From the NCBI RefSeq assembly GCF_002245895.1, contig NZ_NPJZ01000002.1, positions 124,001 to 188,000 of the forward strand: a DNA stretch of 64,000 nucleotides. The letters run 5' to 3'. The notes under the pieces are model-generated. The model did no database searches and was not told the DNA's origin. It saw nothing but the letters and a program-made list of their open reading frames with translations. Positions within the stretch are counted from its first letter, which is position 1. Every line of letters starts with the position of its first letter. The position numbers were made by a program, and so were the translations under genes. Positions 1-64,000 of this stretch are shown piece by piece. The DNA is from Rhodococcus sp. OK302 (GTDB lineage: Bacteria > Actinomycetota > Actinomycetes > Mycobacteriales > Mycobacteriaceae).

Positions 1-489
1 AGCGATGCACTGCTTTTCTACAGCAGCCAAGTAGCAAGACGAGCCGGCAGCCGACTACCAGTCCTACGCAACGGTCGTGATGCCCCCGCATCCGAACATC
101 TCGACAACGTCCTCTCGGCCGCACACGTCCTCGCGGCACTACTCCGCGACCTCGGCGACGAACGTGCGTTCCACCCCAGCGGAACAGCCGACGCTGCAGG
201 GTGGGCCGGCATGGCTGTCACCGAAATACTGGTCCACGGCACCGACGCAGCACGCGCCGTAGGCGTGCAACTGGATCTACCCGAAAATGTATGTGCGAGA
301 ACAGTATCGCGAGCGTTTCCTTGGATCGACCCAACGATGGCCGATGCGCCCGAACTGCTTCTTGCCATCACCGGCAGAACATCCGTCAAAGGCATTCAGT
401 CTGATCCCGATTGGTGGTGGCAATCAGCCCCACTCACCGAATGGAACGGCCTCCCAGCGCGGCGCGACGTCAAACCTGGATGGAGCTGA
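1..489 (+). CDS. DinB/maleylpyruvate-isomerase-family protein, C-terminal part (5' end outside window)
   Basis: The frame is open from the first base to a TGA at 487-489, so the start lies upstream of the window. The segment at about residues 66-80 (GWAGMAVTEILVHGTDAA) resembles the mycothiol-dependent maleylpyruvate isomerase / DinB-like four-helix family, in which a His in an E-hLVHG-D motif helps bind metal. The C-terminal part is a WW-rich tail (PDWWWQSAP). An enzyme role with mycothiol or another thiol is inferred from the family only; no substrate can be named. The family assignment rests on one motif and general helix pattern. Confidence 0.5.
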   Translation, partial: SDALLFYSSQVARRAGSRLPVLRNGRDAPASEHLDNVLSAAHVLAALLRDLGDERAFHPSGTADAAGWAGMAVTEILVHGTDAARAVGVQLDLPENVCARTVSRAFPWIDPTMADAPELLLAITGRTSVKGIQSDPDWWWQSAPLTEWNGLPARRDVKPGWS

Positions 490-532
490 CGCTTCTATGC
501 CGGCCAACTAACAGCCCTCCCGACACCGAACG

Positions 533-1036
533 TCAGGAAGACCCTTCGAGCCCGGATTCCACCACTTCAGCGAGACGGTCCAGAGCATCCAGAATATCGG
601 CCCGTGCCTCGCCGAGTCCGGAAAAAAGCTTGCCGTGAGCGTCGAGTTCGCGAGGGAAAATCTGATCAATCGCGGCCTTTCCCGACTCAGTCATCAGGAT
701 CAGCGCCGAACGCCGATCCGAAGGATTCTGGACACGCGCAATGAGATCGCGTTTCTCAAGTCTAGCTAGCGCCTTGCTCACACCGGCACGGGACATACTC
801 AGAAGTTCCGCGAGCCGGATCGCGGTTACCGACTCCTCCGCATATCGCAGGGGGACAAGGAGTTCCACTTCTGCCGTGGTGAGTTCGGCATCGACATAGA
901 TAGGCTCAACTGCCAGCTCGAGCAGCCCTGTGATGCGCTTGAGTTGAGCGACGATCTCCATTGCCGAGGTGTCAAGATCAGGGTTGAAGCTGTCCCAGAG
1001 CATGCAGGTGCGCTCTCTGAGTGAGGGTTCGGACAT
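533..1036 (-). CDS. MarR family transcriptional regulator
   Basis: A 167-residue winged-helix protein of usual MarR length. The recognition-helix region reads TAIRLAELLSMSRAGVSKAL, and the wing carries the typical DRRSALILMTESG segment (D-x-R-R-S/A). The ATG at 1036 is used here; GTG (1042) and TTG (1045) codons in frame just upstream are alternatives. It is divergent from the oxidoreductase gene at 1259, and a near-perfect dyad lies 13 bp before its start. The likely role is autorepression plus control of the divergent gene, with an oxidant or small aromatic ligand as the usual trigger in this family (inferred). Confidence 0.9.
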   Translation of the reverse strand: MSEPSLRERTCMLWDSFNPDLDTSAMEIVAQLKRITGLLELAVEPIYVDAELTTAEVELLVPLRYAEESVTAIRLAELLSMSRAGVSKALARLEKRDLIARVQNPSDRRSALILMTESGKAAIDQIFPRELDAHGKLFSGLGEARADILDALDRLAEVVESGLEGSS

Positions 1037-1048
1037 CGCCACCAACTT

Positions 1049-1066
1049 TTGTTAACTAGTAAACAA
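1049..1066. promoter_or_regulatory. Probable MarR operator
   Basis: The 18-bp dyad TTGTTAACTAGTAAACAA is self-complementary around the central ACTAGT except for one base pair. It lies between the divergent MarR gene and the flavoprotein gene, directly upstream of the MarR start, which is the normal place for an autoregulated MarR box. Confidence 0.65.
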
Positions 1067-1258
1067 TCTGATACTTTTTCAGCCTAGCTCATTCCGCAGG
1101 CCACACCGATTTCGCAGAGCGCCAGCCGGGAACGGACACGAATGGAACAAACCTGCAACATCGCGCTTCGGCGCGTCCGGCGCGCAACCTGCAGCCAGGG
1201 AACTGTCCCTCAGAATTGCGATGCCACACAAACGAACACAGACACCAACGGGGGAATC

Positions 1259-2206
1259 ATGAACAAGTACGACGTAGTGGTCATCGGCGGCAGCGCCGCC
1301 GGATTAAGCGCGGCAACCGTCTTGGCACGAGCACTCCGCAAGGTACTCGTGATCGATGCCTGCGAACCCCGCAACGCCCCAGCTGCGCATCTGCATGGCT
1401 TCTTGTCGCGAGACGGGATGACACCAGACGCACTGCTCGCTGCGGGACGCGACGAGGTCCTTTCGTTCGGCGGCGAAGTCATCCAGGGCAGGGCTACAAG
1501 CCTGGTCCGAGGAGCTGACGATGACGGTTTCGTCGTCCACTGCGACGACGAAACCGTCATCGAAGCAAGGACTGTTCTGGTAGCGACGGGTCTGCACGAT
1601 GAATTGCCCGACATCGCAGGACTGCGCGAGCAGTGGGGCATCGATGTACTGCACTGCCCGTACTGCCACGGATACGAAGTGAGAAACACTTCGATCGGCG
1701 TACTCGGTGGAGACAATCGACCGTTCACGATGCATCAGGCACTACTGATCCGTCAGTGGTCAGGCGATGTGACGTTCTTCCCGAATCAGATTGTCCTCGA
1801 CGACATAGAGCGAGAGCGGTTGACTGCGCGCGGAATTCGCATAATCGAAGGCGATATCTCACAGGTCGTGACGAAAGACGGAGGGGCGACGGGGATCGAA
1901 CTCGCAGACGGCCGCATCGAGAGCCGAGAGATTGTTTTCGTCGGGCCGAGTTTCACGCCGAACGACGAATTGCTGACGGGACTGGGGTGCACCGTCGGCG
2001 AGAACGGCTGGGTTACCGTGGATCCCGCCGGAGGAACCAGCATTCCCGGCGTGTGGGCTGCAGGCAATGTCGTCGATTCGCCTGCTCAGTTGATTACCGC
2101 CGCCGGCGCCGGGTCCAAGGCTGCGATCGCGCTCAATCACTACCTGCTCGCGCAGGACGTGGACCTCGCTGTCGCAGCAGCAAATAAACTGATCGGCGAC
2201 CGTTAG
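1259..2206 (+). CDS. Thioredoxin-reductase-like NAD(P)/FAD-dependent oxidoreductase
   Basis: A 315-residue class II pyridine nucleotide-disulfide oxidoreductase. The FAD Rossmann motif GGSAAGLSAA is at residues 10-19. A CPYC redox pair is at 133-136, followed by HGYE. A second nucleotide-binding segment GVLGGDN comes after it, and the FAD-closing motif is GVWAAGNVVD near residue 260. The ATG at 1259 is preceded by GGGGGAA; an in-frame upstream ATG at 1142 lacks support. The enzyme probably moves electrons from NAD(P)H through FAD to the CPYC pair; the acceptor is unknown. It is divergent from a MarR regulator, suggesting redox- or electrophile-responsive control. It is not a canonical trxB because no trxA is adjacent. 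Confidence 0.85.
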   Translation: MNKYDVVVIGGSAAGLSAATVLARALRKVLVIDACEPRNAPAAHLHGFLSRDGMTPDALLAAGRDEVLSFGGEVIQGRATSLVRGADDDGFVVHCDDETVIEARTVLVATGLHDELPDIAGLREQWGIDVLHCPYCHGYEVRNTSIGVLGGDNRPFTMHQALLIRQWSGDVTFFPNQIVLDDIERERLTARGIRIIEGDISQVVTKDGGATGIELADGRIESREIVFVGPSFTPNDELLTGLGCTVGENGWVTVDPAGGTSIPGVWAAGNVVDSPAQLITAAGAGSKAAIALNHYLLAQDVDLAVAAANKLIGDR

Positions 2207-2282
2207 CGCCTACGCCGGTAGTCCGTTTTCCCCGATACGTGTATCCCGCGATATCAACCTGTGGCCTCAACAAAGACGTGGG

Positions 2283-3737
2283 TCACACGAGTTCGAGCCT
2301 CCGGGCCATGTCAGATACGAACACGCCTGTCGGATCCACGGATCGGCGGATCTTGATCCACTCGTCGATCCGCGGATACATCGCATGGAACGTCTCAGCC
2401 GTCGCACGCGAATCCTTCGCGGTGTAAAGCCTGCCGCCGAACTCGAGAACACGCCGGTCCAGCGCAGTCACGAACTCAGCCAACCCCGCCTTGATCGGGA
2501 AGTCGAAAGCCACGTTCCAGCCTGCCATCGGAAAACTCAACGGCGCAGGATTGCCGTCACCGAACAGCTTGAAGACATTGAGCGCAGAGTAATGACCGGA
2601 CGTCTGGATGTCGCGGATGATGCTCTTGAATTCCGCTACCGCTTCCACCGGTAGCACGAACTGATATTGCAGGAAACCCTTCGATCCGTACGCGCGGTTC
2701 CATTCACCGATCAGGTCCAGTGGATGGTAGAACTGCGTCAAATTTTGGACCTTGCCGGTGTAGTTCCCACCGGTACGGTAGTAGAACTCTCCGATCGCGG
2801 TGGCAGAGAGCTTGTTCATCAGCCCGTTGGGAAAGATGTCGGGTGTCGTGAACAGTTGTGGTGCATCGAATTTCAGGGGATTCTTCTGCAACTTTTTCGG
2901 AAGTTGATCGATAGTGGCGAGCGAGCCTCTGGTGATGGAGGCTCGGCCGAGTTTCGGCGGTGCGCTGACCGCGTCAAACCATGCACTGGAATACGTGAAG
3001 TTCGATTCGCGTCCATTGCTGTGGAATTCGACTGTTTCGTCGAGACTTGCTGTGAGCGTCCCGTCGTTGACGAAGTACGCGGTCTCCGTCGGTGTCATCT
3101 CAAGGGTTACGCGAAGGATGATGCCGGTCAGTCCGACGCCGCCGACAGTAGCCCAGAACAGTTTCGACGTTCGGCCCTTCGGTTTCAGCGTCCGGATCGT
3201 GCCGTCGGCGGTGAGCAGATCCATCGAACGGACGTGGTTTCCGAAGCTTCCTTCGGTGTGATGGTTCTTGCCGTGAATATCGCAGGCGATGGCGCCGCCG
3301 ATCGTGACCTGACGTGTTCCGGGAAGGACCGGTACCCACAATCCGAAAGGCAACGCGGCGCGCATCAGTTGGTCCAGGGAGACACCGGCGTCGAGGTCGA
3401 CGAGGCGTGTGCCAGCGTCGATCTTGTGGATGCGGCGCAAAGCTGTCATGTCGATGACCAGACCGCCGGTGTTCTGGGCGTTGTCTCCGTACGAGCGGCC
3501 CAGCCCGCGGGCGATGACACCGCGCCGCAGATGTGCCGGTTTGTCGGCGTTGTCCTCGGCCACCCGGGCCACCGCTGTGGCGATCAACTCGATGTCGGCA
3601 GTAGGGAGCACCTGCGAGGTGGTGCGGGCGGTCCTACCCCATCCGGTGAGACTTCTGGACGTGGTCGGGAACAGTTCAGTAGCGGTGTCGGACACAGAAT
3701 CCGAGGCTACATGTCGCAGGAAGCAGGTACCTGCCAT
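2283..3737 (-). CDS. dprE1: DprE1-like decaprenylphosphoryl-beta-D-ribose 2'-oxidase (paralogue, Ala at the benzothiazinone-target position)
   Basis: A 484-residue FAD-dependent oxidase very close to mycobacterial DprE1 (461 residues), with an N-terminal extension of about 23 residues. Visible DprE1 signatures include [49 protein letters not shown] (FAD-domain His), [23 protein letters not shown] (catalytic Lys at 441, equal to Lys418) and the C-terminus SDMARRLEL. Known family role: oxidation of decaprenylphosphoryl ribose for arabinan synthesis. The position equal to Cys387, which benzothiazinones attack covalently, is Ala410 here (GWNVAFDF instead of GWNICVDF). No dprE2 or arabinofuranosyltransferase gene is adjacent, so this is probably a second copy. 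It is preceded at 28 bp by a VOC gene, a likely operon. The ATG at 3737 has GGGGAAGGA upstream. Confidence 0.92.
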
Positions 3738-3764
3738 TCTCGAAACAGTCCTTCCCCACTGATC

Positions 3765-4148
3765 TCATCCTCCGATTTTTGCGAAGTTCTGAGGAAGGCA
3801 TAGGCAGAACGGATGGCCCGCGGGATCGAGGAGTACGCGGCATCGCTCGGGTGCGGACTGTTCGGACGCGATTCGAGCCCCAAGCCGAACGGCCTCAGCT
3901 TCCCCGGCATCCAGATCCGCTACGACGAGGTCGAAGTGGATCTGTTTCGGCACCGTACTTTCGGGCCAGGACGGTTCGCGGTGATCTGGCACGCGCATCA
4001 TCGTCAGCATGCCTTGCGGGATCTTCACGGCAACGAACTTCTCACTGGAGTAGGTGATTTCTCCGTCGAGCAAGTCACGCCAGAACGCAGCCAGAGTTGA
4101 CGGATCGTCACAGTCGAGTGTTATCGAACCCAGATGCGCAACGGCCAT
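3765..4148 (-). CDS. VOC (glyoxalase/bleomycin-resistance) family protein
   Basis: A 127-residue single VOC domain of usual size. It starts MAVAHLGSITLDCDDPSTLAAFW, the beta-alpha opening typical of actinobacterial glyoxalase-like proteins. The C-terminal half has QIHFDLVVADLDAGEAEAV and ends LLDPAGHPFCLC, the normal end of the second beta-alpha-beta unit. The ATG at 4148 is chosen because the family starts there; the frame is open further upstream without support. It lies 27 bp upstream of the dprE1-like gene on the same strand. Its substrate is unknown; members are metal-dependent isomerases, dioxygenases or drug-binding proteins. Confidence 0.85.
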   Translation of the reverse strand: MAVAHLGSITLDCDDPSTLAAFWRDLLDGEITYSSEKFVAVKIPQGMLTMMRVPDHREPSWPESTVPKQIHFDLVVADLDAGEAEAVRLGARIASEQSAPERCRVLLDPAGHPFCLCLPQNFAKIGG

Positions 4149-4292
4149 ACACGGGAGGCTACCCGGCGCAAGGATAGCGGATAGCGGATAGCAAAAACGA
4201 ATATTACCGTCGATAACCCGAGTCCGGGAGGCTGGCACATCGTTTCGATATCGCTGTGTTGCAACGACCTCTGGACTCCACCCCTTTTGAAC

Positions 4293-5081
4293 CTACCGCG
4301 GCGCCGGTACCTCGGAGGTCGTTCGGGGACTCCTCACAGGTGTTAAGGGCGATACGGTCGAACTGGATCCGGTGACTTCCGAGGTGGTCACAGATGCCGA
4401 GGAAGGCACACTCGAACTCGGCGACTTCGACACTCCCACAATAGGAGTGCTCCCTGGGACAACCTTTCCATGGTATGGAACAGCGTTCGCAATTGATTCA
4501 CGCATCTCCCGGACAGCCTGCGGCTCATCCTTGAAGGCACCTCGGGACTGACGATTCGACGTCATCGTCTCTGCGTCGTCGGCGCTGAGAGACTCGCTAC
4601 CGACCTCGGGGACGATCCAGTAATAATTGTCGGCGACAATGTACTTTGCAGAGAAAATGTAGGTGACTCCTGGCTCCAACAGGGGATCGTTCCCGAAAGT
4701 TCTCAGTACCCGCGTCTCGGAGTCGAATCCCGCTTGTTGATTGACTGTCACCTCGGATGGAAATACACCCTTGAGAGACTTGAGAACCGACACCCGGAAC
4801 TGCGTTGTCGGGGTCGTCGTCCCCTCTAGTGAAGTTTTAAGCTCCCGTGTGCCAATCTGCTCTTCGACCGTACCCACGAAGATCGAGTCCTTCGCTCCGG
4901 CCAACTCCCGCTGATTGTGAATGTCGTATGCCCACAGGGCCTCCGAGCTTAGGGTGGTGACGATCGGCTCGGAGGGTTCGAGGTCGGTGTGCTCCGGTGA
5001 ACCACACCCGGAAATCGCGAAAGCGGATGCGAGCGCAGCAACGAGAGCCGGCCCTTTTCTCATTTCAGCCCTCATTTTCAT
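4293..5081 (-). CDS. Putative lipoprotein, function unknown
   Basis: A 262-residue protein with a signal peptide and lipobox AISGC (Cys at residue 26), so probably an acylated surface protein. The mature part contains a segment resembling secreted actinobacterial proteins of unknown function (DSIFVGTVEEQIG, FRVSVLKSLKGVFPSEVTVNQQ, PGVTYIFSAKYI), which suggests an OB/beta-barrel-like fold. The tail of about 50 residues is Ser/Thr/Pro-rich, as in cell-wall-spanning linkers. It follows the TolB-like lipoprotein gene by 30 bp on the same strand, so the two are likely co-transcribed. No enzyme motif is visible. Confidence 0.75.
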   Translation of the reverse strand: MKMRAEMRKGPALVAALASAFAISGCGSPEHTDLEPSEPIVTTLSSEALWAYDIHNQRELAGAKDSIFVGTVEEQIGTRELKTSLEGTTTPTTQFRVSVLKSLKGVFPSEVTVNQQAGFDSETRVLRTFGNDPLLEPGVTYIFSAKYIVADNYYWIVPEVGSESLSADDAETMTSNRQSRGAFKDEPQAVREMRESIANAVPYHGKVVPGSTPIVGVSKSPSSSVPSSASVTTSEVTGSSSTVSPLTPVRSPRTTSEVPAPR

Positions 5082-5111
5082 GGGCCTTTATCCATCCTCT
5101 GCCATTCGGCG

Positions 5112-6032
5112 CTACTCATGTCCACCCCAGCTAGGGGCCTGAGCAATCAATGATTTGGAGGTCAATGGACGTGATTGACTGCCGTCGGCGTTCATGACAT
5201 GTATTCCGACGATGGTGCGGGGCTCCTGCACCGCATGGGTGTACACGATTTTCGAACCATCCGGCGAATACTTCGCCCCGACATCATGTTCCGTCGTAAG
5301 CGGCCGGATATCGCGGCCATCGGATGCCATCACGTAGGTCTCGGACTGATTATTCCCACCGCGGTTACTCGAGAACACAATCATCGATCCGTCCGGAGAG
5401 TACGCAGGGTCGGAATTCCAGAACTGATCCCGCAGGATCTGGAACCACCCGGTACCGTCGACCGAAAACCCTGCAATGTAACCATTTTCGTTGAAAATGA
5501 TCTTCGTTCCGTCCGGGGAGAACACCGGGTAGGACCTACTCGGTGTGCTGTGGTCCCCGTTGTCTTCCGGGGAGAGTTGTTGCCGGTCGGAGCCATCGAC
5601 GTTCATCAGGCATATCCCGCCGACACAACCGAACACAATCTTCGAACCGTCTGGTGAAAAGCTGGGTGAACCGCCGCGGTCGGCGACCGTTTTCTGCTCG
5701 GTTCCGTCGACGTTCATCACCGCGATTCCCGATCCTCTCGAAAATGCGATCCTGCTTCCGTCCACGGACACCGCGGGATTTGAAGCGTATGCAGTTCGGT
5801 CGTCGTCGGCCATCGTCGCGGTGAGCTGGCGAAGGCCGCTCCCGTCCGGCTTGATCGTGTAGATCGAACCGTCACCATCGGCGAACGCAATGATCTCCGA
5901 CGCCACACCCTGTTCCGGTTCAGGTTCCGCACTGCTGCAAGCGCCGACCCCAAACATAACGAGAAAACCGACGGCGAGGATCTTCGATCTCGATGCTCGA
6001 AACCACACGCCATTTCCACCCAGTGCCATCAT
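5112..6032 (-). CDS. TolB-like beta-propeller lipoprotein (PD40 repeats)
   Basis: A 306-residue exported protein. The ATG at 6032 gives a signal peptide with lipobox VGAC (Cys32); the longer upstream open frame has no signal and is not used. The mature part consists of about six WD40-like PD40 blades, seen as repeated FSPDGSKIVF / YSPDGSMIVF followed by MNVDGS or NADGS and a turn before the next blade. Such propellers act as scaffolds or ligand-binding domains outside the cell membrane; no tol/pal partners are near. The following lipoprotein gene (4293-5081) is probably in the same operon. Confidence 0.8.
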   Translation of the reverse strand: MMALGGNGVWFRASRSKILAVGFLVMFGVGACSSAEPEPEQGVASEIIAFADGDGSIYTIKPDGSGLRQLTATMADDDRTAYASNPAVSVDGSRIAFSRGSGIAVMNVDGTEQKTVADRGGSPSFSPDGSKIVFGCVGGICLMNVDGSDRQQLSPEDNGDHSTPSRSYPVFSPDGTKIIFNENGYIAGFSVDGTGWFQILRDQFWNSDPAYSPDGSMIVFSSNRGGNNQSETYVMASDGRDIRPLTTEHDVGAKYSPDGSKIVYTHAVQEPRTIVGIHVMNADGSQSRPLTSKSLIAQAPSWGGHE

Positions 6033-6216
6033 CTGACCGCTGCTCCCGTGCCCTTGGAACCAGGAAACCGGTCCGCTACCGTGAGTGTGCCAGGTACGAA
6101 GGTCGATCACGTCCGAAGGCGTGGTGTGTGAGGACGGACACTCCAACCGAACTATTCGGACGGCACCGCAGATCAATGATGATCACGAACGGGGACAGCG
6201 ACACTAAGGTTTCCCC

Positions 6217-6333
6217 ATGCCACGACTGATTCACCTGAACGGACCATCGGGCATCGGAAGATCGACAATCGCCCAGATGTACGCCGGCCGACATCCCGGA
6301 GTACTCAACCTCGACACCGACCCAAGGCGATAG
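6217..6333 (+). pseudogene. Truncated P-loop kinase/AAA remnant
   Basis: A 38-codon frame beginning MPRLIHLNGPSGIGRSTIAQ contains a complete Walker A motif (GPSGIGRST) as in small-molecule kinases of the AAA_33/shikimate-kinase-like type, followed by VLNLDTDPRR and a TAG. The rest of the expected domain (about 120 residues) is not in frame. Downstream to about 6535 a Thr/Arg-rich frame (LLEDRATGLAARHRRAATDLP) may be its eroded remainder. It is interpreted as a dead gene in a patch of decay shared with the next hydrolase. Confidence 0.5.
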
Positions 6334-6564
6334 CACTCCGGCGTGGATAGAACTGCTTGAGCAGCGGATCGTGTTACCCGACGGAGGGCTGGGGGCTTTC
6401 CTACTGGAGGATCGCGCTACAGGCCTGGCGGCCCGTCACCGCAGGGCGGCCACAGATCTACCCAACTGGCAGCGTCAACGCGCACCATTCCCACACGCAG
6501 GCTCTAGACACTTCCGTATCCTGCGTGTCACTACTAGCTAGTGCAAAGACACGACGGAGGCTTT

Positions 6565-7391
6565 GTGAAATCCATGAACCGGGCTGGATCGGGTGAGCCT
6601 GTACTGCTGCTGCACGGATACACCTTGTCCCACCATTCATGGCACAGAGTTGTCGACAACCTTTCCCGTGACTACGACGTCCTCGCGATGACAATGCCAG
6701 GACACTGGGGCGGACCTCGTCTACGACTGCGCGATACAGGGCTCCGCGGGATCGCCGACGGCGTCGAACGTGACTCGACAAGCTCGGTTGGGAAACCTGC
6801 CATATAGCCGGAAGCTCACTAGGCGGAGAGATCGGATTCGAACTCGAACGTCGCGGCCGCGCAAGATCCCTCGCTGCAATAAACCCCAGCGGAGGATGGA
6901 AACGATTCTCCTACAACGAATTTAGACTTGGCCTGATATTTGTCGCACAGTTTCCGCTCGCCGCTGCTGCCCGCGTGTTCGGTGATCGAGTGGCGACTCG
7001 CGAAATCTTTCAACGCCCGATCATCCGAAACTGCGTCAATGACATGACTGCGGTCACCCCCGATGACGCTGCAAACACGATCCGCGCAGTCTCTCACTGT
7101 CCCATCTACCTTCCTATGCAACTCGCCTATCTCCGCGATGGACCGCTCACGGACCAGGACATCCGGCGGGTCACCGCGCCGACATCGTTGATACTGTACG
7201 AGTTCGACACCTTCCTCACCCGGAACAAATGCATGCAGCGACTGATCAATCAATTGCCCGGTCACGTCGAAGAGGTCACCCTCTCGGGCGTCGGCCACAT
7301 TCCGATGCTCGAGAATCCCGAAATCGTTGCCGATGCCCTCCGCACCCACCTTGTCGGGGTGGCCGATCGACAACCTGGGCAAGCCCTCTGA
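6565..7391 (+). pseudogene. Alpha/beta hydrolase, frameshifted
   Basis: Two adjacent frames together make one alpha/beta hydrolase of about 275 residues. The first (GTG 6565, GGAGG upstream) has PVLLLHGYTLSHHSWHRVV, the oxyanion-hole HGY motif. From about 6770 the second frame continues LDKLGWETCHIAGSSLGGEI with the nucleophile elbow GSSLGG. It ends VEEVTLSGVGHIPMLENPE with the catalytic His, stop at 7389-7391. The middle region (GHWGGPRLRL) may hold another indel. The intact parent would be an esterase, lipase or C-C hydrolase. As read, no full-length product is made. Confidence 0.75.
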
Positions 7392-7984
7392 TTCGTCAAC
7401 AATTCTAATCTCGAGCGGCAACGAGCCATCGGTGAGGCAGCGTCGAAAGTTGATCGAAATGGCCATCCTCTTCCTGAAAGCGTTGCAGAAGAAAATCTTT
7501 GGGTCGAGTGACACAAACACCGACGACAAGACCGTGAGTGTCCATCCATGCGATGAAGGTGAACAACGCTCGGACATTGACGGGACTCGTGAGTGCCTCC
7601 GCAAATGACGTATGCGCGCATATTTTTTGCAGATATCGAAGAGAACGCACAATCAACCAATCTGCACGACGTTGGTCTCGAATGCCTCAACATGCTGGAA
7701 GCTGTCGTTGGCCGCGAAGTACTCCCGCAGCCAAGCATCGGCAGCGAGACGGAGGTGTGCACTCGGCGTCAGATATTTCTGACGTCACTCGATAGTTGAA
7801 CACTTCATCACCGCATGATCAATCCGAGTGCGCTGGCCACTCGCGGGCACGCCGCCGACCAGCTCCCTGTGCAGCATCATCGGATGTGCTACAAATACCA
7901 AGCAATTGCTTGCTTGTTTACCCGATGCGAAATACGCACAGCTAGCGACGTATGCACACAGATAGCGACCACGGAGGTACGAGC
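7392..7984. other. Intergenic stretch without a convincing gene
   Basis: No frame here has recognisable domains. Short minus-strand pieces (for example HLRLAADAWLREYFAANDSF near 7740-7680) could be the remains of a regulator gene but cannot be joined. The right end holds the promoter region and operator-like dyad of the gene at 7985. Confidence 0.4.
7899..7912. promoter_or_regulatory. Palindromic operator-like site upstream of the IpdC-like gene
   Basis: CAAGCAATTGCTTG is a perfect 14-bp palindrome 73 bp before the ATG at 7985. Almost the same site, CAAGCATTTGCTTG, lies upstream of the FadA6-like thiolase at 42636-42649. Two TetR-type sites before functionally linked genes suggest one regulator for both. 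Confidence 0.55.
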
Positions 7985-9040
7985 ATGACTCTGCACACCG
8001 CACTCACAGAAATGGTCGGCATCAAACACCCCGTCGTACAGACCGGAATGGGATGGGTCTCCGGCTCCAAGCTGGTAACAGCCACCGCACGTGCCGGAGG
8101 GCTCGGCATCATCGCCTCCGCGACAATGACCTACGACGAACTGAAAACAGCGATCCGAAACACCAAGGAACGCACCGACGCTCCCTTCGGAGTGAATCTG
8201 CGCGCGGACGCCGAAGACGCCCAGGAACGAGTCGCGCTACTTATCCGTGAAGGCGTCCGCGTCGCATCATTCGCACTGGCGCCACGACGCGAAATGATCG
8301 CTCAGTTCAAAGACGCCGGCATCATTGTGATCCCGACGGTGGGCGCCGCGCGCCATGCCGAGAAAGTAGCCGGGTGGGGTGCCGACGCTGTGATCGTGCA
8401 AGGTAGCGAAGGCGGCGGGCATACCGGCAACGTCGCCACCAGCCTCCTGTTGCCGTCGGTCGTACGCGCCGTCGACATCCCGGTCATCGCCTCGGGCGGA
8501 TTCTTCGACGGCAGCGGACTTGCCGCAGCCATGGCCTACGGAGCCTGCGGCATCGCGATGGGAACCCGATTCCTGCTCACGAGCGAGAGCACCGTTCCGG
8601 ACTCGGTGAAACACCAGTACCTCGCCCGTGGCCTCGACGGAACTGTGGTAACCACCAAAGTCGACGGCCTCCCACATCGCGTCCTGCGAACTGAATTAGT
8701 CGAATCGCTCGAAGGCAGCCGGGGCGCACGCACACTGGCGCACGCGCTCGTCAACACCTTCCGCTTCCGGAAGATGACGGGAATCAGCTGGCGCGCCATG
8801 GTCACCGAAGGCCTCACCCTCGTTCGGAACGGCGACCGCACACTCGCACAACTGATGATGTCGGCGAACAGCCCCATGCTCCTTCGCGCAGGACTTGTGA
8901 ACGGCGACACCGACGCTGGAGTACTCGCCGCCGGGCAGGTCGTCGGCATGATCGACGACCTGCCCAGCGTGTGCGAGCTCATCGAACGGATCGTCTTCGA
9001 AGCCGAAAGCAGGCTCGACGAACTTCAACAGGCCCGGTAG
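7985..9040 (+). CDS. ipdC: IpdC-like NAD(P)H-dependent flavin oxidoreductase (nitronate monooxygenase family)
   Basis: A 351-residue FMN TIM-barrel of the 2-nitropropane dioxygenase superfamily. Motifs: HPVVQTGMGWVSG at the N-terminus, AGGLGIIASATM, GGGHTGNVAT (phosphate/active-site loop), IPVIASGGFFDG and GIAMGTRFLLT. Overall it resembles the mycobacterial Rv3553/IpdC type, which acts in degradation of the steroid C/D-ring propionate, more than general nitronate monooxygenases. The ATG at 7985 follows ACGGAGGTACGAGC, a good ribosome-binding site. The gene stands alone, with a palindrome upstream shared with the FadA6-like gene. The IpdC assignment comes from memory of the family and is not certain; nitronate oxidation is the alternative. 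Confidence 0.8.
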   Translation: MTLHTALTEMVGIKHPVVQTGMGWVSGSKLVTATARAGGLGIIASATMTYDELKTAIRNTKERTDAPFGVNLRADAEDAQERVALLIREGVRVASFALAPRREMIAQFKDAGIIVIPTVGAARHAEKVAGWGADAVIVQGSEGGGHTGNVATSLLLPSVVRAVDIPVIASGGFFDGSGLAAAMAYGACGIAMGTRFLLTSESTVPDSVKHQYLARGLDGTVVTTKVDGLPHRVLRTELVESLEGSRGARTLAHALVNTFRFRKMTGISWRAMVTEGLTLVRNGDRTLAQLMMSANSPMLLRAGLVNGDTDAGVLAAGQVVGMIDDLPSVCELIERIVFEAESRLDELQQAR

Positions 9041-9291
9041 TGATTCGATCGGATCGACGCGCGGTTCGTCACCTCGACGAGGTGGCGAACGAAGAGCCTC
9101 GAGTCTCGATCCCGCCGGCGGTCGTAGACCTTTCGAAATTCCGGATCGGTCTCGCTGGCCAAAATGTTTCGGAAGTTGTTGGACACGAACGTGTTTAACA
9201 CGTCCACGGCAACGCTAGGGGTTTCGCCGTCGGCAGTGGCGGCAGTCAAGCCCACCGATGTCGTCACCCACAGTGAGGCCGCGCGGCCAAA

Positions 9292-9936
9292 GATGATCGA
9301 GTACCGACGGTGGGTGACATCCGCAGTAGCGGTCGGTAGGGCGACGTGGCGAAAAAAGGGGGCGATACCGCCACACGGGAAACCAAGGAATCGTGCATCC
9401 GTGACTCGGCGGACGATCAGCCGGACTGTGACCGGGGTATCGGCGGAAGTGAAAGCGGTACAAGAAGTTTCGGCGACTTCGGCACCGAATATCCAGGCAC
9501 CGGTGTCGGGGTCGCGGACCGCGCCGGGATACTTCACCGGCGCCCAGGCGTCATCAGCAATCGAATCGATGACCCTCTGGATGGCGGTGTTCTTGGCCAT
9601 CATGACCGAAGTGAATTCGCGTAGTAATGTTCCGATATTCGAGGGCGCATGGACATTCCCGAACAGTCCTTCATGCCGCCGCAGCGAACCACGTCGAGGC
9701 CGTCGATACAGTCTGCGCCGACGCACATTCCGACGATCAGTGTCGCTAGTTTCGGTGCCGTGTTTTCCAGCCCCATATGCGATCTTCGTGGTGGTGATCG
9801 ACATCTTTTCGGCGAGTACGCCTGTCAGCCTGGTCCACTCGGTCAACATCATCACGGGGACCAGACCGGCGCAGGAGCCAATGCGGTCTTCGTCGAAGAC
9901 CGCGGAATCTTCGACGAACTTATGGGACACCTTCAC
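9292..9936 (-). pseudogene. IS1380-family transposase remnant with internal deletion
   Basis: The protein starts exactly like IS1380 transposases (MKVSHKFVEDSAVFDEDR, then CAGLVPVM). Between about 9756 and 9672 the correct sequence (KLATLIVGMCVGADCIDG, then LDVVRCGGMK) sits in another frame, so two compensating frameshifts are present. After LLREFT (about 9606) the frame jumps directly to KNTAIQRVIDSI-DDAWAPVKYPGA, a segment normally some 170 residues later, so the catalytic DDE core is deleted. Further slips occur before ADVTHRR near the end. It is a dead insertion-sequence fossil; no terminal repeats were recognised. Confidence 0.8.
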
Positions 9937-9964
9937 TGGAAGCTCCTTCCCTGAGCCGGCGGAT

Positions 9965-9992
9965 TTGTGTGTGTGTGTGTGTGAGAGAGAGA
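9965..9992. repeat. Dinucleotide microsatellite (GT)n(GA)n
   Basis: A run of about nine TG units is followed directly by about five AG/GA units. It lies between the IS1380 remnant and the thioesterase gene at 10086, just upstream of its promoter region, and is prone to slippage. Confidence 0.85.
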
Positions 9993-10085
9993 ACTGAAGT
10001 CATCCCAGTTCAGGGCGCACTTTCTCTAGTTAGACACTCCGACCTGCGGGAGTTCTATCGACGGATTCCGGCTACGATCCGACGC

Positions 10086-10586
10086 ATGACAGAACCTCGC
10101 CTCGTCACAACCGCCACAGGCCCCTGCCGGACACTCGAGTCCACCGTTAGCGAGGAATCGATCGACGTCAACGGCCACATGAACGCCCGGCACTACGGGT
10201 TGGTGATCTACGACGCTCACGCCACGTTCACCGACCTGATCGGCCTCGGTGACGACTACATCGAACGGACACAATTCGGAAAAGTAGTCGTCGAAAGCCA
10301 CATCACCTACGAGCGTGAGCTCAAACTCGGAGAAGCGATCTGCGTGGACTCCTGGTTGCTCGGGGTCGATGACAAGCGCGCACACTTCTTCCACGAACTG
10401 CGCTCACTGACCTCAGGGCGACGTGTGGCCGCCGGCGAGCAACTGGACCTGCACTTCAACCTCACATCACGACGGGCGGCCCCATTCCCCTCCGATGTGT
10501 CCGCCAGGCTTCGAGAGATATCGGCTGCACAGTGCTCCGCCGGAATGCCCTCCGGTTCCGGGCGAACCCCGGGTATCCGGATATAA
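10086..10586 (+). CDS. Hotdog-fold acyl-CoA thioesterase
   Basis: A 166-residue single hotdog domain of 4HBT type. The active-site-like segment is SIDVNGHMNARHYGLVIYDA (Asp/Asn-x-x-H-M-N...Y), typical of short acyl-CoA thioesterases and of the thioesterase domain attached to carnitine dehydrogenases. The central strand FGKVVVESHITYERELKLGE fits the family. The ATG at 10086 is used; an open frame reaching back to 9969 is only the microsatellite region. The last 15 residues (GMPSGSGRTPGIRI) look unlike the family and may be an altered C-terminus. The substrate is not identifiable. Confidence 0.8.
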   Translation: MTEPRLVTTATGPCRTLESTVSEESIDVNGHMNARHYGLVIYDAHATFTDLIGLGDDYIERTQFGKVVVESHITYERELKLGEAICVDSWLLGVDDKRAHFFHELRSLTSGRRVAAGEQLDLHFNLTSRRAAPFPSDVSARLREISAAQCSAGMPSGSGRTPGIRI

Positions 10587-11178
10587 GGCAGCAACCGCGA
10601 CGTCTCGATCGTCGCGAACAAATACCGAGGTTCACACAGCCTGGCACGGGACCTACGGTGCGCGTCGTGTCCATGTCGAATTCACTCGATGCCGGTATGC
10701 CAGTCCAGGAGTGCGTCGTCAGAGACGACTTCTCCGCCGTACACAACGCCGTGGACCATCACGCACCTCGTTCGCGGCTTTGATCGCGCGGTGCAGTTGG
10801 GGGTATATCTCGACTCGGCGGTGTGTATCGGTCATCGGTTGCGTCTTCTGTTGGTTGTTTCATCACGGCTCGTAGCGGCTTCAACACCTAAGCAGTGATG
10901 CTTAGCCGCACCCGTTCGACGCAGTGATACGACCGGGGCTGATCAGCTCATTTGAAGGGGGCAGTTGGCGCAAGAAGGACTACGCCCGGTGGCGGACCTC
11001 GCATCGCCAGCTAGTTGATCTAGCCTCTCATTTCACCGCCTACTTACATGCCAAGCAATCCAAATCGCAACCGCACTCATTTCCTTGAAAAGTAAAGCTA
11101 CCGAACAGATTTGGTTGCAGCAATCAGGGGTTTGGATCGGGGCAGTCCCATCAGTTATCAGCGTCCCTGTCGGACTTG
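10587..11178. other. Intergenic stretch, no gene seen
   Basis: No frame shows a recognisable protein. The only structure is an 18-bp perfect dyad at 10888-10905 (CTAAGCA-GTGA-TGCTTAG), which could be an operator or a weak hairpin. Confidence 0.4.
10888..10905. repeat. Perfect inverted repeat
   Basis: CTAAGCA and TGCTTAG arms of 7 bp are separated by GTGA. There is no adjacent start codon within 150 bp, so its role (operator, hairpin) is unresolved. Confidence 0.5.
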
Positions 11179-11652
11179 TCAGAATGTGGCACTGTTCCGA
11201 GCTCGCAGCCCTTCGGCGAACGTGCGTGCCGACTCCAGATCGGTGACATTCGGTCGCCCCTTCCTAATCCCGCCGACCAGCTTAAACGGGAGGTAAGTGT
11301 CCCACGCCCGACACGAGAAAGTGTCGACGAGCTCGAAGCCCTTCTGCTCGAGAAGTCGTACCAGCGGTCGGGAGAAGCTGTGAGGCCCCGCGTCGGGAAA
11401 TCCGCTGGTGCCGAACACAAACGCCCTGCCCCATTGCCCCTCCGGGAGTGACTGCACAAACTGACGTAACTGTAGGTGGAAGGACCCCAAGTAAATCCCC
11501 GACCCGAACCCCACAAGGTCGTAGGTGGCGAGTTCCGCCATATCGACCTGCTCAGGGGCGACAACACGGGCATCGAGGATCTGGCCCATGACGTCGGCGA
11601 TCTTCTTCGTGTTGCCGTGAGAGATCGAGGTACACACAATGATTGCTTTCAT
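11179..11652 (-). CDS. Flavodoxin family protein
   Basis: A 157-residue protein beginning MKAIIVCTSISHGNTKKIAD, the flavodoxin FMN-phosphate loop (S/T-x-x-G-N-T-x-K). It then has YDLVGFGSGIYLGSFHLQL and FVFGTSGFPDAGPHSFSRPLVRLL, as in flavodoxin-like proteins of actinobacteria. The ATG at 11652 has AGGAG 7 bp upstream. Expected role: an FMN electron carrier or quinone-type reductase. It is a single gene with no partner visible. The upstream 307 bp hold no convincing gene; a short minus frame (MTLGEIKLERGLVREQHPDL) near 11959-11840 is open but unidentified. Confidence 0.85.
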   Translation of the reverse strand: MKAIIVCTSISHGNTKKIADVMGQILDARVVAPEQVDMAELATYDLVGFGSGIYLGSFHLQLRQFVQSLPEGQWGRAFVFGTSGFPDAGPHSFSRPLVRLLEQKGFELVDTFSCRAWDTYLPFKLVGGIRKGRPNVTDLESARTFAEGLRARNSATF

Positions 11653-11959
11653 GCCGATACTCCTGTCGATGCTTCGAATTCGTTGGGGCACATGGTTGTG
11701 TCTCACCTTTCCGTGCCTCAGAACCGACCGGGAGTGAGACGCAGAAACGTACGCATAAATATGCATTCCAGATCAGGGTCGTCGAGAAATTCGCACACGA
11801 GTGGGCGGCGTGTCCTCGGAGGTAGCGTTCGGCGGCATAAACGCTTGCCGCTCACTCGCAGCGATACTGAGCCTACGCCGACGTCTCGAAGCTCGAGGTC
11901 TGCCAGATCCGGATGCTGCTCCCGCACCAGGCCCCGCTCTAACTTGATCTCGCCCAACG

Positions 11960-13072
11960 TCATTGAGTCTGGACATGCTCGTCGAGGAATTGCTGGGTCA
12001 TCTCGGCGATCGCGTCGGCCTGCGCGTGGAACAAGTAGTGGTGGCCGTCCAGCACGGTGACCTGTTGAATCGACGGATTGCTGATCGACGAATGGTGCGC
12101 GGACTCCCATTCGGGATCTGCCGTGAGCGAGGAGGACGCAAGGATCGACAGCGCCGGCGTCGTCGGCGGGAACGTAGCTCCTTCGATCGCCAGTACGTTC
12201 TCAGCTTCAGCTGCGCCTTCTGCGAGCATGGTCGAGTTCATCACCCATGAGTACGCCCGTAGATAGAGTTCCTGCTGTTCCGGTGTGTACTCGACGGCGT
12301 TGCCGAGGCTCTCACGGTAGTCGGCTACCAGCCCGAGGTAGTCGGTGTGGTTGTCCAGCGTGATCAGATCTCGGACCCCGCCGACGGCAGTGATCGCGGA
12401 CATCCAATTCGGCCAGTCCGGGGACCCTTCTGCAAGCTCGGACGTATACCGCTCGTCGTCCACACCCACCACGGCGGCGACCTCATCGGGATGGTGGGTG
12501 ACCCACCACATCGAATACACACCCGAAAGGGAATGGGGCATCAGAACGTAGGGCCCGTTCAACCCCAGAGTTCGCAGTGCCGAACGGGTCTCGTTGACGA
12601 TTGCCTCATTGGTGCGAGGCGCATCGGTGCCGTCGCTGAGACCCAGCCCGAAGTTCTCGACAGTGACCACGGTGTTATCTGCCGCCAGCCGGCGCGCCAG
12701 CGGCGTGAAGTCGAGAATCGGTTCGGGAGTGCCGAATCCGGGCATGAGGACTATGGTTCGCGGTCCCGAACCCTGAACTGCGACGCTCATTCGGTGCCCG
12801 TCCACGTCGACGTAGCGGTGAGCGGGTCCGATGGACTGTTCGATGGCCTGCTTGTCGCGAGGTGTCTGCCACCAGTGGATGGTTGTCGACACGGCAATGG
12901 CAGCGGCGATTACCGCGATAACACCGACGGCTATCCACCGCACCATACGAAGTATCCTGCGCCGTGGCTTCGGAAGCGTCGGATCCGCTGCTCTACTCGG
13001 TTGATCGTCATCTGTCCGCTCGCCTGATTCCGTGTCGACGATAGGCGGATCAGGCCTCTCCAGGGTCCCCAT
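11960..13072 (-). CDS. Membrane-anchored alpha/beta hydrolase
   Basis: A 370-residue protein with a charged N-terminus (about 40 residues), one transmembrane helix (WIAVGVIAVIAAAIAVSTTI, about 46-65), then an alpha/beta hydrolase domain. The domain shows TIVLMPGFGTPEPILDFTPLA (oxyanion strand), VENFGLGLSD, and the nucleophile elbow PYVLMPHSLSGVYSMWW (PHSLSG in place of GHSLG). A C-terminal His lies in TVLDGHHYLFHAQAD. The active domain probably faces outside. The promoter region contains a perfect dyad at 13112-13132. The substrate is unknown; such proteins are usually carboxylesterases. Confidence 0.85.
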   Translation of the reverse strand: MGTLERPDPPIVDTESGERTDDDQPSRAADPTLPKPRRRILRMVRWIAVGVIAVIAAAIAVSTTIHWWQTPRDKQAIEQSIGPAHRYVDVDGHRMSVAVQGSGPRTIVLMPGFGTPEPILDFTPLARRLAADNTVVTVENFGLGLSDGTDAPRTNEAIVNETRSALRTLGLNGPYVLMPHSLSGVYSMWWVTHHPDEVAAVVGVDDERYTSELAEGSPDWPNWMSAITAVGGVRDLITLDNHTDYLGLVADYRESLGNAVEYTPEQQELYLRAYSWVMNSTMLAEGAAEAENVLAIEGATFPPTTPALSILASSSLTADPEWESAHHSSISNPSIQQVTVLDGHHYLFHAQADAIAEMTQQFLDEHVQTQ

Positions 13073-13111
13073 TCGACCAACCTAACCGACGCCACTCGCA
13101 CGGCGAGGGGT

Positions 13112-13132
13112 TTTACTACAATGCGTAGTAAA
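13112..13132. promoter_or_regulatory. Palindromic operator-like site upstream of the membrane hydrolase
   Basis: Arms TTTACTAC and GTAGTAAA are perfect complements around AATGC, 40 bp before the start of the minus-strand hydrolase. The right arm and following bases (TAGTAAACAATCT, 13126-13138) are identical to 1057-1069 in the MarR operator region. Confidence 0.55.
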
Positions 13133-13259
13133 CAATCTTCTGCGCCACGCACGCGGCAGGTACCAGTTGTTCGCGACGGGCAAAGTGTTTGCGCCACATG
13201 GTGATGGCGTCAGTTGCGAACCGTTGACACCACTGTCATCCTGGCCGGGCGGAGCAAAG

Positions 13260-13883
13260 TTACCGCACCACCGGCAGAACAGCCACGCGTGAACGCCCGG
13301 TAGCTGCCTCGATGAATGCCAGCGGGTCGGGCACCGCAGCCAGGACCTCCCGGGCACGCTCGAGAGCCATCGGCTCGGGCTCGGGCCCACCCACCGCAGC
13401 GACGACATCGAGCCAGTGGACCGTCGATTCGAGGATCGCCATATCCAGAAAGGCACCGAGTGAGACCGACTCCAACATCGGGTGCGCAATCACGGTGGCG
13501 CGACTGAGCCCGGTGAGTCGTTCGAACGACTCGGGCAGGTCGATATCAAAGCGTCTAACTATTGATTCTCGATCGACGTCGGCCGCCATCTGTCGGACTA
13601 TTTCAGCGAGCTGTTCGTGCATCGACTCTGCCGCCGTCGGGTCGGCGTTGAAGATGCGGAGCATCCCCGCCGCACTGGTGATCTTCGCGTCGCCGTCTGC
13701 AGCAGGCTCGGCGAGCATCGCGATCATGACGTCAGGGGTGACATGCACGTACACGTCTCGAACAGTCCAGCCCGGTAGGCGGGTATCGGCAGTCCACTGC
13801 TCGTCCGACAGTTCCGCGGCGCGCTTGGCCCACATCCGCCACAGTCGGATCAGGAGATCCCGGTCCTGCTCGAAATTCGTCAC
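13260..13883 (-). CDS. Maleylpyruvate isomerase family (mycothiol-dependent) protein
   Basis: About 207 residues from the GTG at 13883, which has AGGGGAG upstream (an ATG at 13904 is the alternative). The N-terminal DinB-like four-helix domain shows WTADTRLPGWTVRDVYVHV, the family metal-ligand His motif (LPGW-T/S-V-x-D-V/L-x-x-H). Further helices (ESVSLGAFLDMAILESTVHWLDV) supply the later His. Families with this domain include mycothiol-dependent maleylpyruvate isomerase and mycothiol S-transferases. The neighbour is the hydrolase downstream on the same strand. The precise reaction is unknown. Confidence 0.75.
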   Translation of the reverse strand: MTNFEQDRDLLIRLWRMWAKRAAELSDEQWTADTRLPGWTVRDVYVHVTPDVMIAMLAEPAADGDAKITSAAGMLRIFNADPTAAESMHEQLAEIVRQMAADVDRESIVRRFDIDLPESFERLTGLSRATVIAHPMLESVSLGAFLDMAILESTVHWLDVVAAVGGPEPEPMALERAREVLAAVPDPLAFIEAATGRSRVAVLPVVR

Positions 13884-14334
13884 GCCGACTCCCCTACCGT
13901 CCATCCCCGCACTATCGCACAGTGCCACCGATGCCCGCGGCCGATCTCGCGAACAGGATGGGCGCCAAACAGCGCACCGCTGACGGCGATGGTAACGGCG
14001 CCGCGGCTACAGCTCGCGAGCGTGGACTCGAAGTCCACCTCGGCGGCAACACGCCACGAACCGCAAAACACCACGGACGATTTACCGCCACAACAGGTTC
14101 GATGACGGTGTGCATCGGATTGCGCCGTCGAGGTAGGGGGCGGTAGTTGGGCGGCAGTGCGCTCTGTCAAGCCCTCCGCACGCCATCGCGGCGCCTTTGC
14201 CGACGCCAACCGGCGGCGTGCAATTCACGACGTGTGATAGAAACCGATAAGTATCGTTTACAAGTTACCCATCGGTAACCTATGCGGATGAGGATCGGTG
14301 GCGAAGTTCGACACCGAACATGGAGGGGCTCGAC
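13884..14334. other. Intergenic region upstream of etfD
   Basis: There is no convincing gene in 450 bp. Two perfect dyads lie 55-90 bp before the etfD start: CGATA-AG-TATCG (14245-14256) and GTTACC-CATC-GGTAAC (14264-14279). They are candidates for a regulator binding at the etfD promoter. Confidence 0.45.
14245..14279. promoter_or_regulatory. Two adjacent dyads in the etfD promoter region
   Basis: CGATAAGTATCG is a 5+2+5 inverted repeat, and GTTACCCATCGGTAAC is a perfect 6+4+6 inverted repeat 8 bp further on. Their closeness to the gene suggests an operator pair; the protein that would bind is not known. Confidence 0.45.
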
Positions 14335-17304
14335 ATGAATACTGTGACCGTCACCCTGGGGGTGATCGGCGTCCTGTTGAGCCTGCCGTGTTGGGCATCG
14401 TTCTTCGGCGGCGTGTCGACAATGATCCGAACGATCCGTCTCGGCCAGCCGGCACCTGATCGGTGGCACCCGTTCTTCCCGCGCTTCAGGCAGATGGTCA
14501 TCGAGTTCATCGCCCACAGCCGAATGGCGAAGTTCCGCACCGTCGGCTGGGCGCACTGGCTCGTCATGATCGGGTTTGCGCTGGGAATGTTCGTCGCTAT
14601 GGAGGCCTACATCCAGACGTTTGACCCGGCCAGCGGATGGCCAATCGTCAGCACGTGGCCCATCTACCATTTCGTCGACGAGCTTCTCGGACTCGGCACG
14701 GTCATCGGTATCACCACACTGATCGTGATCCGCCAGCTCAACCATCCGCGCGTCCCGGAGCGCCTGTCCCGTTTCAGTGGATCAAATTTCCGTGCAGCCT
14801 ATTTCGTCGAGGCCGTTGTGCTTATCGAGGGCCTGGGCATGATCCTGGTCAAGGCTGGTCGCATCGCGATGACCGGCCATGCGAACCCGTGGACCGACTT
14901 CTTCACCATGCGTGTCGCCGAACTGTTGCCGGCGAGTCCGAACATGGTCTCTGCGTTTGCTTTCGTGAAATTGATGTCAGCGATGGTGTGGTTGGCGGTG
15001 GTCGGCCGCAACATCACCTGGGGTGTTGCATGGCACCGCTTCTCCGCGTTCTTCAACATCTACTTCAAGCGTGAAGACGACGGAACTGTTGCTCTCGGCG
15101 CAGCAAAGCCGATGATGAGCAAGGGCGTTGCCCTGACCGTGGACAACGTCGATCCCGACACCGACACTCTGGGCGCAGGTCAGATCGAAGACTTCTCGTG
15201 GAAGGGCTGGCTGGACTTCACGACCTGCACCGAGTGCGGTCGTTGCCAGTCCCAGTGCCCCGCGTGGAACACCGGAAAGCCGCTCTCCCCCAAGCTCCTC
15301 ATCATGTCGCTGCGTGACCACGGCTACGCCAAGGCTCCGTACCTGCTCGCCGGTGGCCGCAAGGACATGGGCGGCGACGAGGTCGGCCTGGTCGACGCCG
15401 AAGGCAACGTCAACGAAGCTGCCCTCGCCGCAATTCCCGAAGCTGCCCGCCGCGAAGCCGAGCGCAAGCTCGTCGGCGAAACCACCTCAGGCGAAATGGC
15501 CCCGGTCATCGACGCCGAGACCCTGTGGAGCTGCACCAACTGTGGCGCTTGTGTCGAGCAGTGCCCCGTCGACATCGAGCACGTCGACCACATCATCGAC
15601 ATGCGCCGCTACCAGGTCCTGATCGAATCGGAGTTCCCGTCCGAGCTCGCCGGCCTGTTCAAGAACCTCGAGAACAAGGGCAACCCCTGGGGCCAGAACT
15701 CCAAGGACCGCCTCAACTGGATCAACGAGATGGACTTCGAGATCCCGGTCTACGGCCAGGACGCCGACACCTTCGAGGACTACGAGTACCTCTTCTGGGT
15801 CGGTTGCGCCGGCGCCTACGAGGACCGTGCCAAGAAGACCACGAAGGCCGTCGCCGAACTGCTCGCCACCGCGGGCGTCAAGTTCATGGTCCTCGGTGCC
15901 GACGAAACCTGCACTGGTGACTCCGCTCGCCGCGCCGGCAACGAGTTCCTGTTCCAGCAGCTCGCGATGCAGAACATCGAGATGCTGAACTCGGTCTTCG
16001 AAGGCGTCGAGCAGAAGAAGCGCAAGATCGTCGTGACCTGTGCGCACTGCTTCAACGCCCTCGGCAACGAGTACCCGGAGGTGGGCGGCGACTACGAGGT
16101 CGTGCACCACACCCAGCTGCTCAACCGCCTGGTTCGCCAGAAGAAGCTGATCCCCGTCGCGTCCGTGAGCGAAGACATCACGTACCACGACCCGTGCTTC
16201 CTCGGCCGCCACAACAAGGTGTACGACGCTCCCCGTGAACTCATGGAAGCGTCCGGCGCCAAGCTGATCGAAATGCCGCGTCACGGCGAACGTTCCATGT
16301 GCTGTGGTGCCGGTGGCGCCCGCATGTGGATGGAAGAGAACATCGGCAAGCGCATCAACGTCGACCGCGTCGACGAGGCACTCTCGACCAACCCCAAGAA
16401 GATCGCCACGGGTTGCCCGTTCTGCCGCGTCATGCTTACCGACGGCCTCACCGCTCGTCAGGAAGAGGGCAAGGGTGAAGGCGTCGAGGTTGTGGACGTC
16501 GCTCAGCTGATGCTCAATTCCGTCACCCGCCTCGAATCCGCACAGCTCACCGAGAACATCAAGGTGATCCCGCGGGAGAAGGCACCGGTTGCTGCTGCGC
16601 CGGCGCCTGTCGTGGAGGAAGCCGCACCAGTAGTCGAAGAGACCGCTGCTCCGGCTGCAGCTGCTGCACCGGCTGCCGGCAAGGGTCTCGCAATGAAGGG
16701 TCTGGCCAAGGCTCCCGGCGCCAAGGCTCCCGGCAAGGGACTCGGAATGGCCGGCGGAGCAAAGGCTCCGGGTGCCAAGAAGGCTGCGGCTCCCGCTGCA
16801 TCCGCCGAAGCTGCTGCTCCGGCTGTCGAAGCTGCTGAGTCTGCACCGGCCGCTCCGGTCGCAAAGCCCAAGGGTCTCGGCCTGGCCGGCGGCGCGAAGG
16901 CTCCCGGCGGCAAGGGTCTGCAGATGAAGGGTGGCGCCAAGGCTCCCGGCGCAAAGGCTGCTGCCCCGGCCGCGGCCGCACCCGCCGCCGCCCCAGTCGC
17001 AGAAGCACCTGTTGCCGAGGCACCCAAGGCAGCTCCGGTTGCCAAGGCCGGCGGTCTCGGATTCAATTCGGGCGCAAAGGCTCCCGGTGCACGTAAGGCA
17101 GCACCTGCTGCTTCGGCTCCGGCTGCACCCGTCGCGGAAACAGCGGCAGTCGAAGCACCAGCTGCCGCTGCTCCGGCAGTAGAAGCGCCGGCATCTGAAG
17201 CACCTAAGGCTGCCGCTGCCGAGACTCCGGCTCCCCCGGCCGCGAAGCCCGGTGGACTCGGATTCAAGTCGGGCGCAAAGGCTCCCGGCGCACGCAAGAA
17301 GTAG
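14335..17304 (+). CDS. etfD: EtfD-like membrane (Fe-S)-binding oxidoreductase with Ala/Lys/Pro/Gly repeat tail
   Basis: A 989-residue protein; the ATG at 14335 has GGAGGGG upstream. Residues 1-240: about five membrane helices of a b-type quinone-reducing domain. Residues 298-308 (CTECGRCQSQCP) and 400-410 (CTNCGACVEQCP) are two 4Fe-4S motifs. Then come two CCG domains, seen as TCTGDSARRAGNEF, CAHCFNALGNEYPEVGG, CCGAGGARMW and CPFCRVMLTDG. This is the architecture of mycobacterial Rv0338c/EtfD, which takes electrons from electron-transfer flavoprotein (acyl-CoA dehydrogenases) into the menaquinone pool. From about residue 745 to the end is a low-complexity tail with repeated GAKAPGA(R/K) units separated by Ala/Pro/Glu linkers. 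A strong hairpin follows the stop. It is probably a core gene, required for fatty-acid and steroid beta-oxidation. Confidence 0.93.
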   Translation: MNTVTVTLGVIGVLLSLPCWASFFGGVSTMIRTIRLGQPAPDRWHPFFPRFRQMVIEFIAHSRMAKFRTVGWAHWLVMIGFALGMFVAMEAYIQTFDPASGWPIVSTWPIYHFVDELLGLGTVIGITTLIVIRQLNHPRVPERLSRFSGSNFRAAYFVEAVVLIEGLGMILVKAGRIAMTGHANPWTDFFTMRVAELLPASPNMVSAFAFVKLMSAMVWLAVVGRNITWGVAWHRFSAFFNIYFKREDDGTVALGAAKPMMSKGVALTVDNVDPDTDTLGAGQIEDFSWKGWLDFTTCTECGRCQSQCPAWNTGKPLSPKLLIMSLRDHGYAKAPYLLAGGRKDMGGDEVGLVDAEGNVNEAALAAIPEAARREAERKLVGETTSGEMAPVIDAETLWSCTNCGACVEQCPVDIEHVDHIIDMRRYQVLIESEFPSELAGLFKNLENKGNPWGQNSKDRLNWINEMDFEIPVYGQDADTFEDYEYLFWVGCAGAYEDRAKKTTKAVAELLATAGVKFMVLGADETCTGDSARRAGNEFLFQQLAMQNIEMLNSVFEGVEQKKRKIVVTCAHCFNALGNEYPEVGGDYEVVHHTQLLNRLVRQKKLIPVASVSEDITYHDPCFLGRHNKVYDAPRELMEASGAKLIEMPRHGERSMCCGAGGARMWMEENIGKRINVDRVDEALSTNPKKIATGCPFCRVMLTDGLTARQEEGKGEGVEVVDVAQLMLNSVTRLESAQLTENIKVIPREKAPVAAAPAPVVEEAAPVVEETAAPAAAAAPAAGKGLAMKGLAKAPGAKAPGKGLGMAGGAKAPGAKKAAAPAASAEAAAPAVEAAESAPAAPVAKPKGLGLAGGAKAPGGKGLQMKGGAKAPGAKAAAPAAAAPAAAPVAEAPVAEAPKAAPVAKAGGLGFNSGAKAPGARKAAPAASAPAAPVAETAAVEAPAAAAPAVEAPASEAPKAAAAETPAPPAAKPGGLGFKSGAKAPGARKK

Positions 17305-17309
17305 TCAAA

Positions 17310-17355
17310 CCCACCCCGCGAAGCACACGACAGATCGGCACATTCGCGGGGTGGG
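17310..17355 (+). terminator. Hairpin after etfD
   Basis: CCCACCCCGCGAA (17310-17322) pairs perfectly with TTCGCGGGGTGGG (17343-17355) around a 20-nt loop, starting 6 bp after the etfD stop. The 13-bp GC-rich stem lacks a clear U-tract, as is common in actinobacteria. Confidence 0.75.
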
Positions 17356-17894
17356 GCAGCGGACACCGTTGAAACACAAGAATATTCGTGGCATCCACCG
17401 GCAAATACTGTGCCGTCGACAAATATGTGCACACCAATCAAATCATCCAAAGTTACTGAAACACAACAATATTAAAAAACACCCGAAAATCAACCTTCCC
17501 GAGCCTGCCGCACGCCCGAATCGCCGAGCAACAGCAGCTCCCCACCCGCGGCCGGCACCGCCGAACGACCGACCCGAACCCAGCCGGCACCCAACCAACT
17601 CGACGATCACCCACCACCGGGACAAGTCGTCACCGCAGGTCAGACCCTAAAACACCTCCCCCACAACCCAGCACCACAACCCTCGCCCGAAGGCGCCGGC
17701 ACCCAACCACCCAGGAAAGGGGACGTGTCATCACCGCAGGTCAGACCACATAAACGGTGCACCAACCACGCACCACCCCAGCACCCCGCCAGATGACGAA
17801 GACACCGAACACCCCACCCCGAATCGCCGCGCAGCAGCTGCCTGGACCTGGCGTGCGCGTTGTGCTGCACGCGATCTGAGCATTCAAGGAGGAG
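17356..17894. repeat. Non-coding, C/A-rich region with imperfect direct repeats
   Basis: There is no gene in about 540 bp. TCACCGCAGGTCAGACC occurs at 17630-17646 and again at 17731-17747. Each copy is preceded by CCGGCACCCAACCA (about 17584 and 17696), so a segment of about 60 bp is repeated at a spacing of about 100-110 bp. AATATT-rich and C-rich tracts alternate. It could hold regulatory RNA or be the eroded end of an element. Confidence 0.55.
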
Positions 17895-19388
17895 TTAGGC
17901 AAGGCCCGCACGGTGCAGCGCCGAACGCGCGGCGAGATGTCCGCACATGCCGTGCACACCGCCACCGGGAGGGGTCGACGCCGAGCACAGGTAGTGCCCG
18001 GAGACCCCTGTCCAGTAGGGATCGAAGGCGAACCGGGGACGCCCGATGAACTGCAGCATGTTCATAGCGCCACCGTTGATGTCGCCCCCGATGTTGTTCG
18101 CGTTGTCGGCCTCGATGTCGGCGGGTGTGTGGGCGACGATCATGGCGATGCGGTCCCGGAATCCGGGCGCGAACCGCTCGACCTGGGTCAGCATCGATTC
18201 GGTTGCGTCGCCGGTGTATCCGTGCGGGACATGGGCATACATGTAGATCGGCTGGAGGTCGCCGGTTGCCCGGGTGGGATCGGCGACGGCTTGCTGACCA
18301 ACGATCATGAAGGGGCGCTGCGGCATTCGGCCCCGAGCAGTGTCGTTCTCGGCGGCGACTACCTCGTCGTATGAGCCGCAGACATGCACAGTCCCGGCGG
18401 AACGGGCATGCTCGCTCGTCCACGGGATACCACCATGGACAGCGATGTCGAGTTTGAAGGCTGCGGCCCCGTGCCGGAACCGTTCGTACGCGCGCTTGAT
18501 CCGCCCCGGCATTCTGTCCCCGATCAGCCGGAGAACCTGACGGGGGCTGGTGTCGTACAGCACCAGATCGAATCCGGTCACCTGCTCGGCAGAGTCGATC
18601 TTCGTGCCTGTCGCGATCCGACCGCCGTGCGATTCGAGTATCCGCGCCAGACCCTCCGCCAACTGATCGGTACCGCCAACAACCACGGGCCAGCCATGAC
18701 GATGGGAAATCATCGCGAACATCAACGCCACCCCGGCCGTGGGCGGCCGCGACAACGGAGTCCACCCGTGGGCGGCGTTGCCCGCGAACAACGCGCGCGC
18801 CTGCGGGGTGTGGAACCGCTTGGCATACAGCGTCGCCGGAAGGAGCGCCGCCGGGCCGAACCGCGCCATCCGCAACGGACTGTGCGGCATCCCGATCATC
18901 GGGCTGAGCAGGTCGTCGGCGAGCATGTCGTAGTTGCGGACGAGCCAGTCGAAGGTGGCATGCCACTGCCGCTCGTCCGGCCCGAAACCCGCTGCCGTCG
19001 CGTCGATCGATCGCTGCAGGACGCCGGCTTCGCCGTTGTCCAAAGGATGCACCATATCGATTTCTGGCCACGCCCATTCGACGCCGTGTGCAGCAAGATC
19101 CAACGACTGGATGAACGGCGATGACACCGCGGTCGGGACGATCGCGGCACAGTGGTCGGGACGATCGCGGCACAGTGGTCGGGACGATCGCGGCACAGTG
19201 GTCGGGACGATCGCGGCACAGTGGTCGTGGATCAGCCCAGGGACAGTCAGTTCCTCCGACCGAAGACCACCGCCGATCGTGTCGGCTGCGTCCGCGACCT
19301 GGACGTCGACGCCGGCAGCAGCGAGTGTGATCGCGGCCGCCAATCCGTTCGGGCCCGAACCGACTACCAACGCTGAAACCATTCCCAT
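17895..19388 (-). CDS. Phytoene-desaturase-like NAD(P)/FAD-dependent oxidoreductase with repeat-coded insertion
   Basis: A 497-residue member of the COG1233 flavoprotein family. FAD motif: VVGSGPNGLAAAITLAAAG at residues 8-26, then IGGGLRSEELTVPGLIHDHC. Residues 61-83 are an extra 23-residue piece coded by additional copies of a 23-bp tandem repeat (19131-19222); without it the family sequence HDHCAAIVPT-AVSSPF would be continuous. Later motifs: HPLDNGEAGVL, GVALMFAMISHRHGWPVVVGG, GTVHVCGSYDEV, PGGGVHGMCGHLAAR (FAD end). ATGs at 19388 and 19382 are both possible; AAAGGAC favours the second. Family members desaturate, isomerise or oxidise isoprenoids; no carotenoid genes are near. Activity is doubtful with the insertion next to the substrate entrance loop. 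Confidence 0.85.
   Translation of the reverse strand: MGMVSALVVGSGPNGLAAAITLAAAGVDVQVADAADTIGGGLRSEELTVPGLIHDHCAAIVPTTVPRSSRPLCRDRPDHCAAIVPTAVSSPFIQSLDLAAHGVEWAWPEIDMVHPLDNGEAGVLQRSIDATAAGFGPDERQWHATFDWLVRNYDMLADDLLSPMIGMPHSPLRMARFGPAALLPATLYAKRFHTPQARALFAGNAAHGWTPLSRPPTAGVALMFAMISHRHGWPVVVGGTDQLAEGLARILESHGGRIATGTKIDSAEQVTGFDLVLYDTSPRQVLRLIGDRMPGRIKRAYERFRHGAAAFKLDIAVHGGIPWTSEHARSAGTVHVCGSYDEVVAAENDTARGRMPQRPFMIVGQQAVADPTRATGDLQPIYMYAHVPHGYTGDATESMLTQVERFAPGFRDRIAMIVAHTPADIEADNANNIGGDINGGAMNMLQFIGRPRFAFDPYWTGVSGHYLCSASTPPGGGVHGMCGHLAARSALHRAGLA
19131..19227. repeat. 23-bp minisatellite, four perfect copies plus 5 bp
   Basis: The unit begins GGTCGGGACGATCGCGGCAC and ends AGT. Copies lie at 19131-19153, 19154-19176, 19177-19199 and 19200-19222, followed by GGTCG. 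Because 23 is not a multiple of three, each copy is read in a different frame; three extra copies (69 bp) restore the frame and add 23 residues to the oxidoreductase. Confidence 0.95.
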
Positions 19389-19824
19389 GTCCTTTGCGAC
19401 GTCGACTGCTCCCGCTCACATGCTCCGATGAGCCGCGCCGGATCTGAGGCTCCGTCTGGGAGAACGTCAAGGTGACGATACCAACCCGTAGGTCGGTTTC
19501 CACGGAATACGCTTCGAGGCCGCTTTCGTGGTGCCGATCGGCGAGGGCGACCTCGATGGGCCGTGTAAACAGTGCCACCGCGTGATCGTTGAGCTTCTCC
19601 AGCCCGCGCACTCACTAACGGGCAGCCAGCGGCTGTGATCGTCGATGAACTGTGGTGCCCGCCAACTATCGGTGGACGTTCCGTGTTCTGTCCCGGAGGC
19701 TGCCGCTGATCCCAATCAGCATGAACGACCCAATAGACCTCTCCTGGCCGGGAGACTGCGTATGAATCCAGACCAGCCCTATCCAAGAGGAAAGCCGATC
19801 AGATGGGCATGGCATAAAGCTTGG
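19389..19824. other. Gap with a possible gene fragment
   Basis: On the minus strand, about 19611-19420 reads MRGLEKLNDHAVALFTRPIE, then VALADRHHESGLEAYSVETD and LRVGIVTLTF. This looks protein-like, but it runs out of frame into the repeat-bearing gene. It may be the leftover of an upstream gene; no family was recognised. Nothing else is visible up to 19824. Confidence 0.3.
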
Positions 19825-20265
19825 TCATGCCTCGGATGCATACCTGCCGGTTCGGCGTTCAGAATCACCACGGTGTTGGCCGTGGTAGGCATCTCGATTC
19901 TGGGAAAATAAGATGGCTGCAACTATGAGCATGATGTCACCGATAATTCCGATTGCAATCGTCGGTTCACGTGCGACTAGAAATATTAAAAAGAATCGAG
20001 CTTGGATAAAAATGAAGGGAATCAGTATCATCGACCGAAAGCTCCGCTTGACACCAAGTTGGTAGAGATACTCAGCGACTAGACACACTGATACGAGTGC
20101 CACACTGAAAGGCAAATTATACCATTTCATGGCGTTTTCTATCCAGGATTCCTGCTTGCTAATGAGGTCCCAGCTGATCGGGTACATGCAGACACCAAGA
20201 AGAACACTGGTAATCCAGAATATAGTTGGACGTTTTGCGACCTTCTTGGCGCTGCCGATAATCAC
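19825..20265 (-). CDS. Small polytopic membrane protein, function unknown
   Basis: 146 residues with four predicted membrane segments (PTIFWITSVLLGVCMYPISW, LPFSVALVSVCLVAEYLY, MILIPFIFIQARFFLIFLV, IAIGIIGDIMLIVAAILF) and a charged C-terminus (HGQHRGDSERRTG). The DNA from about 19900 to 20320 is clearly more AT-rich than its surroundings, so it is probably a recent arrival. The start ATG at 20265 lies after AGGAGGTC, a good ribosome-binding site. No family was recognised. Confidence 0.65.
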   Translation of the reverse strand: MIIGSAKKVAKRPTIFWITSVLLGVCMYPISWDLISKQESWIENAMKWYNLPFSVALVSVCLVAEYLYQLGVKRSFRSMILIPFIFIQARFFLIFLVAREPTIAIGIIGDIMLIVAAILFSQNRDAYHGQHRGDSERRTGRYASEA

Positions 20266-20500
20266 TAAAGTGACCTCCTATTATGTGGCGAAGATATCAC
20301 ACAATCGCATAAGGCGAGATTGTCACGATGCCCGTTAGCTGGCGACCTGACGCCCGATTTTTTCCACCGGGACATGCCATCCCCCAGCTCACAGCCGTCA
20401 TTAGCCGCACATCAACCCACCCACCACCGAACAGCTCTCACGGCCCTCCATGCCATCACCAACCACACATAACCCCACCCCGACCCCGAACACACGAAGA

Positions 20501-20526
20501 GGCTCCCCACCGCACGGTGAGGAGCC
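20501..20526 (-). terminator. Hairpin terminator
   Basis: GGCTCC-C-CACCG-CA-CGGTG-A-GGAGCC forms an 11-bp hairpin with one mismatch, about 60 bp after the stop of the minus-strand gene at 20586. On that strand it is followed by TCTTCGTG. It probably ends the toxin-antitoxin operon. Confidence 0.65.
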
Positions 20527-20585
20527 AATTCAGACTACACAACAGTAAGGACCGGACCGGTTGCTGCGGGCCAGTCCCTGCTCAC

Positions 20586-21128
20586 CTACCGATCCGAATT
20601 ACGTTGGGCCCTGTCGTTGAACTTTTGAGCGTCGCCAGAAAGATTGACCTCGGTGTAAAGCCCCTGATTCCGAGACTCCCCTCGAGCAGTTTCCAAGACC
20701 TTTGCCAACGCGGATGCAACAGCCTCCTCCGACGAACCAACAAAGGCTGCCGAACGGGCCGCACTGTCGGTGGCGATGATGTCGACGGCGGGCTCAGTCC
20801 GGTGCCCGTCGAACACCACGAAGTTGGTGTAGAACTCAAACCCGAACTTGCCGCCATCGGAGTTGAGTTCGGCGATCACACACCACCACAAATCGAACTG
20901 GCACAACGAATTCAGCAGCAGATCGTCCCTCGTTGTCTCGACTTCCACCGGGGCGAGGATGTCGCGCCGCAACGGCGGTCTCTCACGGCCGCATGCGCGT
21001 GCGACCGCCAGAATGTTGCCGCCTTTTCCTTTGCCGTCATTGTCTGCTCGCAGTACACCGGCGCGGGAAACCTGCACCAATGCGTGGCGAATCCAGCTGG
21101 AGTGATCACCTTCGGCGCCGCGGCGCAT
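20586..21128 (-). CDS. Hypothetical protein, last gene of the RES/Xre operon
   Basis: 180 residues, starting 27 bp after the RES toxin stop on the same strand. The middle part (LLLNSLCQFDLWWCVIAELN, then SDGGKFGFEFYTNFVVFDGH) looks like a folded alpha/beta domain. The tail is Ala- and charge-rich (AAFVGSSEEAVASALAKVLE). It has no signal peptide or membrane helix, and no family was recognised. Its position suggests it accompanies the toxin-antitoxin pair as a third component, or is the next cargo gene. A hairpin at 20501-20526 follows. Confidence 0.6.
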   Translation of the reverse strand: MRRGAEGDHSSWIRHALVQVSRAGVLRADNDGKGKGGNILAVARACGRERPPLRRDILAPVEVETTRDDLLLNSLCQFDLWWCVIAELNSDGGKFGFEFYTNFVVFDGHRTEPAVDIIATDSAARSAAFVGSSEEAVASALAKVLETARGESRNQGLYTEVNLSGDAQKFNDRAQRNSDR

Positions 21129-21155
21129 CCATCTACACCTGACATGTGTCTGCGT

Positions 21156-21821
21156 CTACGGAATCCGGGCGTGGCCAGAACCGACGTACTTCAGGTGGTG
21201 GACCTCATCAAGCACCTTGACCACATCGGCGAAGGTACCCGGATCGGTCAGCACATCGTTCGACGCGGCGATACCGAGAGCGGCCGGGTCGAGGACTCCA
21301 CGATCGAGCAGCATCAAAGCGAGCTCGGCGGGGTTGTTGCGGCAGCGGTAAATCACCCCGTCGGTACCCGGGTCGGCATCGAGGATCTGATGGCAGGTGG
21401 TCCGGGACCAGGTGTAGTCGCCACGATCGCAGCCGACCAACGTCCCCGACAAGTTCAGGGATCGGAGATCGCCGTCCAACAGGGAGGCCACGGTGATGTC
21501 GCGGTCCAGGACCATCCTGGTGTAGGTCTTGCCGGCGAGGCGTGTGCGGCGCACGATCCCCGATCGTGGGATGGGGATGTCGCGGAGGATGCCTTCCGCG
21601 ACCGCACCGGCGAGAGACAAGGCCACGTACAGGTATCCGCCGTGGGATGTGTCGATCGGCTCGAACCTGCCCTGCACCGGGTCACCGAGTGCGCGGATGC
21701 CGGAGGCATTGAACGAGTTCGGTGGGTACGGGGAGGCTGTGCCCGAGATCCGATGCAGCTCGGTGCCTGCAGGGATCACCCTGAGCTGCGGGGCTCTGCC
21801 GTTGTATCGCTCACTGCTCAC
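21156..21821 (-). CDS. RES-domain toxin (NAD+-degrading type)
   Basis: A 221-residue RES domain. The conserved Arg-Glu-Ser set after which the family is named is visible: ELHRISGTASPYPPNSFNAS (Arg24), GGYLYVALSLAGAVAEGILRD (Glu76) and GDYTWSRTTCHQI (Ser139). GRFEPI..SHGGYLY is typical. Characterised RES toxins (MbcT, ParT) consume NAD+ by phosphorolysis or ADP-ribosylation and are blocked by an Xre/MbcA/ParS antitoxin. The antitoxin-like gene ends 5 bp upstream (21827), so the two are translationally coupled. The toxin looks intact and is slightly longer than MbcT. Confidence 0.85.
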   Translation of the reverse strand: MSSERYNGRAPQLRVIPAGTELHRISGTASPYPPNSFNASGIRALGDPVQGRFEPIDTSHGGYLYVALSLAGAVAEGILRDIPIPRSGIVRRTRLAGKTYTRMVLDRDITVASLLDGDLRSLNLSGTLVGCDRGDYTWSRTTCHQILDADPGTDGVIYRCRNNPAELALMLLDRGVLDPAALGIAASNDVLTDPGTFADVVKVLDEVHHLKYVGSGHARIP

Positions 21822-21826
21822 CTCGG

Positions 21827-22879
21827 TCAGTCCATGCCCATCTGCTCGGCCGCTACCATCACATCCACATCAGTCTCCGTGAGAGTCTGCGCGGTGAGCC
21901 GTTCCACCGGTCGCTGGTCACCGATCAGCGGGTTCTCGGTGAACCACCAATCCAAGGTCCCCCACGGGTCGAGATCGCACTCCATCAGTCGGTTCGCATA
22001 CTCGGCGACCGGGCGGATCTGTTTACGCTCGCGGTCGAACTGGAACACCGGGTACCGGTACTGGTTGCCCACCTTCAACCCGAGGAGCTGATGCGCCTTC
22101 CTCTTGGCGTTGGCCAGTGCCCGATTCACACTTCCGGATGGCGAGAGGATCTCCGAAACCTCCATCGAGGAGATCGTGTCACCCGAGAGGGAGAGCGGGG
22201 ACTCGTAGGTGAGATTGCCTGTCGAGGTTTCCAACTCGACCGAGTCACGTCCATGCCGGTCGGTGCCCGCCGCGACAACAGGGCCCGGATCGGCGAGACC
22301 TCGAGCGGGGGTCGGCGCCCACGGGGTTTCGTTCTCCGCGGCGCGGGCGGTACGGGTATTGCGCGGCAGTACTTGCAGCGCGATGGTGACCACATCGGTA
22401 TCGCTGGTATCGAACAACGCCCGCATCACAACACCGCCGGTATCAGCGAGATCGGCGGCATCCAATTCGTTGCGGAACACGTCGGTGAGCCAGTGCAGGG
22501 TCAACCCCGTCGCGCGGAGATCGAAGCGCAGTTCGAAGTCCACCTCGATACCGCCGCCCGGGCGGCGCGATGCGGTCTCGAACGAGGAAACCACGGCCGC
22601 GATCTCCCGCTTCCATTCCTCTACACTCTTCGGGTGCTCCCGGACAGGCAAGCCGTCGGCCCGGCCACCGGCGAGCCGCGACGCCGGCGGGACTCGGTTC
22701 CCACCACGAACCGAAAGCGACAGGCCGCGGCGGGAACGACCGGACGCGGCAACGGTACGGCCTGGCCACCTGCTCGCCGCGGCCGTGGACCCGAACCGAC
22801 CGGTCATCGCGCTCCGATTCACAATCCGAGCGCGCTCGTGTTCTACATGAACGCTTGATTTCCTCATGACGCACCCCAA
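21827..22879 (-). CDS. Xre/MbcA/ParS-type antitoxin with long N-terminal extension
   Basis: The last 112 residues carry the toxin-binding domain of RES-Xre systems: SVNRALANAKRKAHQLLGLK, then YRYPVFQFDRERKQIRPVAE, then LDPWGTLDWWFTENPLIGDQ and RPVERL (the DPW..L.WW..PN..L.G..P motif). The gene is open for 350 residues. The central part (VEEWKREIAAVVSSFETASR, FELRFDLRATGLTLHWLTDV) looks like a genuine extra domain, whereas the first 70 residues are Arg/Gly-rich and may be untranslated. Usual antitoxins of this family have 110-160 residues. It is immediately upstream of the RES gene. The start is uncertain; M5 or an internal GTG could be right. Confidence 0.75.
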   Translation of the reverse strand: MGCVMRKSSVHVEHERARIVNRSAMTGRFGSTAAASRWPGRTVAASGRSRRGLSLSVRGGNRVPPASRLAGGRADGLPVREHPKSVEEWKREIAAVVSSFETASRRPGGGIEVDFELRFDLRATGLTLHWLTDVFRNELDAADLADTGGVVMRALFDTSDTDVVTIALQVLPRNTRTARAAENETPWAPTPARGLADPGPVVAAGTDRHGRDSVELETSTGNLTYESPLSLSGDTISSMEVSEILSPSGSVNRALANAKRKAHQLLGLKVGNQYRYPVFQFDRERKQIRPVAEYANRLMECDLDPWGTLDWWFTENPLIGDQRPVERLTAQTLTETDVDVMVAAEQMGMD

Positions 22880-23373
22880 ACCCGAGAACTACGTTTCTTA
22901 CGATATGTACAAGTGTAATTATCGTAAGGCGGCATGTCCAGTGAGGCAGTCACTTCCTGCGAGAGCTCTACCGGCCACGGGCCGAGGATCCTGCCCAGGT
23001 CCTCGGGCGCGGGAAGCTGCGTGGTGAACCCCGAAATCGCTGGCTTTGGTTGCGGGTTCGACTGCGGTGGCGAATTGCGACTACCTCTCCGGGAGCTCTC
23101 GCGCGGGTTGGGCGTGCGCCACAACTGCGGGATATCGCCGGCATCAGCGTTCGCGATGGCACGGATTCCGTCCGCGTCCTGACGGAGAATGTCGGCGAAG
23201 TCCCCTCGACTGGACTGTTCCAGTCCGTCGGGAAGGTTCGCACCGGCGCGACTGATGTCGTCCTCGGTCCCGGCGCACCCGGTTAGCCACACCACGATCG
23301 ACACCGGCTCGTCCTCGACGACCAGCGACTGCTGCGGCGTAGTGAGCAGCGCCTGCACAGACAGCGGATGCAC
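22864..23373 (-). CDS. Hypothetical protein upstream of the RES/Xre operon
   Basis: A 169-codon frame from a GTG at 23373 overlaps the antitoxin start by 16 bp. The segment VSIVVWLTGCAGTEDDISRA looks like a lipobox preceded by a very short hydrophobic stretch, but the N-terminal arm before it (HPLSVQALLTTPQQSLVVED) is not a signal peptide. So either the start is different or the resemblance is chance. The remainder is Pro/Arg-rich with low complexity. Its support is codon pattern and position only. Confidence 0.35.
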   Translation of the reverse strand: MHPLSVQALLTTPQQSLVVEDEPVSIVVWLTGCAGTEDDISRAGANLPDGLEQSSRGDFADILRQDADGIRAIANADAGDIPQLWRTPNPRESSRRGSRNSPPQSNPQPKPAISGFTTQLPAPEDLGRILGPWPVELSQEVTASLDMPPYDNYTCTYRKKRSSRVWGAS

Positions 23374-23547
23374 CTCGACTTCGAGTATGAGGAACGATCC
23401 GGTCGAGGTGCGGTACCTGACCGGTTGATGTGAACTAGGCGTGCGGACGTAGACCTACTGCCGAACTCCCTCCTCGCACCTGCTTGACAGAAAGCACCAG
23501 CAACACCCCAGCTGGAATCCATAAGAAGTCGCAGTCGACATCGGCAT

Positions 23548-24567
23548 TCACCCGTCTGTCCACGAGCTCGAACCCACCACCTCGAGCCAGTAGCCTTCGG
23601 GTTGACGCGGAACGTAGGGGGCTTCGATGATCTCGAGATCATCGGATTCGAGTGTGAGAGAAAGGGAGTCGATAGCTTTGGCGAGGTGTTGCGGTTTCGT
23701 TGCCCCAATGATCGGTGCAGTAACCGCATCCTGCTGCCGAACCCAGGCGAGGGCGACCTGCGCCCTGGAAACCCCGTGCCGTTCAGCAACCAAACCCACG
23801 GCGTCGGCAATTGCTCGATTGGAATCGATGGCCTGCCGGTAGTACGACCCCAGGACCGCATCGGTCTCCGAACGCGGGGTACTTGACTCCCCAACTTGTC
23901 GAGTGAGTTCACCACGCGCGAGGGGGCTCCATGGGATAACGCCGACACCACTGTCCTGGCACATCGGGTGCATCTCGCCTTCCTCCTCGCGTTGAAGCAA
24001 GTTGTACTGGTCCTGCATCGAGACGAAACGAGTCCACCCAGCCATGTCGGCAACATGTTGAGCCTTCGCAAACTGCCACGCGCACATAGAGGATGCACCG
24101 ATATACCGGGCCTTGCCTGCACGAACCACGTCGTGCAGCGCCTCCATCGTCTCCTCGACAGGGGTATCCGGATCCCATCGATGGATTTGGTACAAGTCGA
24201 CGTAGTCCGTGCCGAGACGGCGCAGGCTCTCATCGATCTGCCACAGGATGTGCTTCCCAGATAATCCGCCGCCGTAAGGGCCAGGCCGCATGGGGAAGAA
24301 CACTTTGGTCGCGATCACCAACTCGTCACGTCGGGCAAGTTCACCCAGCAGGTTGCCGGTGATCTCTTCACTCGTGCCGTCTGAGTACATGTTCGCTGTG
24401 TCGAAGGTGGTAATACCAGACTCAATTGCTTTGCGATAGAACGATTTCGCGTCCTCCAACGGCAGAGTCCAGGGATGATTCCCACGGAGGGGATCTCCAT
24501 AGCTCATGCATCCGAGGATCAGCTGCGACACCTGCAACCCGCTCGCTCCGAGTGGTCGATATTCCAT
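23548..24567 (-). CDS. Aldo/keto reductase
   Basis: 339 residues from the ATG at 24567, with GAGAGAGGAC upstream (the open frame starts 7 codons earlier). It is a TIM-barrel AKR of the YghZ/Tas type. The catalytic tetrad is visible: Asp56, Tyr61 (FDTANMYSDG), Lys88 (ATKVFFP) and His129 (DLYQIHRWD). NADPH-binding C-terminal motifs: VIPWSPLARGELT and APIIGATKPQHLAKAIDSLSL. It reduces aldehydes or ketones with NADPH; the natural substrate is unknown. It stands alone, with an MmyB-type regulator 600 bp away on the other strand. Confidence 0.92.
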   Translation of the reverse strand: MEYRPLGASGLQVSQLILGCMSYGDPLRGNHPWTLPLEDAKSFYRKAIESGITTFDTANMYSDGTSEEITGNLLGELARRDELVIATKVFFPMRPGPYGGGLSGKHILWQIDESLRRLGTDYVDLYQIHRWDPDTPVEETMEALHDVVRAGKARYIGASSMCAWQFAKAQHVADMAGWTRFVSMQDQYNLLQREEEGEMHPMCQDSGVGVIPWSPLARGELTRQVGESSTPRSETDAVLGSYYRQAIDSNRAIADAVGLVAERHGVSRAQVALAWVRQQDAVTAPIIGATKPQHLAKAIDSLSLTLESDDLEIIEAPYVPRQPEGYWLEVVGSSSWTDG

Positions 24568-24797
24568 CGTCGTCCTCTCTCTCGTCAATCTTGTCGTGAA
24601 GCATCGGGTTCAGCGATGGCGCACTTCCGGCATCATCACCAAGGAAGTGCGGTCCGCGATTTGGACGTAGCACCTCAATGGCATCCTCAGGTGAGCATCG
24701 CAGTCGAATGAATAACTCGATCCGATCATTTTCCCGCTCACAAGGATTCGTCCCTCGCACGATTACCGGGCAGTCGTGATTGCCTTGATCGTTAGCG

Positions 24798-25025
24798 TCA
24801 ACGGATCAGCCACCCAGCAAGTAGTCGGGTGAGAAATGGGGTGATGACCCACACCATGGAAGCGACCGCAAGAGGCACGATCACTGCCAACCGGGCTGGC
24901 GCGGGAACGCCATCCATGAGTGGGGTCAGGACGGTCACCAATACCGTCAGCACCGGGTAGATCCCACACACGGTGAGTAGCCACACCTTCCACGGTCGCG
25001 GCACACGAATTGTGGTCGTCGTCAA
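24798..25025 (-). CDS. Small two-helix membrane protein (TTG start)
   Basis: 75 residues from a TTG at 25025 with GGAGG exactly 5 bp upstream. The sequence TIRVPRPWKVWLLTVCGIYP, then LARLAVIVPLAVASMVWVIT and PFLTRLLAGWL matches the C-terminal membrane part of actinobacterial antibiotic-biosynthesis-monooxygenase-like (ABM) proteins (PRWK...YP...MP.ltrl..WL). Here the catalytic ABM domain is absent, so the protein is either a stand-alone membrane unit or the remnant of a longer one. It is divergent from the MmyB-type regulator at 25171. Confidence 0.6.
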   Translation of the reverse strand: MTTTTIRVPRPWKVWLLTVCGIYPVLTVLVTVLTPLMDGVPAPARLAVIVPLAVASMVWVITPFLTRLLAGWLIR

Positions 25026-25170
25026 CGAGTCCTCCAAGGGCTCCAGCAGGGTTTCTATGACGCTGAGTCTGGAGCGGTTGACGGAGATGGGGAAGGCCGT
25101 GTCGTTCCTAGCAGTGACACGACCAGGAACACTTGCCGCAGGCCGACGCCGGTCCTGGCAGAATTCGGGT

Positions 25171-26040
25171 GTGACTACACCCGGGCCACTCGGCGACTTC
25201 CTTCGGTCGCGGCGATTCGCTGTCCACCCGACTGACGTCGGTCTCCCCGCCGGGCTGGAGTTGCGCCGCACCCCGGGCCTGCGCCGCGAGGAGTTGGCGA
25301 CTCTGGCCGGTGTCAGCTTCGACTACTACACGCGCCTCGAGCAGGGGCGCGAACGTCGGCCAGGACGTGCTGTGCTCGACAGCCTCGCGCGAGCATTGCG
25401 ACTCACCAGCGACGATTCGCGCCACCTGACCCAACTGGCGCTTGTAGTCGCTGCCCCACCGGCCGACACCACGTTGGCACCTGCCACGACAGTGCGAGCC
25501 GGCATCGACGGCGTCCTCGCCGCTCTGCGTCCCTCACCGGCCTACGTCCTCAACCGGGTGAGTGACATGATCGCCGCGAACCCCGAAGGCCTGGCCCTGT
25601 TCCACGGAATCAGTCAGTGGCCAACCGGCCGACGAAACACCGTGCGATACATCTTCACCCACCCCGCCGCCCGCACCCTCTTCGTCGACTGGGAGGCCAC
25701 CGCCCGGTCGAGCGTCGCACAGTTGCGGAGCATGAACGCACACTGCCCTGCCGACCCCTACTTGCTCGACCTGGTGTCCGAGCTGAGCGCCGCCGACACA
25801 ACGTTTCGCCGCCTCTGGAACGACCACGCGGTCGGGCCTCGACGGCACACCACGAAGTCGTTCAATCACCCCGATCTCGGGATCTGCGCCTTCAATTTCG
25901 AAACACTCCGCCTACCCGAGGACGAGCTCCGTATCTCCGTCTACACAGCCTGCGGAAATACCTCCGCAGGCAACGAGCTGCTCGAGGTGTCCACAGAGAA
26001 TGCGGAAGGCAACCCGATTAGGGCCCACACCCACGATTAG
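25171..26040 (+). CDS. Helix-turn-helix (XRE) regulator with MmyB-like ligand-binding domain
   Basis: 289 residues from a GTG at 25171. The N-terminal HTH is typical (GLELRRTPGLRREELATLAG, then VSFDYYTRLEQGRE, then RPGRAVLDSLARALRL). The MmyB-like PAS domain follows: PSPAYVLNRVSDMIAANPEG, then LFHGISQWPTGRRNTVRYIF and FVDWEATARSSVAQLR. It ends with the family signature FNHPDLG...FETLRLPEDELRISVYTA. These proteins bind fatty-acid-like ligands and usually control a neighbouring, often divergent, oxidoreductase. Here the divergent neighbours are the small membrane protein and the aldo/keto reductase. Confidence 0.9.
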   Translation: MTTPGPLGDFLRSRRFAVHPTDVGLPAGLELRRTPGLRREELATLAGVSFDYYTRLEQGRERRPGRAVLDSLARALRLTSDDSRHLTQLALVVAAPPADTTLAPATTVRAGIDGVLAALRPSPAYVLNRVSDMIAANPEGLALFHGISQWPTGRRNTVRYIFTHPAARTLFVDWEATARSSVAQLRSMNAHCPADPYLLDLVSELSAADTTFRRLWNDHAVGPRRHTTKSFNHPDLGICAFNFETLRLPEDELRISVYTACGNTSAGNELLEVSTENAEGNPIRAHTHD

Positions 26041-26325
26041 TGTCGCGACGACTGTTGGAACTTGCCCCATACTGCACGCATCACTGCACGCATCTACGCA
26101 TGCAAGCATGCTCTCGACAGAAGGCCGTGCTCAGCAACATTGCCGCGCAGCCGAATCCGACCGGCAAGGGAAATCACCAGTGCCCGATCGATATTCGGCA
26201 CGCCGGGCGGCGTGACGAGATTCCCCGGACTCATACCGGCGATATTCGTAAAAGTCGGAACCTCAAGGGTCAGGGCCGCTTCGGCACGTTCCTGGTTACA
26301 GTGGCCGGACGAACTGCCGCGCGAC

Positions 26326-28011
<1,686 letters not shown>

Positions 28012-28352
28012 CTAGTGGCGTGTCTCGCAAAGAAACAGGATCACTTCATCGCCGAACTCCTGCACGACACCGGCCTCGTGCACACCCAGGTCCTCTGCGA
28101 GTCCACCGAATCCGAGAAGACACGCCTACCCCATGGCCCAGAAGCCGACACAGGAATTGCTGCGCGGAGGTCAGTGAACTGCTCGGCCTGTGCGAACACA
28201 GCTCGCCAAAACGTGTCGATTTGCACCGAAGATTAGCGAGACGCGACGCCAGATTAGCGAGGTAGGTGGCGGAGGATCCGCGTCTGACGCGGATCCGTTC
28301 AGCGCCGCAGTTCGGGATTCATCACCGGACCACCCATACGGGAACGCCCGGT
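28012..28352. other. Gap with no recognisable gene
   Basis: A 70-codon frame at 28018 (CLAKKQDHFIAELLHDTGLV, then HTQVLCESTES) is open but matches nothing known and has no ribosome-binding site. Nothing else is visible. Confidence 0.3.
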
Positions 28353-28800
28353 TCAGGGTTGCGGTTGGCCTATCGGGACCGATTGACGACGTCCGACATA
28401 CAGATCAGTGCGATACGGGATAAGGATGCGGCCGAGCGGCCGAACCAGTTCAGCAACGTCATTCAGCGCTGTTCTTCGTGCTGCGTCCGGGAGATTGGCG
28501 ACCCAACTCCATGACGCCACCTGGGCGAGGAAAGCATCGTGGCCAAGTGATTGTCCGTGAGTCGCGTTGGTGTGCTGGAGGGTCTCGAACAAACGGGTAC
28601 TTTCGAGTGTCTTCTGCCAAGTGACGCTGGCCGGGTACTCGCCCGCCGACTCCTTGTGGTGCGAAAGTATGCGCCGGAGGTCCGGCAGCCATGGTGTGGT
28701 GTCCACGGTCCACGTGGGCGTGTTCCACAAAAGCGCGAGTCCCCCATCGGGCTTGAGGACTCGGGCGATTTCGCTGGTAGCAGTTGCTATTTCGAACCAG
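28353..28800 (-). pseudogene. Class I SAM-dependent methyltransferase, 5'-truncated fragment
   Basis: The frame encodes the C-terminal part of a Methyltransf_11-type enzyme: WFEIATATSEIARVLKPDGG, then LALLWNTPTWTVDTTPWLPD, and LVRPLGRILIPYRTDLYVGRRQ. The SAM-binding motif I (DLGAGTG-like) and strand 2 are absent because the upstream part has been replaced by the ABC-ATPase gene. The join is near 28800-28810. Confidence 0.75.
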
Positions 28801-29592
28801 TTCAGCGGCCGCGACCAGCAACGCATCATCGTCGGTGTTGGTGACGATGCCCTTCGCGTGCAACTGCTCTTTCAGCTTCCACAGCTGTGGAGACCGCACC
28901 CGCAACATGGCAGTGCCTGTCTGTGCAACGAACTCGTCAGTCGTACACCGGGCCACGACGCGACCGCGATCGATGACGACCAAGTCCTCGGCGAGCACCG
29001 AAATCTCCGCCGCGACACGGCTGGAAACGAAAACAGTTCGCCCCTCGCCGCTCAACCGAGCCAACAAGCCTCGAACCCAGACGATGTCTTCAGGCTCGCG
29101 ATCGTCGAACGGCTCGTCGAGAATCACCACAGCAGGGTCGCCGAGCAACGCAGCAGCCAGGGCAAGTCGTTGCAACATCCCACCAGAGAAATACTGGACA
29201 TGCTGATCCGCGGCAAACATCAGATCCACCTGCTCGAGGACTGCGTCCACGCGTCGCACGGAAAGCCCACCGGAGCGCGCCAGGCAGCGCAGATGGGTAC
29301 GAGCCGAGCGATGCGGATACACCCAATCCGCATCGAGTACCGCCCCCACCTTCGTGGGCGGCCGTTCCAGCTCCCGAAACGGTCGGCCGTCGATGTAGGC
29401 ATGTCCGCTCGTGGAATGATCAAGACCGATCAGCATCCGCAGGATGGTCGATTTACCGGAGTCCTTGCGTCCGAGCAGCCCCGTGATTCGCCCCTCACGC
29501 ACTGTGAACGACATATCGTCAACAGCAAGGATATCGCCGTAGTGTTTCGTCAACCGGCACGCCTCGATCACCGTGTTCCCCTCCCCCAACAT
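28801..29592 (-). pseudogene. ABC transporter ATP-binding protein, 3'-truncated by fusion to a methyltransferase fragment
   Basis: DrrA/BcrA-type ATPase with TGLLGRKDSGKST (Walker A, residues 38-49; unusual RKDS where PNGA is normal), VGAVLDADWVYPHRSARTHL (Q-loop region), YFSGGMLQRLALAAALLGDP (signature) and AVVILDEPFDD (Walker B). After TNTDDDALLVAA (about residue 263) the sequence no longer fits the family. The open frame instead runs on to 28459 through the methyltransferase fragment in the wrong frame, giving a 377-residue hybrid. The family would have a further 40-50 residues. No permease partner is adjacent. It is interpreted as the scar of a deletion that joined two genes. Confidence 0.75.
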
Positions 29593-29680
29593 GGATTATG
29601 CCCCGCTGCGCAGCAGTATTCACCAGATTTCCCGTAGCCTACGGGTTCCATCTACGACGAATCGACAGGCTCCGATTAAG

Positions 29681-30829
29681 ATGCCTACCTGTGTCAATTC
29701 CCGCCATTTTGAAGACAAGATTCCAACGGGACCTGTACACTTGCATGACCGATTAGCCCCCACAACTGGGGTTTTGCCATACAAATTCTACGGCTCGAAC
29801 AGACTGGCGGGGACGTTGTCGAAGAACTTAGTGAAGTATGCAAAAGTGGCGATTATGGTTTCCGTTGCTGCAATCCTCGGGGTGGAAGCATATTTTATAT
29901 TTCCGGAACTGCAGAAATATTGGCCTAACCGAAATAACATCCAATTGGAGTGGTTCCTCGGTGCGATCGCATTTGCGGCGATATCAATGGATAGTTTCGC
30001 CCAGGTGCAGCGGGTTCTTCTGCGATCCGCGGGCATAGTTGTCCCCCAGCGGGAGTCCGTTGCTGCAATCTATGCCGCCAACTCGATAAGTATGACCGTT
30101 CCGGGAGGTCCGGTCCTCTCCACCGCCTTTCTCTACAAAAGGCAACGAGAGTGGGGGGCAACGCCCGGAATTGCGTCGTGGCAGCTTTTGATTGGAGGGG
30201 CACTACAGGGTATCGGGTTGGCTGTGCTGGGAATACTAGGCACTGGCTCGCTGGGGACTTCCGGAAACAAACTATCGTTGGCCATCTCATTGGCCGGAAT
30301 GCTCCTCCTGATTGCAGTCGGAATATTTTTTTCGAAAAGTGGCACGGCTGCGAAATCTTTGATCGCCGGAATTCTTCGGCAAGTAAATGTATTATTCAAG
30401 AGGCCGGCCGACTCTGGAAACGACAAAGTTGTCAACTTTTTCTATCAGCTGGAATCGGTAGAGCTACGCAAACGTAATTTAGCGTCTGCATTCGGCTGGT
30501 CTATTTTCAACTGGATATCCGATATTGGATGCCTGCTCTGTGCGTGTTACGCCACCGGATCTGATATTTCGATTGCTGCAGTCGCTGTTGCATACTCGGC
30601 GAGTAAGGTAGCGGGCACTGCCACGCCGTGGATTCCTGGTGGAATCGGAGTGGTTGACGTCGTTCTCATTGCGATGCTCGTCTCGAGTGGAATTCCGCCA
30701 GCGGAGGCTGGATTAGCTGTGTTGGTTTATCGGATAGTCAGCTTGGTTTTGGTTACTGTGGCGGGCTGGGTAATATTTCTTGTCAAGTACCGGACCTTGG
30801 GTGGGGTTAGGGTCCCAATTTCTTCGTAA
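29681..30829 (+). CDS. UPF0104/lysylphosphatidylglycerol-synthase-type membrane protein (putative flippase)
   Basis: About 380 residues with 7-8 membrane helices. Family motifs: AAIYAANSISMTVPGGPVLS, then TAFLYKRQREWGATPGIASW near residue 150, and GTATPWIPGGIGVVDVVLIA, then MLVSSGIPPAEAGLAVLVYRIV near the end (PGGIGVVD...YRI). This is the AglD2/UPF0104 integral membrane domain, thought to move lipids or polyprenyl-linked sugars. The start is uncertain: ATG 29681 is used, but a start nearer 29817 would better fit the first helix. Base composition is AT-rich compared with flanks. It overlaps the divergent ABC gene if a farther start (29573) is used. Confidence 0.8.
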   Translation: MPTCVNSRHFEDKIPTGPVHLHDRLAPTTGVLPYKFYGSNRLAGTLSKNLVKYAKVAIMVSVAAILGVEAYFIFPELQKYWPNRNNIQLEWFLGAIAFAAISMDSFAQVQRVLLRSAGIVVPQRESVAAIYAANSISMTVPGGPVLSTAFLYKRQREWGATPGIASWQLLIGGALQGIGLAVLGILGTGSLGTSGNKLSLAISLAGMLLLIAVGIFFSKSGTAAKSLIAGILRQVNVLFKRPADSGNDKVVNFFYQLESVELRKRNLASAFGWSIFNWISDIGCLLCACYATGSDISIAAVAVAYSASKVAGTATPWIPGGIGVVDVVLIAMLVSSGIPPAEAGLAVLVYRIVSLVLVTVAGWVIFLVKYRTLGGVRVPISS

Positions 30830-31038
30830 CAGAGTTCGTTAGTGTTCTGCCATCAATCATTAGTGCTGCAATCAAATTGGCCGCGGCGAAATGGTCGACT
30901 GCAGGTGGTGCAATCTGTCGGCGGGAATGAGGTTGCAGTACCTCAATTTCGCGTGCTCGTTAGGCTCATCTGGGGATCTACCAAGGGTGTTAACGTAGCT
31001 CGCCAGGAGAATTCCGCTTCAGAATCGAGGAGCATCCG

Positions 31039-31341
31039 TTGTTCACTTCTAGCCTGAACCCGCGACAATACGAGAAGTTGCATGGCATATTTCTGGCCAT
31101 GTGCGGCGTAGCCGCATCCACTGGCGTGGCCCTGCTGGCCAGCGCTTTTTTCGATTATGCCAGAGGCGTCGACGGTGCTGTCACGATGTTCGCACTGTCA
31201 GTCGGCGCAGTTGGCACCGGCATCCTGGAAAAGTTGTCACGAAATCGACATAGTACCGGTGTGCCGATCGCCTTCCTGATCATGAATTTTGCCCTCACGG
31301 CAGCGGGTGTCTGGATATTGACGGATCTCATCCCTCGCTGA
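31039..31341 (+). CDS. Small membrane protein, function unknown
   Basis: 100 residues from a TTG at 31039, with GAGGAG 6 bp upstream. Three hydrophobic segments are visible (GIFLAMCGVAASTGVALLAS, GAVTMFALSVGAVGTGILEK, VPIAFLIMNFALTAAGVWIL). It lies 209 bp after the flippase-like gene on the same strand, in the AT-rich block. No family was recognised. Confidence 0.6.
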   Translation: MFTSSLNPRQYEKLHGIFLAMCGVAASTGVALLASAFFDYARGVDGAVTMFALSVGAVGTGILEKLSRNRHSTGVPIAFLIMNFALTAAGVWILTDLIPR

Positions 31342-31569
31342 ATCGCAGAAGGCGTCAGATGCCGGGGCGCGACGTCGCATTCGACGCGAATGTCATGACG
31401 TAGACGGCTGGGAACCCGACTCGCGCAATACTTCACGACACTTCACGACCTGAGCGACATCGAGTTCGGGAAGTCCGGTGACAGCGATGCCACCATCATG
31501 CCAACCACCATCGGCGGCCGGCTTTCCTATCCGACTGATGACGGCAAGTACTGGTTTCATGGCCTGGAT

Positions 31570-32001
31570 CTAGTCTGATCCTGAAAAAACATAGTACTTC
31601 TGCAAGAGAAAATTCATTGACGTAGCGGCAGCCTGGGAAATCACCCAGGCTGCCGTCAGCGTAAAATCCCCCGAACTGATGAAACGGCGCGCGATCCCGT
31701 CGACAACGATCGCGATAAGGAAGCAGATCAGATATACCAGTGTGGCGCGCACCTTTTCCTTGGCGCTGCGATTTCCTGCAAACGTGAATCTGCTGTTCAG
31801 TGAGTAGGCGAGTGAGCTGCCTACGGCGAAGCTGATTCCTCGACTCACAGCCGGGTTCAGCCCGAGGGAAAGTAGCGCTGATCGCGTACCGAAATCGAAG
31901 ACGGCACCCGCAGTTCCAACCATACAGAACAGCAAGATGCGCTTATAAGTCCGAAAGAACGAACGCCCGCCTGCCGCGAAACCATCGGTAACGCTGCCCA
32001 T
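31570..32001 (-). CDS. GtrA-like membrane protein
   Basis: 143 residues from the ATG at 32001 (AAGGGG upstream; the frame is open further without support). Four helices with the GtrA pattern: RILLFCMVGTAGAVFDFGTR at the start, SFAVGSSLAYSLNSRFTFAG in the middle (the N-x-x-F-T-F signature), ending SMNFLLQKYYVF. GtrA proteins are thought to move or hold bactoprenyl-linked sugars for glycan decoration. A second GtrA-like gene lies 165 bp upstream on the same strand. Confidence 0.85.
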   Translation of the reverse strand: MGSVTDGFAAGGRSFFRTYKRILLFCMVGTAGAVFDFGTRSALLSLGLNPAVSRGISFAVGSSLAYSLNSRFTFAGNRSAKEKVRATLVYLICFLIAIVVDGIARRFISSGDFTLTAAWVISQAAATSMNFLLQKYYVFSGSD

Positions 32002-32165
32002 GAAACCCCTTGCGCTTAGTTGCGGACGTTGCCCCCCAGACGGGATACCAGTAACTGATGATGATCGGAGACTGCGTGCGCGTATCGGTTGTTCGCGTAT
32101 CCACAATGGGGGGTAATCCGCCAGCCCACCATTACGCTGCATGCCAGCGCAAGGCTGGCCTATGA

Positions 32166-32717
32166 TTACTTTTGCCTGATTTCAACCTTGCTGCGATCTT
32201 CCGGTTTAGAATTGACGTCCAAAAATACAAACCTTTTCATCGCCCACCATCGAAATGCTGTTGCCATCAGTGTGCCGATAATGATCCCGCTAACGAAGTC
32301 GGCAATATTCTCGACAAAGAAGGACACGTCGGGAGTTCTAAGATCCAAAATATAGCGCGAGGACCACAGCGGAATCTGATTGATTATCACGCCAACTCCC
32401 GCCACTCCGAAGAAGAGTGCAGATTCATGATGGCGCGGCCGGCCACCTCGATCAGCGAAAGACCACTCCTTGTTCAGAACATAGGAGATAATCGTCGAAA
32501 CTAGGATGGCGATAATATTTGCTGTGACAGGATTATCTTGAAGTACCGTCCACTTGAGGCCGAAGAAAAGAACAGTAGTGGTAACGAGGGTTATTGCTCC
32601 CACCGTCAGGAATTTGATCAGTTCCGAGTTCTTCAACAAGCGTCCGAGCCATGGCTCCGGAATGCGCGCCACGATGTACTCAACCAGTTTCAATTTTCCC
32701 CCAGCGCATCTCCGCAA
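32166..32717 (-). CDS. GtrA-like membrane protein
   Basis: 183 residues with LIKFLTVGAITLVTTTVLFF, then IIAILVSTIISYVLNKEWSF (family N-K-x-W-S/T-F motif), then GVAGVGVIINQIPLWSSRYI and ATAFRWWAMKRFVFLD. It has four helices and a longer N-terminal arm than its downstream paralogue. The pair, together with the UPF0104-like protein on the other strand, suggests a small glycolipid or wall-glycan transport locus, but no glycosyltransferase is present in the window. Confidence 0.85.
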   Translation of the reverse strand: MRRCAGGKLKLVEYIVARIPEPWLGRLLKNSELIKFLTVGAITLVTTTVLFFGLKWTVLQDNPVTANIIAILVSTIISYVLNKEWSFADRGGRPRHHESALFFGVAGVGVIINQIPLWSSRYILDLRTPDVSFFVENIADFVSGIIIGTLMATAFRWWAMKRFVFLDVNSKPEDRSKVEIRQK

Positions 32718-33388
32718 CTCGCCTACGCTGCGAGCGGAAACATCGACGATATGTTCATTTGGTCTCTAACTCAATATCAATGGACGTTACCACAACGGCG
32801 CGTACTTCCGACCGGCACTCGCTTAGGCGGAGGACTAAAATGGCACGCTGCTGCACATTTGTCCCCCTAAACACGGTGACTAACACTGCGTTCAATTATG
32901 TGGCTGTCAGTTTCAGAAGACAACTGCATGTGTCCTGTCAGCGTTCGATGTCGCGGCCGCGCTGCTTCTGCTGATCGGGCTGTTCGCATTGGCGAGGCCA
33001 GATCATAGCGCGGATGTTGCGCTCCTATCTCCGGTGAGGGTGAACCTGGTTGATCGCGATCACCGACACCGCGTCGTTGCCCAGTTGGTGACGTAGGTGC
33101 CGGCACGACTCGTTCAAGAAGCTACGGCGCATGCTCTGAATCCCACGGGAGAGTCCTGAGACTTACTAATTTGAGCAATGCATGTAGTGGAGAATCGGAA
33201 AGAATGTGCCGATAAGTTCGGCAGTGCACGTAGAGGCAGTTATCCACCGAAAGTACTAGTAATTTCTCCCAGGTCTCCTACTAAAGTACTAAGAAATTTA
33301 GCTGCATAGTTCAGTTAAATGTGACACATCCGACAAATTTCCGAAAAAGGTGATTCTCTCTACACTGCTCCCTTTACTGTCCCAAACT
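32718..33388. other. Non-coding gap with transposon-end-like sequence
   Basis: No gene is seen in about 670 bp. It holds a Tn402/Tn5053-like terminal repeat (32905-32929) and, near 33250-33300, a direct repeat of AAAGTACTA followed by AATTTC or AGAAATTT. Confidence 0.5.
32905..32929 (+). mobile_element. Tn402/Tn5053-like terminal repeat, isolated
   Basis: TGTCAGTTTCAGAAGACAAC followed by TGCAT matches 22 of 25 positions of the known Tn402/class 1 integron terminal repeat (TGTCATTTTCAGAAGACGAC, then TGCAC). The outer end faces left. A related copy in the same orientation lies at 63924-63948. No tniA/B/Q/R gene is in between. Confidence 0.6.
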
Positions 33389-34011
33389 ATGAATTCCTCT
33401 CCGCGATGGGCAGGACCGTTGAAGTCGGCTAGAACGGCTGGGCGCCGAACTGGCACGCGGGTGGGCTGGCCGTCGTGGCCGTGATTACCCCATTGCTGCT
33501 CGCCGGCTGCTCGTCGGACAGCCCGACCGCGGAACCCTCTGCGAGCGCCGCGGAATCGACATCCGTCGAGGCGAACACGGGATCAGGCGGATGCGATGCG
33601 GTGTCGAGGTACTCGGGGGCGAGCCTGTTCGGGCTGGAATGGCTTCTCGCTTACAAGAAGGACCCGTCCGCCTCCGATGTGACCCTGCGGCGCTGCCACT
33701 ACGTGCACAACACGGACAACGACGACGAGCACCAACCCAACTTGCACATCAGGCTTATGACCGGGGACCTCGCTCCGGCGCCATCGCTCGTCCCCGACGG
33801 CGCCGAGATGCAGAGAATCCTTCTCTCGCTCCCTGAATCGACCGATCCGGGACGGGGGCGCTGCGGCCCTGTGGGTGGTCAAGTGAACAACTTCGACGAG
33901 TACACCGTAATCGACCAGTACGGGGTGTCGGTGGCGAAGTTTCAGACGAGCGAGTACGGAAGTTGCGGCGTACGCAATGTGATTCCCCGGGCGTTGATTC
34001 CCCCGGCGTGA
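33389..34011 (+). pseudogene. Lipoprotein gene with signal-peptide frameshift (possible)
   Basis: The downstream frame (from a GTG at 33475) encodes AVITPLLLAGCSSDSPTAEP, a lipobox (LLAGC) followed by a mature domain (CDAVSRYSGASLFGLEWLLA, RRCHYVHNTDNDDEHQPNLH, RGRCGPVGGQVNNFDEYTVI) with four Cys. From that GTG the signal peptide would be only about 11 residues. A separate upstream frame from ATG 33389 (MNSSPRWAGPLKSARTAGRR) supplies the missing basic N-region. One extra G in the GTGGGC run near 33463 would join them. So the gene is either frameshifted or uses the weak short start. Confidence 0.55.
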
Positions 34012-34029
34012 CGTCGTAGAACTCTCGCC

Positions 34030-34080
34030 CAGGCCGCTGGCCTGCCGTCCGGACAACTCCGGCGGCAGGCCAGCGGCCTG
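34030..34080. terminator. Long perfect hairpin after the lipoprotein gene
   Basis: CAGGCCGCTGGCCTGCCG (34030-34047) is fully complementary to CGGCAGGCCAGCGGCCTG (34063-34080), with an inner CCGGA/TCCGG pair around CAAC. It starts 19 bp after the stop at 34011. It has no U-tract. Confidence 0.75.
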
Positions 34081-34798
34081 TCGGGACAACGGACTCGGTG
34101 CCAGTCGTCACGAATCAGCTGGCATCGTTGTCGATCGCTCAGGCTACTGGTCGCTCGATCCACTGAGCTAGTGGTTCGATATCGCCGAGATCTACGACCC
34201 GTCCCGGCGGGAAAGTCTTCCACCGCCGCAAACCGCTAGCACTAAAGTCGGATCTTCGAGCAAACCGCTCCGGCAGTCTCCACAACCGGAATACGCTTGA
34301 GGGAATTCTGCGTCAAACACACCCCGCTACGTCCGCATCCAACGTTCCGGGGAATGCATCGCCGGATAGTGAGATCTTCCTTAGTCTCGCCGTGACCCGA
34401 CCAGCGCCGCACGCAACGTGCCAAAAAATTCGTGAAAGACATGCCAGACAATCTCGAGAGTCACAACTGCCGGATCATCTACCGGCCGGCATCGGACAGT
34501 TGTCACCAATTCTTTCGTCGACACGATCACGCATACGGGGCGGTATGCAGCCGCGACCGCGTGTCGTCAGCGGCCGGAGTGTGCGGTGTGGCGGGCCCCA
34601 ATTTCCCTGTTGGTGCCTGCCACACCGCTCCCCGCGCCTGAGCGGGAGTGCTGAACGTGTGAGTGTGCCGGTGACCATACCGGCGTCACACACTCAGCGG
34701 GCCGATGCAGAGCATCGGACGAGGTCAAGGATATCCTCAGCCACCGACCAGGCAGCATTCAGACCAGGCAGCTTTCACCCGAGAACCGATGCCACCCT
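34081..34798. other. Gap with no recognisable gene
   Basis: About 720 bp without a supported frame. A minus-strand stretch near 34250-34140 (GLRRWKTFPPGRVVDLGDIE, then PLAQWIERPV) looks protein-like but is short and unidentified. Confidence 0.3.
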
Positions 34799-35296
34799 TC
34801 ACGGTTCGGTCGGTTCGGCGGTGAGCACCTGTGCGCGGATGACGCGGTAGCGGCTCAGCAGATCGGTCATCGCCTCGTCGGGGTGTGCCAGCTCCGGCAG
34901 GTCACAGCCTTCCCGCAGTAGCTCGTCGGTGAATTCGATCTGTTGACGGCATTGACGCAACATGGTTGCGGTCACAGGCTTTTCGCCGAGCTTGCGGGTG
35001 AGGTAGTCGATGTGGCCGCCGAGACTGTGTCCGGGATTTTGGATTCCGCTGCCGCCGCGGCGTGTCGAGATCATGTCGATCCAGTCGGCGAGTTCGCCCC
35101 GCGCTGCCTCGTTCTCCACTGCCGTCTGTAGGGACGCATCGACAGCGGCCGGGGAGGTGATGTCGGTGCACGGGTGGCCGTGGCGGGCGAAGATGTCGAC
35201 GAGCTGGCGGTTGGCGAGCTCGTCGCGGCGACTCCACCACCAGGATGTGCGGAGGAAGACGGCCGCAGATGGTGGCATGGGCGCTGTGTCGGTCAT
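34799..35296 (-). CDS. Hypothetical protein
   Basis: 165 residues from an ATG at 35296, with GAAGGG upstream. It is soluble and helix-rich (AAVFLRTSWWWSRRDELANR, VTATMLRQCRQQIEFTDELL, AHPDEAMTDLLSRYRVIRAQ), with no signal peptide or known motif. Codon pattern and the good start support a real gene. The neighbour upstream on the same strand is the GerW-like gene. Confidence 0.6.
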   Translation of the reverse strand: MTDTAPMPPSAAVFLRTSWWWSRRDELANRQLVDIFARHGHPCTDITSPAAVDASLQTAVENEAARGELADWIDMISTRRGGSGIQNPGHSLGGHIDYLTRKLGEKPVTATMLRQCRQQIEFTDELLREGCDLPELAHPDEAMTDLLSRYRVIRAQVLTAEPTEP

Positions 35297-35338
35297 GTGA
35301 ACCCTTCGGCGGCGAGATCATGTGGGGGGATGTGTGTT

Positions 35339-35719
35339 TCACGGGGTTCCACGCATTCGAGCGTAACGTGGCTCGACTGTCGTTCCAGGTGATCGCAGCA
35401 CCGTTGGGACGAACCTCCGATTCGAAAGATCCGGCCAGGGCGGTCGACGCAGAACTGCCAACGTGGCGATCACGGCGGACACCAATCCGATAAACTCGGC
35501 CATCAAAGCCAACCTGGTGAGATCCAACGCCGGCGACCACGACGCCTTGCCATCGTGAATCAAGAACACTCCGACCGGCACCGGACCACCCCCTCGCCTT
35601 CGATGCAGACGCGCAACTGTAACGATCGTGGTTCCGTCGCTCGTCTCATAAGGTTCACCGAAGACGTTCGCGACCTCCATCTCTGCTCGACTTCGCTCCA
35701 CGGTCCCCTGAATCTCCAT
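35339..35719 (-). CDS. GerW/YtfJ-like protein
   Basis: 126 residues from the ATG at 35719 (GGAAGGG upstream). Family features are VANVFGEPYETSDGTTIVTV and PVPVGVFLIHDGKASWSPAL, then DLTRLALMAEFIGLVSAVIA, the last being a membrane helix. The Gly-rich loop that normally separates the halves (20-40 residues) is cut to RRRGGGP. Known spore proteins GerW/YtfJ belong here, but non-sporulating actinobacteria also have them, with unknown role. The C-terminal 30 residues (DLSNRRFVPTVLRSPGTTVE) are not family-like. Confidence 0.7.
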   Translation of the reverse strand: MEIQGTVERSRAEMEVANVFGEPYETSDGTTIVTVARLHRRRGGGPVPVGVFLIHDGKASWSPALDLTRLALMAEFIGLVSAVIATLAVLRRPPWPDLSNRRFVPTVLRSPGTTVEPRYARMRGTP

Positions 35720-35977
35720 GGCCACCCTTCCTGCATTGCTCGTCAACGGCTCGGCAGTAATCGACTTCATCATCGTCGCATCGAAACAGCGGCACTGTGT
35801 GCGTATCGACTCAAGGCCGAACTGCAGCGACTAGTGTATGAACCGCGGCGTTCGCGAAGAAAGTTCATGCAGTTCAGCGACTTTCGTTATGAACACAGCA
35901 GATCACAACAGGTGTGGCACGGATGACCTTCGCGCCGAGTCGGGTCTCACGCCATGCGCACGCTGGGGGCGTGACGC

Positions 35978-36475
35978 TCAGCGCATTGATGGCCGGAACC
36001 GATCGATGATCCGTTCTGGATCAACGGTCTCCGGCACGCGGCGCCGCAGTAGAGCGTCTAGTGCGAGTCCGTCCAGCGCCGCAACCAATTCGGTGGCATC
36101 GTCGGACGGCATGCCGAGTTCGATCAATCCGTCGACGAATCGGTCCCGGCCGAGCACCAGTTCCGCTGCGAGGGCGGCGTCGTGGAAGGACGCGATGATC
36201 AGTTCGTAGCGGGCTCGAGTCCGGGCCGACTCCGGACCCAGCCACCTCGCGATCTGCTGCCGCGGCGTTTCACCTGGTCGAGGCAGGTCGCCGCTGAGCA
36301 AATGACGCACCATGTCCAGCACCAGACCTTGTTGGTTGGCGAAATAGTGCCGCGCGCTGCCGTGGGGCACACCGGCCTCGTCCTCCACGCCACGCATCGA
36401 CCAGCCCCGGAACCCCACCCGCCCGAGTAGTTCGAGTCCGGCGTCCAGAAGTGTTTCCCGCGTCGATTTCTCCAC
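35978..36475 (-). CDS. TetR family transcriptional regulator
   Basis: 165 residues from a GTG at 36475. The N-terminal HTH is TRETLLDAGLELLGRVGFRG, then WSMRGVEDEAGVPHGSARHY and FANQQGLVLDM, typical of the short TetR proteins with a C-terminal TetR_C_6-like ligand domain (ARTRARYELIIASFHDAALA). It is divergent from a 35-residue membrane peptide gene, and a 33-bp perfect palindrome lies 26 bp before its start. It should repress itself and that gene. Confidence 0.9.
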   Translation of the reverse strand: MEKSTRETLLDAGLELLGRVGFRGWSMRGVEDEAGVPHGSARHYFANQQGLVLDMVRHLLSGDLPRPGETPRQQIARWLGPESARTRARYELIIASFHDAALAAELVLGRDRFVDGLIELGMPSDDATELVAALDGLALDALLRRRVPETVDPERIIDRFRPSMR

Positions 36476-36500
36476 CTAGAGAAGGTACCGTGCTAATTTC

Positions 36501-36533
36501 TTCTCCGAATGGAGAAATTCTCCATTCGGAGAA
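36501..36533. promoter_or_regulatory. Nested TetR operator
   Basis: TTCTCCGAATGGAGAA (36501-36516), A, then TTCTCCATTCGGAGAA (36518-36533): the two halves are exact reverse complements, making a 33-bp perfect palindrome. Each half is itself a 6+4+6 dyad (TTCTCC...GGAGAA). Two TetR dimers could bind side by side. Confidence 0.85.
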
Positions 36534-36571
36534 ACGGATCTATTCAAGTTGATCCCAAGAGAGGGAAAGCA

Positions 36572-36679
36572 ATGGTCATCTTCTTTGACGCCCTATTCGC
36601 GCTGAGCATCGCCATGATCACCTGGTTCGGCGGGTACGTCGTCTATCGCTTGGTGTCCGACGAATCGGGTCGACGATAA
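36572..36679 (+). CDS. 35-residue single-pass membrane peptide
   Basis: ATG at 36572 with AGAGGGAAAG about 5 bp upstream. The peptide starts MVIFFDALFALSIAMITWFG, continues GYVVYRLVSDE and ends SGRR. One hydrophobic helix spans about residues 2-26, followed by a charged tail. It is the first gene after the nested TetR operator, so it is probably the regulated target or the first gene of an operon whose remainder was removed when the IS630 copy landed about 270 bp downstream. No family was recognised. Confidence 0.6.
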   Translation: MVIFFDALFALSIAMITWFGGYVVYRLVSDESGRR

Positions 36680-36956
36680 GCTTCCAAGTCGCGAGCGCTT
36701 GATCACGCAAGTGCCGCAAAGGATCTCGACGGCATAATCGCGACCGATTGCGCCACCCCGCGGCCGACGCGATCAGTGTCCGTCCCGGAAAGGCGTTTGC
36801 CGAAAGTCGACGGCGTGCACGCATCTGAATACTTGCGGTGCCTTCTCAGGCCTGTTGCGCAGCAATGCTTCGAGGTTCGAGGTTCGTCGGTAGATGCGTC
36901 GATAACCTAGCAGTGGAACAGGCGACTGCATCGAATACTGTTGCGGGGAGTGCAAT

Positions 36957-37714
36957 CTAGTGCCCCGAGTTTGAAGTTGTTTTACGGTCAGCTTTCGCCA
37001 GGATCTGCTCGGCAGCTTTCGTCCAGACGAACGGCTGCGCCCGCGGATTCCACCCGTTGATGAACTCTCGGATCTTCGTCGTGAGTTCGCGGACACTGCG
37101 GAAAGTGCCGCGGCGGATCGCTTGGCGTTCGATGATCCCGAACCACACCTCGACCAGGTTCATCCACGACGCCGATGTCGGGGTGAAATGAACGTGGATC
37201 CGCGAGTTCGCCGCCAGCCACTCGCGGACCTCGGCCTTCTTGTGAGTGGCGTAGTTGTCCATCACCAGGTGAAATTCCTGCTTCGGATACACCCGCGCAA
37301 CATGCTTGAGGAACACCAGAAACTCCTGGTGACGGTGCCGCGGTCGGCAGATCCCGGTCACTTTCCCGGTCGCGATCTCCAACGCCGCGAACAAGGTGGT
37401 GGTGCCATGGCGAACGTAGTCGTGGGTTTGCTTCTCAGGGATCCCGATCTGCATCGGCAACGTCGGAGCCGTCCGATCCAATGCCTGGATCTGCGACTTC
37501 TCGTCCACGCACAGGGCGATCGCGTTCTCCGGCGGATCGAGATACAACCGACGATGTCGGTCACCTTCGCGACCAGTTCCGGATCTGTGGAGAACTTGAA
37601 TGTCTCACTGCGCCAAGGCTGCACGCCGTACTCGCGCCAGATGCGTGCGGCCGTGCCGTACCCGATCCCCAAGTGTGTTGCGAGCAGGCGTGAACTCCAG
37701 TGTGTGACACCGCC
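36957..37714 (-). pseudogene. IS630-family transposase, frameshifted and 5'-truncated
   Basis: The C-terminal two thirds are clear: VDEKSQIQALDRTAPTLPMQ (first Asp), THDYVRHGTTTLFAALEIAT, LVMDNYATHKKAEVREWLAA (second Asp), HFTPTSASWMNLVEVWFGII (Glu), ending FVWTKAAEQILAKADRKTTS. The upstream part (THWSSRLLATHLGIGYGTAA, then RIWREYGVQPWRSETFKFST and DPELVAKVTDIVG) is in a different frame; a one-base loss near 37547 separates the two. A TGA at 37715-37717 ends the upstream frame, and the first part of the usual protein is missing. The element is inactive; no terminal repeats were identified. Confidence 0.85.
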
Positions 37715-37968
37715 TCAACGATGAGGGCGGTGCTCGGCAGCGACTCGCTGTCCTCCAAAACACGGTGGGTGAACAATATTTCGGTCGAACTACTCGCCCA
37801 CCACAGGTACTGTCGTTGATGACGACTGGCGTTGGCTCGTTCGAGTCCATCGCTGCGCGTGGTCCACGACACGGACTTCCCACCGCGCCCTCGGTACCGT
37901 CTCCCGCCTTTGGCGATCGACACCATCGACGTCCAGTTCTGCACTACGACAACATGAAAGGACAACAG

Positions 37969-39027
37969 ATGACTTCCGGCCAGCTGACGGCATCCTCTCT
38001 CCCCCTCAACGCACGAATCACCGCACCAGACACCGTGGAAATACCTGCAATCGGCGAGGACCTGGCTTGGCGAGCGGCAACGAAAAACGACATCCCCGCG
38101 CTGTTCGACCTCATGCGCTCCGCCGGCGCAGTCGACCATCCACGCACCCTGGTGATGATGGACGAGATCGAGGAAAAGTTCGCCGACGACGACTTCGACC
38201 CCACCGTCGATTCAGTTATCGCGTTCGACCCCTCGGGACGGGCTGTCGCTTTCGCGACGGCGACGCTGCTGTCGAGCCAAGAAACAATCGTGTGGGTCTC
38301 CCTGCACGGCGCCGTGCACCCCGACCGACGCGGTGAGGGAATCGGGAGCGCCCTGATCCGCTGGCAAGAAGGCCGCGGCCTGCAGCACCTCGCCGGATCC
38401 GACAAGCTCCTCCCCGGCTGGCTGTCGTCCGATGCCCAGGAAAACGCCACGGCAACAGTGCGATTGCTCCACCGGAACGGATACGAGTCGCTGCGCTGGT
38501 GGTATGAACTCGAGCGCGACCTCGCCGATCCGATCCCACACATCAGCCACGACCCGGACGTGCGGATCGTGCCGTACGGGCCCGAATGGTCCGAACCGAC
38601 CCGGCTCGCCCACAACGATGCGTTTCGCGATCATTGGGGTAGCCAGCCCGTCAGCCGCGCCGACTGGGAGGCCGGCGACCGCCTCAGCGCCTCCAGGCCA
38701 GATCTGTCATTCCTCGCTGTCGCCCGCGCCGACCACGGACAGGACAGAGTCGTTGCCTACGTGCTAAGCGAGGCAAACGAGGAAGAGTGGCAGATCCACG
38801 GGTACCCCTTCGGATACATCTATGCCGTAGGGGTCGTTCGACAGTGGCGCGGGCGAAACCTGGCTCGCGCGCTGCTGACGCACGCCATGCGCGCCTACAA
38901 GGACAAGGGCCTCGAGCGCGCGACGCTCGAGGTCGACTCGGAGAGCCCCACCGGCGCGGTATCCCTGTACGAGGGACTGGGATTCACCACCGTCGACCGC
39001 TCGATCAGTCTCGTGAAACAGTTCTGA
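37969..39027 (+). CDS. Tandem-GNAT N-acetyltransferase
   Basis: 352 residues from the ATG at 37969 (AAAGGAC upstream; an ATG 15 bp earlier has no site). Domain 1 (about 33-180): acetyl-CoA motif [20 protein letters not shown], then [19 protein letters not shown]. Domain 2 (about 195-352): DNPx [20 protein letters not shown], then [20 protein letters not shown], then [20 protein letters not shown]. The layout is that of mycothiol synthase-like double GNAT proteins, but MshD identity is not shown. The acceptor is unknown. It stands alone, just after the IS630 remnant. Confidence 0.85.
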
Positions 39028-39782
39028 CGGCAATCAATGTAAACATCAGGAAGTACACCACCGGCGACCCGAACACCTACCTCGAGATTGTCCGCGCGGA
39101 CGTCCCCGGAACCGGGGACACGGCGCGCGCTGAGTTCAACCCGGGCGCGGCGGCTCTGTTCGCGTTGCGGGTTGTCCGACCGGGGCTTGCAGAGAATCCC
39201 CATCAGCCGACCCGACGACTCGGTGGCCGGAGCGGTAGTCGAAACCGGGGCGGCGCGGTTCACCAGTTCCACAGCCACCGAGGATGATTCGGCGTGATGA
39301 ACCCAATGGTCAAGGTCAGAGCGACCTCGACAACCACCCACGCACCACGATCGACATCCCTGGAGCGCTGAGGCGCGGGCCCCTCAAAGCGCACTCGAGA
39401 GGGTGCAGCTCAGCGTCCCCGACATTCTGGGCCCACTCGTCCTCAAGGGCGCCCGTGTCATGTCGTTCCGACAACGACCTTGGTCTCAACAGGTCAACGC
39501 ATCCGTGGCGAGAACATGTCACTGCCCCCGATCATTCGGTACCAACAGCCCGCACTGTCACCTGGTCCCGTAACTCATGCCGGCGCCCTGGGAATATGAC
39601 ATGTCCCTCGTCTTGTGCCACGACACCGACGTGATCTGGGTTCGCGACGTGTGCCGGGATCACGACGATCGGAGCAGACAAATCTGCCGGAAAACTCGCG
39701 CTCCGCATCGTCACGACCACACCCACAAACGGATTGAGGCCGGAAGCAACTACGGCCAGCAGACGGTCCGCCTCCGCACCGC
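39028..39782. other. Gap with no secure gene
   Basis: The plus-strand frame just after the GNAT gene (NIRKYTTGDPNTYLEIVRAD, then VPGTGDTARAEFNPGAAALF) looks protein-like for about 60 residues, then degenerates. It may be a gene remnant. Nothing is recognised up to 39782. Confidence 0.3.
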
Positions 39783-40157
39783 TCAGACCCGCTCCCGCTC
39801 GGCGGCGACAGCAACCGCCCGCTCGAAGGTACGGACAAGCACCGCCCGACGCTCAACCTTGTAATCGTCGTCCGGCTCGAGTTCGTCGATGTACCCGTCC
39901 CACACACGCAGGTATCGGTCGCGCCAGTCGATCAGCACAGTCGTCGACGGAAAGCTCACACCGACCCGTCGGGTCTCGGCAATCTCGGTGAGGATCTCGA
40001 GCCACGCCGGCACCATCTCCCCTCCCCACTCGTCCGGCTCCAAACTCGAGTCGTCCTCGAACTCCGCGGTGATGTCGTCGACGATCCGGCCGGTCAACAT
40101 TCCCAACCCATCCGCAACGGTGTCACTGTCGAAGTTTCCCGAACCCCAGACGCCCAT
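39783..40157 (-). CDS. DUF4259 protein
   Basis: 124 residues starting MGVWGSGNFDSDTVADGLGM, the defining start of DUF4259 (MG-x-WG-x-G-x-F-x-x-D-x-A). It is acidic, soluble and without a signal. The family has no established function; members are scattered near accessory genes. It is a single gene here with an ATG at 40157. Confidence 0.85.
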   Translation of the reverse strand: MGVWGSGNFDSDTVADGLGMLTGRIVDDITAEFEDDSSLEPDEWGGEMVPAWLEILTEIAETRRVGVSFPSTTVLIDWRDRYLRVWDGYIDELEPDDDYKVERRAVLVRTFERAVAVAAERERV

Positions 40158-40359
40158 ACGCCCTCCCTTGCCGCTCGCATCGATTGCCGGTCGAGTCTAT
40201 GTGGGCGCCCCGAGGAGAACTCGACAGGCACCGACTCATTCAGGCCGGGCATCGGCGCCGTCCGGGGCGCACGTGGTGGCCGACCGCCAGCGTTCGACCC
40301 GGAAGGCAGAAAGATGGGAGGACACAAAGCCTTCACCACGGCGACCGAGGAATGGTTCG

Positions 40360-41235
40360 TTACCCGGCCGGGTCGGCATGCCTGAGCAGGGTACGCAAGA
40401 TTGTTTCCGCGTGTGTCCACAACACTGCGCCGCCTATACCGGGCACGATATGCCGTCGCGCTTCGGGAATACGGTCAGCGAGCGAACCTCCGAGGTCGAA
40501 GGAGTGACTGGTGTCCTGTTCGCCGTACCAAAGATCCACCCGCACACCGATCGTCGTCAGATCGAACGGCCAACGGCCCATGGCCAGCACCGTGTCACGG
40601 GCATAGCCCGCAGGCCCCGGGGCGAACGCCTCCCCCAGACAGCGACGGTAGATGCGCTCGAATGCGGGGTCACGGTAGACGGCCAGATCGGATGCAGGGC
40701 TCGAATCGATCACCATCTGCCACATGATGTCCGCGTCCAACCTCGCGAAGAAACGCTCCGCTCCGTCAGGATCCGATGCGGTCAGGTCAACCAGTCCGCG
40801 GAGTTGATCCGGCAAAGCATCCGCGAACCACGGAGCCGCCACCTCGTCCGCACCCGACACGATCGCGAGCGCGCCACTGATACCCGTCGCCGCGCAGGCA
40901 AGCGCAAACGGCGCACCCTGAGAGTTGCCGACCATCGCGGGCCTGCCCAACCCACGCAGCGCCGCGAACTCGTCGACATCGGCCGCGAAGTCGCGAAACG
41001 ACTTGCCAGGCTGCGGTGTCGACACCCCCAATCCTGGACGGTCGAGCGAGATGAGACGCACGCCGAGTTCCTCGAGTGCGCCCGAGCCGAAACCGAGTGA
41101 TCGGGTGGTTGCTGCGCCTGGGCACAGCAACACGGGAATCCCGTCCGGGCGACCCCATTCGGCCCACCCGATCACCCGCCCACTTGCCAAACGCTGTTCA
41201 CCCAACCGGGCCGGCTCCGAGATATCGACAGTCAT
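40360..41235 (-). CDS. Alpha/beta hydrolase
   Basis: 291 residues. RPDGIPVLLCPGAATTRSLG is the oxyanion strand and loop, RLISLDRPGLGVSTPQPG follows, and GRPAMVGNSQGAPFALACAA holds the nucleophile Ser in a G-N-S-Q-G elbow. Asp is in VDLWYGEQDTSHSF, and the C-terminal His region is RRHIVPGIGGAVLWTHAETI. It has no signal peptide. The N-terminal start ATG at 41235 matches family length. Hydrolysis of an ester, lactone or C-C bond is expected; the FadA6-like thiolase downstream on the same strand may point to lipid or steroid metabolism, but the 180-bp gap argues against an operon. Confidence 0.88.
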   Translation of the reverse strand: MTVDISEPARLGEQRLASGRVIGWAEWGRPDGIPVLLCPGAATTRSLGFGSGALEELGVRLISLDRPGLGVSTPQPGKSFRDFAADVDEFAALRGLGRPAMVGNSQGAPFALACAATGISGALAIVSGADEVAAPWFADALPDQLRGLVDLTASDPDGAERFFARLDADIMWQMVIDSSPASDLAVYRDPAFERIYRRCLGEAFAPGPAGYARDTVLAMGRWPFDLTTIGVRVDLWYGEQDTSHSFDLGGSLADRIPEARRHIVPGIGGAVLWTHAETILRTLLRHADPAG

Positions 41236-41415
41236 GGACGCAATTGTCGCCGACCACGGTCACGGCCCACAAGCGATTTTGGCGGCGCCGCCACACGATG
41301 ACGGTCGCAAGAGCGGCGGTACAGTTCCTCCACATTCACTGTGTCGCGACGACCAATGGAATCTGCCGGTCAACATGATCACGTATGGGACGCCAGCCAG
41401 GACACACTCGAAGTG

Positions 41416-42573
41416 TCAGCTCAGCCGCTCGACGACAGTGACGTTCGCGGTCCCGCCGCCCTCGCACATTGTTTGGAGTCCGTATCGTCCCTCGATGCGG
41501 TCCAACTCGTGCAGCATCGTCGCGAACAATTTGGTGCCAGTAGCTCCAAGAGGGTGACCCAACGCGATGCCACCACCGTTCGGGTTGACCCTGGCCGGAT
41601 CCGCGCCCGTTTCGATCAGCCAGCTCAATACCACCGAGGCGAAGGCCTCGTTCATTTCCACGGTGTCCATGTGGTCGATCGTCATGCCGGTTTTCGCTAG
41701 TGCGAACTTCGTTGCCGGAACCGGTGCCGACAGCTGCAGCATCGGATCATCGCCGCGCACGCTCATGTGATGGATGCGCGCTCTCGGCTTCAAACCGTGG
41801 ACCTTCAAAGCTTTTTCGGAGACGATCAGGGCCGCTGATGCGCCGTCGCAGATCTGTGAAGCCACAGCAGCTGTCAGCAATGATCCTTCGCGCAACGCTG
41901 GCAGAGCAGCCATCTTGTCCATGGATGTTTCTCGTGGGCATTCGTCAACGACGCAGTCACCCAAAGGAACTGTCTCACGCTCGAATCGGCCGCTGGCAAT
42001 GGCAGTGTGGGCACGTTGGTGCGACTGTAGCGCCCATCGCTCCATATCTTCTCGACTGATGCCCCATTTCTTGGCAATCAGGTCGGCACCGACAAATTGC
42101 GATATTTCAGCGTCGCCGAATCGCGCAGTCCACCCTCGGGACTTGCTGAAGGGTGTGGCGAATCCGTAGTCCTGGCCGGCGCGCATCGCGGCAGAGATGG
42201 GAATCGCGGACATGTTCTGTACGCCGCCGACGAGCAACACATCTTGCGTCCCGCTCATCACTGCCTGCGCCGCGAAATGTATGGCTTGTTGCGACGACCC
42301 GCACTGTCGGTCGACGGTTGTCCCCGGGATGTCGAGAGGGAGCCCGGCTGCAAGCCAGGAAGTGCGGGCGATATTGCCCGACTGCGGCCCGATCGAGTCA
42401 ACGCAGCCGAAGATCACATCATCGACGGCCATGGGGTCGAGTTCGGTGCGGGCGAGAATCGATGTGATCACGTGGGCTCCCATATCCGCTGGATGTTCAC
42501 CTGCGAGCGAGCCGTTCCGTTTGCCCACGGGTGTGCGGAGTGCGTCAACGATGTAGGCCTGGGGTGCAACCAT
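41416..42573 (-). CDS. fadA6: FadA6-like thiolase (acetyl-CoA acetyltransferase)
   Basis: 385 residues, full length. Catalytic Cys91 (VDRQCGSSQQA), His340 (GGGIALGHPLGATG) and Cys370 (QTMCEGGGTANVT) are all present. It closely resembles mycobacterial FadA6 (VDDVI-GCVD-IG-Q-GNIAR-SWLAAG, NMSAIPIS, EISQF-G--LI--KW), the thiolase of steroid C/D-ring propionate breakdown; this is from memory of that family. A near-perfect palindrome (42635-42650), shared with the IpdC-like gene, lies 62 bp upstream of the ATG at 42573. No other ring-degradation gene adjoins, so it is probably an additional copy. Confidence 0.9.
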   Translation of the reverse strand: MVAPQAYIVDALRTPVGKRNGSLAGEHPADMGAHVITSILARTELDPMAVDDVIFGCVDSIGPQSGNIARTSWLAAGLPLDIPGTTVDRQCGSSQQAIHFAAQAVMSGTQDVLLVGGVQNMSAIPISAAMRAGQDYGFATPFSKSRGWTARFGDAEISQFVGADLIAKKWGISREDMERWALQSHQRAHTAIASGRFERETVPLGDCVVDECPRETSMDKMAALPALREGSLLTAAVASQICDGASAALIVSEKALKVHGLKPRARIHHMSVRGDDPMLQLSAPVPATKFALAKTGMTIDHMDTVEMNEAFASVVLSWLIETGADPARVNPNGGGIALGHPLGATGTKLFATMLHELDRIEGRYGLQTMCEGGGTANVTVVERLS

Positions 42574-43011
42574 TCCGGCTCCTTCGAGGTTCGAATCTCT
42601 CTGGCGGATTCTTCGTTCTCATCCAATGTAGCAACCAAGCATTTGCTTGGCGAAGGATTGCGATTCGGATACTCGTCCCCGCGCTGCGAAGAATTGCGGC
42701 AAGAATCCGGCTGCCGGACGGCGAACGAGATCACACGTCATTTACCGCAATCAAGGTCGGCAAGTCTGCACATGACGCCCACCTATCGGTCCGGCACGAA
42801 CACGAAATCGGTATCGATTTCTCCTTGCATGGCGACGGGAGCCTACGCCAGCATCAGCCGTAAACTCCCAACCTGGTTCCCCTGCAAGCGTTTTCGATGA
42901 ATCCATCGCCCGTCTCGCCGCCGGCGAGACGTTGTCAAGTTGCTTGGAGTGGGTTAACGACGGTTGAAAACCATCACTCGCGAACTGGACGATCAACACG
43001 TCCCACATCAG
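42574..43011. other. Intergenic, with promoter region of the FadA6-like gene
   Basis: No gene is recognised in about 440 bp. The operator-like site at 42635-42650 is the only notable element. Confidence 0.4.
42635..42650. promoter_or_regulatory. Palindromic operator-like site upstream of the FadA6-like gene
   Basis: CCAAGCATTTGCTTGG is a 16-bp dyad, perfect but for the central pair. The site upstream of the IpdC-like gene (7898-7913, CCAAGCAATTGCTTGC) differs only at the centre and the last base. Confidence 0.6.
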
Positions 43012-43200
43012 CTATGCACTCACCGAATCGGGTTCACCTGGGATCAGAATCGAGTCAAGCAATACGTCTGCATACTCCTCACGGAAGTAGTCCAAGCTCT
43101 CTTCTACACCAGGATCCAAATGCATCACTTTCGTGAGATATGCAAGGCGACGGCGGGTTTCGTCAATGACATCGCGCCATTTTCTCACAAAGATATTCAC
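43012..43200 (-). CDS. Short hypothetical protein
   Basis: A 62-codon frame from a GTG at 43200 reads NIFVRKWRDVIDETRRRLAY, then LTKVMHLDPGVEESLDYFRE and EYADVLLDSIL. It is helix-rich and soluble. The GTG and preceding GAGAAG lie inside a 20-bp tandem duplication (43182-43221), so the start region exists twice. No family was recognised; a gene fragment is possible. Confidence 0.4.
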   Translation of the reverse strand: MNIFVRKWRDVIDETRRRLAYLTKVMHLDPGVEESLDYFREEYADVLLDSILIPGEPDSVSA

Positions 43201-43221
43201 CTTCTCACAAAGATATTCACC
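43182..43221. repeat. 20-bp tandem duplication
   Basis: TTCTCACAAAGATATTCACC occurs twice head to tail with no change (43182-43201 and 43202-43221). Confidence 0.95.
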
Positions 43222-43529
43222 TCTGGCGCGCCAGAAGGTGACGGGTCAACGTGATGAACTCGCCCGGTCGAAAGGTGCCCCTCATGGACACGGCGTTGCG
43301 CTGCCGGCTTAATCTCAGTGCCCGTCGTTCACAGACACCAGTAAATAACTCCCCGAATGATCCTGATCATCCGGGGAGTTAAGTCAGGGCTGCTGGTCGA
43401 TCGCTTCATGTCGAGCGTCAACCACGCACACACGCCAACCACACATACACATCTGACGCTGTCCTACTGCCGACGGCGTACCGTATCGCACTTTCCCAGC
43501 CCCGCGGCACCGTCATCGTCTTCGCAGGA
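43201..43529. other. Gap with bidirectional hairpin
   Basis: No gene is seen. A strong hairpin lies at 43346-43381. Confidence 0.4.
43346..43381. terminator. Hairpin terminator
   Basis: TAACTCCCCG (43346-43355) pairs with CGGGGAGTTA (43372-43381), with an inner TGATC/GATCA stem. The T/A ends give a U-run in both directions. It probably ends transcription of the septum-formation-like lipoprotein gene on the minus strand. Confidence 0.7.
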
Positions 43530-44048
43530 CTAGCGCGCCACTCCACGCAGCGAACCCTCAGTGTCACCGGCGGGATCAGCAATGAGGCAAAGGATCTCGC
43601 GATCTCCACTGATCCACGAGTCCGACGTGGGGTACATGTACGAGATATCCAACGTCGACTCATCGAAGGACATACCCACAAAGTCGGCAAATGCCCGTTC
43701 ACATAGCTTTTCGCTATCGGCTTCCACGACCGACAATCCGGGGAACGTGGACTCGGTCATCACCTTGTTCGAATACACCTCGGCGTAGTGCGGGGCCGCA
43801 CAATCGACCTTCTTCTGATCGCCTGACACCTCATCCCCGGAGCCTGTAACGATGTCATCGACCAGACAATCACCAACCGAGATGTCAAACAGGTTAACGT
43901 CGTCGACGGCTACCTCTTTTCCGGCAATAGACGAGGTATTAGCGGTGCCCGCCGAGTTCTTGTCACCCTCGCCGCTTGCACATCCGGTGAGGACGAATGC
44001 AGTACAAGCGAATGCGAGCAAGCCGGTGTTCCGAACCATCGATTTCAT
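43530..44048 (-). CDS. Septum-formation-domain lipoprotein
   Basis: 172 residues with a signal peptide and lipobox VLTGC (about Cys23). The mature part follows the actinobacterial septum-formation family: VNLFDISVGDCLVDD, VDCAAPHYAEVYSNKVMTES, FPGLSVVEADSEKLCERAFA, YPTSDSWISGDREILCLIAD, and the terminal GSLRG. Four Cys could form two disulfides. Such proteins sit at the membrane or wall, and the name of the domain does not prove a division role. The ATG at 44048 is used. It is a single gene beside the IS3 copy. Confidence 0.85.
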   Translation of the reverse strand: MKSMVRNTGLLAFACTAFVLTGCASGEGDKNSAGTANTSSIAGKEVAVDDVNLFDISVGDCLVDDIVTGSGDEVSGDQKKVDCAAPHYAEVYSNKVMTESTFPGLSVVEADSEKLCERAFADFVGMSFDESTLDISYMYPTSDSWISGDREILCLIADPAGDTEGSLRGVAR

Positions 44049-44291
44049 ACTGATAAACCCCTAGTTAGAATTCTGCCGATAGCACACTTTAAGCTACCAG
44101 TCGTTGGAACAGTACCTAACCCTTATCCCAGCAATGACGCGGCACTAACGTCTGAAGCGGGCGACTCAGCTTTTTGTTCCCGCCGATTTCACACCGACAA
44201 GTCCCTCGCTGTCAGGATTTAGTGAGACACGCGGAGGCAGGAAAACCTTCATTCCAGCAACCCTTCGCAACCGAGATCACTCACTGAGGGC

Positions 44292-44687
44292 ATGAAACGA
44301 GCATCACCGATGACCAGCCCGAACCCTACGACAACACCCGATTCGCCGGAAGATCCCGCACCGAAACCGACCCGGAGAACCTTCGCCACCGAATACCGCA
44401 ACAACATCCTCGACGAATACAGCAACGCCCCACACAGCGAAAAATCTGCAGTCCTGCGCCGCGAAGGTTTGTACCAATCCCAGCTCCGAGAATGGGCCCA
44501 AGCCAGAACGGCAGCGGTCGGGAAGTCGCAACCGAAAGCCGCGACCAATCCCGACACCGACGCTGTCACACGCAAGGAAATGGCCCGCCTGACACGCGAG
44601 AACGCTCGTCTGGCAAAGCAATTGACACAGACGGAGGCCGCACTCGAGAGCATGGGAAAACTTCACGTGCTCTTGGAATCCATCTGA
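44292..44687 (+). CDS. IS3-family transposase OrfA
   Basis: 131 residues from the ATG at 44292 (GAGGG upstream). It is a helix-turn-helix DNA-binding protein: TFATEYRNNILDEYSNAPHS, then EKSAVLRREGLYQSQLREWA. A leucine-zipper-like coiled coil ARLTRENARLAKQLTQTEAA follows, ending MGKLHVLLESI and a TGA. The following OrfB lies in the same reading frame straight after this TGA, instead of the usual overlapping -1 frame. Confidence 0.85.
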   Translation: MKRASPMTSPNPTTTPDSPEDPAPKPTRRTFATEYRNNILDEYSNAPHSEKSAVLRREGLYQSQLREWAQARTAAVGKSQPKAATNPDTDAVTRKEMARLTRENARLAKQLTQTEAALESMGKLHVLLESI

Positions 44688-45725
44688 AGAGAGCACGGAC
44701 ACACCGCCCTTACCGAAGACGCACTGAACAGCACATTCACCGACCTGCGAGCCGCCGAAATCCCCACCCGCAGATCCTGCGTCCTGATCGGACGATCCCG
44801 CGCCACCCACTACCGGCAGCAGCAACCACCCCTTCTGGGCCCCAAGAAACCGAGGACAGTCCCGGACAACGGCCAAGCACTCACCGTATCCGAGCGCGCT
44901 CAAGTTCTGTCGGCGATCAACAGCGACAAGTATTCTGAACTGGCCATATGTCAGATATGGGCGCGGGAACTCGACGAGGGAAACTACTGGTGCTCGGTGT
45001 CGAGCATGTACCGGATCGCCGCTGCGGCAGGTCAAAACCGTGAACGCCGACGAACAGCGACACATCCACCGAAGGCGATCCCCGAACTACTCGCAAACGG
45101 ACCTTCGCAGGTTTGGACCTGGGACATCACCGAACTCCGCGCGCCCACCAAGGGCGTGTGGTTTCACCTGTACGTGCTCATCGGCATCTACTCCCGATAC
45201 AACCCGTCATGGATCGTTTCCGCACACGAAAGTGCTGAACTGGCAGCCGAATTCATTTCCGAAGCAATCGAACGCAACGGAATCGCCCCGCACACCGTCC
45301 ACGCCGACCGGGGCACCTCGATGACTTCCGGATTGGTGTCGGAAATGCTCACCAACCTCGGCATCACTCGATCGCATTCACGACCGAGAGTATCGAACGA
45401 CAATCCATTCTCGGAAGCCCAATTCAAGACACTGAAATACTTACACGACTTCCCGAAATCGTTTGCAACACTGGATGATGCACGAGTTTTCTTGGAAGGA
45501 TTCTTCAACGAGTACAACCACATTCACCGTCATTCGGGAATTGCGTGGCATACTCCGGCATCGGTGCATTTCGGGACTGCAGACGCGGTCGACGAAGCCC
45601 GTCAGATCACTCTGAATGAAGCTTACGTCGCGAACCCAGCCCGGTTTTCGCGCCGGCCGAGTCCACCTGAAATGCCGACCGTATTCTTTATTAACGAACC
45701 CGTTGCCGAATCGCAGATCAACTGA
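44688..45725 (+). CDS. IS3-family transposase OrfB (DDE integrase), no clear start codon
   Basis: Open from directly after the OrfA TGA to a TGA at 45723-45725 (about 345 codons). HTH_21-like part: ALTVSERAQVLSAINSDKYS, then CQIWARELDEG. The rve core has all three catalytic acids: VWTWDITELRAP (Asp), TVHADRGTSMTSG (Asp) and NPFSEAQFKTLKY (Glu). The end is YNHIHRHSGIAWHTPASVHF. No ATG/GTG with a ribosome site precedes the HTH part (the first GTG in frame is at 44997). So OrfB may need readthrough of the in-frame TGA or recoding, or the copy may be inactivated by this stop. Confidence 0.8.
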   Translation, partial: REHGHTALTEDALNSTFTDLRAAEIPTRRSCVLIGRSRATHYRQQQPPLLGPKKPRTVPDNGQALTVSERAQVLSAINSDKYSELAICQIWARELDEGNYWCSVSSMYRIAAAAGQNRERRRTATHPPKAIPELLANGPSQVWTWDITELRAPTKGVWFHLYVLIGIYSRYNPSWIVSAHESAELAAEFISEAIERNGIAPHTVHADRGTSMTSGLVSEMLTNLGITRSHSRPRVSNDNPFSEAQFKTLKYLHDFPKSFATLDDARVFLEGFFNEYNHIHRHSGIAWHTPASVHFGTADAVDEARQITLNEAYVANPARFSRRPSPPEMPTVFFINEPVAESQIN

Positions 45726-45751
45726 ACGTCACTGTCTCACTTGACTTGACA

Positions 45752-46099
45752 CATAGCGCGCACCTTACCGGGCCGTAGTGAGCCGTCCATGAATGCAGCG
45801 AGACGAGTAATACGAGATCAGAGGCCGCACCCCGATCTCCGAGATCCCCGAACGGCGGACACCCGGCGACGACCCCGGTGCACCAGGCAACCAGGCTGCA
45901 CCCACACGGGCGCCCGCCGCAAGACTCAGCACGTGCAACGGGTCGCCGATCAGTGCGATCCGCGACCCGATGGCTGGCGCCGTTGTCAGCTGATACCCAC
46001 TCCACCTCCGATACCGACGTTGATGCTCAGCCAGTGCAAGTCGACGGCGGGGCCGGCGTCACGCTCGGCGCCGTCTCCTGGTGTTGTTACGGTGAGCCC
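45752..46099. other. Gap without a gene
   Basis: No supported frame in about 350 bp between the IS3 end and the next orphan gene. Confidence 0.4.
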
Positions 46100-46693
46100 G
46101 TGTTTGACTTTGCCAGCCTCGACGCGGCGATCCTCATTACGCTCCGCGCGTGCATCGCGGAACTCCGCGATGCCGACGACTCGCTCGCGATGGTGGCCTG
46201 CGGCATGGTCGAAGACCTCACCGGCTTCTTCGTTGCCGGGGCCGGTGCAACCTGGGCCGCTGGGCTCGAGGGGTCGAGCGCAGACAAGGCGCAGTGGGCC
46301 TGGAGTCCGCCGGAGTGGCCGCTCAGCGCTGAAGACCCGGACGATGCCGCGCCAGGGCGGGTAACGAGCGCAATCTGGGCGCTCTCTGGCACCCAGGCAC
46401 TGATCGACGGTACGGGGACAGAGCTCGAGGCAGATGCCTATGATGCCCTCCGGCTGCAATACGAGAACCGGATCGTGCGTGCGATCCAGCGGATGCAGGC
46501 GGATGGCGAGTTTCGCGATGCCGCGGGGAATGACGTGTGGATCTGGCTGCACTCCGCGGACTACGCTGATCCCGAGCTCGACGCGCGCAGCTTTGCCGCC
46601 CTGCAGGGCCCCGAACTCGCCCGCGATTTCGGTGACCGTTTCCGCGCCGGGGGCGATCGGCTGCTCGCGCGTGTCGCGGACCGCGAGGCGTAG
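46100..46693 (+). CDS. Hypothetical protein (orphan, immunity-like context)
   Basis: 197 residues from a GTG at 46100 (GGTGAG upstream). The acidic, Trp-rich helical protein reads FDFASLDAAILITLRACIAE, then WAAGLEGSSADKAQWAWSPP and NDVWIWLHSADYADPELDAR. It has no signal or membrane segment. Size, acidity and neighbourhood fit cytoplasmic immunity-type or stress proteins found in actinobacterial islands, but no family was recognised. The codon pattern supports a real gene. Confidence 0.6.
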   Translation: MFDFASLDAAILITLRACIAELRDADDSLAMVACGMVEDLTGFFVAGAGATWAAGLEGSSADKAQWAWSPPEWPLSAEDPDDAAPGRVTSAIWALSGTQALIDGTGTELEADAYDALRLQYENRIVRAIQRMQADGEFRDAAGNDVWIWLHSADYADPELDARSFAALQGPELARDFGDRFRAGGDRLLARVADREA

Positions 46694-47098
46694 CGCAGCT
46701 ACTTCGCCGCCCGGCGCTGGTGCGGGGGCAGTGTCCACCTGGTCGGCCGAGTTGCAGTCCGCCGGAAGTAATGCGGCGGGTCCGCGAACAATTGCCAACT
46801 ATCTTGACCATGATCGCGTCGGAACGTCGTCACGGCAGTTGTCACACTGCAGGTCAGAGCACCGGCGGAGGACAACTCCGATGACGATTCACATCCTCCG
46901 AGACGGTGGGTGAAACGCCGGGATGGCCCCCACAGAACATCGTGAGGACACGGTTCGGGTGAGTCGCGGACGGGCCGCCCACCAACCTGTAGGTCACTCG
47001 CAGCAAGGTGGGCAGCCTGCTCCCCAACCCGTGGAACGCCAAGTCCAACTGTCACTCGACAGCCTTGTCCGCCGTGGCCCTCCGTTCAGAATTGCGCG
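46694..47098. other. Gap without a gene
   Basis: Nothing recognisable in about 400 bp. Confidence 0.35.
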
Positions 47099-47305
47099 TC
47101 ACTCGTCGGAGTCCTTTTGAGCGATCTCGCTCGCCCGTAAGTGCTCGCACCAGCCGCACACTGGGTACTCGAACATTCCGTGGTCGTCGCTGCCAAGTGA
47201 TTCGACAACGGTGAACGCGTCAGCGTTCTTGGGACATACGTTGCCCCTGAAGTACCCGTTCCCCACGCTGATGGCAATCGCTATGGAATCCTCACGAAAC
47301 CCCAT
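47099..47305 (-). CDS. Short hypothetical protein with Cys cluster
   Basis: 68 residues from the ATG at 47305, with GGGAG 5 bp upstream. It starts MGFREDSIAIAISVGNGYFR, then GNVCPKNADAFTVVESLG and EYPVCGWCEHLRASEIA. Three Cys and a His could bind zinc. It stands between orphan genes on the same strand. Unidentified. Confidence 0.5.
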   Translation of the reverse strand: MGFREDSIAIAISVGNGYFRGNVCPKNADAFTVVESLGSDDHGMFEYPVCGWCEHLRASEIAQKDSDE

Positions 47306-47402
47306 GTCATCTCCCAAGATATCCATCACAAGTCCAGCAAATCTGCGCCGATTCAGTGAGATCGTTCCGGTACGGCGCCTCCCCCGGAAATGCCATCAGG
47401 AG

Positions 47403-48179
47403 TTACAACACCCGTCGTGAGCCTTTCGGTAGCCGAATCTCCGGTCGTTCGGTCGGCAGGCTAGCCGCAGCACGGATGCTCCGGATGTCATCGGAAGCCA
47501 ACGGCGCGGATAGATCGCGCTGGATGACGACGGTGCCGTCCCTATACGGAAATGCCTCCACGGTGGGCGGGAGCTGTGTTTCGTCGATTGGGAACTCTTG
47601 ACCCAAGTAGGTGCAGCTGCCGATGGTCGCACCGCCTGGCACATAGCGCTGTACCGGTGACTCAGCTCGCCGATAGAGGACCGCTGTGTGGGCATCCCAG
47701 ATATCGGTCAGTCCTTGAACGAGTCTCAATGCCAGTGTGATCCGGGATTCGTCGGCGAAAGTGCAGACGAAACTTCCCGCACCTGAATTGTCCCCGAAAA
47801 CGGCCAACACGTGGATATCTCCGGCATCCGAGTACAGGCTTATGTGCCTTCGAAGCGAGAGGGGAAACATTCCGCCGGCGGCGTAGGGTGATCGTCGGCT
47901 CTCGATCAATGCGGCTTCGATCGATTCTTCCGTCGGCGGCACAAGGACCTGCCGGACATTCGAGGCGAGCATCTGCTCGACTGTCGCATCGTCGGGGAGA
48001 TCGTCACCTACCGACTGATAGAGGTCGACGCCGAAGACCGGGTCGATGTCGCGAAGTAACTGCAGCGAACGAACAACGAGCGCGGCGGTGACAATTTCGG
48101 CTGCTGGCGGCCCCTTAGACGAGATGGCCCTCAAGGTCAGTCCGTCCATGGTGGTTCGGCGCAGTGATGACGACGGCAT
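47403..48179 (-). CDS. Hypothetical protein
   Basis: 258 residues from the ATG at 48179 (GGGAGAGAAG upstream). It reads LRAISSKGPPAAEIVTAALV, then VRSLQLLRDIDPVFGVDLYQ, FPLSLRRHISLYSDAGDIHV and VVIQRDLSAPLASDDIRSIR. It appears to be a two-part cytoplasmic alpha/beta protein with no signal. It overlaps the 3' end of the upstream gene (48115-48546) by 65 bp, suggesting coupling. Its general look is that of immunity or Imm52-like proteins, but this is only an impression. Confidence 0.55.
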   Translation of the reverse strand: MPSSSLRRTTMDGLTLRAISSKGPPAAEIVTAALVVRSLQLLRDIDPVFGVDLYQSVGDDLPDDATVEQMLASNVRQVLVPPTEESIEAALIESRRSPYAAGGMFPLSLRRHISLYSDAGDIHVLAVFGDNSGAGSFVCTFADESRITLALRLVQGLTDIWDAHTAVLYRRAESPVQRYVPGGATIGSCTYLGQEFPIDETQLPPTVEAFPYRDGTVVIQRDLSAPLASDDIRSIRAAASLPTERPEIRLPKGSRRVL

Positions 48180-48546
48180 TTTCACTTCTCTCCCGGCGCG
48201 GCTCAGGCGAATCGTTCGCCGATCTGCGGGTCGCAGAGTCGGTAGCCGAGTGGCGTATCGCGTCGATGATCTCGTTTGAATGCTCGCCTTGGAACCTGTA
48301 GCCGATGAACTCGATCAACTGCTCACCAATGGACACGTCGTACGCCGGCGTTCCTTCGGGGTTAGTCCCGGGCGGGCGCAGGAACTGCCCGTCCCACGTC
48401 CAGCCTGGGAGATCCGCAAACGCCCGCAAGACACGGTCCCGGTCCACCGCATCGATACCGCTGACGTGCTCGTCGTACATCCGCGCGTAGACGTTGTCGG
48501 GGTCGAGATCATCGCCTCCGGCCCAGAACACCAGGTTGTAGCTCAT
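48115..48546 (-). CDS. Hypothetical protein
   Basis: 143 residues starting MSYNLVFWAGGDDLDPDNVY, with a folded part up to about residue 90 (VLRAFADLPGWTWDGQFLRP, SIGEQLIEFIGYRFQGEHSN). After that an Arg/Ser-rich tail runs into the next gene and may reflect a lost stop or frameshift. The start ATG at 48546 follows GGCGTT only, a weak site. Small proteins with this start occur next to secreted polymorphic toxins in actinobacteria (impression only). Confidence 0.55.
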   Translation of the reverse strand: MSYNLVFWAGGDDLDPDNVYARMYDEHVSGIDAVDRDRVLRAFADLPGWTWDGQFLRPPGTNPEGTPAYDVSIGEQLIEFIGYRFQGEHSNEIIDAIRHSATDSATRRSANDSPEPRRERSENAVVITAPNHHGRTDLEGHLV

Positions 48547-48758
48547 AACGCCTAGTATGCCCGCACGCTAACCACAGGGTCGGGGTTGTTGATTGCGGCG
48601 TTCGCGGTGATCGGGCTGTACGAGCCGGCGATGATAGTGGCGCGTCGCGTCGTCAGCGGATTTTTCAGCCGCGCTAGACGTGATCGGTGCTCCCGCGAAA
48701 ATCCGTTCCGCTGAGGCGGATCAACGGAACGGCAAGGTTCAGCTGCTTAAATCGACGG

Positions 48759-49256
48759 ATGACGATCACCGGTTTGATCAGCGCTGGGCACCATACGTTT
48801 CTCATCTCCGCGGCCGACGCCGATCCCACGGACACGTACACCACGGGGCAGGTTTTCGACGCCGGCAACAATCTCATCTCGGTTCACACCGGCATCGCCT
48901 ACGGTCCTGTCAACGTCACACTCGAACTGCTGTCCGGCGAAGACCACATCTTCGAAAACGGTGGGCCATACATCGATCTCGACGCATGGGACAACGTCGA
49001 AGACGTCACCGTCGTGTGCCGCGAACCCATGCTCTTCATCACCTTGGAGAACGAAATCGTCGAAGAATTCGGCGAACTCACCTCTCCTAGCGGAGCTCGC
49101 CATTTCCGCATCGCCACCCGTGGCCGAGCCACCCACTGGGACCTCGACGTCGATACCCCAACCGAGGAGTACCTCATTCAGACCTGGCCCACCGGAGGCC
49201 CATCAATGATCCGCGAGATCAAAGCCACGGACGGTGTCTGGCTCAACGAGGAGTGA
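48759..49256 (+). CDS. Hypothetical protein
   Basis: 165 residues from the ATG at 48759. It is beta-rich and acidic: MTITGLISAGHHTFLISAAD, then VFDAGNNLISVHTGIAYGPV, DVTVVCREPMLFITLENEIV and EYLIQTWPTGGPSMIREIKA. It has no signal or membrane segment and no family was recognised. The pattern of alternating strands suggests a small beta-sandwich. Confidence 0.6.
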   Translation: MTITGLISAGHHTFLISAADADPTDTYTTGQVFDAGNNLISVHTGIAYGPVNVTLELLSGEDHIFENGGPYIDLDAWDNVEDVTVVCREPMLFITLENEIVEEFGELTSPSGARHFRIATRGRATHWDLDVDTPTEEYLIQTWPTGGPSMIREIKATDGVWLNEE

Positions 49257-49741
49257 GCTATGTACCGCCGTCGATGATGCTTCCGTTGCCGGGCCTACTC
49301 ACCTGCAAGGGAACTCGGGGAATGCACTGGTCTGCCAGTTGCGAATGCAGCCTGCAGAATGAGCGCAAGACGTCGACGGTGGACCGACTGGATTTGTATG
49401 CGCGCACTCTGCAGGCTGCTTGCGGAACTGTACCCGGAGATGACTGCGTCTAATCGCGGTTGTTCGCGGTGGGCAGTCGGCGCCGACATGTGCCCCGCTT
49501 GTTTCGGCGAAACGCCTGCGCCACAGCGTGCTCGAGCGCCGACTGCGACACGCTTCGACTGCGGATAGGCGCGTAACGCGCGGGTGTTTTCTGTTGGAAA
49601 CACCCGAAGTTCGCAACGGAGATGTCAACGGTGGCGGAATCCACGCAGGGCTAGGCCGTTGATGGTGTGCGAGAAACTATTCTCATTGCACACCAATTCT
49701 CACATCAGCAGTGAATGTGCCGTCGTATCAAACGGATCGAA
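49257..49741. other. Gap without a gene
   Basis: No supported frame in about 480 bp. CGCGGGTGTTTTCTGTTGGA near 49580 starts a short GTGTTT...AAACAC dyad. Confidence 0.35.
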
Positions 49742-50098
49742 TCAGCGTGCAGCGTCGAAGGCGTCGAGGATCTCCGCTTTGACCCGTCCCCGCGGAGCCA
49801 CGTCGTAACCGTTCTTGACTGCCCAGTCCCGGACTGCCGGCAACTGCTCTTTCGAGCGACCTGAACCGGTAACCTTCTCCGTCGCATCAGCTTTACTGCC
49901 TCGACGCGCCTTTCCGGCCTTCTCCGCTACCTTCACGAAAGGCTCGAGGGCGGCGTTGAATTTGTCGACGTTCGTCGGCCGCAGATCGATCAGGTAATCC
50001 GACCCCTGATACGAGAATTGGATGCGCTCGCCGAACCCGTCATCGATCGGCTTACCATCGAGATCGTCGATAAGTTGGCGAATAACTCTCTCAGCCAT
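49742..50098 (-). CDS. lsr2: Lsr2 family nucleoid-associated protein
   Basis: 118 residues from the ATG at 50098 (family start MAERVIRQLIDDLDGKPIDD). N-terminal oligomerisation domain: RIQFSYQGSDYLIDLRPTNV, then DKFNAALEPFVKVAEKAG. Linker: ARRGSKADATEKVTGSGRSK. C-terminal DNA-binding domain: LPAVRDWAVKNGYDVAPRGR, then VKAEILDAF, with the RGR minor-groove (AT-hook-like) motif. Lsr2 coats AT-rich DNA and silences foreign genes. Its place inside an island of orphan and IS sequences suggests an extra copy carried by the island rather than the core lsr2. The tandem run GCGACCTCGA near 50175 precedes it. Confidence 0.93.
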   Translation of the reverse strand: MAERVIRQLIDDLDGKPIDDGFGERIQFSYQGSDYLIDLRPTNVDKFNAALEPFVKVAEKAGKARRGSKADATEKVTGSGRSKEQLPAVRDWAVKNGYDVAPRGRVKAEILDAFDAAR

Positions 50099-50276
50099 GC
50101 ATCGTCCCCAATTCGATAGAAATCTCTCCAATAACCGGGTAACCTTAGCAACCCATTTGCCGGCACCGAGACGACCTCGAGCGACCTCGAGCGACCTCGA
50201 GGGCCGAGTGCTACCCAGGTCCCCGCCGCGACAGCACCGCCACGCCAGAGCGGGAGGCAAGTGCCATACTCGAAGT

Positions 50277-50924
50277 ATGGGCTGGTCAGTGCGGAGGTGG
50301 TTTCAACGGCAACAGCAGCCGACAGAACCACAGGAGTCGACTCAAATACAGGTCGAGACGCCTGAGGTTCCCACTGCGCGCACGCAGTTCTACGAGCGTC
50401 AACGCATAGCGTGGGAGCAGGCATAGGCCGAGTTCAATTCCCGCACATGGCCTTTCCTGATCGCGGGTGATGTGTTGCAGTGGGCGCGTACCTGGCTCCC
50501 GTCCGGCCTTGTAGACGCTTCGACAGCGGAACTGGAAGCTGCGTACGTGCGCGGCGAGATCCCACATATCCCGTTCGCGCCATCTGTTGAGCTCGCCGAG
50601 GTGGTGATCGGTAGAGCAGTCGAAGACGGCATAGTGATTCTTCCCGTACCGGGCCGACTAACAAGCACGTTCGTACATCGAGACCCCACCACCGAGCTTG
50701 AGACTGCCAGGGGCTACGGATTAATAGTCGCGGACAGTGCAGTGTTGGAGATCCGATCTGCCGCCGGCTCAATCGAAGAAGGAGAACTTGGCAGTTCGGA
50801 TGGTTCACCACTGCACGGCGCGGCCGCGATCGAGCGAATAGTCCACCAAGTCATCGACACCTTCGCTCAAGTGCGGCCCTCCCTTCACTACGCCTGGGAC
50901 AAGGACCACCAACCCAACCGGTGA
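50277..50924 (+). pseudogene. Hypothetical gene interrupted by an in-frame TAG
   Basis: Frame from ATG 50277: MGWSVRRWFQRQQQPTEPQE to QFYERQRIAWEQA, then TAG at 50424-50426. The same frame continues at once as AEFNSRTWPFLIAGDVLQWA, then RTWLPSGLVDASTAELEAAY and so on to 50924. The parts read as one 215-residue soluble protein broken by a single stop. A restart at TTG 50472 would give the second part only. No family was recognised. Confidence 0.55.
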
Positions 50925-51007
50925 CCACGTCAGCGATGAGTGGCCGAGAAGCGCACGGGTCAATGCCGAACACCGACAAGTAACTCGACTTCGCAGATGG
51001 AGGAATA

Positions 51008-51686
51008 GTGGATCTGGCGCATGTTGCGAGATTTGTCGCCACACCTGAGTTGGTCGGGGTCGACGACCTCACAGCGCAGGACCGCCGGCAACTACCGGAC
51101 CACTGGCTGCACACGCTCGCCGGGGACCGTGCAGGGCGCGTAGCGGAAGTCTTGAAGCGGTGGAACCACTTCGGGCGACCGATCATGTCCGACACCTACA
51201 AGACGATCACTGCCAGTCTCGCCGACGTCGCCTTGCTGACATCTAAGGGTGAATGGTTTCTCCTGTACCGGATGACGGCGGCCGACGGCGATGACATGTA
51301 CTACCTCGGTGGGCGGCCAGTCACCGAGAACGACGACGTCCCTGCGGTGTGGCAACATTTTCCGGCGAGCCTGACACAGTTCTACACCCACCTTCACAAC
51401 GGCTGGTACGACATCGCTGGGAGAACGGTCGGGCCTCTGCCGCTTCGGGACATGTTTCGCATCGACACATTCGAATGGGGAATCCTGGACGGTCTCCCCC
51501 CCTGACGAGTACCCCGATCCCTCCCGCTGCGTCGCTACATTCCGCTCCGGCGGCGGCGGATACCTCTGCTTGCACCTCGGCGGGGACGCCGTCAGAGGGG
51601 TGGTGTGGTCGTCATACGAGCCTCCGTACCTGGTCGACTACTCCACCTACCTCGACATCTGGACCAACGTCGGACTCGGCGCATGA
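51008..51686 (+). pseudogene. Immunity-like hypothetical protein, frameshifted at a 7-C run
   Basis: The first frame (GTG 51008, GGAGG upstream) reads DLAHVARFVATPELVGVDDL, then FLLYRMTAADGDDMYYLGGR and DMFRIDTFEWGILDGLPP, stopping at 51503. The next frame continues DEYPDPSRCVATFRSGGGGY, then LCLHLGGDAVRGVVWSSYEP and YSTYLDIWTNVGLGA, stop at 51686. Six instead of seven C at 51496-51502 would give one 225-residue protein. Its composition (acidic, Trp-rich, GGY-L-L) resembles SMI1/KNR4 (SUKH) immunity proteins. The run could be a real mutation or switch, or a sequencing error. Confidence 0.6.
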
Positions 51687-51974
51687 AACCACGCTTCTCC
51701 CCAGACAGGTCGGGGGCGACCATTCTGGGTAACCATCACATAACCCAGCAGGTGGTCACCTGAACTCGGCGGGGCGCGCGCACCGCAGCGTGCTGCAAGG
51801 TTTCAAGAACAAGAACGCTTTCAGCCCCGTGTGATTTCACTCTCGAACTACACAAAATGATTGCTGAATATTCACGCAAGGGCGTTGACTGTCGGTAACG
51901 AAACCCGCGACCCTCGACCGGCTGCACCGGGGCGATCGCCGACAAAAGGAGCCCGCACATGCCGTGTGAACCCA

Positions 51975-52226
51975 ATGTCCGCGCAACAGCAGCCACGTCC
52001 GGCGGCGGAACAACATTCGGATCGAGTCGCCGTAGCGGAGCCCGGCAGCGCTACATCTCAATTACACTCCCACGCGTCCTCTGAATCCCACACGGGCACC
52101 GACGAAATGGCTACCGCGCATCCCGGTCGACTCCGCCGCTTCGGAGAGCGCGTCGCCGAAACAGTCGTGGAATTCGTCGTCGACGTCGAATGCGGCGTGA
52201 TCGGATCGCTGTTCCGTCGACAATGA
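51975..52226 (+). CDS. Short hypothetical protein
   Basis: 83 residues from an ATG at 51975: SAQQQPRPAAEQHSDRVAVA, then GRLRRFGERVAETVVEFVVD, ending ECGVIGSLFRRQ. It has a disordered N-terminus and one amphipathic helix at the end. Immediately followed (6 bp) by a small membrane protein gene, so both may form a unit. Confidence 0.45.
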   Translation: MSAQQQPRPAAEQHSDRVAVAEPGSATSQLHSHASSESHTGTDEMATAHPGRLRRFGERVAETVVEFVVDVECGVIGSLFRRQ

Positions 52227-52232
52227 ACAGGA

Positions 52233-52436
52233 TTGGACTCCGCCGTGGCCGTACCTCAACTTTTCCTGGTCACCGCCGTCGGTACCGGGTTACTCTCCTT
52301 TGCGCTGCAGGTCACATCGCTGGCGATCGCCGGACACCGGACGCTCACATGCGCCGCCACCAGTACCGCAGTGCTCGCGCTCATATTTCTGACGCTCGGC
52401 TTACTGATCTCACCGACAAAGACGAGGTCCAGGTGA
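52233..52436 (+). CDS. Small membrane protein
   Basis: 67 residues from a TTG at 52233 (a GTG at 52245 is the alternative). Two hydrophobic helices: PQLFLVTAVGTGLLSFALQV and CAATSTAVLALIFLTLGLLI. The stop TGA at 52434 is created by the junction of a 29-bp tandem duplication; without the duplication the protein would be one residue longer. Unidentified. Confidence 0.5.
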   Translation: MDSAVAVPQLFLVTAVGTGLLSFALQVTSLAIAGHRTLTCAATSTAVLALIFLTLGLLISPTKTRSR

Positions 52437-52462
52437 TCTCACCGACAAAGACGAGGTCCAGG
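52405..52462. repeat. 29-bp perfect tandem duplication
   Basis: Two identical copies (52405-52433 and 52434-52462) beginning TGATCTCACCGACAAAGACG and ending AGGTCCAGG. Confidence 0.95.
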
Positions 52463-52628
52463 CGATGATCAATTCCGTTCCGGAACCGCATCTCGAGCCC
52501 TACGAAGTCTCGACTGCAGTCAACAGCCCTCGAAACAACAACCCTTCACTATTGGATCCGGTCTGACCGCACTTCCATTGATGCCCAAGATGACTGGTGA
52601 TTTTCGCGTGGCTGCGCTGACCTAAAAA

Positions 52629-53267
52629 TCACCGCGGAGTGTCGTTGGGCAGGAACAGAGCCGCGGCTTCAAGCCCATCCTGCAGATACTCGTAGTCACC
52701 CACCAGCGCTGCGCGAAGGGTCAGCTCGTCGAGATCCGATCCAGCGTTCAAGAGCGCGCGGAGAGTGGTGTCATCTCCGCGTACCGATTGCCCGAGAAGG
52801 TCTTCCGATGCCTGCTCGAGGAAGTCCGCGAGAGATGAGAGCGCTGAATTGGGCTCCTGAGACGAGCCCGGTGCGAGCACATAGGGCACAACACGCGTCG
52901 GATCATGTCCAACAGCTGTCCACCGCCCGGCCTCGTATCCGTAGGCAAAGTTGAGGATCTCGTCGTTGCTTACGGTTTCGAGCCACCAGTGTTCGGCGCC
53001 GCGATCGCACAAGAAGGCGCGGCCGCCTTCCAAGGCAGGATCGGGACAGTGCCGATCGAAACCGAAGATCGCAGCACGACCGCCCGGCAGCGCAATGAAG
53101 TCGAAGTGCGATCCGCCGCCGTCACGATAAGTGACTCGATTGTTTTCGATGGTGAAGTTCGAATGTAGGTCGGAAGAGGAGAAAACTGCCGCGTAAGCAG
53201 CCGCCCACCCCGCGAGCATCCGATGTGCTGCGGCCGGATCCGGAAGCTCGAATTCAATCGGACTCAT
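52629..53267 (-). CDS. Hypothetical protein
   Basis: 212 residues from an ATG at 53267: MSPIEFELPDPAAAHRMLAG, then GGSHFDFIALPGGRAAIFGF, LCDRGAEHWWLETVSNDEIL and NFAYGYEAGRWTAVGHDPTR. It is acidic and Trp/Gly-rich, resembling SMI1/KNR4 or immunity-type proteins by composition. No signal. No family is firmly recognised. Codon use supports a real gene. Confidence 0.6.
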   Translation of the reverse strand: MSPIEFELPDPAAAHRMLAGWAAAYAAVFSSSDLHSNFTIENNRVTYRDGGGSHFDFIALPGGRAAIFGFDRHCPDPALEGGRAFLCDRGAEHWWLETVSNDEILNFAYGYEAGRWTAVGHDPTRVVPYVLAPGSSQEPNSALSSLADFLEQASEDLLGQSVRGDDTTLRALLNAGSDLDELTLRAALVGDYEYLQDGLEAAALFLPNDTPR

Positions 53268-53450
53268 TGTCAGACCGTAACGCTCACCCCAGATTCACTC
53301 TACCCAGCGTGTGGTGCACCACGATCACGCGCCGGGATGCGGTTGTCGATGTCCTTCTGCTGGGACAGGTCACCGTCCGACCCATTCTCGACCTACCGGC
53401 CAACGGGCAACCTCAACCCATATCTAGGAACCCGCGCGGAAACTTCGCAA

Positions 53451-53597
53451 GGTGCAGTCATCGACGATACGAACCTCTTCGCCGAACACCTCCAGCAATG
53501 GGAAGACCACTACAACTACGATCGACCCCACGGCGCCCTGTCGGGGCAGACACCCTACGAACGACTCAAGCAAAAAGCCCGGGACCCGCTGTCATAG
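53451..53597 (+). pseudogene. IS481/IS3-type transposase, C-terminal fragment
   Basis: The last 48 residues of an integrase-core transposase: LFAEHLQQWEDHYNYDRPHG, then ALSGQTPYERLKQKARD (the YN-RPH-L-G-TP end motif). The upstream frame does not show the catalytic core, so only the tail survives. Confidence 0.75.
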
Positions 53598-53807
53598 GCC
53601 TCTTTCAGTTGCAAAATCCGGGAACGGACACAGGTCGGTCTCGCCGCAGCCCGCGCCCGCGGCCGTACCGGTGGCCGGCCACCGAAGATGACGTCGACGA
53701 AACTCTCACAGGCACAAAGGATGCGGGAAAACGGCATGCAACTGACCGACATCGCCGAAATCATCGGCGTCGGAAGATCGACGCTGTACCGACATCTCAA
53801 ACGGTAG
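53598..53807 (+). pseudogene. Serine resolvase (TnpR-type), C-terminal fragment
   Basis: The frame directly after the transposase stub reads KIRERTQVGLAAARARGRTG, then GRPPKMTSTKLSQAQRMREN and GMQLTDIAEIIGVGRSTLYR, ending HLKR. This is the arm (E-helix end, RERT-GL-AARARGR-GGRP) and the helix-turn-helix of Tn3-type resolvases. The catalytic Ser domain is missing. It is a transposon debris junction. Confidence 0.85.
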
Positions 53808-54435
53808 CGCCCGGCTGATTCTCACGCGCATGGTGCAGGTCAGGATCTTTGCGGAAGAATTTGCTGGACCGCCTGTTTCGGCGAGATGGTGCGACAAAGG
53901 AAATTCTCGTCATCAACCGCGCACAAACCATGAGTGACCCGGTGCTCGAACTGTTCGACCATGTCGGGTTCGGCAAATACGGTGTAGAGACGCAACAACA
54001 GTCGGGATTTTCGCTCTTCGCGCGAGCCCATGCCCGGCATGCGTCCTTCGGCGGGCACCCCAAGGCCCCGACTTGGCCGAGTCTCCCATATTCGCAGGTG
54101 GGAACGGTCTCTCAAGCCGTGTGTTTCGGCCCCGGCGCTCCTTCTTCCAAACCGGTAGCGCCCTAGGCGCCGTTGAAAGGCGGACACGGCGCGGGCGTGA
54201 TCGCGTTCGACCAGGTTTCGGAGTCAGTCCAAACCTCCTATCAGCCCTTCGACCGCCGCGGCCTTAATGCTCGCATGAACGTCGACGCACATGCGCAATG
54301 CCGGATGCATGTCGTCCTGCTCGGACAGAGCCGGGCACGCGGTGGCGCTCGCCGTGCTCCATTGGACGGACGTCTGGTGCCAGCTCGACTTCTCAACGGT
54401 CACGACGTTGCCACACCGACGGCACTCGACGTCGG
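53808..54435. other. Gap with no secure gene
   Basis: A minus-strand frame (about 54000-53840: YTVFAEPDMVEQFEHRVTHG, then LCAVDDENFLCRTISPKQAV) is protein-like but unidentified. It is probably further transposon debris. Confidence 0.3.
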
Positions 54436-55584
54436 TCAATGTCCTACCTCGACCGAGCGTCCCGCAATGCTCTCCGCCACCACCGCGCGCCAGGTTTCGA
54501 TCGGGGTCCTCATGTCCACTTCGAACTCGAAACGCTCGACCATATCGGCGCTGACGTCTGCAACGTCGACATAGAACTGCTCGTACCACCGGCGAAGTTG
54601 ATAGACGGGACCATCGCCATCACAGAGCAGAGGATTCTCGATGCGGGTCTTGTTCTTCCAGATCTCGACGTCCTGCTCGAAGCCCTTGGTGATGTATCTG
54701 CCCATGCTCTCGGCCATCTGTTCCGCGGCGGCAGCGTCGAACAAGGGGGAATTCTTGACGATGACGCCGTACGTGAGGACGAAACTGTTGGTATCGATCG
54801 GGTAATGACAGTTCAGCAGCACGGACTCGATGTCGAATTGGTCGTAGTGATAGGTCAACTCGTCGATCATGAAAGCAGGACCGTAGTAGGCGGCCTTCGA
54901 CGTATTCCCGATCAGCGTCGGCTGACCGTCGCTGACGGGTGGTCGAACATCCTCTCGCGCAAGCCCGTTCATGTACTGCGCCGCAACATGCCCTTCGAAG
55001 ACGTTACGAAAGTGTGTCGGGAAGGAGCCGTGCACGTAGAAGAAGTGGGCCATGTCCACGTTGTTGTCGATGAGTTCGCGGCAGTTGGTCTGCACCACAA
55101 TTTGTGTGAAGCCCTTCCACCCGGTCCAGTCATCGGACGTGACTCCCGGAATTCGCGGCGGCGCTATCTCGGGCGGCGGGGCGTTCCCCTCCGGATCGTT
55201 GTAGACGAACAGCATCCCGTCCTGATCGAGAATGTGCCAGGAACGAGTCTTCGCGAGTGGCGGAACCCTTCGGGCATAAGGGATCTCCGTGCACCGGCCG
55301 TTCGTTCCCCAGCGCCAGTCGTGGAACGGACACGCCACGGAGTCGCCTTTGATTTCGCCCTGGCTCAAGTCCCCGCCCATGTGACGGCAGTACGCATCCA
55401 GGACGGCAAGGTCACCCTTGCTGTCGGCGAACACGACCAGCTTGGTTCCGAACGCGTGGATCGAATGGGGCTTGCCGTCCTTGTAGGGCTCGGACAAGCC
55501 CAGGCAGTGCCACCCTCTGGCGTATCGGTCGAGTGGTGCAGCCGAATCTATTTCGCGGTATTCGTCGTTGACGGGGTGCTCCAT
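54436..55584 (-). CDS. kshA: KshA-like Rieske oxygenase (3-ketosteroid 9-alpha-hydroxylase, oxygenase component)
   Basis: 382 residues. Rieske cluster: Cys66-x-His68 (YCRHMGGDLSQG) and Cys85-x-x-His88 (ACPFHDWRWG). Mononuclear iron: His180, His185 (NNVDMAHFFYVHGSFPTHF) and Asp305 (KGFEQDVEIW). Family features VPYA-R-P, NCRE-IDN and FEGH-AQY are those of rhodococcal KshA. KshA with reductase KshB hydroxylates C9 of androstadienedione-type steroids, opening ring B together with KstD. KshB is not in the window. Substrate preference among KshA copies differs; this appears to be an additional copy. It is divergent from a TetR gene 50 bp away, the likely regulator. ATG at 55584, weak GGGG site. Confidence 0.9.
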   Translation of the reverse strand: MEHPVNDEYREIDSAAPLDRYARGWHCLGLSEPYKDGKPHSIHAFGTKLVVFADSKGDLAVLDAYCRHMGGDLSQGEIKGDSVACPFHDWRWGTNGRCTEIPYARRVPPLAKTRSWHILDQDGMLFVYNDPEGNAPPPEIAPPRIPGVTSDDWTGWKGFTQIVVQTNCRELIDNNVDMAHFFYVHGSFPTHFRNVFEGHVAAQYMNGLAREDVRPPVSDGQPTLIGNTSKAAYYGPAFMIDELTYHYDQFDIESVLLNCHYPIDTNSFVLTYGVIVKNSPLFDAAAAEQMAESMGRYITKGFEQDVEIWKNKTRIENPLLCDGDGPVYQLRRWYEQFYVDVADVSADMVERFEFEVDMRTPIETWRAVVAESIAGRSVEVGH

Positions 55585-55592
55585 GACCCCAG

Positions 55593-55610
55593 TTAAGCGA
55601 AGTTGATTAA
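55593..55610. promoter_or_regulatory. Imperfect dyad between kshA-like and TetR genes
   Basis: TTAAGCGAAGTTGATTAA has TTAA ends and matches its reverse complement at 6 of 9 positions per arm. It lies in the 50-bp divergent promoter and is the only dyad there, so it is the probable TetR site. Confidence 0.4.
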
Positions 55611-55634
55611 ACGTGTCAAGGGTAGATTTCCGCT

Positions 55635-56216
55635 ATGGCTGTCGATGCACTCCTCACCGCTGCGGAACGTCTCTTTGCCGAACGAGGCGCCGACGTCTCA
55701 CTCCGAGACATCGCAATCGCCGGAGGTCAGCGCAATAATTCGGCGGTTCATTACCACTTCGGTGACCGCCGGGGATTGATCGATGCGATAGTGCGTCGAC
55801 GTTTGACTTCGGTGGAGTCCTGCGCCGCTCGACTACTGAGCGCCACCGAAGAGCGCGACACGCGCACACTGACCGCCATTCTGGTACGTGCGCTTGTGGA
55901 GGCAACCGAACAACAAGGAGCGACGCACTACTTTCGGTTTCTCGAGGTCATGCGCGGTCAGGTCAAGATCTGGCCCACCGAAAAAGGGTCGGCGTGGTCG
56001 ACGATCACGCAGGCGTTGGCCGAACAGCTCCCCAACGGAACCGAATACGAACGCGCGAGCAGGATCTCGTCGATGGCCACCACACTGTTCGCGCTGCTCG
56101 CAGACTACGAACGTTCACAGGAGGCCGTCGGAGTTCTGGAGTCACTCGGGCCCACTCCCGGCCAGATCGTGGAAATGGTGGTTGCACTACTTCAGGCACC
56201 GATGCAGCCGCGGTGA
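55635..56216 (+). CDS. TetR family transcriptional regulator
   Basis: 193 residues. HTH: DALLTAAERLFAERGADVSL, then RDIAIAGGQRNNSAVHYHFG, then DRRGLIDAIVRRRL. This is the actinobacterial TetR type whose HTH ends N-x-x-A-V-x-Y-H-F-G, often linked to steroid or lipid genes. The ATG at 55635 gives normal length. It is divergent from the kshA-like oxygenase, which it probably represses until a steroid or CoA intermediate binds. Confidence 0.92.
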   Translation: MAVDALLTAAERLFAERGADVSLRDIAIAGGQRNNSAVHYHFGDRRGLIDAIVRRRLTSVESCAARLLSATEERDTRTLTAILVRALVEATEQQGATHYFRFLEVMRGQVKIWPTEKGSAWSTITQALAEQLPNGTEYERASRISSMATTLFALLADYERSQEAVGVLESLGPTPGQIVEMVVALLQAPMQPR

Positions 56217-56404
56217 ATGCAGATCTCCACTCAAAACGACACCGGAATTTGAAACTCTGCCGGACTCCCTGTTGCCATTCAACCGGCGGGACGATCGCCG
56301 GCGCAGCCTCACCAACGCCCGCACCCGCACAACTGGGCCAATCCCGTCGCCGAAAATCACGCCACATTCAGTCAAAAGTCACAATTCCGCCCGGGACATC
56401 CGGT

Positions 56405-56763
56405 TCACACGAAATCCAAGGCGGCGCGGACAGCGAGGAGGCTATCGGCGGGTCGATTCGATTCGATGACCGATCGTGCGGCGTCACTTATCGCCGCCCC
56501 GATCTGGGTGCGGAGCCAGACCGTAGTGCGGGCGCGGTGCGGGATCTGCGCAATCGACTCGGTGAACGACCCGCGCGTACAGGAGTCCGATCGGCATCGC
56601 CATCGGGTCTTCGTCCATTGCAGCGTGATTCGATGTTCGCCCCATCGGGGTTGCGGGCGACACAGGTCACCCGTAACCCGGGCAATCCGAACAACACTGT
56701 CGCGCTCTCGACCAACGTGCTGAGCTTTTCTGTCGTCGGGTGCTTGACGCAGCATCCCTTCAT
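56405..56763 (-). pseudogene. ISL3-family transposase, N-terminal fragment in two frames
   Basis: 56763-56630 reads CCVKHPTTEKLSTLVESATV, then LFGLPGLRVTCVARNPDGAN, the start of an ISL3 transposase. In another frame 56640-56408 reads TLQWTKTRWRCRSDSCTRGS, then FTESIAQIPHRARTTVWLRT and QIGAAISDAARSVIESNRPA (RW-K-RWRC...C-RGSFTE-I-QIP-R-R). A frameshift lies between the parts, and the catalytic remainder is missing. Confidence 0.75.
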
Positions 56764-56811
56764 TTCGGGTAGGGTGTAAGGCCCTTCAGCTGCCGAACCG
56801 TCTGTCAGCGA

Positions 56812-58029
56812 CTATGAGTCACGAACGCCCGAGTCAGCAGGGGCTGGCTGACTCTCCATCCGATCTTGCTTTTCAGCATCTACCGGGGAGGTCTGCTTGC
56901 GAGTCTGGATGGCCAACGCCAATGCGGCGAATGCGGCGAACACCGCGCCCGTCCACATCGCCACAGACGGATTGTCACCGAACGCGCTGATGGTGACGGC
57001 GCTGATGGCGGTGCCGAGGGTGACACCCATCGTGATGACCGCCGTATGCACGGTACTGACCAGATTCCCGGCCCCGCCGACCTCGGCCACGCGGGTGACC
57101 AGTGCAGGATTCATCGTGACTCCGGCGAAACCGACGACGAGCACCATCACCAACACCAGCAGTGATACGTCGGCGAACAGCGCGATCAGCCCGAGCGAGA
57201 CGAACAGCAAGGCGTGTCCGAACCGGAGCACGCCAACAGCGTGGGAGTCGGCGAATTTGCCGACGATGAGATTCCCGATAAGGGAGAAGGCACCGTAGGC
57301 GAGCAAAATCAGTGTGGTCGTATCGGCGCTGAAGCCGGCGCTTTGTTCCAGTAGCGGGGTGAAGTAGGAGAACGACGCGTACGCCGCACCGATGGTGAGC
57401 AGACTCACCAGATATCGCGACCACAGGCGAGGTGAGCGCAAGTTCCGCACATCCTGAGCAGCGTCTTCCTGACTGGCCGGCTCTCGGCTGGGAAGTCCGA
57501 TGAGGCTGATGAAGAACAGGAGGAGTGCGGCCGCTCCGAGGACATAGAAGCTGGTCTGCCAGCCCCAGCGCCCGGCGATGAGGTGTGACAATGGCAGCCC
57601 GATCACAGTGCCCACCATGATGCCGCCGAGCACGATGGAGATGGCCTCGCCGATCTTCGACGGAGTCGCGGCGAGCCGGGCGCCGAATGTGACCGAGAGC
57701 CCGAATGCGGCACCCGCGAGGCAGCCGGTGAGAACACGTAGCAGTGCGATCCACCAGTACTCGTGCACGAGCGGCACGAGCACTTCGAGCACGGCGTAAC
57801 CGGCGACGACCATCAGCAGGGACCGCTTCGGTGGACTGTGCCGCAACGCGTACGCGAGCAGTGGGCCGCCGATGGCCATCCCGAGTGCGTACATCGACAC
57901 AAGTAGGCCGACCTGGCTGGTCGAGACGTCGAGGTCGGCCGCGATCTCCGGCATCATGCCGGCGACCTGGAGCTCACTCATGACCACCACGAGGATGGTC
58001 AACATGAGTAGATAGAGGGAGCGTTTCAT
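56812..58029 (-). CDS. MFS transporter (DHA1 drug/sugar-efflux type)
   Basis: 405 residues from the ATG at 58029 (AAAGAG upstream). Twelve helices are expected. It starts SLYLLMLTILVVVMSELQVA, then GMMPEIAADLDVSTSQVGLL and VSMYALGMAIGGPLLAYALR. The family AraJ/CmlA-like signatures are GCLAGAAFGLSVTFGARLAA (motif C-like) and GTVIGLPLSHLIAGRWGWQT. Probably an H+-driven exporter of drugs or metabolites. It lies 78 bp downstream of a TetR gene on the same strand, forming a regulator-exporter operon controlled by the dyad at 58725. Confidence 0.9.
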   Translation of the reverse strand: MKRSLYLLMLTILVVVMSELQVAGMMPEIAADLDVSTSQVGLLVSMYALGMAIGGPLLAYALRHSPPKRSLLMVVAGYAVLEVLVPLVHEYWWIALLRVLTGCLAGAAFGLSVTFGARLAATPSKIGEAISIVLGGIMVGTVIGLPLSHLIAGRWGWQTSFYVLGAAALLLFFISLIGLPSREPASQEDAAQDVRNLRSPRLWSRYLVSLLTIGAAYASFSYFTPLLEQSAGFSADTTTLILLAYGAFSLIGNLIVGKFADSHAVGVLRFGHALLFVSLGLIALFADVSLLVLVMVLVVGFAGVTMNPALVTRVAEVGGAGNLVSTVHTAVITMGVTLGTAISAVTISAFGDNPSVAMWTGAVFAAFAALALAIQTRKQTSPVDAEKQDRMESQPAPADSGVRDS

Positions 58030-58107
58030 GGAGAACTCTTTCTGTATTACATAATCCAAAATTAGACCGAAGGAAGCCCGCACCGAGACAAGTGCGAGCT
58101 GGAATCG

Positions 58108-58710
58108 TTAGGGACGTAGGACGTCCAGCCCAAGCATCGCCACCCGGCGCAGTTCGTTGGGCTGCGTCCCAGCCTGGGCAATTACCCGGATACCGGAGAT
58201 GATCGAGACCACCAGCAGGGCGCCGTCACGGGGAATGAGGCCCGATCGCACAGTGCCATCGCGTTGACCAGCGTCGATAGCTGAATCAAGGAGCGAAAGT
58301 TGCTGCTCCAGGGCACGGTCGAGAATGCTTTTGATGCGTGCATCCCTGTGTTCCAGATCCGGCGTCATGCGAGCGCCCACCACCATGCAGCCCGCAGCAT
58401 GACCCTCGGCGGCGGCCGCGCCTTCTTCATTCAGGACGATATCGATCACGCCACGCAGGCGCGTCATCCCGTCCAGGGTTCCGTCTTCGAGAATCGCTGC
58501 TTGCCTGCCTCCGGTTGTCTCGACGTAGCGCCGCAAGGCGCGCACGAACAGCTCATCCTTGGAAAGGAAGGTGTTGTACAGGCTGCTTCGCCGCACTCCT
58601 GCCGCCTGACATAACTGTTCGGTGGAGGTGTCGGCGAAACCGTGCACCCTGAACTGGGCGGCGGCGGCATCGAGCACCGCAGTCTCGTCGAACATGCGCG
58701 GTCTGACCAT
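58108..58710 (-). CDS. TetR family regulator (AcrR/NemR type)
   Basis: 200 residues. HTH: VRPRMFDETAVLDAAAAQFR, then VHGFADTSTEQLCQAAGVRR, then SSLYNTFLSKDELFVRALRR. The C-terminal part with GHAAGCMVVGARMTPDLEHR is TetR_C_16/YxaF-like. It is the first gene of an operon with the MFS exporter. The 30-bp inverted repeat 15 bp before its start is the likely autoregulatory operator. Confidence 0.92.
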   Translation of the reverse strand: MVRPRMFDETAVLDAAAAQFRVHGFADTSTEQLCQAAGVRRSSLYNTFLSKDELFVRALRRYVETTGGRQAAILEDGTLDGMTRLRGVIDIVLNEEGAAAAEGHAAGCMVVGARMTPDLEHRDARIKSILDRALEQQLSLLDSAIDAGQRDGTVRSGLIPRDGALLVVSIISGIRVIAQAGTQPNELRRVAMLGLDVLRP

Positions 58711-58724
58711 GAGACCGACCCTAG

Positions 58725-58754
58725 CATGTTATGGATTCTACAATCCATAACATG
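58725..58754. promoter_or_regulatory. TetR operator upstream of the TetR-MFS operon
   Basis: CATGTTATGGATT (58725-58737), CTAC, AATCCATAACATG (58742-58754): 13-bp arms that are exact reverse complements. It sits directly before the TetR gene. A TGGATTATGT part-match lies before the MFS start (about 58050). Confidence 0.8.
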
Positions 58755-59380
58755 TGGGTGACCCACCGCTCCACGTCAAACACGGAACCGACGATTCCAG
58801 AAACATCATGACCCGCAGCGCAATTGGAGAACACAACCGACTGCCCACTTAAAGTTGAAGAGCTCAATTACCTCGACAGGAAATCAGCCACACTCCGCGA
58901 AGTCAATGCTTTCCAGGGAGGTCGACTGGCGGATGTGCAGTATTCGAAACGTGCAGTATTCCCAGCCTCTTCATCGACGCCCGATTCGACCGGTGGACCG
59001 TGAGATTCACGCTATGCACCGGAGAAGCTCAACCCGCAGAACCCGACGTATCGGGCAGCGACCGTACTACGACTGCAAGTGCTCCTCGACAATCTCGTGA
59101 CGCCACCCGTCGGCGAAGGACGCTCGTGTCTCGAGGCTTGCCGCGTCGATCACCCGAGCGGTCGGCATCAACATCACATCGAAACCGAACAGCTCGTGCT
59201 TACGAAACAACACCATCCACGGTTCGAGGCGCTTATGCTCGCAACACCCTCGCCAATGCTCCTCATTCCAAACCACATTGAGGGACATCAGGATGACTGG
59301 CTCAACAATAAATTAGACGTAGAAATTCAACACGTGCCGAATTCGGTCCGGACGCGGCGTCCAGGGAAACTCTTCCGCAG
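58755..59380. other. Gap with a possible short ORF
   Basis: A minus-strand frame at 59067-59288 (MSLNVVWNEEHWRGCCEHKR, then LEPWMVLFRKHELFGFDVML, 73 residues) looks protein-like and may be a small gene or a fragment. Otherwise about 620 bp hold nothing recognised. Confidence 0.3.
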
Positions 59381-60160
59381 TCACTGTGTTCGGTTCGGTC
59401 TTTCGCCTCGTTCAGGGACAGATGTCCTGTCGAAAGTTGCTGCGCCCCGCACAGAATGGGAAACAACCCGCAAGCGGTCGGGTCGTGCATGGGCAATCGC
59501 GTAGTTGAAGATTCGCCCGGACATGTCCCGGACGGATTGTTCCAACAACAGCAAGGGTGCCCCCTCGGTAGTTCTCAATACCGACGCCAGAGTTTCATCC
59601 GAGAGCACCGCGCTGACCGTGAAATCGGACCCGCCGATTTCCACTCCCGCACTCGAGAGGTAGGAATACCAGTCGACAACGAAGGGAGTGTCGATCAGTC
59701 GCTGCGCTTGCGGGAACAACACGTAGTTGGTGGCCGCGACGTCTACGTCTCCATTGGTCGTGCCCGCCGCGTAGTCCACGCGCAAACATGGTGTTCCTGT
59801 GGGCACCTCGAGCGCCCTCGATGCAGCACCGGGCGCTGAGATCACTGTGCTCTCGAAGGATGTCAAACGGAATCTCCCGTTGCGGAGGTCGCCGCTCTTC
59901 AATGCTGCGGTGACTTGAACGTCGTCGGGTCGTCTGTGAGCGGTAGGGGCGACTACGTGTGTCCCCACGCCCTGAGTCCGTGCGATCAACCCTTCGTTCC
60001 GAAGGAGCGTCAGAACTTCGCGGACGATCCCCCGGCTCACCGAATAGGAACCTACGAGTTCGCGCTCGCACGGAAGGATGCCGTCAACGAAATCTCCACG
60101 CAGCACCGCTGCCCGGAGTAGATCCCTTGTTCGTCGAACCGAATCAGGCCTTGCCTTCAT
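59381..60160 (-). CDS. GntR family regulator with UTRA domain
   Basis: 259 residues from the ATG at 60160 (GAGGTAGG 5 bp upstream; in-frame ATG 60181 and TTG 60220 are alternatives). N-terminal wHTH: RTRDLLRAAVLRGDFVDGIL, then PCERELVGSYSVSRGIVREV and LTLLRNEGLIARTQGVGTHV. C-terminal UTRA domain: LTSFESTVISAPGAASRALE, LRVDYAAGTTNGDVDVAATN and PLLLLEQSVRDMSGRIFNYA. It is divergent from kstD (474 bp between), so it is the probable local regulator of that gene, in place of the KstR normally expected. Its effector could be a steroid or acyl-CoA. Confidence 0.9.
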   Translation of the reverse strand: MKARPDSVRRTRDLLRAAVLRGDFVDGILPCERELVGSYSVSRGIVREVLTLLRNEGLIARTQGVGTHVVAPTAHRRPDDVQVTAALKSGDLRNGRFRLTSFESTVISAPGAASRALEVPTGTPCLRVDYAAGTTNGDVDVAATNYVLFPQAQRLIDTPFVVDWYSYLSSAGVEIGGSDFTVSAVLSDETLASVLRTTEGAPLLLLEQSVRDMSGRIFNYAIAHARPDRLRVVSHSVRGAATFDRTSVPERGERPNRTQ

Positions 60161-60633
60161 CCAACCTACCTCGCGCTTCATCTCTGACGAGCCCTTGCGA
60201 AGTGTAGTACAGATCTTCAATTATATTGTTGCCCCGCAGATTACGCCGTTTATGCATTTTCTTTGACGCTGCGATCTGGTGTTTTGATTCTCGATTTCGC
60301 CGATACGCCGATACTGGTCGGCCCAGCGCACTCAGCAGTTCCCCTGCCGCTTCGGAGTTCGCTTGTCGCAATAGGTGTGATGACCTATTGTCGGTCCGGG
60401 CGTTGCAGGAGATGATCCGATCTACCGAGAAATATGCTTGCAACACAACGGTTTCCGAGAAACGTTCTCTATAGGGCGTTGGCGGGTCGCCATGATAGGC
60501 ATTCATGTTCTTGTACGAACTCTTCGGCGACGGTTCCCAACCGATGCACTGAGACGCACCTCCTCGGTTGACACAACGCCCGAGCGTTAGCCCTCTTCCA
60601 TCGAAATCAGTATCAATCGAAAGGACAGTGACG
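60161..60633. promoter_or_regulatory. Divergent promoter region GntR/kstD
   Basis: TGTAGTACA (60203-60211) is a 9-bp odd palindrome of the GntR operator type (T-G-T-n-n-n-A-C-A) 43 bp before the GntR start. A looser dyad GAGAAACGTTCTCT lies at about 60457-60470. No KstR box (TnnAACnnGTTnnA) was found here. The region is AT-richer than the genes. Confidence 0.5.
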
Positions 60634-62178
60634 ATGGTCAGCTGGAACGAAGAATGCGACGTGCTGATAGCGGGTTCCGGTGGCGGCGGCCTCACCGGCG
60701 CATATACCGCAGCACGAGAAGAACTCGAGGTGATCCTGGTCGAGGCCACCGACAAGTTCGGAGGCACCACCGCCTACTCCGGCGGCGGCGGTGTGTGGTT
60801 CCCATGCAACCCGGTCCTTCGACGTGCCGGCACCGACGACACGATCGAAGACGCGCTCGAGTACTACCACGCAGTAGTCGGCGACCGCACCCCGCGCGAA
60901 CTGCAGGACACCTACGTCCGCGGCGGAGCACCGTTGATCGAATACCTCGAACAAGATGAGAACCTCGAGTTCGAAATGCGGCCGTGGCCTGACTATTTCG
61001 GCAAAGCGCCCAAAGCCCGACTCGACGGCCAGCGGCACATCGTCCCGACGCCGATTCCGGCAGTAGAAGTGGGAGACCTCCGCACGTCTATGCGAGGACC
61101 TCTCGACACGGAACGTCTCGGGGCTCCGCTACCCGACGTGCTGGTCGGGGCCCAGTCGCTCATCGGTCGACTCCTCAAGGCAATTGCGCAGTATCCGAAT
61201 GCCACCCTGCGGTTGAACGCACCACTTGTCGAGCTCGTAGTCGAGGAGGGTGTTGTCGTCGGCGCGATTGTCGATCACCACGGCGAGCGCCGCGCCATCC
61301 GGGCCCGCAAAGGCGTGTTGCTCGCGGCCGGCGGCTTCGAGGGCAACGATGAGCTTCGATTGAAGTACGGTGTGCCCGGCACCGCCCGCGACACCGTAAG
61401 CCCCCGGGGCAACCTCGGCGCGGCCCACCAAGCTGGAATGGCAGTCGGTGCCGACATCGACCTGATGGGTGAAGCCTGGTGGGCTCCGGGAATGACTCAT
61501 CCGGACGGCCGCTCGGTGTTTGCACTGTGGTTCACCGGCGGCATCTTCGTCAATCAGGACGGTAAGCGGTTCGTCAACGAGTCGTCGGCCTACGACCGCC
61601 TCGGCCGTGAGGTCATCGAACAGATGCAGGACGGCTCGGTCACCCTGCCGTACTGGATGATCTACGACAACAAGGAAGGCGAGCGTCCACCGGTACGGGC
61701 CACAAACCTCTCCATGGTCGAGACCGAGAAGTACCAAGCGGCCGGCCTGTGGCACACAGCTGACACCCTCGAGGATCTGGCCGAGAAGATCGGTGTACCA
61801 GCCGATCACCTGGTCGCGACCGTTGCCCGGTTCAATGCGATGGTCGCCAAGGGTGTCGATGAGGACTTCGACCGCGCCGACGAGGCCTACGACCGCGCGT
61901 TCACGAACGGTGAATCACCCTTGGTGGCAATTGATCACGGCCCGTACCACGCAGCCACCTTCGGCATCTCCGACCTCGGCACCAAGGGAGGGCTGCGGAC
62001 CGACACCGCCGCGCGGGTACTCGACACCGCCGGCAATCCGATTCGGGGCCTCTACGCGGCAGGCAACACGATGGCCGCACCCAGCGGCACCGTCTATCCG
62101 GGCGGCGGAAACCCGATTGGAACCAGCATGCTCTTCAGTCACCTCGCCGCTCTCGACATGACCGGCCGTCAAGCGTGA
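60634..62178 (+). CDS. kstD: 3-Ketosteroid delta1-dehydrogenase
   Basis: 514 residues from the ATG at 60634 (AAAGGAC upstream). FAD motif: LIAGSGGGGLTGAYTAA at 11-27, then ATDKFGGTTAYSGGGGVWFP. The active-site residues of R. erythropolis KstD1 (Tyr119, Tyr318, Tyr487, Gly491) have equivalents Tyr121 (WPDYF), Tyr320 (NESSAYDRLGR), Tyr488 and Gly492 (SGTVYPGGGNPIGT), and the end has LYAAGNTMAAPSG. The enzyme introduces the C1-C2 double bond into 3-ketosteroid ring A, passing electrons to FAD. With KshA it opens ring B. The gene is divergent from a GntR regulator and ends at a strong hairpin, so it is a single transcription unit. Confidence 0.93.
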   Translation: MVSWNEECDVLIAGSGGGGLTGAYTAAREELEVILVEATDKFGGTTAYSGGGGVWFPCNPVLRRAGTDDTIEDALEYYHAVVGDRTPRELQDTYVRGGAPLIEYLEQDENLEFEMRPWPDYFGKAPKARLDGQRHIVPTPIPAVEVGDLRTSMRGPLDTERLGAPLPDVLVGAQSLIGRLLKAIAQYPNATLRLNAPLVELVVEEGVVVGAIVDHHGERRAIRARKGVLLAAGGFEGNDELRLKYGVPGTARDTVSPRGNLGAAHQAGMAVGADIDLMGEAWWAPGMTHPDGRSVFALWFTGGIFVNQDGKRFVNESSAYDRLGREVIEQMQDGSVTLPYWMIYDNKEGERPPVRATNLSMVETEKYQAAGLWHTADTLEDLAEKIGVPADHLVATVARFNAMVAKGVDEDFDRADEAYDRAFTNGESPLVAIDHGPYHAATFGISDLGTKGGLRTDTAARVLDTAGNPIRGLYAAGNTMAAPSGTVYPGGGNPIGTSMLFSHLAALDMTGRQA

Positions 62179-62223
62179 GAACGGACCCCCTCCACCAACT
62201 GAACCATGTCGAATGAGAACGTG

Positions 62224-62250
62224 CTGGGGCCGCGATCGCCGCGGCCCCAG
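62224..62250 (+). terminator. Hairpin terminator after kstD
   Basis: CTGGGGCCGCG pairs perfectly with CGCGGCCCCAG around ATCGC, 45 bp after the kstD stop. No U-tract. Confidence 0.8.
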
Positions 62251-62634
62251 CGATCGAGCCGAGCCTGAATCCACTGATCTCTATGTCGGGTAGCGGTATA
62301 TCGACAGGACGAAGACGCCACCGCAGCATCCCTGGTACGCAATAGCTGGCGGCGACTGATCCACTCGTCGTCACTCCATCTATTTGTCCGATCGTCCTGC
62401 GATTTCCGAGATTTTCCACCGACAGTTGTCACTGAAGGTCCGGGCAAAGATGACCTTTTCCGCAGCTGTGAACGAAACCTGCGCCACATGATCACAGGAG
62501 CGTCGACGGCACGGTCAGTGCGCGGGGTGAGGACGGCGCACATCGCGGATATACACGCTGAAAGTGTTGTCTCATAACACTGTTCAGAATTTCTGGAATC
62601 GGGATCGCAACCGCCATTCATCCCAGAAGAAAAC

Positions 62635-62648
62635 TAGAACATGTTACA
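62635..62648. promoter_or_regulatory. KstR-type box
   Basis: TAGAACATGTTACA fits the published KstR consensus TnnAACnnGTTnnA at every fixed position. It lies 49 bp before the thioesterase ATG at 62697, a normal operator distance. KstR is the TetR-type repressor of the upper cholesterol-degradation regulon. Confidence 0.7.
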
Positions 62649-62696
62649 TTTCGAATATTCGAGCAGATGAAATGACTGAAAAGGAAGTCAGCAACG

Positions 62697-63488
62697 ATGG
62701 CCAGTTTCTTCACCAAACGCGGAGACCTACTCCTAGCCCAAGAGTTGGCGGTCAGCGCCTGGGCACCGACCCAAGTGGGCGGTCACGCCGTCTGCGGTCT
62801 CCTCGCTCGCCAGCTCGAGACTCACTGTCCGACCGGCTTCGTCCCGGCCCGGCTGACGGTGGACCTCTTCAAGCCGGTCTCGAACGCCCCGATCGAGGTA
62901 CGCAGCGAGATCGTCCGGCACGGCACGAGGATCACCGCCGCTGATGCTTTCATCGTCCAAGACGAGCAGGTGCGGGCACGAGCCTCGGTGGTGTTCCTGA
63001 CCACCGGAGCCGAGCCGGCGGGACGGGTGTGGAGTCCGGAGGCGGACCTTCCTGTGCCTCCGGAAGGATGCGTATCTCCGCAGGGATCACCGCCGCTGTT
63101 CAAGAGCAGCGACCGCGAGTGGACACACGATTTTGCGGCGAACCAGAACGCCGACCGCAAAATCTCCTGGTACAGCCTGCCCGCGCTCGTAGACGGCGAA
63201 CCGATCTCGCCGTTCCAACGCGCCGCGGTGCTCGGCGACACCACGAACCTCGTATGCCACTGGGGATCCGAGGGTGCCGGGTACATCAACGCGGACATGA
63301 CCCTCACATTGTCGCGGTTGCCCGTCGGCTACGAATTGGGCCTGCGCGCGGACAACACTATTGCCACCGAAGGCATCTCGATCGGCACTGCAACGCTCTA
63401 CGACAGGACCGGTCCGCTCGGCACCTGCGTGGTCACCGCACTGTCCAACGCCCGCCGGCAGATCGACTTCGCTACCTCTCAGCTCTGA
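62697..63488 (+). CDS. Acyl-CoA thioesterase-family (double hotdog, TesB-like) protein
   Basis: 263 residues from the ATG at 62697 (GGAAGTCAG upstream). N-terminal hotdog: AVSAWAPTQVGGHAVCGLLA (the H-G-G/W-N-type substrate helix), then FVPARLTVDLFKPVSNAPIE, RSEIVRHGTRITAADAFIVQ. C-terminal hotdog: PALVDGEPISPFQRAAVLGD, then NADMTLTLSRLPVGYELGLR and GTATLYDRTGPLGTC. Actinobacterial members sit in lipid and steroid loci, where they release CoA from dead-end acyl-CoAs. The KstR-type box upstream ties it to steroid response, next to kstD. Confidence 0.85.
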   Translation: MASFFTKRGDLLLAQELAVSAWAPTQVGGHAVCGLLARQLETHCPTGFVPARLTVDLFKPVSNAPIEVRSEIVRHGTRITAADAFIVQDEQVRARASVVFLTTGAEPAGRVWSPEADLPVPPEGCVSPQGSPPLFKSSDREWTHDFAANQNADRKISWYSLPALVDGEPISPFQRAAVLGDTTNLVCHWGSEGAGYINADMTLTLSRLPVGYELGLRADNTIATEGISIGTATLYDRTGPLGTCVVTALSNARRQIDFATSQL

Positions 63489-63537
63489 GCAAGCGGTGGC
63501 CGACGTGAAGAGGATTATCGGGCCGCCAGAGATGATG

Positions 63538-63561
63538 GCGAGCGCTCCACGGGGCGCTCGC
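63538..63561 (+). terminator. Hairpin terminator after the thioesterase gene
   Basis: GCGAGCGC pairs with GCGCTCGC with an inner CC/GG, 50 bp after the stop at 63488. A second structure (CCGATTC 63580-63586 with GAATCGG 63616-63622, enclosing GAGCGG/CCGCTC) follows. Confidence 0.65.
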
Positions 63562-63923
63562 AATCAGAGCGACTAAGCTCCGATTCTTCGGAGCGGCGTC
63601 GCCGCTCGAACATCGGAATCGGGCCACAGCTGCAAGAAGTACGACGAAATCGTCATCCAGCGCCTGACATTCGACACCCGAGTCACGTCCCACCGCGTAC
63701 AACCGAACTCGGTATCAGCCTGGCCGTGAAATCAGACTTTCATCTGGAAAATCCTGGTAGTCGGTTTCGAAGTCCAGCATTCGAACGGTGGCGGTGTCGA
63801 AGGCCGCCGAGACCTCTTGAGCTTCAGTGCCAGCGGACGCGGGCTGTCGTCGGTGCGGACGAACAATATCCGGCTTGTCGGTGAGTTCTGGAACGCTGCC
63901 GCCTCATGGGTGAACTTTTGGGC

Positions 63924-63969
63924 TGTCAGTTTCAGGAGACAACGGCATTCTTCAAAAGACCACTGCACT
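63924..63969 (+). mobile_element. Tn402/Tn5053-like terminal repeat with a second TniA-type repeat
   Basis: TGTCAGTTTCAGGAGACAAC followed by GGCAT is close to the Tn402 terminal repeat. Directly behind it TTCTTCAAAAGACCACTGCA (about 63948-63968) resembles it again, as in Tn402-family ends where several 19-bp TniA-binding repeats follow the terminus. The outer end faces left, so any element would lie to the right, outside the window. Confidence 0.6.
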
Positions 63970-64000
63970 GGCCATCGCTTCGACCTCGACATCATCATCG

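Follow-up and report, generated by a model that had tools for sequence, protein, structure and literature searches.

A tandem repeat that lies within an open reading frame (ORF), and whose unit length is not a multiple of three, raises the question of whether its copy number serves as a switch for the gene or records a recent expansion in a gene that the cell can spare. We addressed this question for a 23-bp array in Rhodococcus sp. OK302, for which a sequence-only reading had put forward both a slippage (phase-variation) switch and a recent expansion in a dispensable gene. The array lies in a stretch of 64,000 nucleotides (here called the window), corresponding to positions 124001 to 188000 of contig C2 in a genome of two contigs and 6.79 Mb.

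Results

A perfect 23-bp array within an oxidoreductase gene

We compared the units of the array with each other and analyzed the window with TRF (Table 1). TRF reported 4.2 copies with 100% matches and 0 indels, and the score of 194 was the highest among the 19 TRF rows of the window. The four full units turned out to be one and the same sequence. Both results confirm the four perfect copies plus 5 bp that had been described from the letters alone. The array begins at offset 161 of the coding sequence and contains 74 consecutive matches at lag 23. By chance, such a run has a probability of about 1e-43 per position, or about 1e-36 after correction for all positions and 500 lags, and these match statistics rule out a chance origin. 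A dispersed repeat could be ruled out as well, since the only copies of the unit in the whole host genome, allowing up to 3 mismatches, are those of the array itself.

Table 1. Location of the 23-bp array, its flanking direct-repeat arms, and the gene that harbors it (positions in the window)
Feature	Position	Strand	Basis
CrtI-superfamily / phytoene-dehydrogenase-like FAD oxidoreductase gene, 497 aa, array at codons 54-86	17895..19388	-	Pfam NAD_binding_8, full-length homologues, 4rep fold match
23-bp tandem array	19131..19227	-	Four identical full units + 5 bp; TRF
CGACC arm, 3' end of array (coding sense)	19131..19135	-	Sequence
CGACC arm, 5' end of array (coding sense)	19223..19227	-	Sequence

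The oxidoreductase harbors an N-terminal FAD Rossmann motif, which scored 44.4 bits against PF13450 (cut-off, 21.9 bits), and its homologues carry names such as "phytoene dehydrogenase-like protein," "phytoene desaturase family protein," and "NAD(P)/FAD-dependent oxidoreductase." In agreement with the superfamily fold, the best Foldseek match to the predicted model was 4rep, a gamma-carotenoid desaturase (E value, 6.3e-18; TMq, 0.68; 14% identity). The second match was 4dgk, which was also the best match in a profile search with the protein among PDB sequences (E value, 4.1e-8). The protein thus has the N-terminal Rossmann motif in common with the CrtI/phytoene desaturase flavoenzymes (4rep and 4dgk) and matches 4rep in fold. 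It differs from them in its low identity to 4rep and in its NCBIfam scores, which were far under the cut-off for all 17 models that it matched. Because of this, no substrate can be named for the oxidoreductase. Membership in crtI_fam (TIGR02734) was likewise not supported, with 48.1 bits compared to a cut-off of 238.1. The codon-position GC pattern was normal on either side of the array, and we found no stop or frameshift elsewhere in the coding sequence relative to the homologues. Apart from the array, the gene appears to be free of visible decay, which counts against a gene in decay.

The one-unit form and the relatives

According to the sequence-only reading, 23 residues are inserted between HDHCAAIVPT and AVSSPF. 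We aligned the 497-aa protein with the 120 homologues listed out of 7,999 scored, and the insertion was borne out: the junction is unbroken in all 120. Indeed, the segment from PGLIHD to SPF had the same length in each of them, only the OK302 protein contained 23 additional residues, and a second unit was present in none of the listed homologues. A pattern match on this segment gave 15 residues in 108 listed proteins and 38 residues in the OK302 protein. The closest listed homologue, from Rhodococcus sp. SRB_17 (a different strain and perhaps a different species), starts two residues later and differs by few substitutions; it is identical at 463 of 495 positions, with a single 23-residue gap, and has one copy of the unit.

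Similarly, junctions were read from DNA. The 76 loci yielded 46 distinct junctions, including that of OK302, the remaining loci being duplicates or unmatched by the pattern. All of the other 45 distinct junctions, paralogues included, showed the short form. The locus of one further relative, whose junction DNA was identical to that of a locus already in the set, was not recounted. Because the short junction was found in all 120 listed homologues and in all 45 DNA junctions, we take one unit to be the ancestral state, as the proteins alone already indicate. The identity of the copies, together with the one-copy relatives, places the gain in the OK302 lineage, and the expansion from one to four units thus appears to be recent and lineage specific.

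We also searched for close orthologues. On sequenced plasmids there was none, the 21 matching records all having 60 to 80% identity. In a search of 28 genomes from the genus, 98% identity was reached in the OK302 genome alone, and the remaining listed matches had 52 to 56%. In genome contigs, from which near records were possibly left out, the 16 loci recovered reached at best 65%.

Copy number and the reading frame

We simulated the coding sequence with different copy numbers. As claimed from the sequence alone, the frame was kept with 1, 4, and 7 copies, which gave proteins of 474, 497, and 520 aa. With 2, 5, and 8 copies, translation reached a stop at 148, 171, and 194 aa, respectively. With 3 and 6 copies, the protein was in the wrong frame but open for nearly its whole length (493 and 516 aa), and the absence of any copy also gave a product in the wrong frame (470 aa). 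An out-of-frame copy number, such as 3 or 6, need not truncate the protein early.

The unit lacks a stop in each of its three frames, so that the insert adds none by itself, and three extra units, amounting to 69 bp, leave the frame open and add 23 residues. Growth unit by unit would have passed through out-of-frame states, presumably most easily if the gene was dispensable at that time; these states would have been avoided had the array gained three units in a single step. The frame being kept at four copies would also be favored by selection for an intact protein, which would count against the gene being dispensable; without selection, one third of the copy numbers keep the frame.

Predicted effect on the protein

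The four-copy protein and the one-copy orthologue were modeled with AlphaFold in matched runs, using the same 17 sequences as alignment. The four-copy protein obtained a mean pLDDT of 75.9 and a pTM of 0.81, compared to 83.0 and 0.87 for the orthologue. Residues 41 to 82 of the four-copy protein were below 50, with block means of 36, 26, 35, and 37 over residues 41 to 80. In the one-copy orthologue, the block means were 66, 62, and 81 over residues 41 to 70. The loss of confidence extended to conserved residues ahead of the insert, an effect that would fit if either copy of DHCAAIVPT were able to occupy the native place. Low pLDDT is partly expected at an insert that the other rows of the alignment do not cover, and in this respect the models are only suggestive of misfolding. 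Because the insert lies within the conserved segment that follows the Rossmann motif and AlphaFold confidence collapses there, four copies probably impair or alter the protein. For the enzyme, the expansion is most likely either detrimental or neutral.

Rarity of the gene and its surroundings

A close relative of the gene (E value of ≤1e-180) was found in only 2 of 401 family genomes, that of OK302 included, indicating a rare accessory gene. The OK302 genome contains nine matches to the oxidoreductase at an E value of ≤0.001. Two paralogues on contig C1 (C1:742714 and C1:1033199) have 51% and 53% identity to the OK302 protein and 53% and 54% identity to its one-copy orthologue. Contig C2 is 774,595 bp long, and ARAGORN detected one tRNA gene on it. 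A single tRNA gene over this length makes C2 plasmid-like and suggests that it is a megaplasmid.

About 7 kb from the oxidoreductase gene, a thiolase ORF (26382-27647, minus strand) matched Thiolase_C only at positions 2 to 57 of 123. Just downstream, a tail in another frame presumably resembles the thiolase C terminus, and the ORF seems to be a decayed gene. Taken with the one-copy relatives, the identical copies, the rarity of the gene, and its two paralogues, this decayed-looking neighbor makes a recent expansion in a dispensable gene better supported than a slippage switch. The two parts of that earlier proposal did not fare equally. Recency was upheld by the single copy in SRB_17 and in all listed homologues and by the identity of the copies, whereas dispensability is what we infer from the setting of the gene.

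Between positions 17400 and 20600, we found three promoter-like sites (0.9 expected) and three terminator-like sites (2.5 expected). None of the promoter-like sites lies within 700 bp upstream of the oxidoreductase start on the same strand. A RES-domain gene (21156-21821, minus strand) is located between two ORFs of the same strand (20586-21128 and 21827-22879), both without a Pfam or NCBIfam match. This group (20586-22879) is possibly toxin-antitoxin-like.

Other tandem repeats in the genome

We surveyed 1,594,595 bp of the OK302 genome with TRF, comprising all of C2 and 41 of the approximately 301 20-kb stretches of C1. Six arrays had a period of at least 10 bp, at least 3 copies, and at least 95% matches, and arrays of this kind are hence present in the genome but rare. 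Three of the six have non-triplet units (23, 28, and 10 bp). The 23-bp array sits in a gene with family support, within a segment that is conserved. The array of 28-bp units (C1:4404969-4405153; 6.6 copies, 98% matches) covers the final 11 bases of an ORF matching short-chain dehydrogenases, and two predicted ORFs on the minus strand (194 aa and 145 aa) span it as well.

A perfect 8-bp array on C2 (C2:4235-4295; unit TCACCGAT, 7.6 copies) lies within a long ORF. It immediately precedes a short-chain dehydrogenase domain and adjoins the ribosome-site-like sequence AAGAGGAG. By its shape, it is a candidate for expression control by repeat number. The window itself also contains an imperfect repeat of 54 bp (16671-16779, 78% matches), located where an iron-sulfur oxidoreductase (14320-17304) has its Ala/Pro/Gly-rich tail, and two-copy repeats at 52405-52466 (29 bp, 96%) and 43182-43222 (20 bp, 100%).

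Origin of the array

In its one-unit form, the site would read CGACC, 18 bp, CGACC, and both arms remain at the ends of the array. The unit opens with CGACC and ends just before the second CGACC, as in the layout of slippage between direct repeats. In the DNA of the other homologues, the lag-23 match run in this segment is at most 4 nt, compared to 5 nt for the one-unit form, a difference that would weakly favor an origin by slippage. Direct repeats of at least 5 bp at lags of 15 to 60 occur about 53 times per kb here. As 5-bp direct repeats are this common, CGACC alone leaves the expansion at this particular site unexplained. A DNA hairpin was also considered as the driver of the expansion and rejected, since the array folds no better than shuffled sequences (z score, -0.42; 61 of 200 shuffles at least as good).

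The passages on penA beta-lactamase cited here (PMC4169377) provide a precedent. There, of 11 tandem repeats that arose de novo in the coding sequence, 3 were bounded by direct repeats and assigned to slippage. These direct repeats were perfect and 3 to 8 bp long, and the duplicate lay near the active site. As in OK302, a small part of an enzyme gene had been duplicated. In penA, however, the duplication and its reversal were both followed under selection, whereas in OK302 we have one static sequence with four copies of a non-triplet unit. Reversion, as given in the same passages, was measured for TR10 and TR11, neither of which was bounded by direct repeats. By analogy of layout, we infer slippage as the mechanism for the OK302 array.

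Discussion

We consider it probable that the array is a recent, lineage-specific expansion by slippage that keeps the frame, in an accessory gene whose product is likely impaired or altered. The 23-bp stretch bounded by the CGACC direct repeat would first have been duplicated through replication slippage, and the duplicate would then have grown to four copies through further slippage or unequal recombination. Four copies place 23 additional residues in the conserved segment just past the FAD-binding Rossmann motif. The resulting protein would be impaired or altered, and the strain would tolerate the loss of an accessory gene.

Alternatively, rapid slippage could toggle the enzyme reversibly between in-frame (1, 4, 7) and out-of-frame (2, 3, 5, 6) copy numbers. 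By anatomy, such a phase-variation switch is possible: as in contingency loci, a non-triplet repeat of identical copies lies within an ORF, and its copy number sets the frame in the way that we simulated. Coding duplications that toggle also have a precedent (in the cited part of PMC4169377). In pneumococcal capsule genes, a spontaneous tandem duplication lies within the ORF, as it does here, and the titles cited in PMC4022640 (Waite et al. 2001, 2003) report it as causing capsule phase variation; no surface role, however, is indicated for the OK302 oxidoreductase. In M. tuberculosis, likewise an actinobacterium, repeats of a similar general kind change in copy number, and the cited portion of PMC12817950 also lists VNTRs known within genes. 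The phase-variable repeats that it describes vary within the population but are located in promoters, while the OK302 array is in coding sequence. The absence of a second unit from all 120 listed homologues means that the array does not represent a conserved switch, although retention in relatives is a supporting rather than a strict feature of contingency loci. Furthermore, the family matches point to an intracellular-type redox enzyme and not to a surface or defense gene, and four 23-bp units make a short array. We regard a phase-variation switch as unlikely. A live switch with several states, in which one copy is ancestral, four copies enlarge the flavin-side loop and alter the activity, and the gene is off at two or three, seems very improbable; if true, slippage would shift cells among on, altered, and off states in an accessory redox pathway.

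The insert could also have been kept by selection, the 23 residues near the flavin site changing specificity much as with omega-loop duplications in a beta-lactamase, for which the cited part of PMC4169377 offers a precedent. The frame is indeed kept, and DHCAAIVPT occurs at either end of the insert, which gives each flank a complete motif to join. Such a change of function is nevertheless distinctly unlikely, given that the insert breaks a segment of constant length in all of the listed homologues and that AlphaFold confidence is lost at this very place. That an assembly or sequencing artefact multiplied one unit would fit the single copy in SRB_17, the nearest relative. It is hardly credible for a 97-bp array, which is shorter than an ordinary read, in an assembly of two contigs (6.02 and 0.77 Mb) that appears to come from good data. 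Finally, four 23-bp direct repeats on a plasmid-like contig could represent a DNA element, such as plasmid iterons or a regulator binding array, that happens to sit in a gene. An iteron or binding-site array is disfavored, however, because the unit belongs to the coding sequence of the family itself (DHCAAIVPT), is found once in relatives, and has no other copy in the genome; we judge this extremely unlikely.

The frame-keeping expansion by slippage is best read as a de novo tandem-repeat mutation of a kind already known. Among the open-access papers listed in our searches, none described this locus or a coding minisatellite switch in Rhodococcus. An unstable array would be the coding counterpart, in Rhodococcus, of the promoter repeats reported as phase-variable in M. 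tuberculosis, and would lie in a redox enzyme instead of a surface gene. If it is stable, it would represent a clean natural case of a frame-keeping expansion that is still young and was captured at an early stage, in view of the identical units, the one-copy relatives, and the two direct-repeat arms that are still visible.
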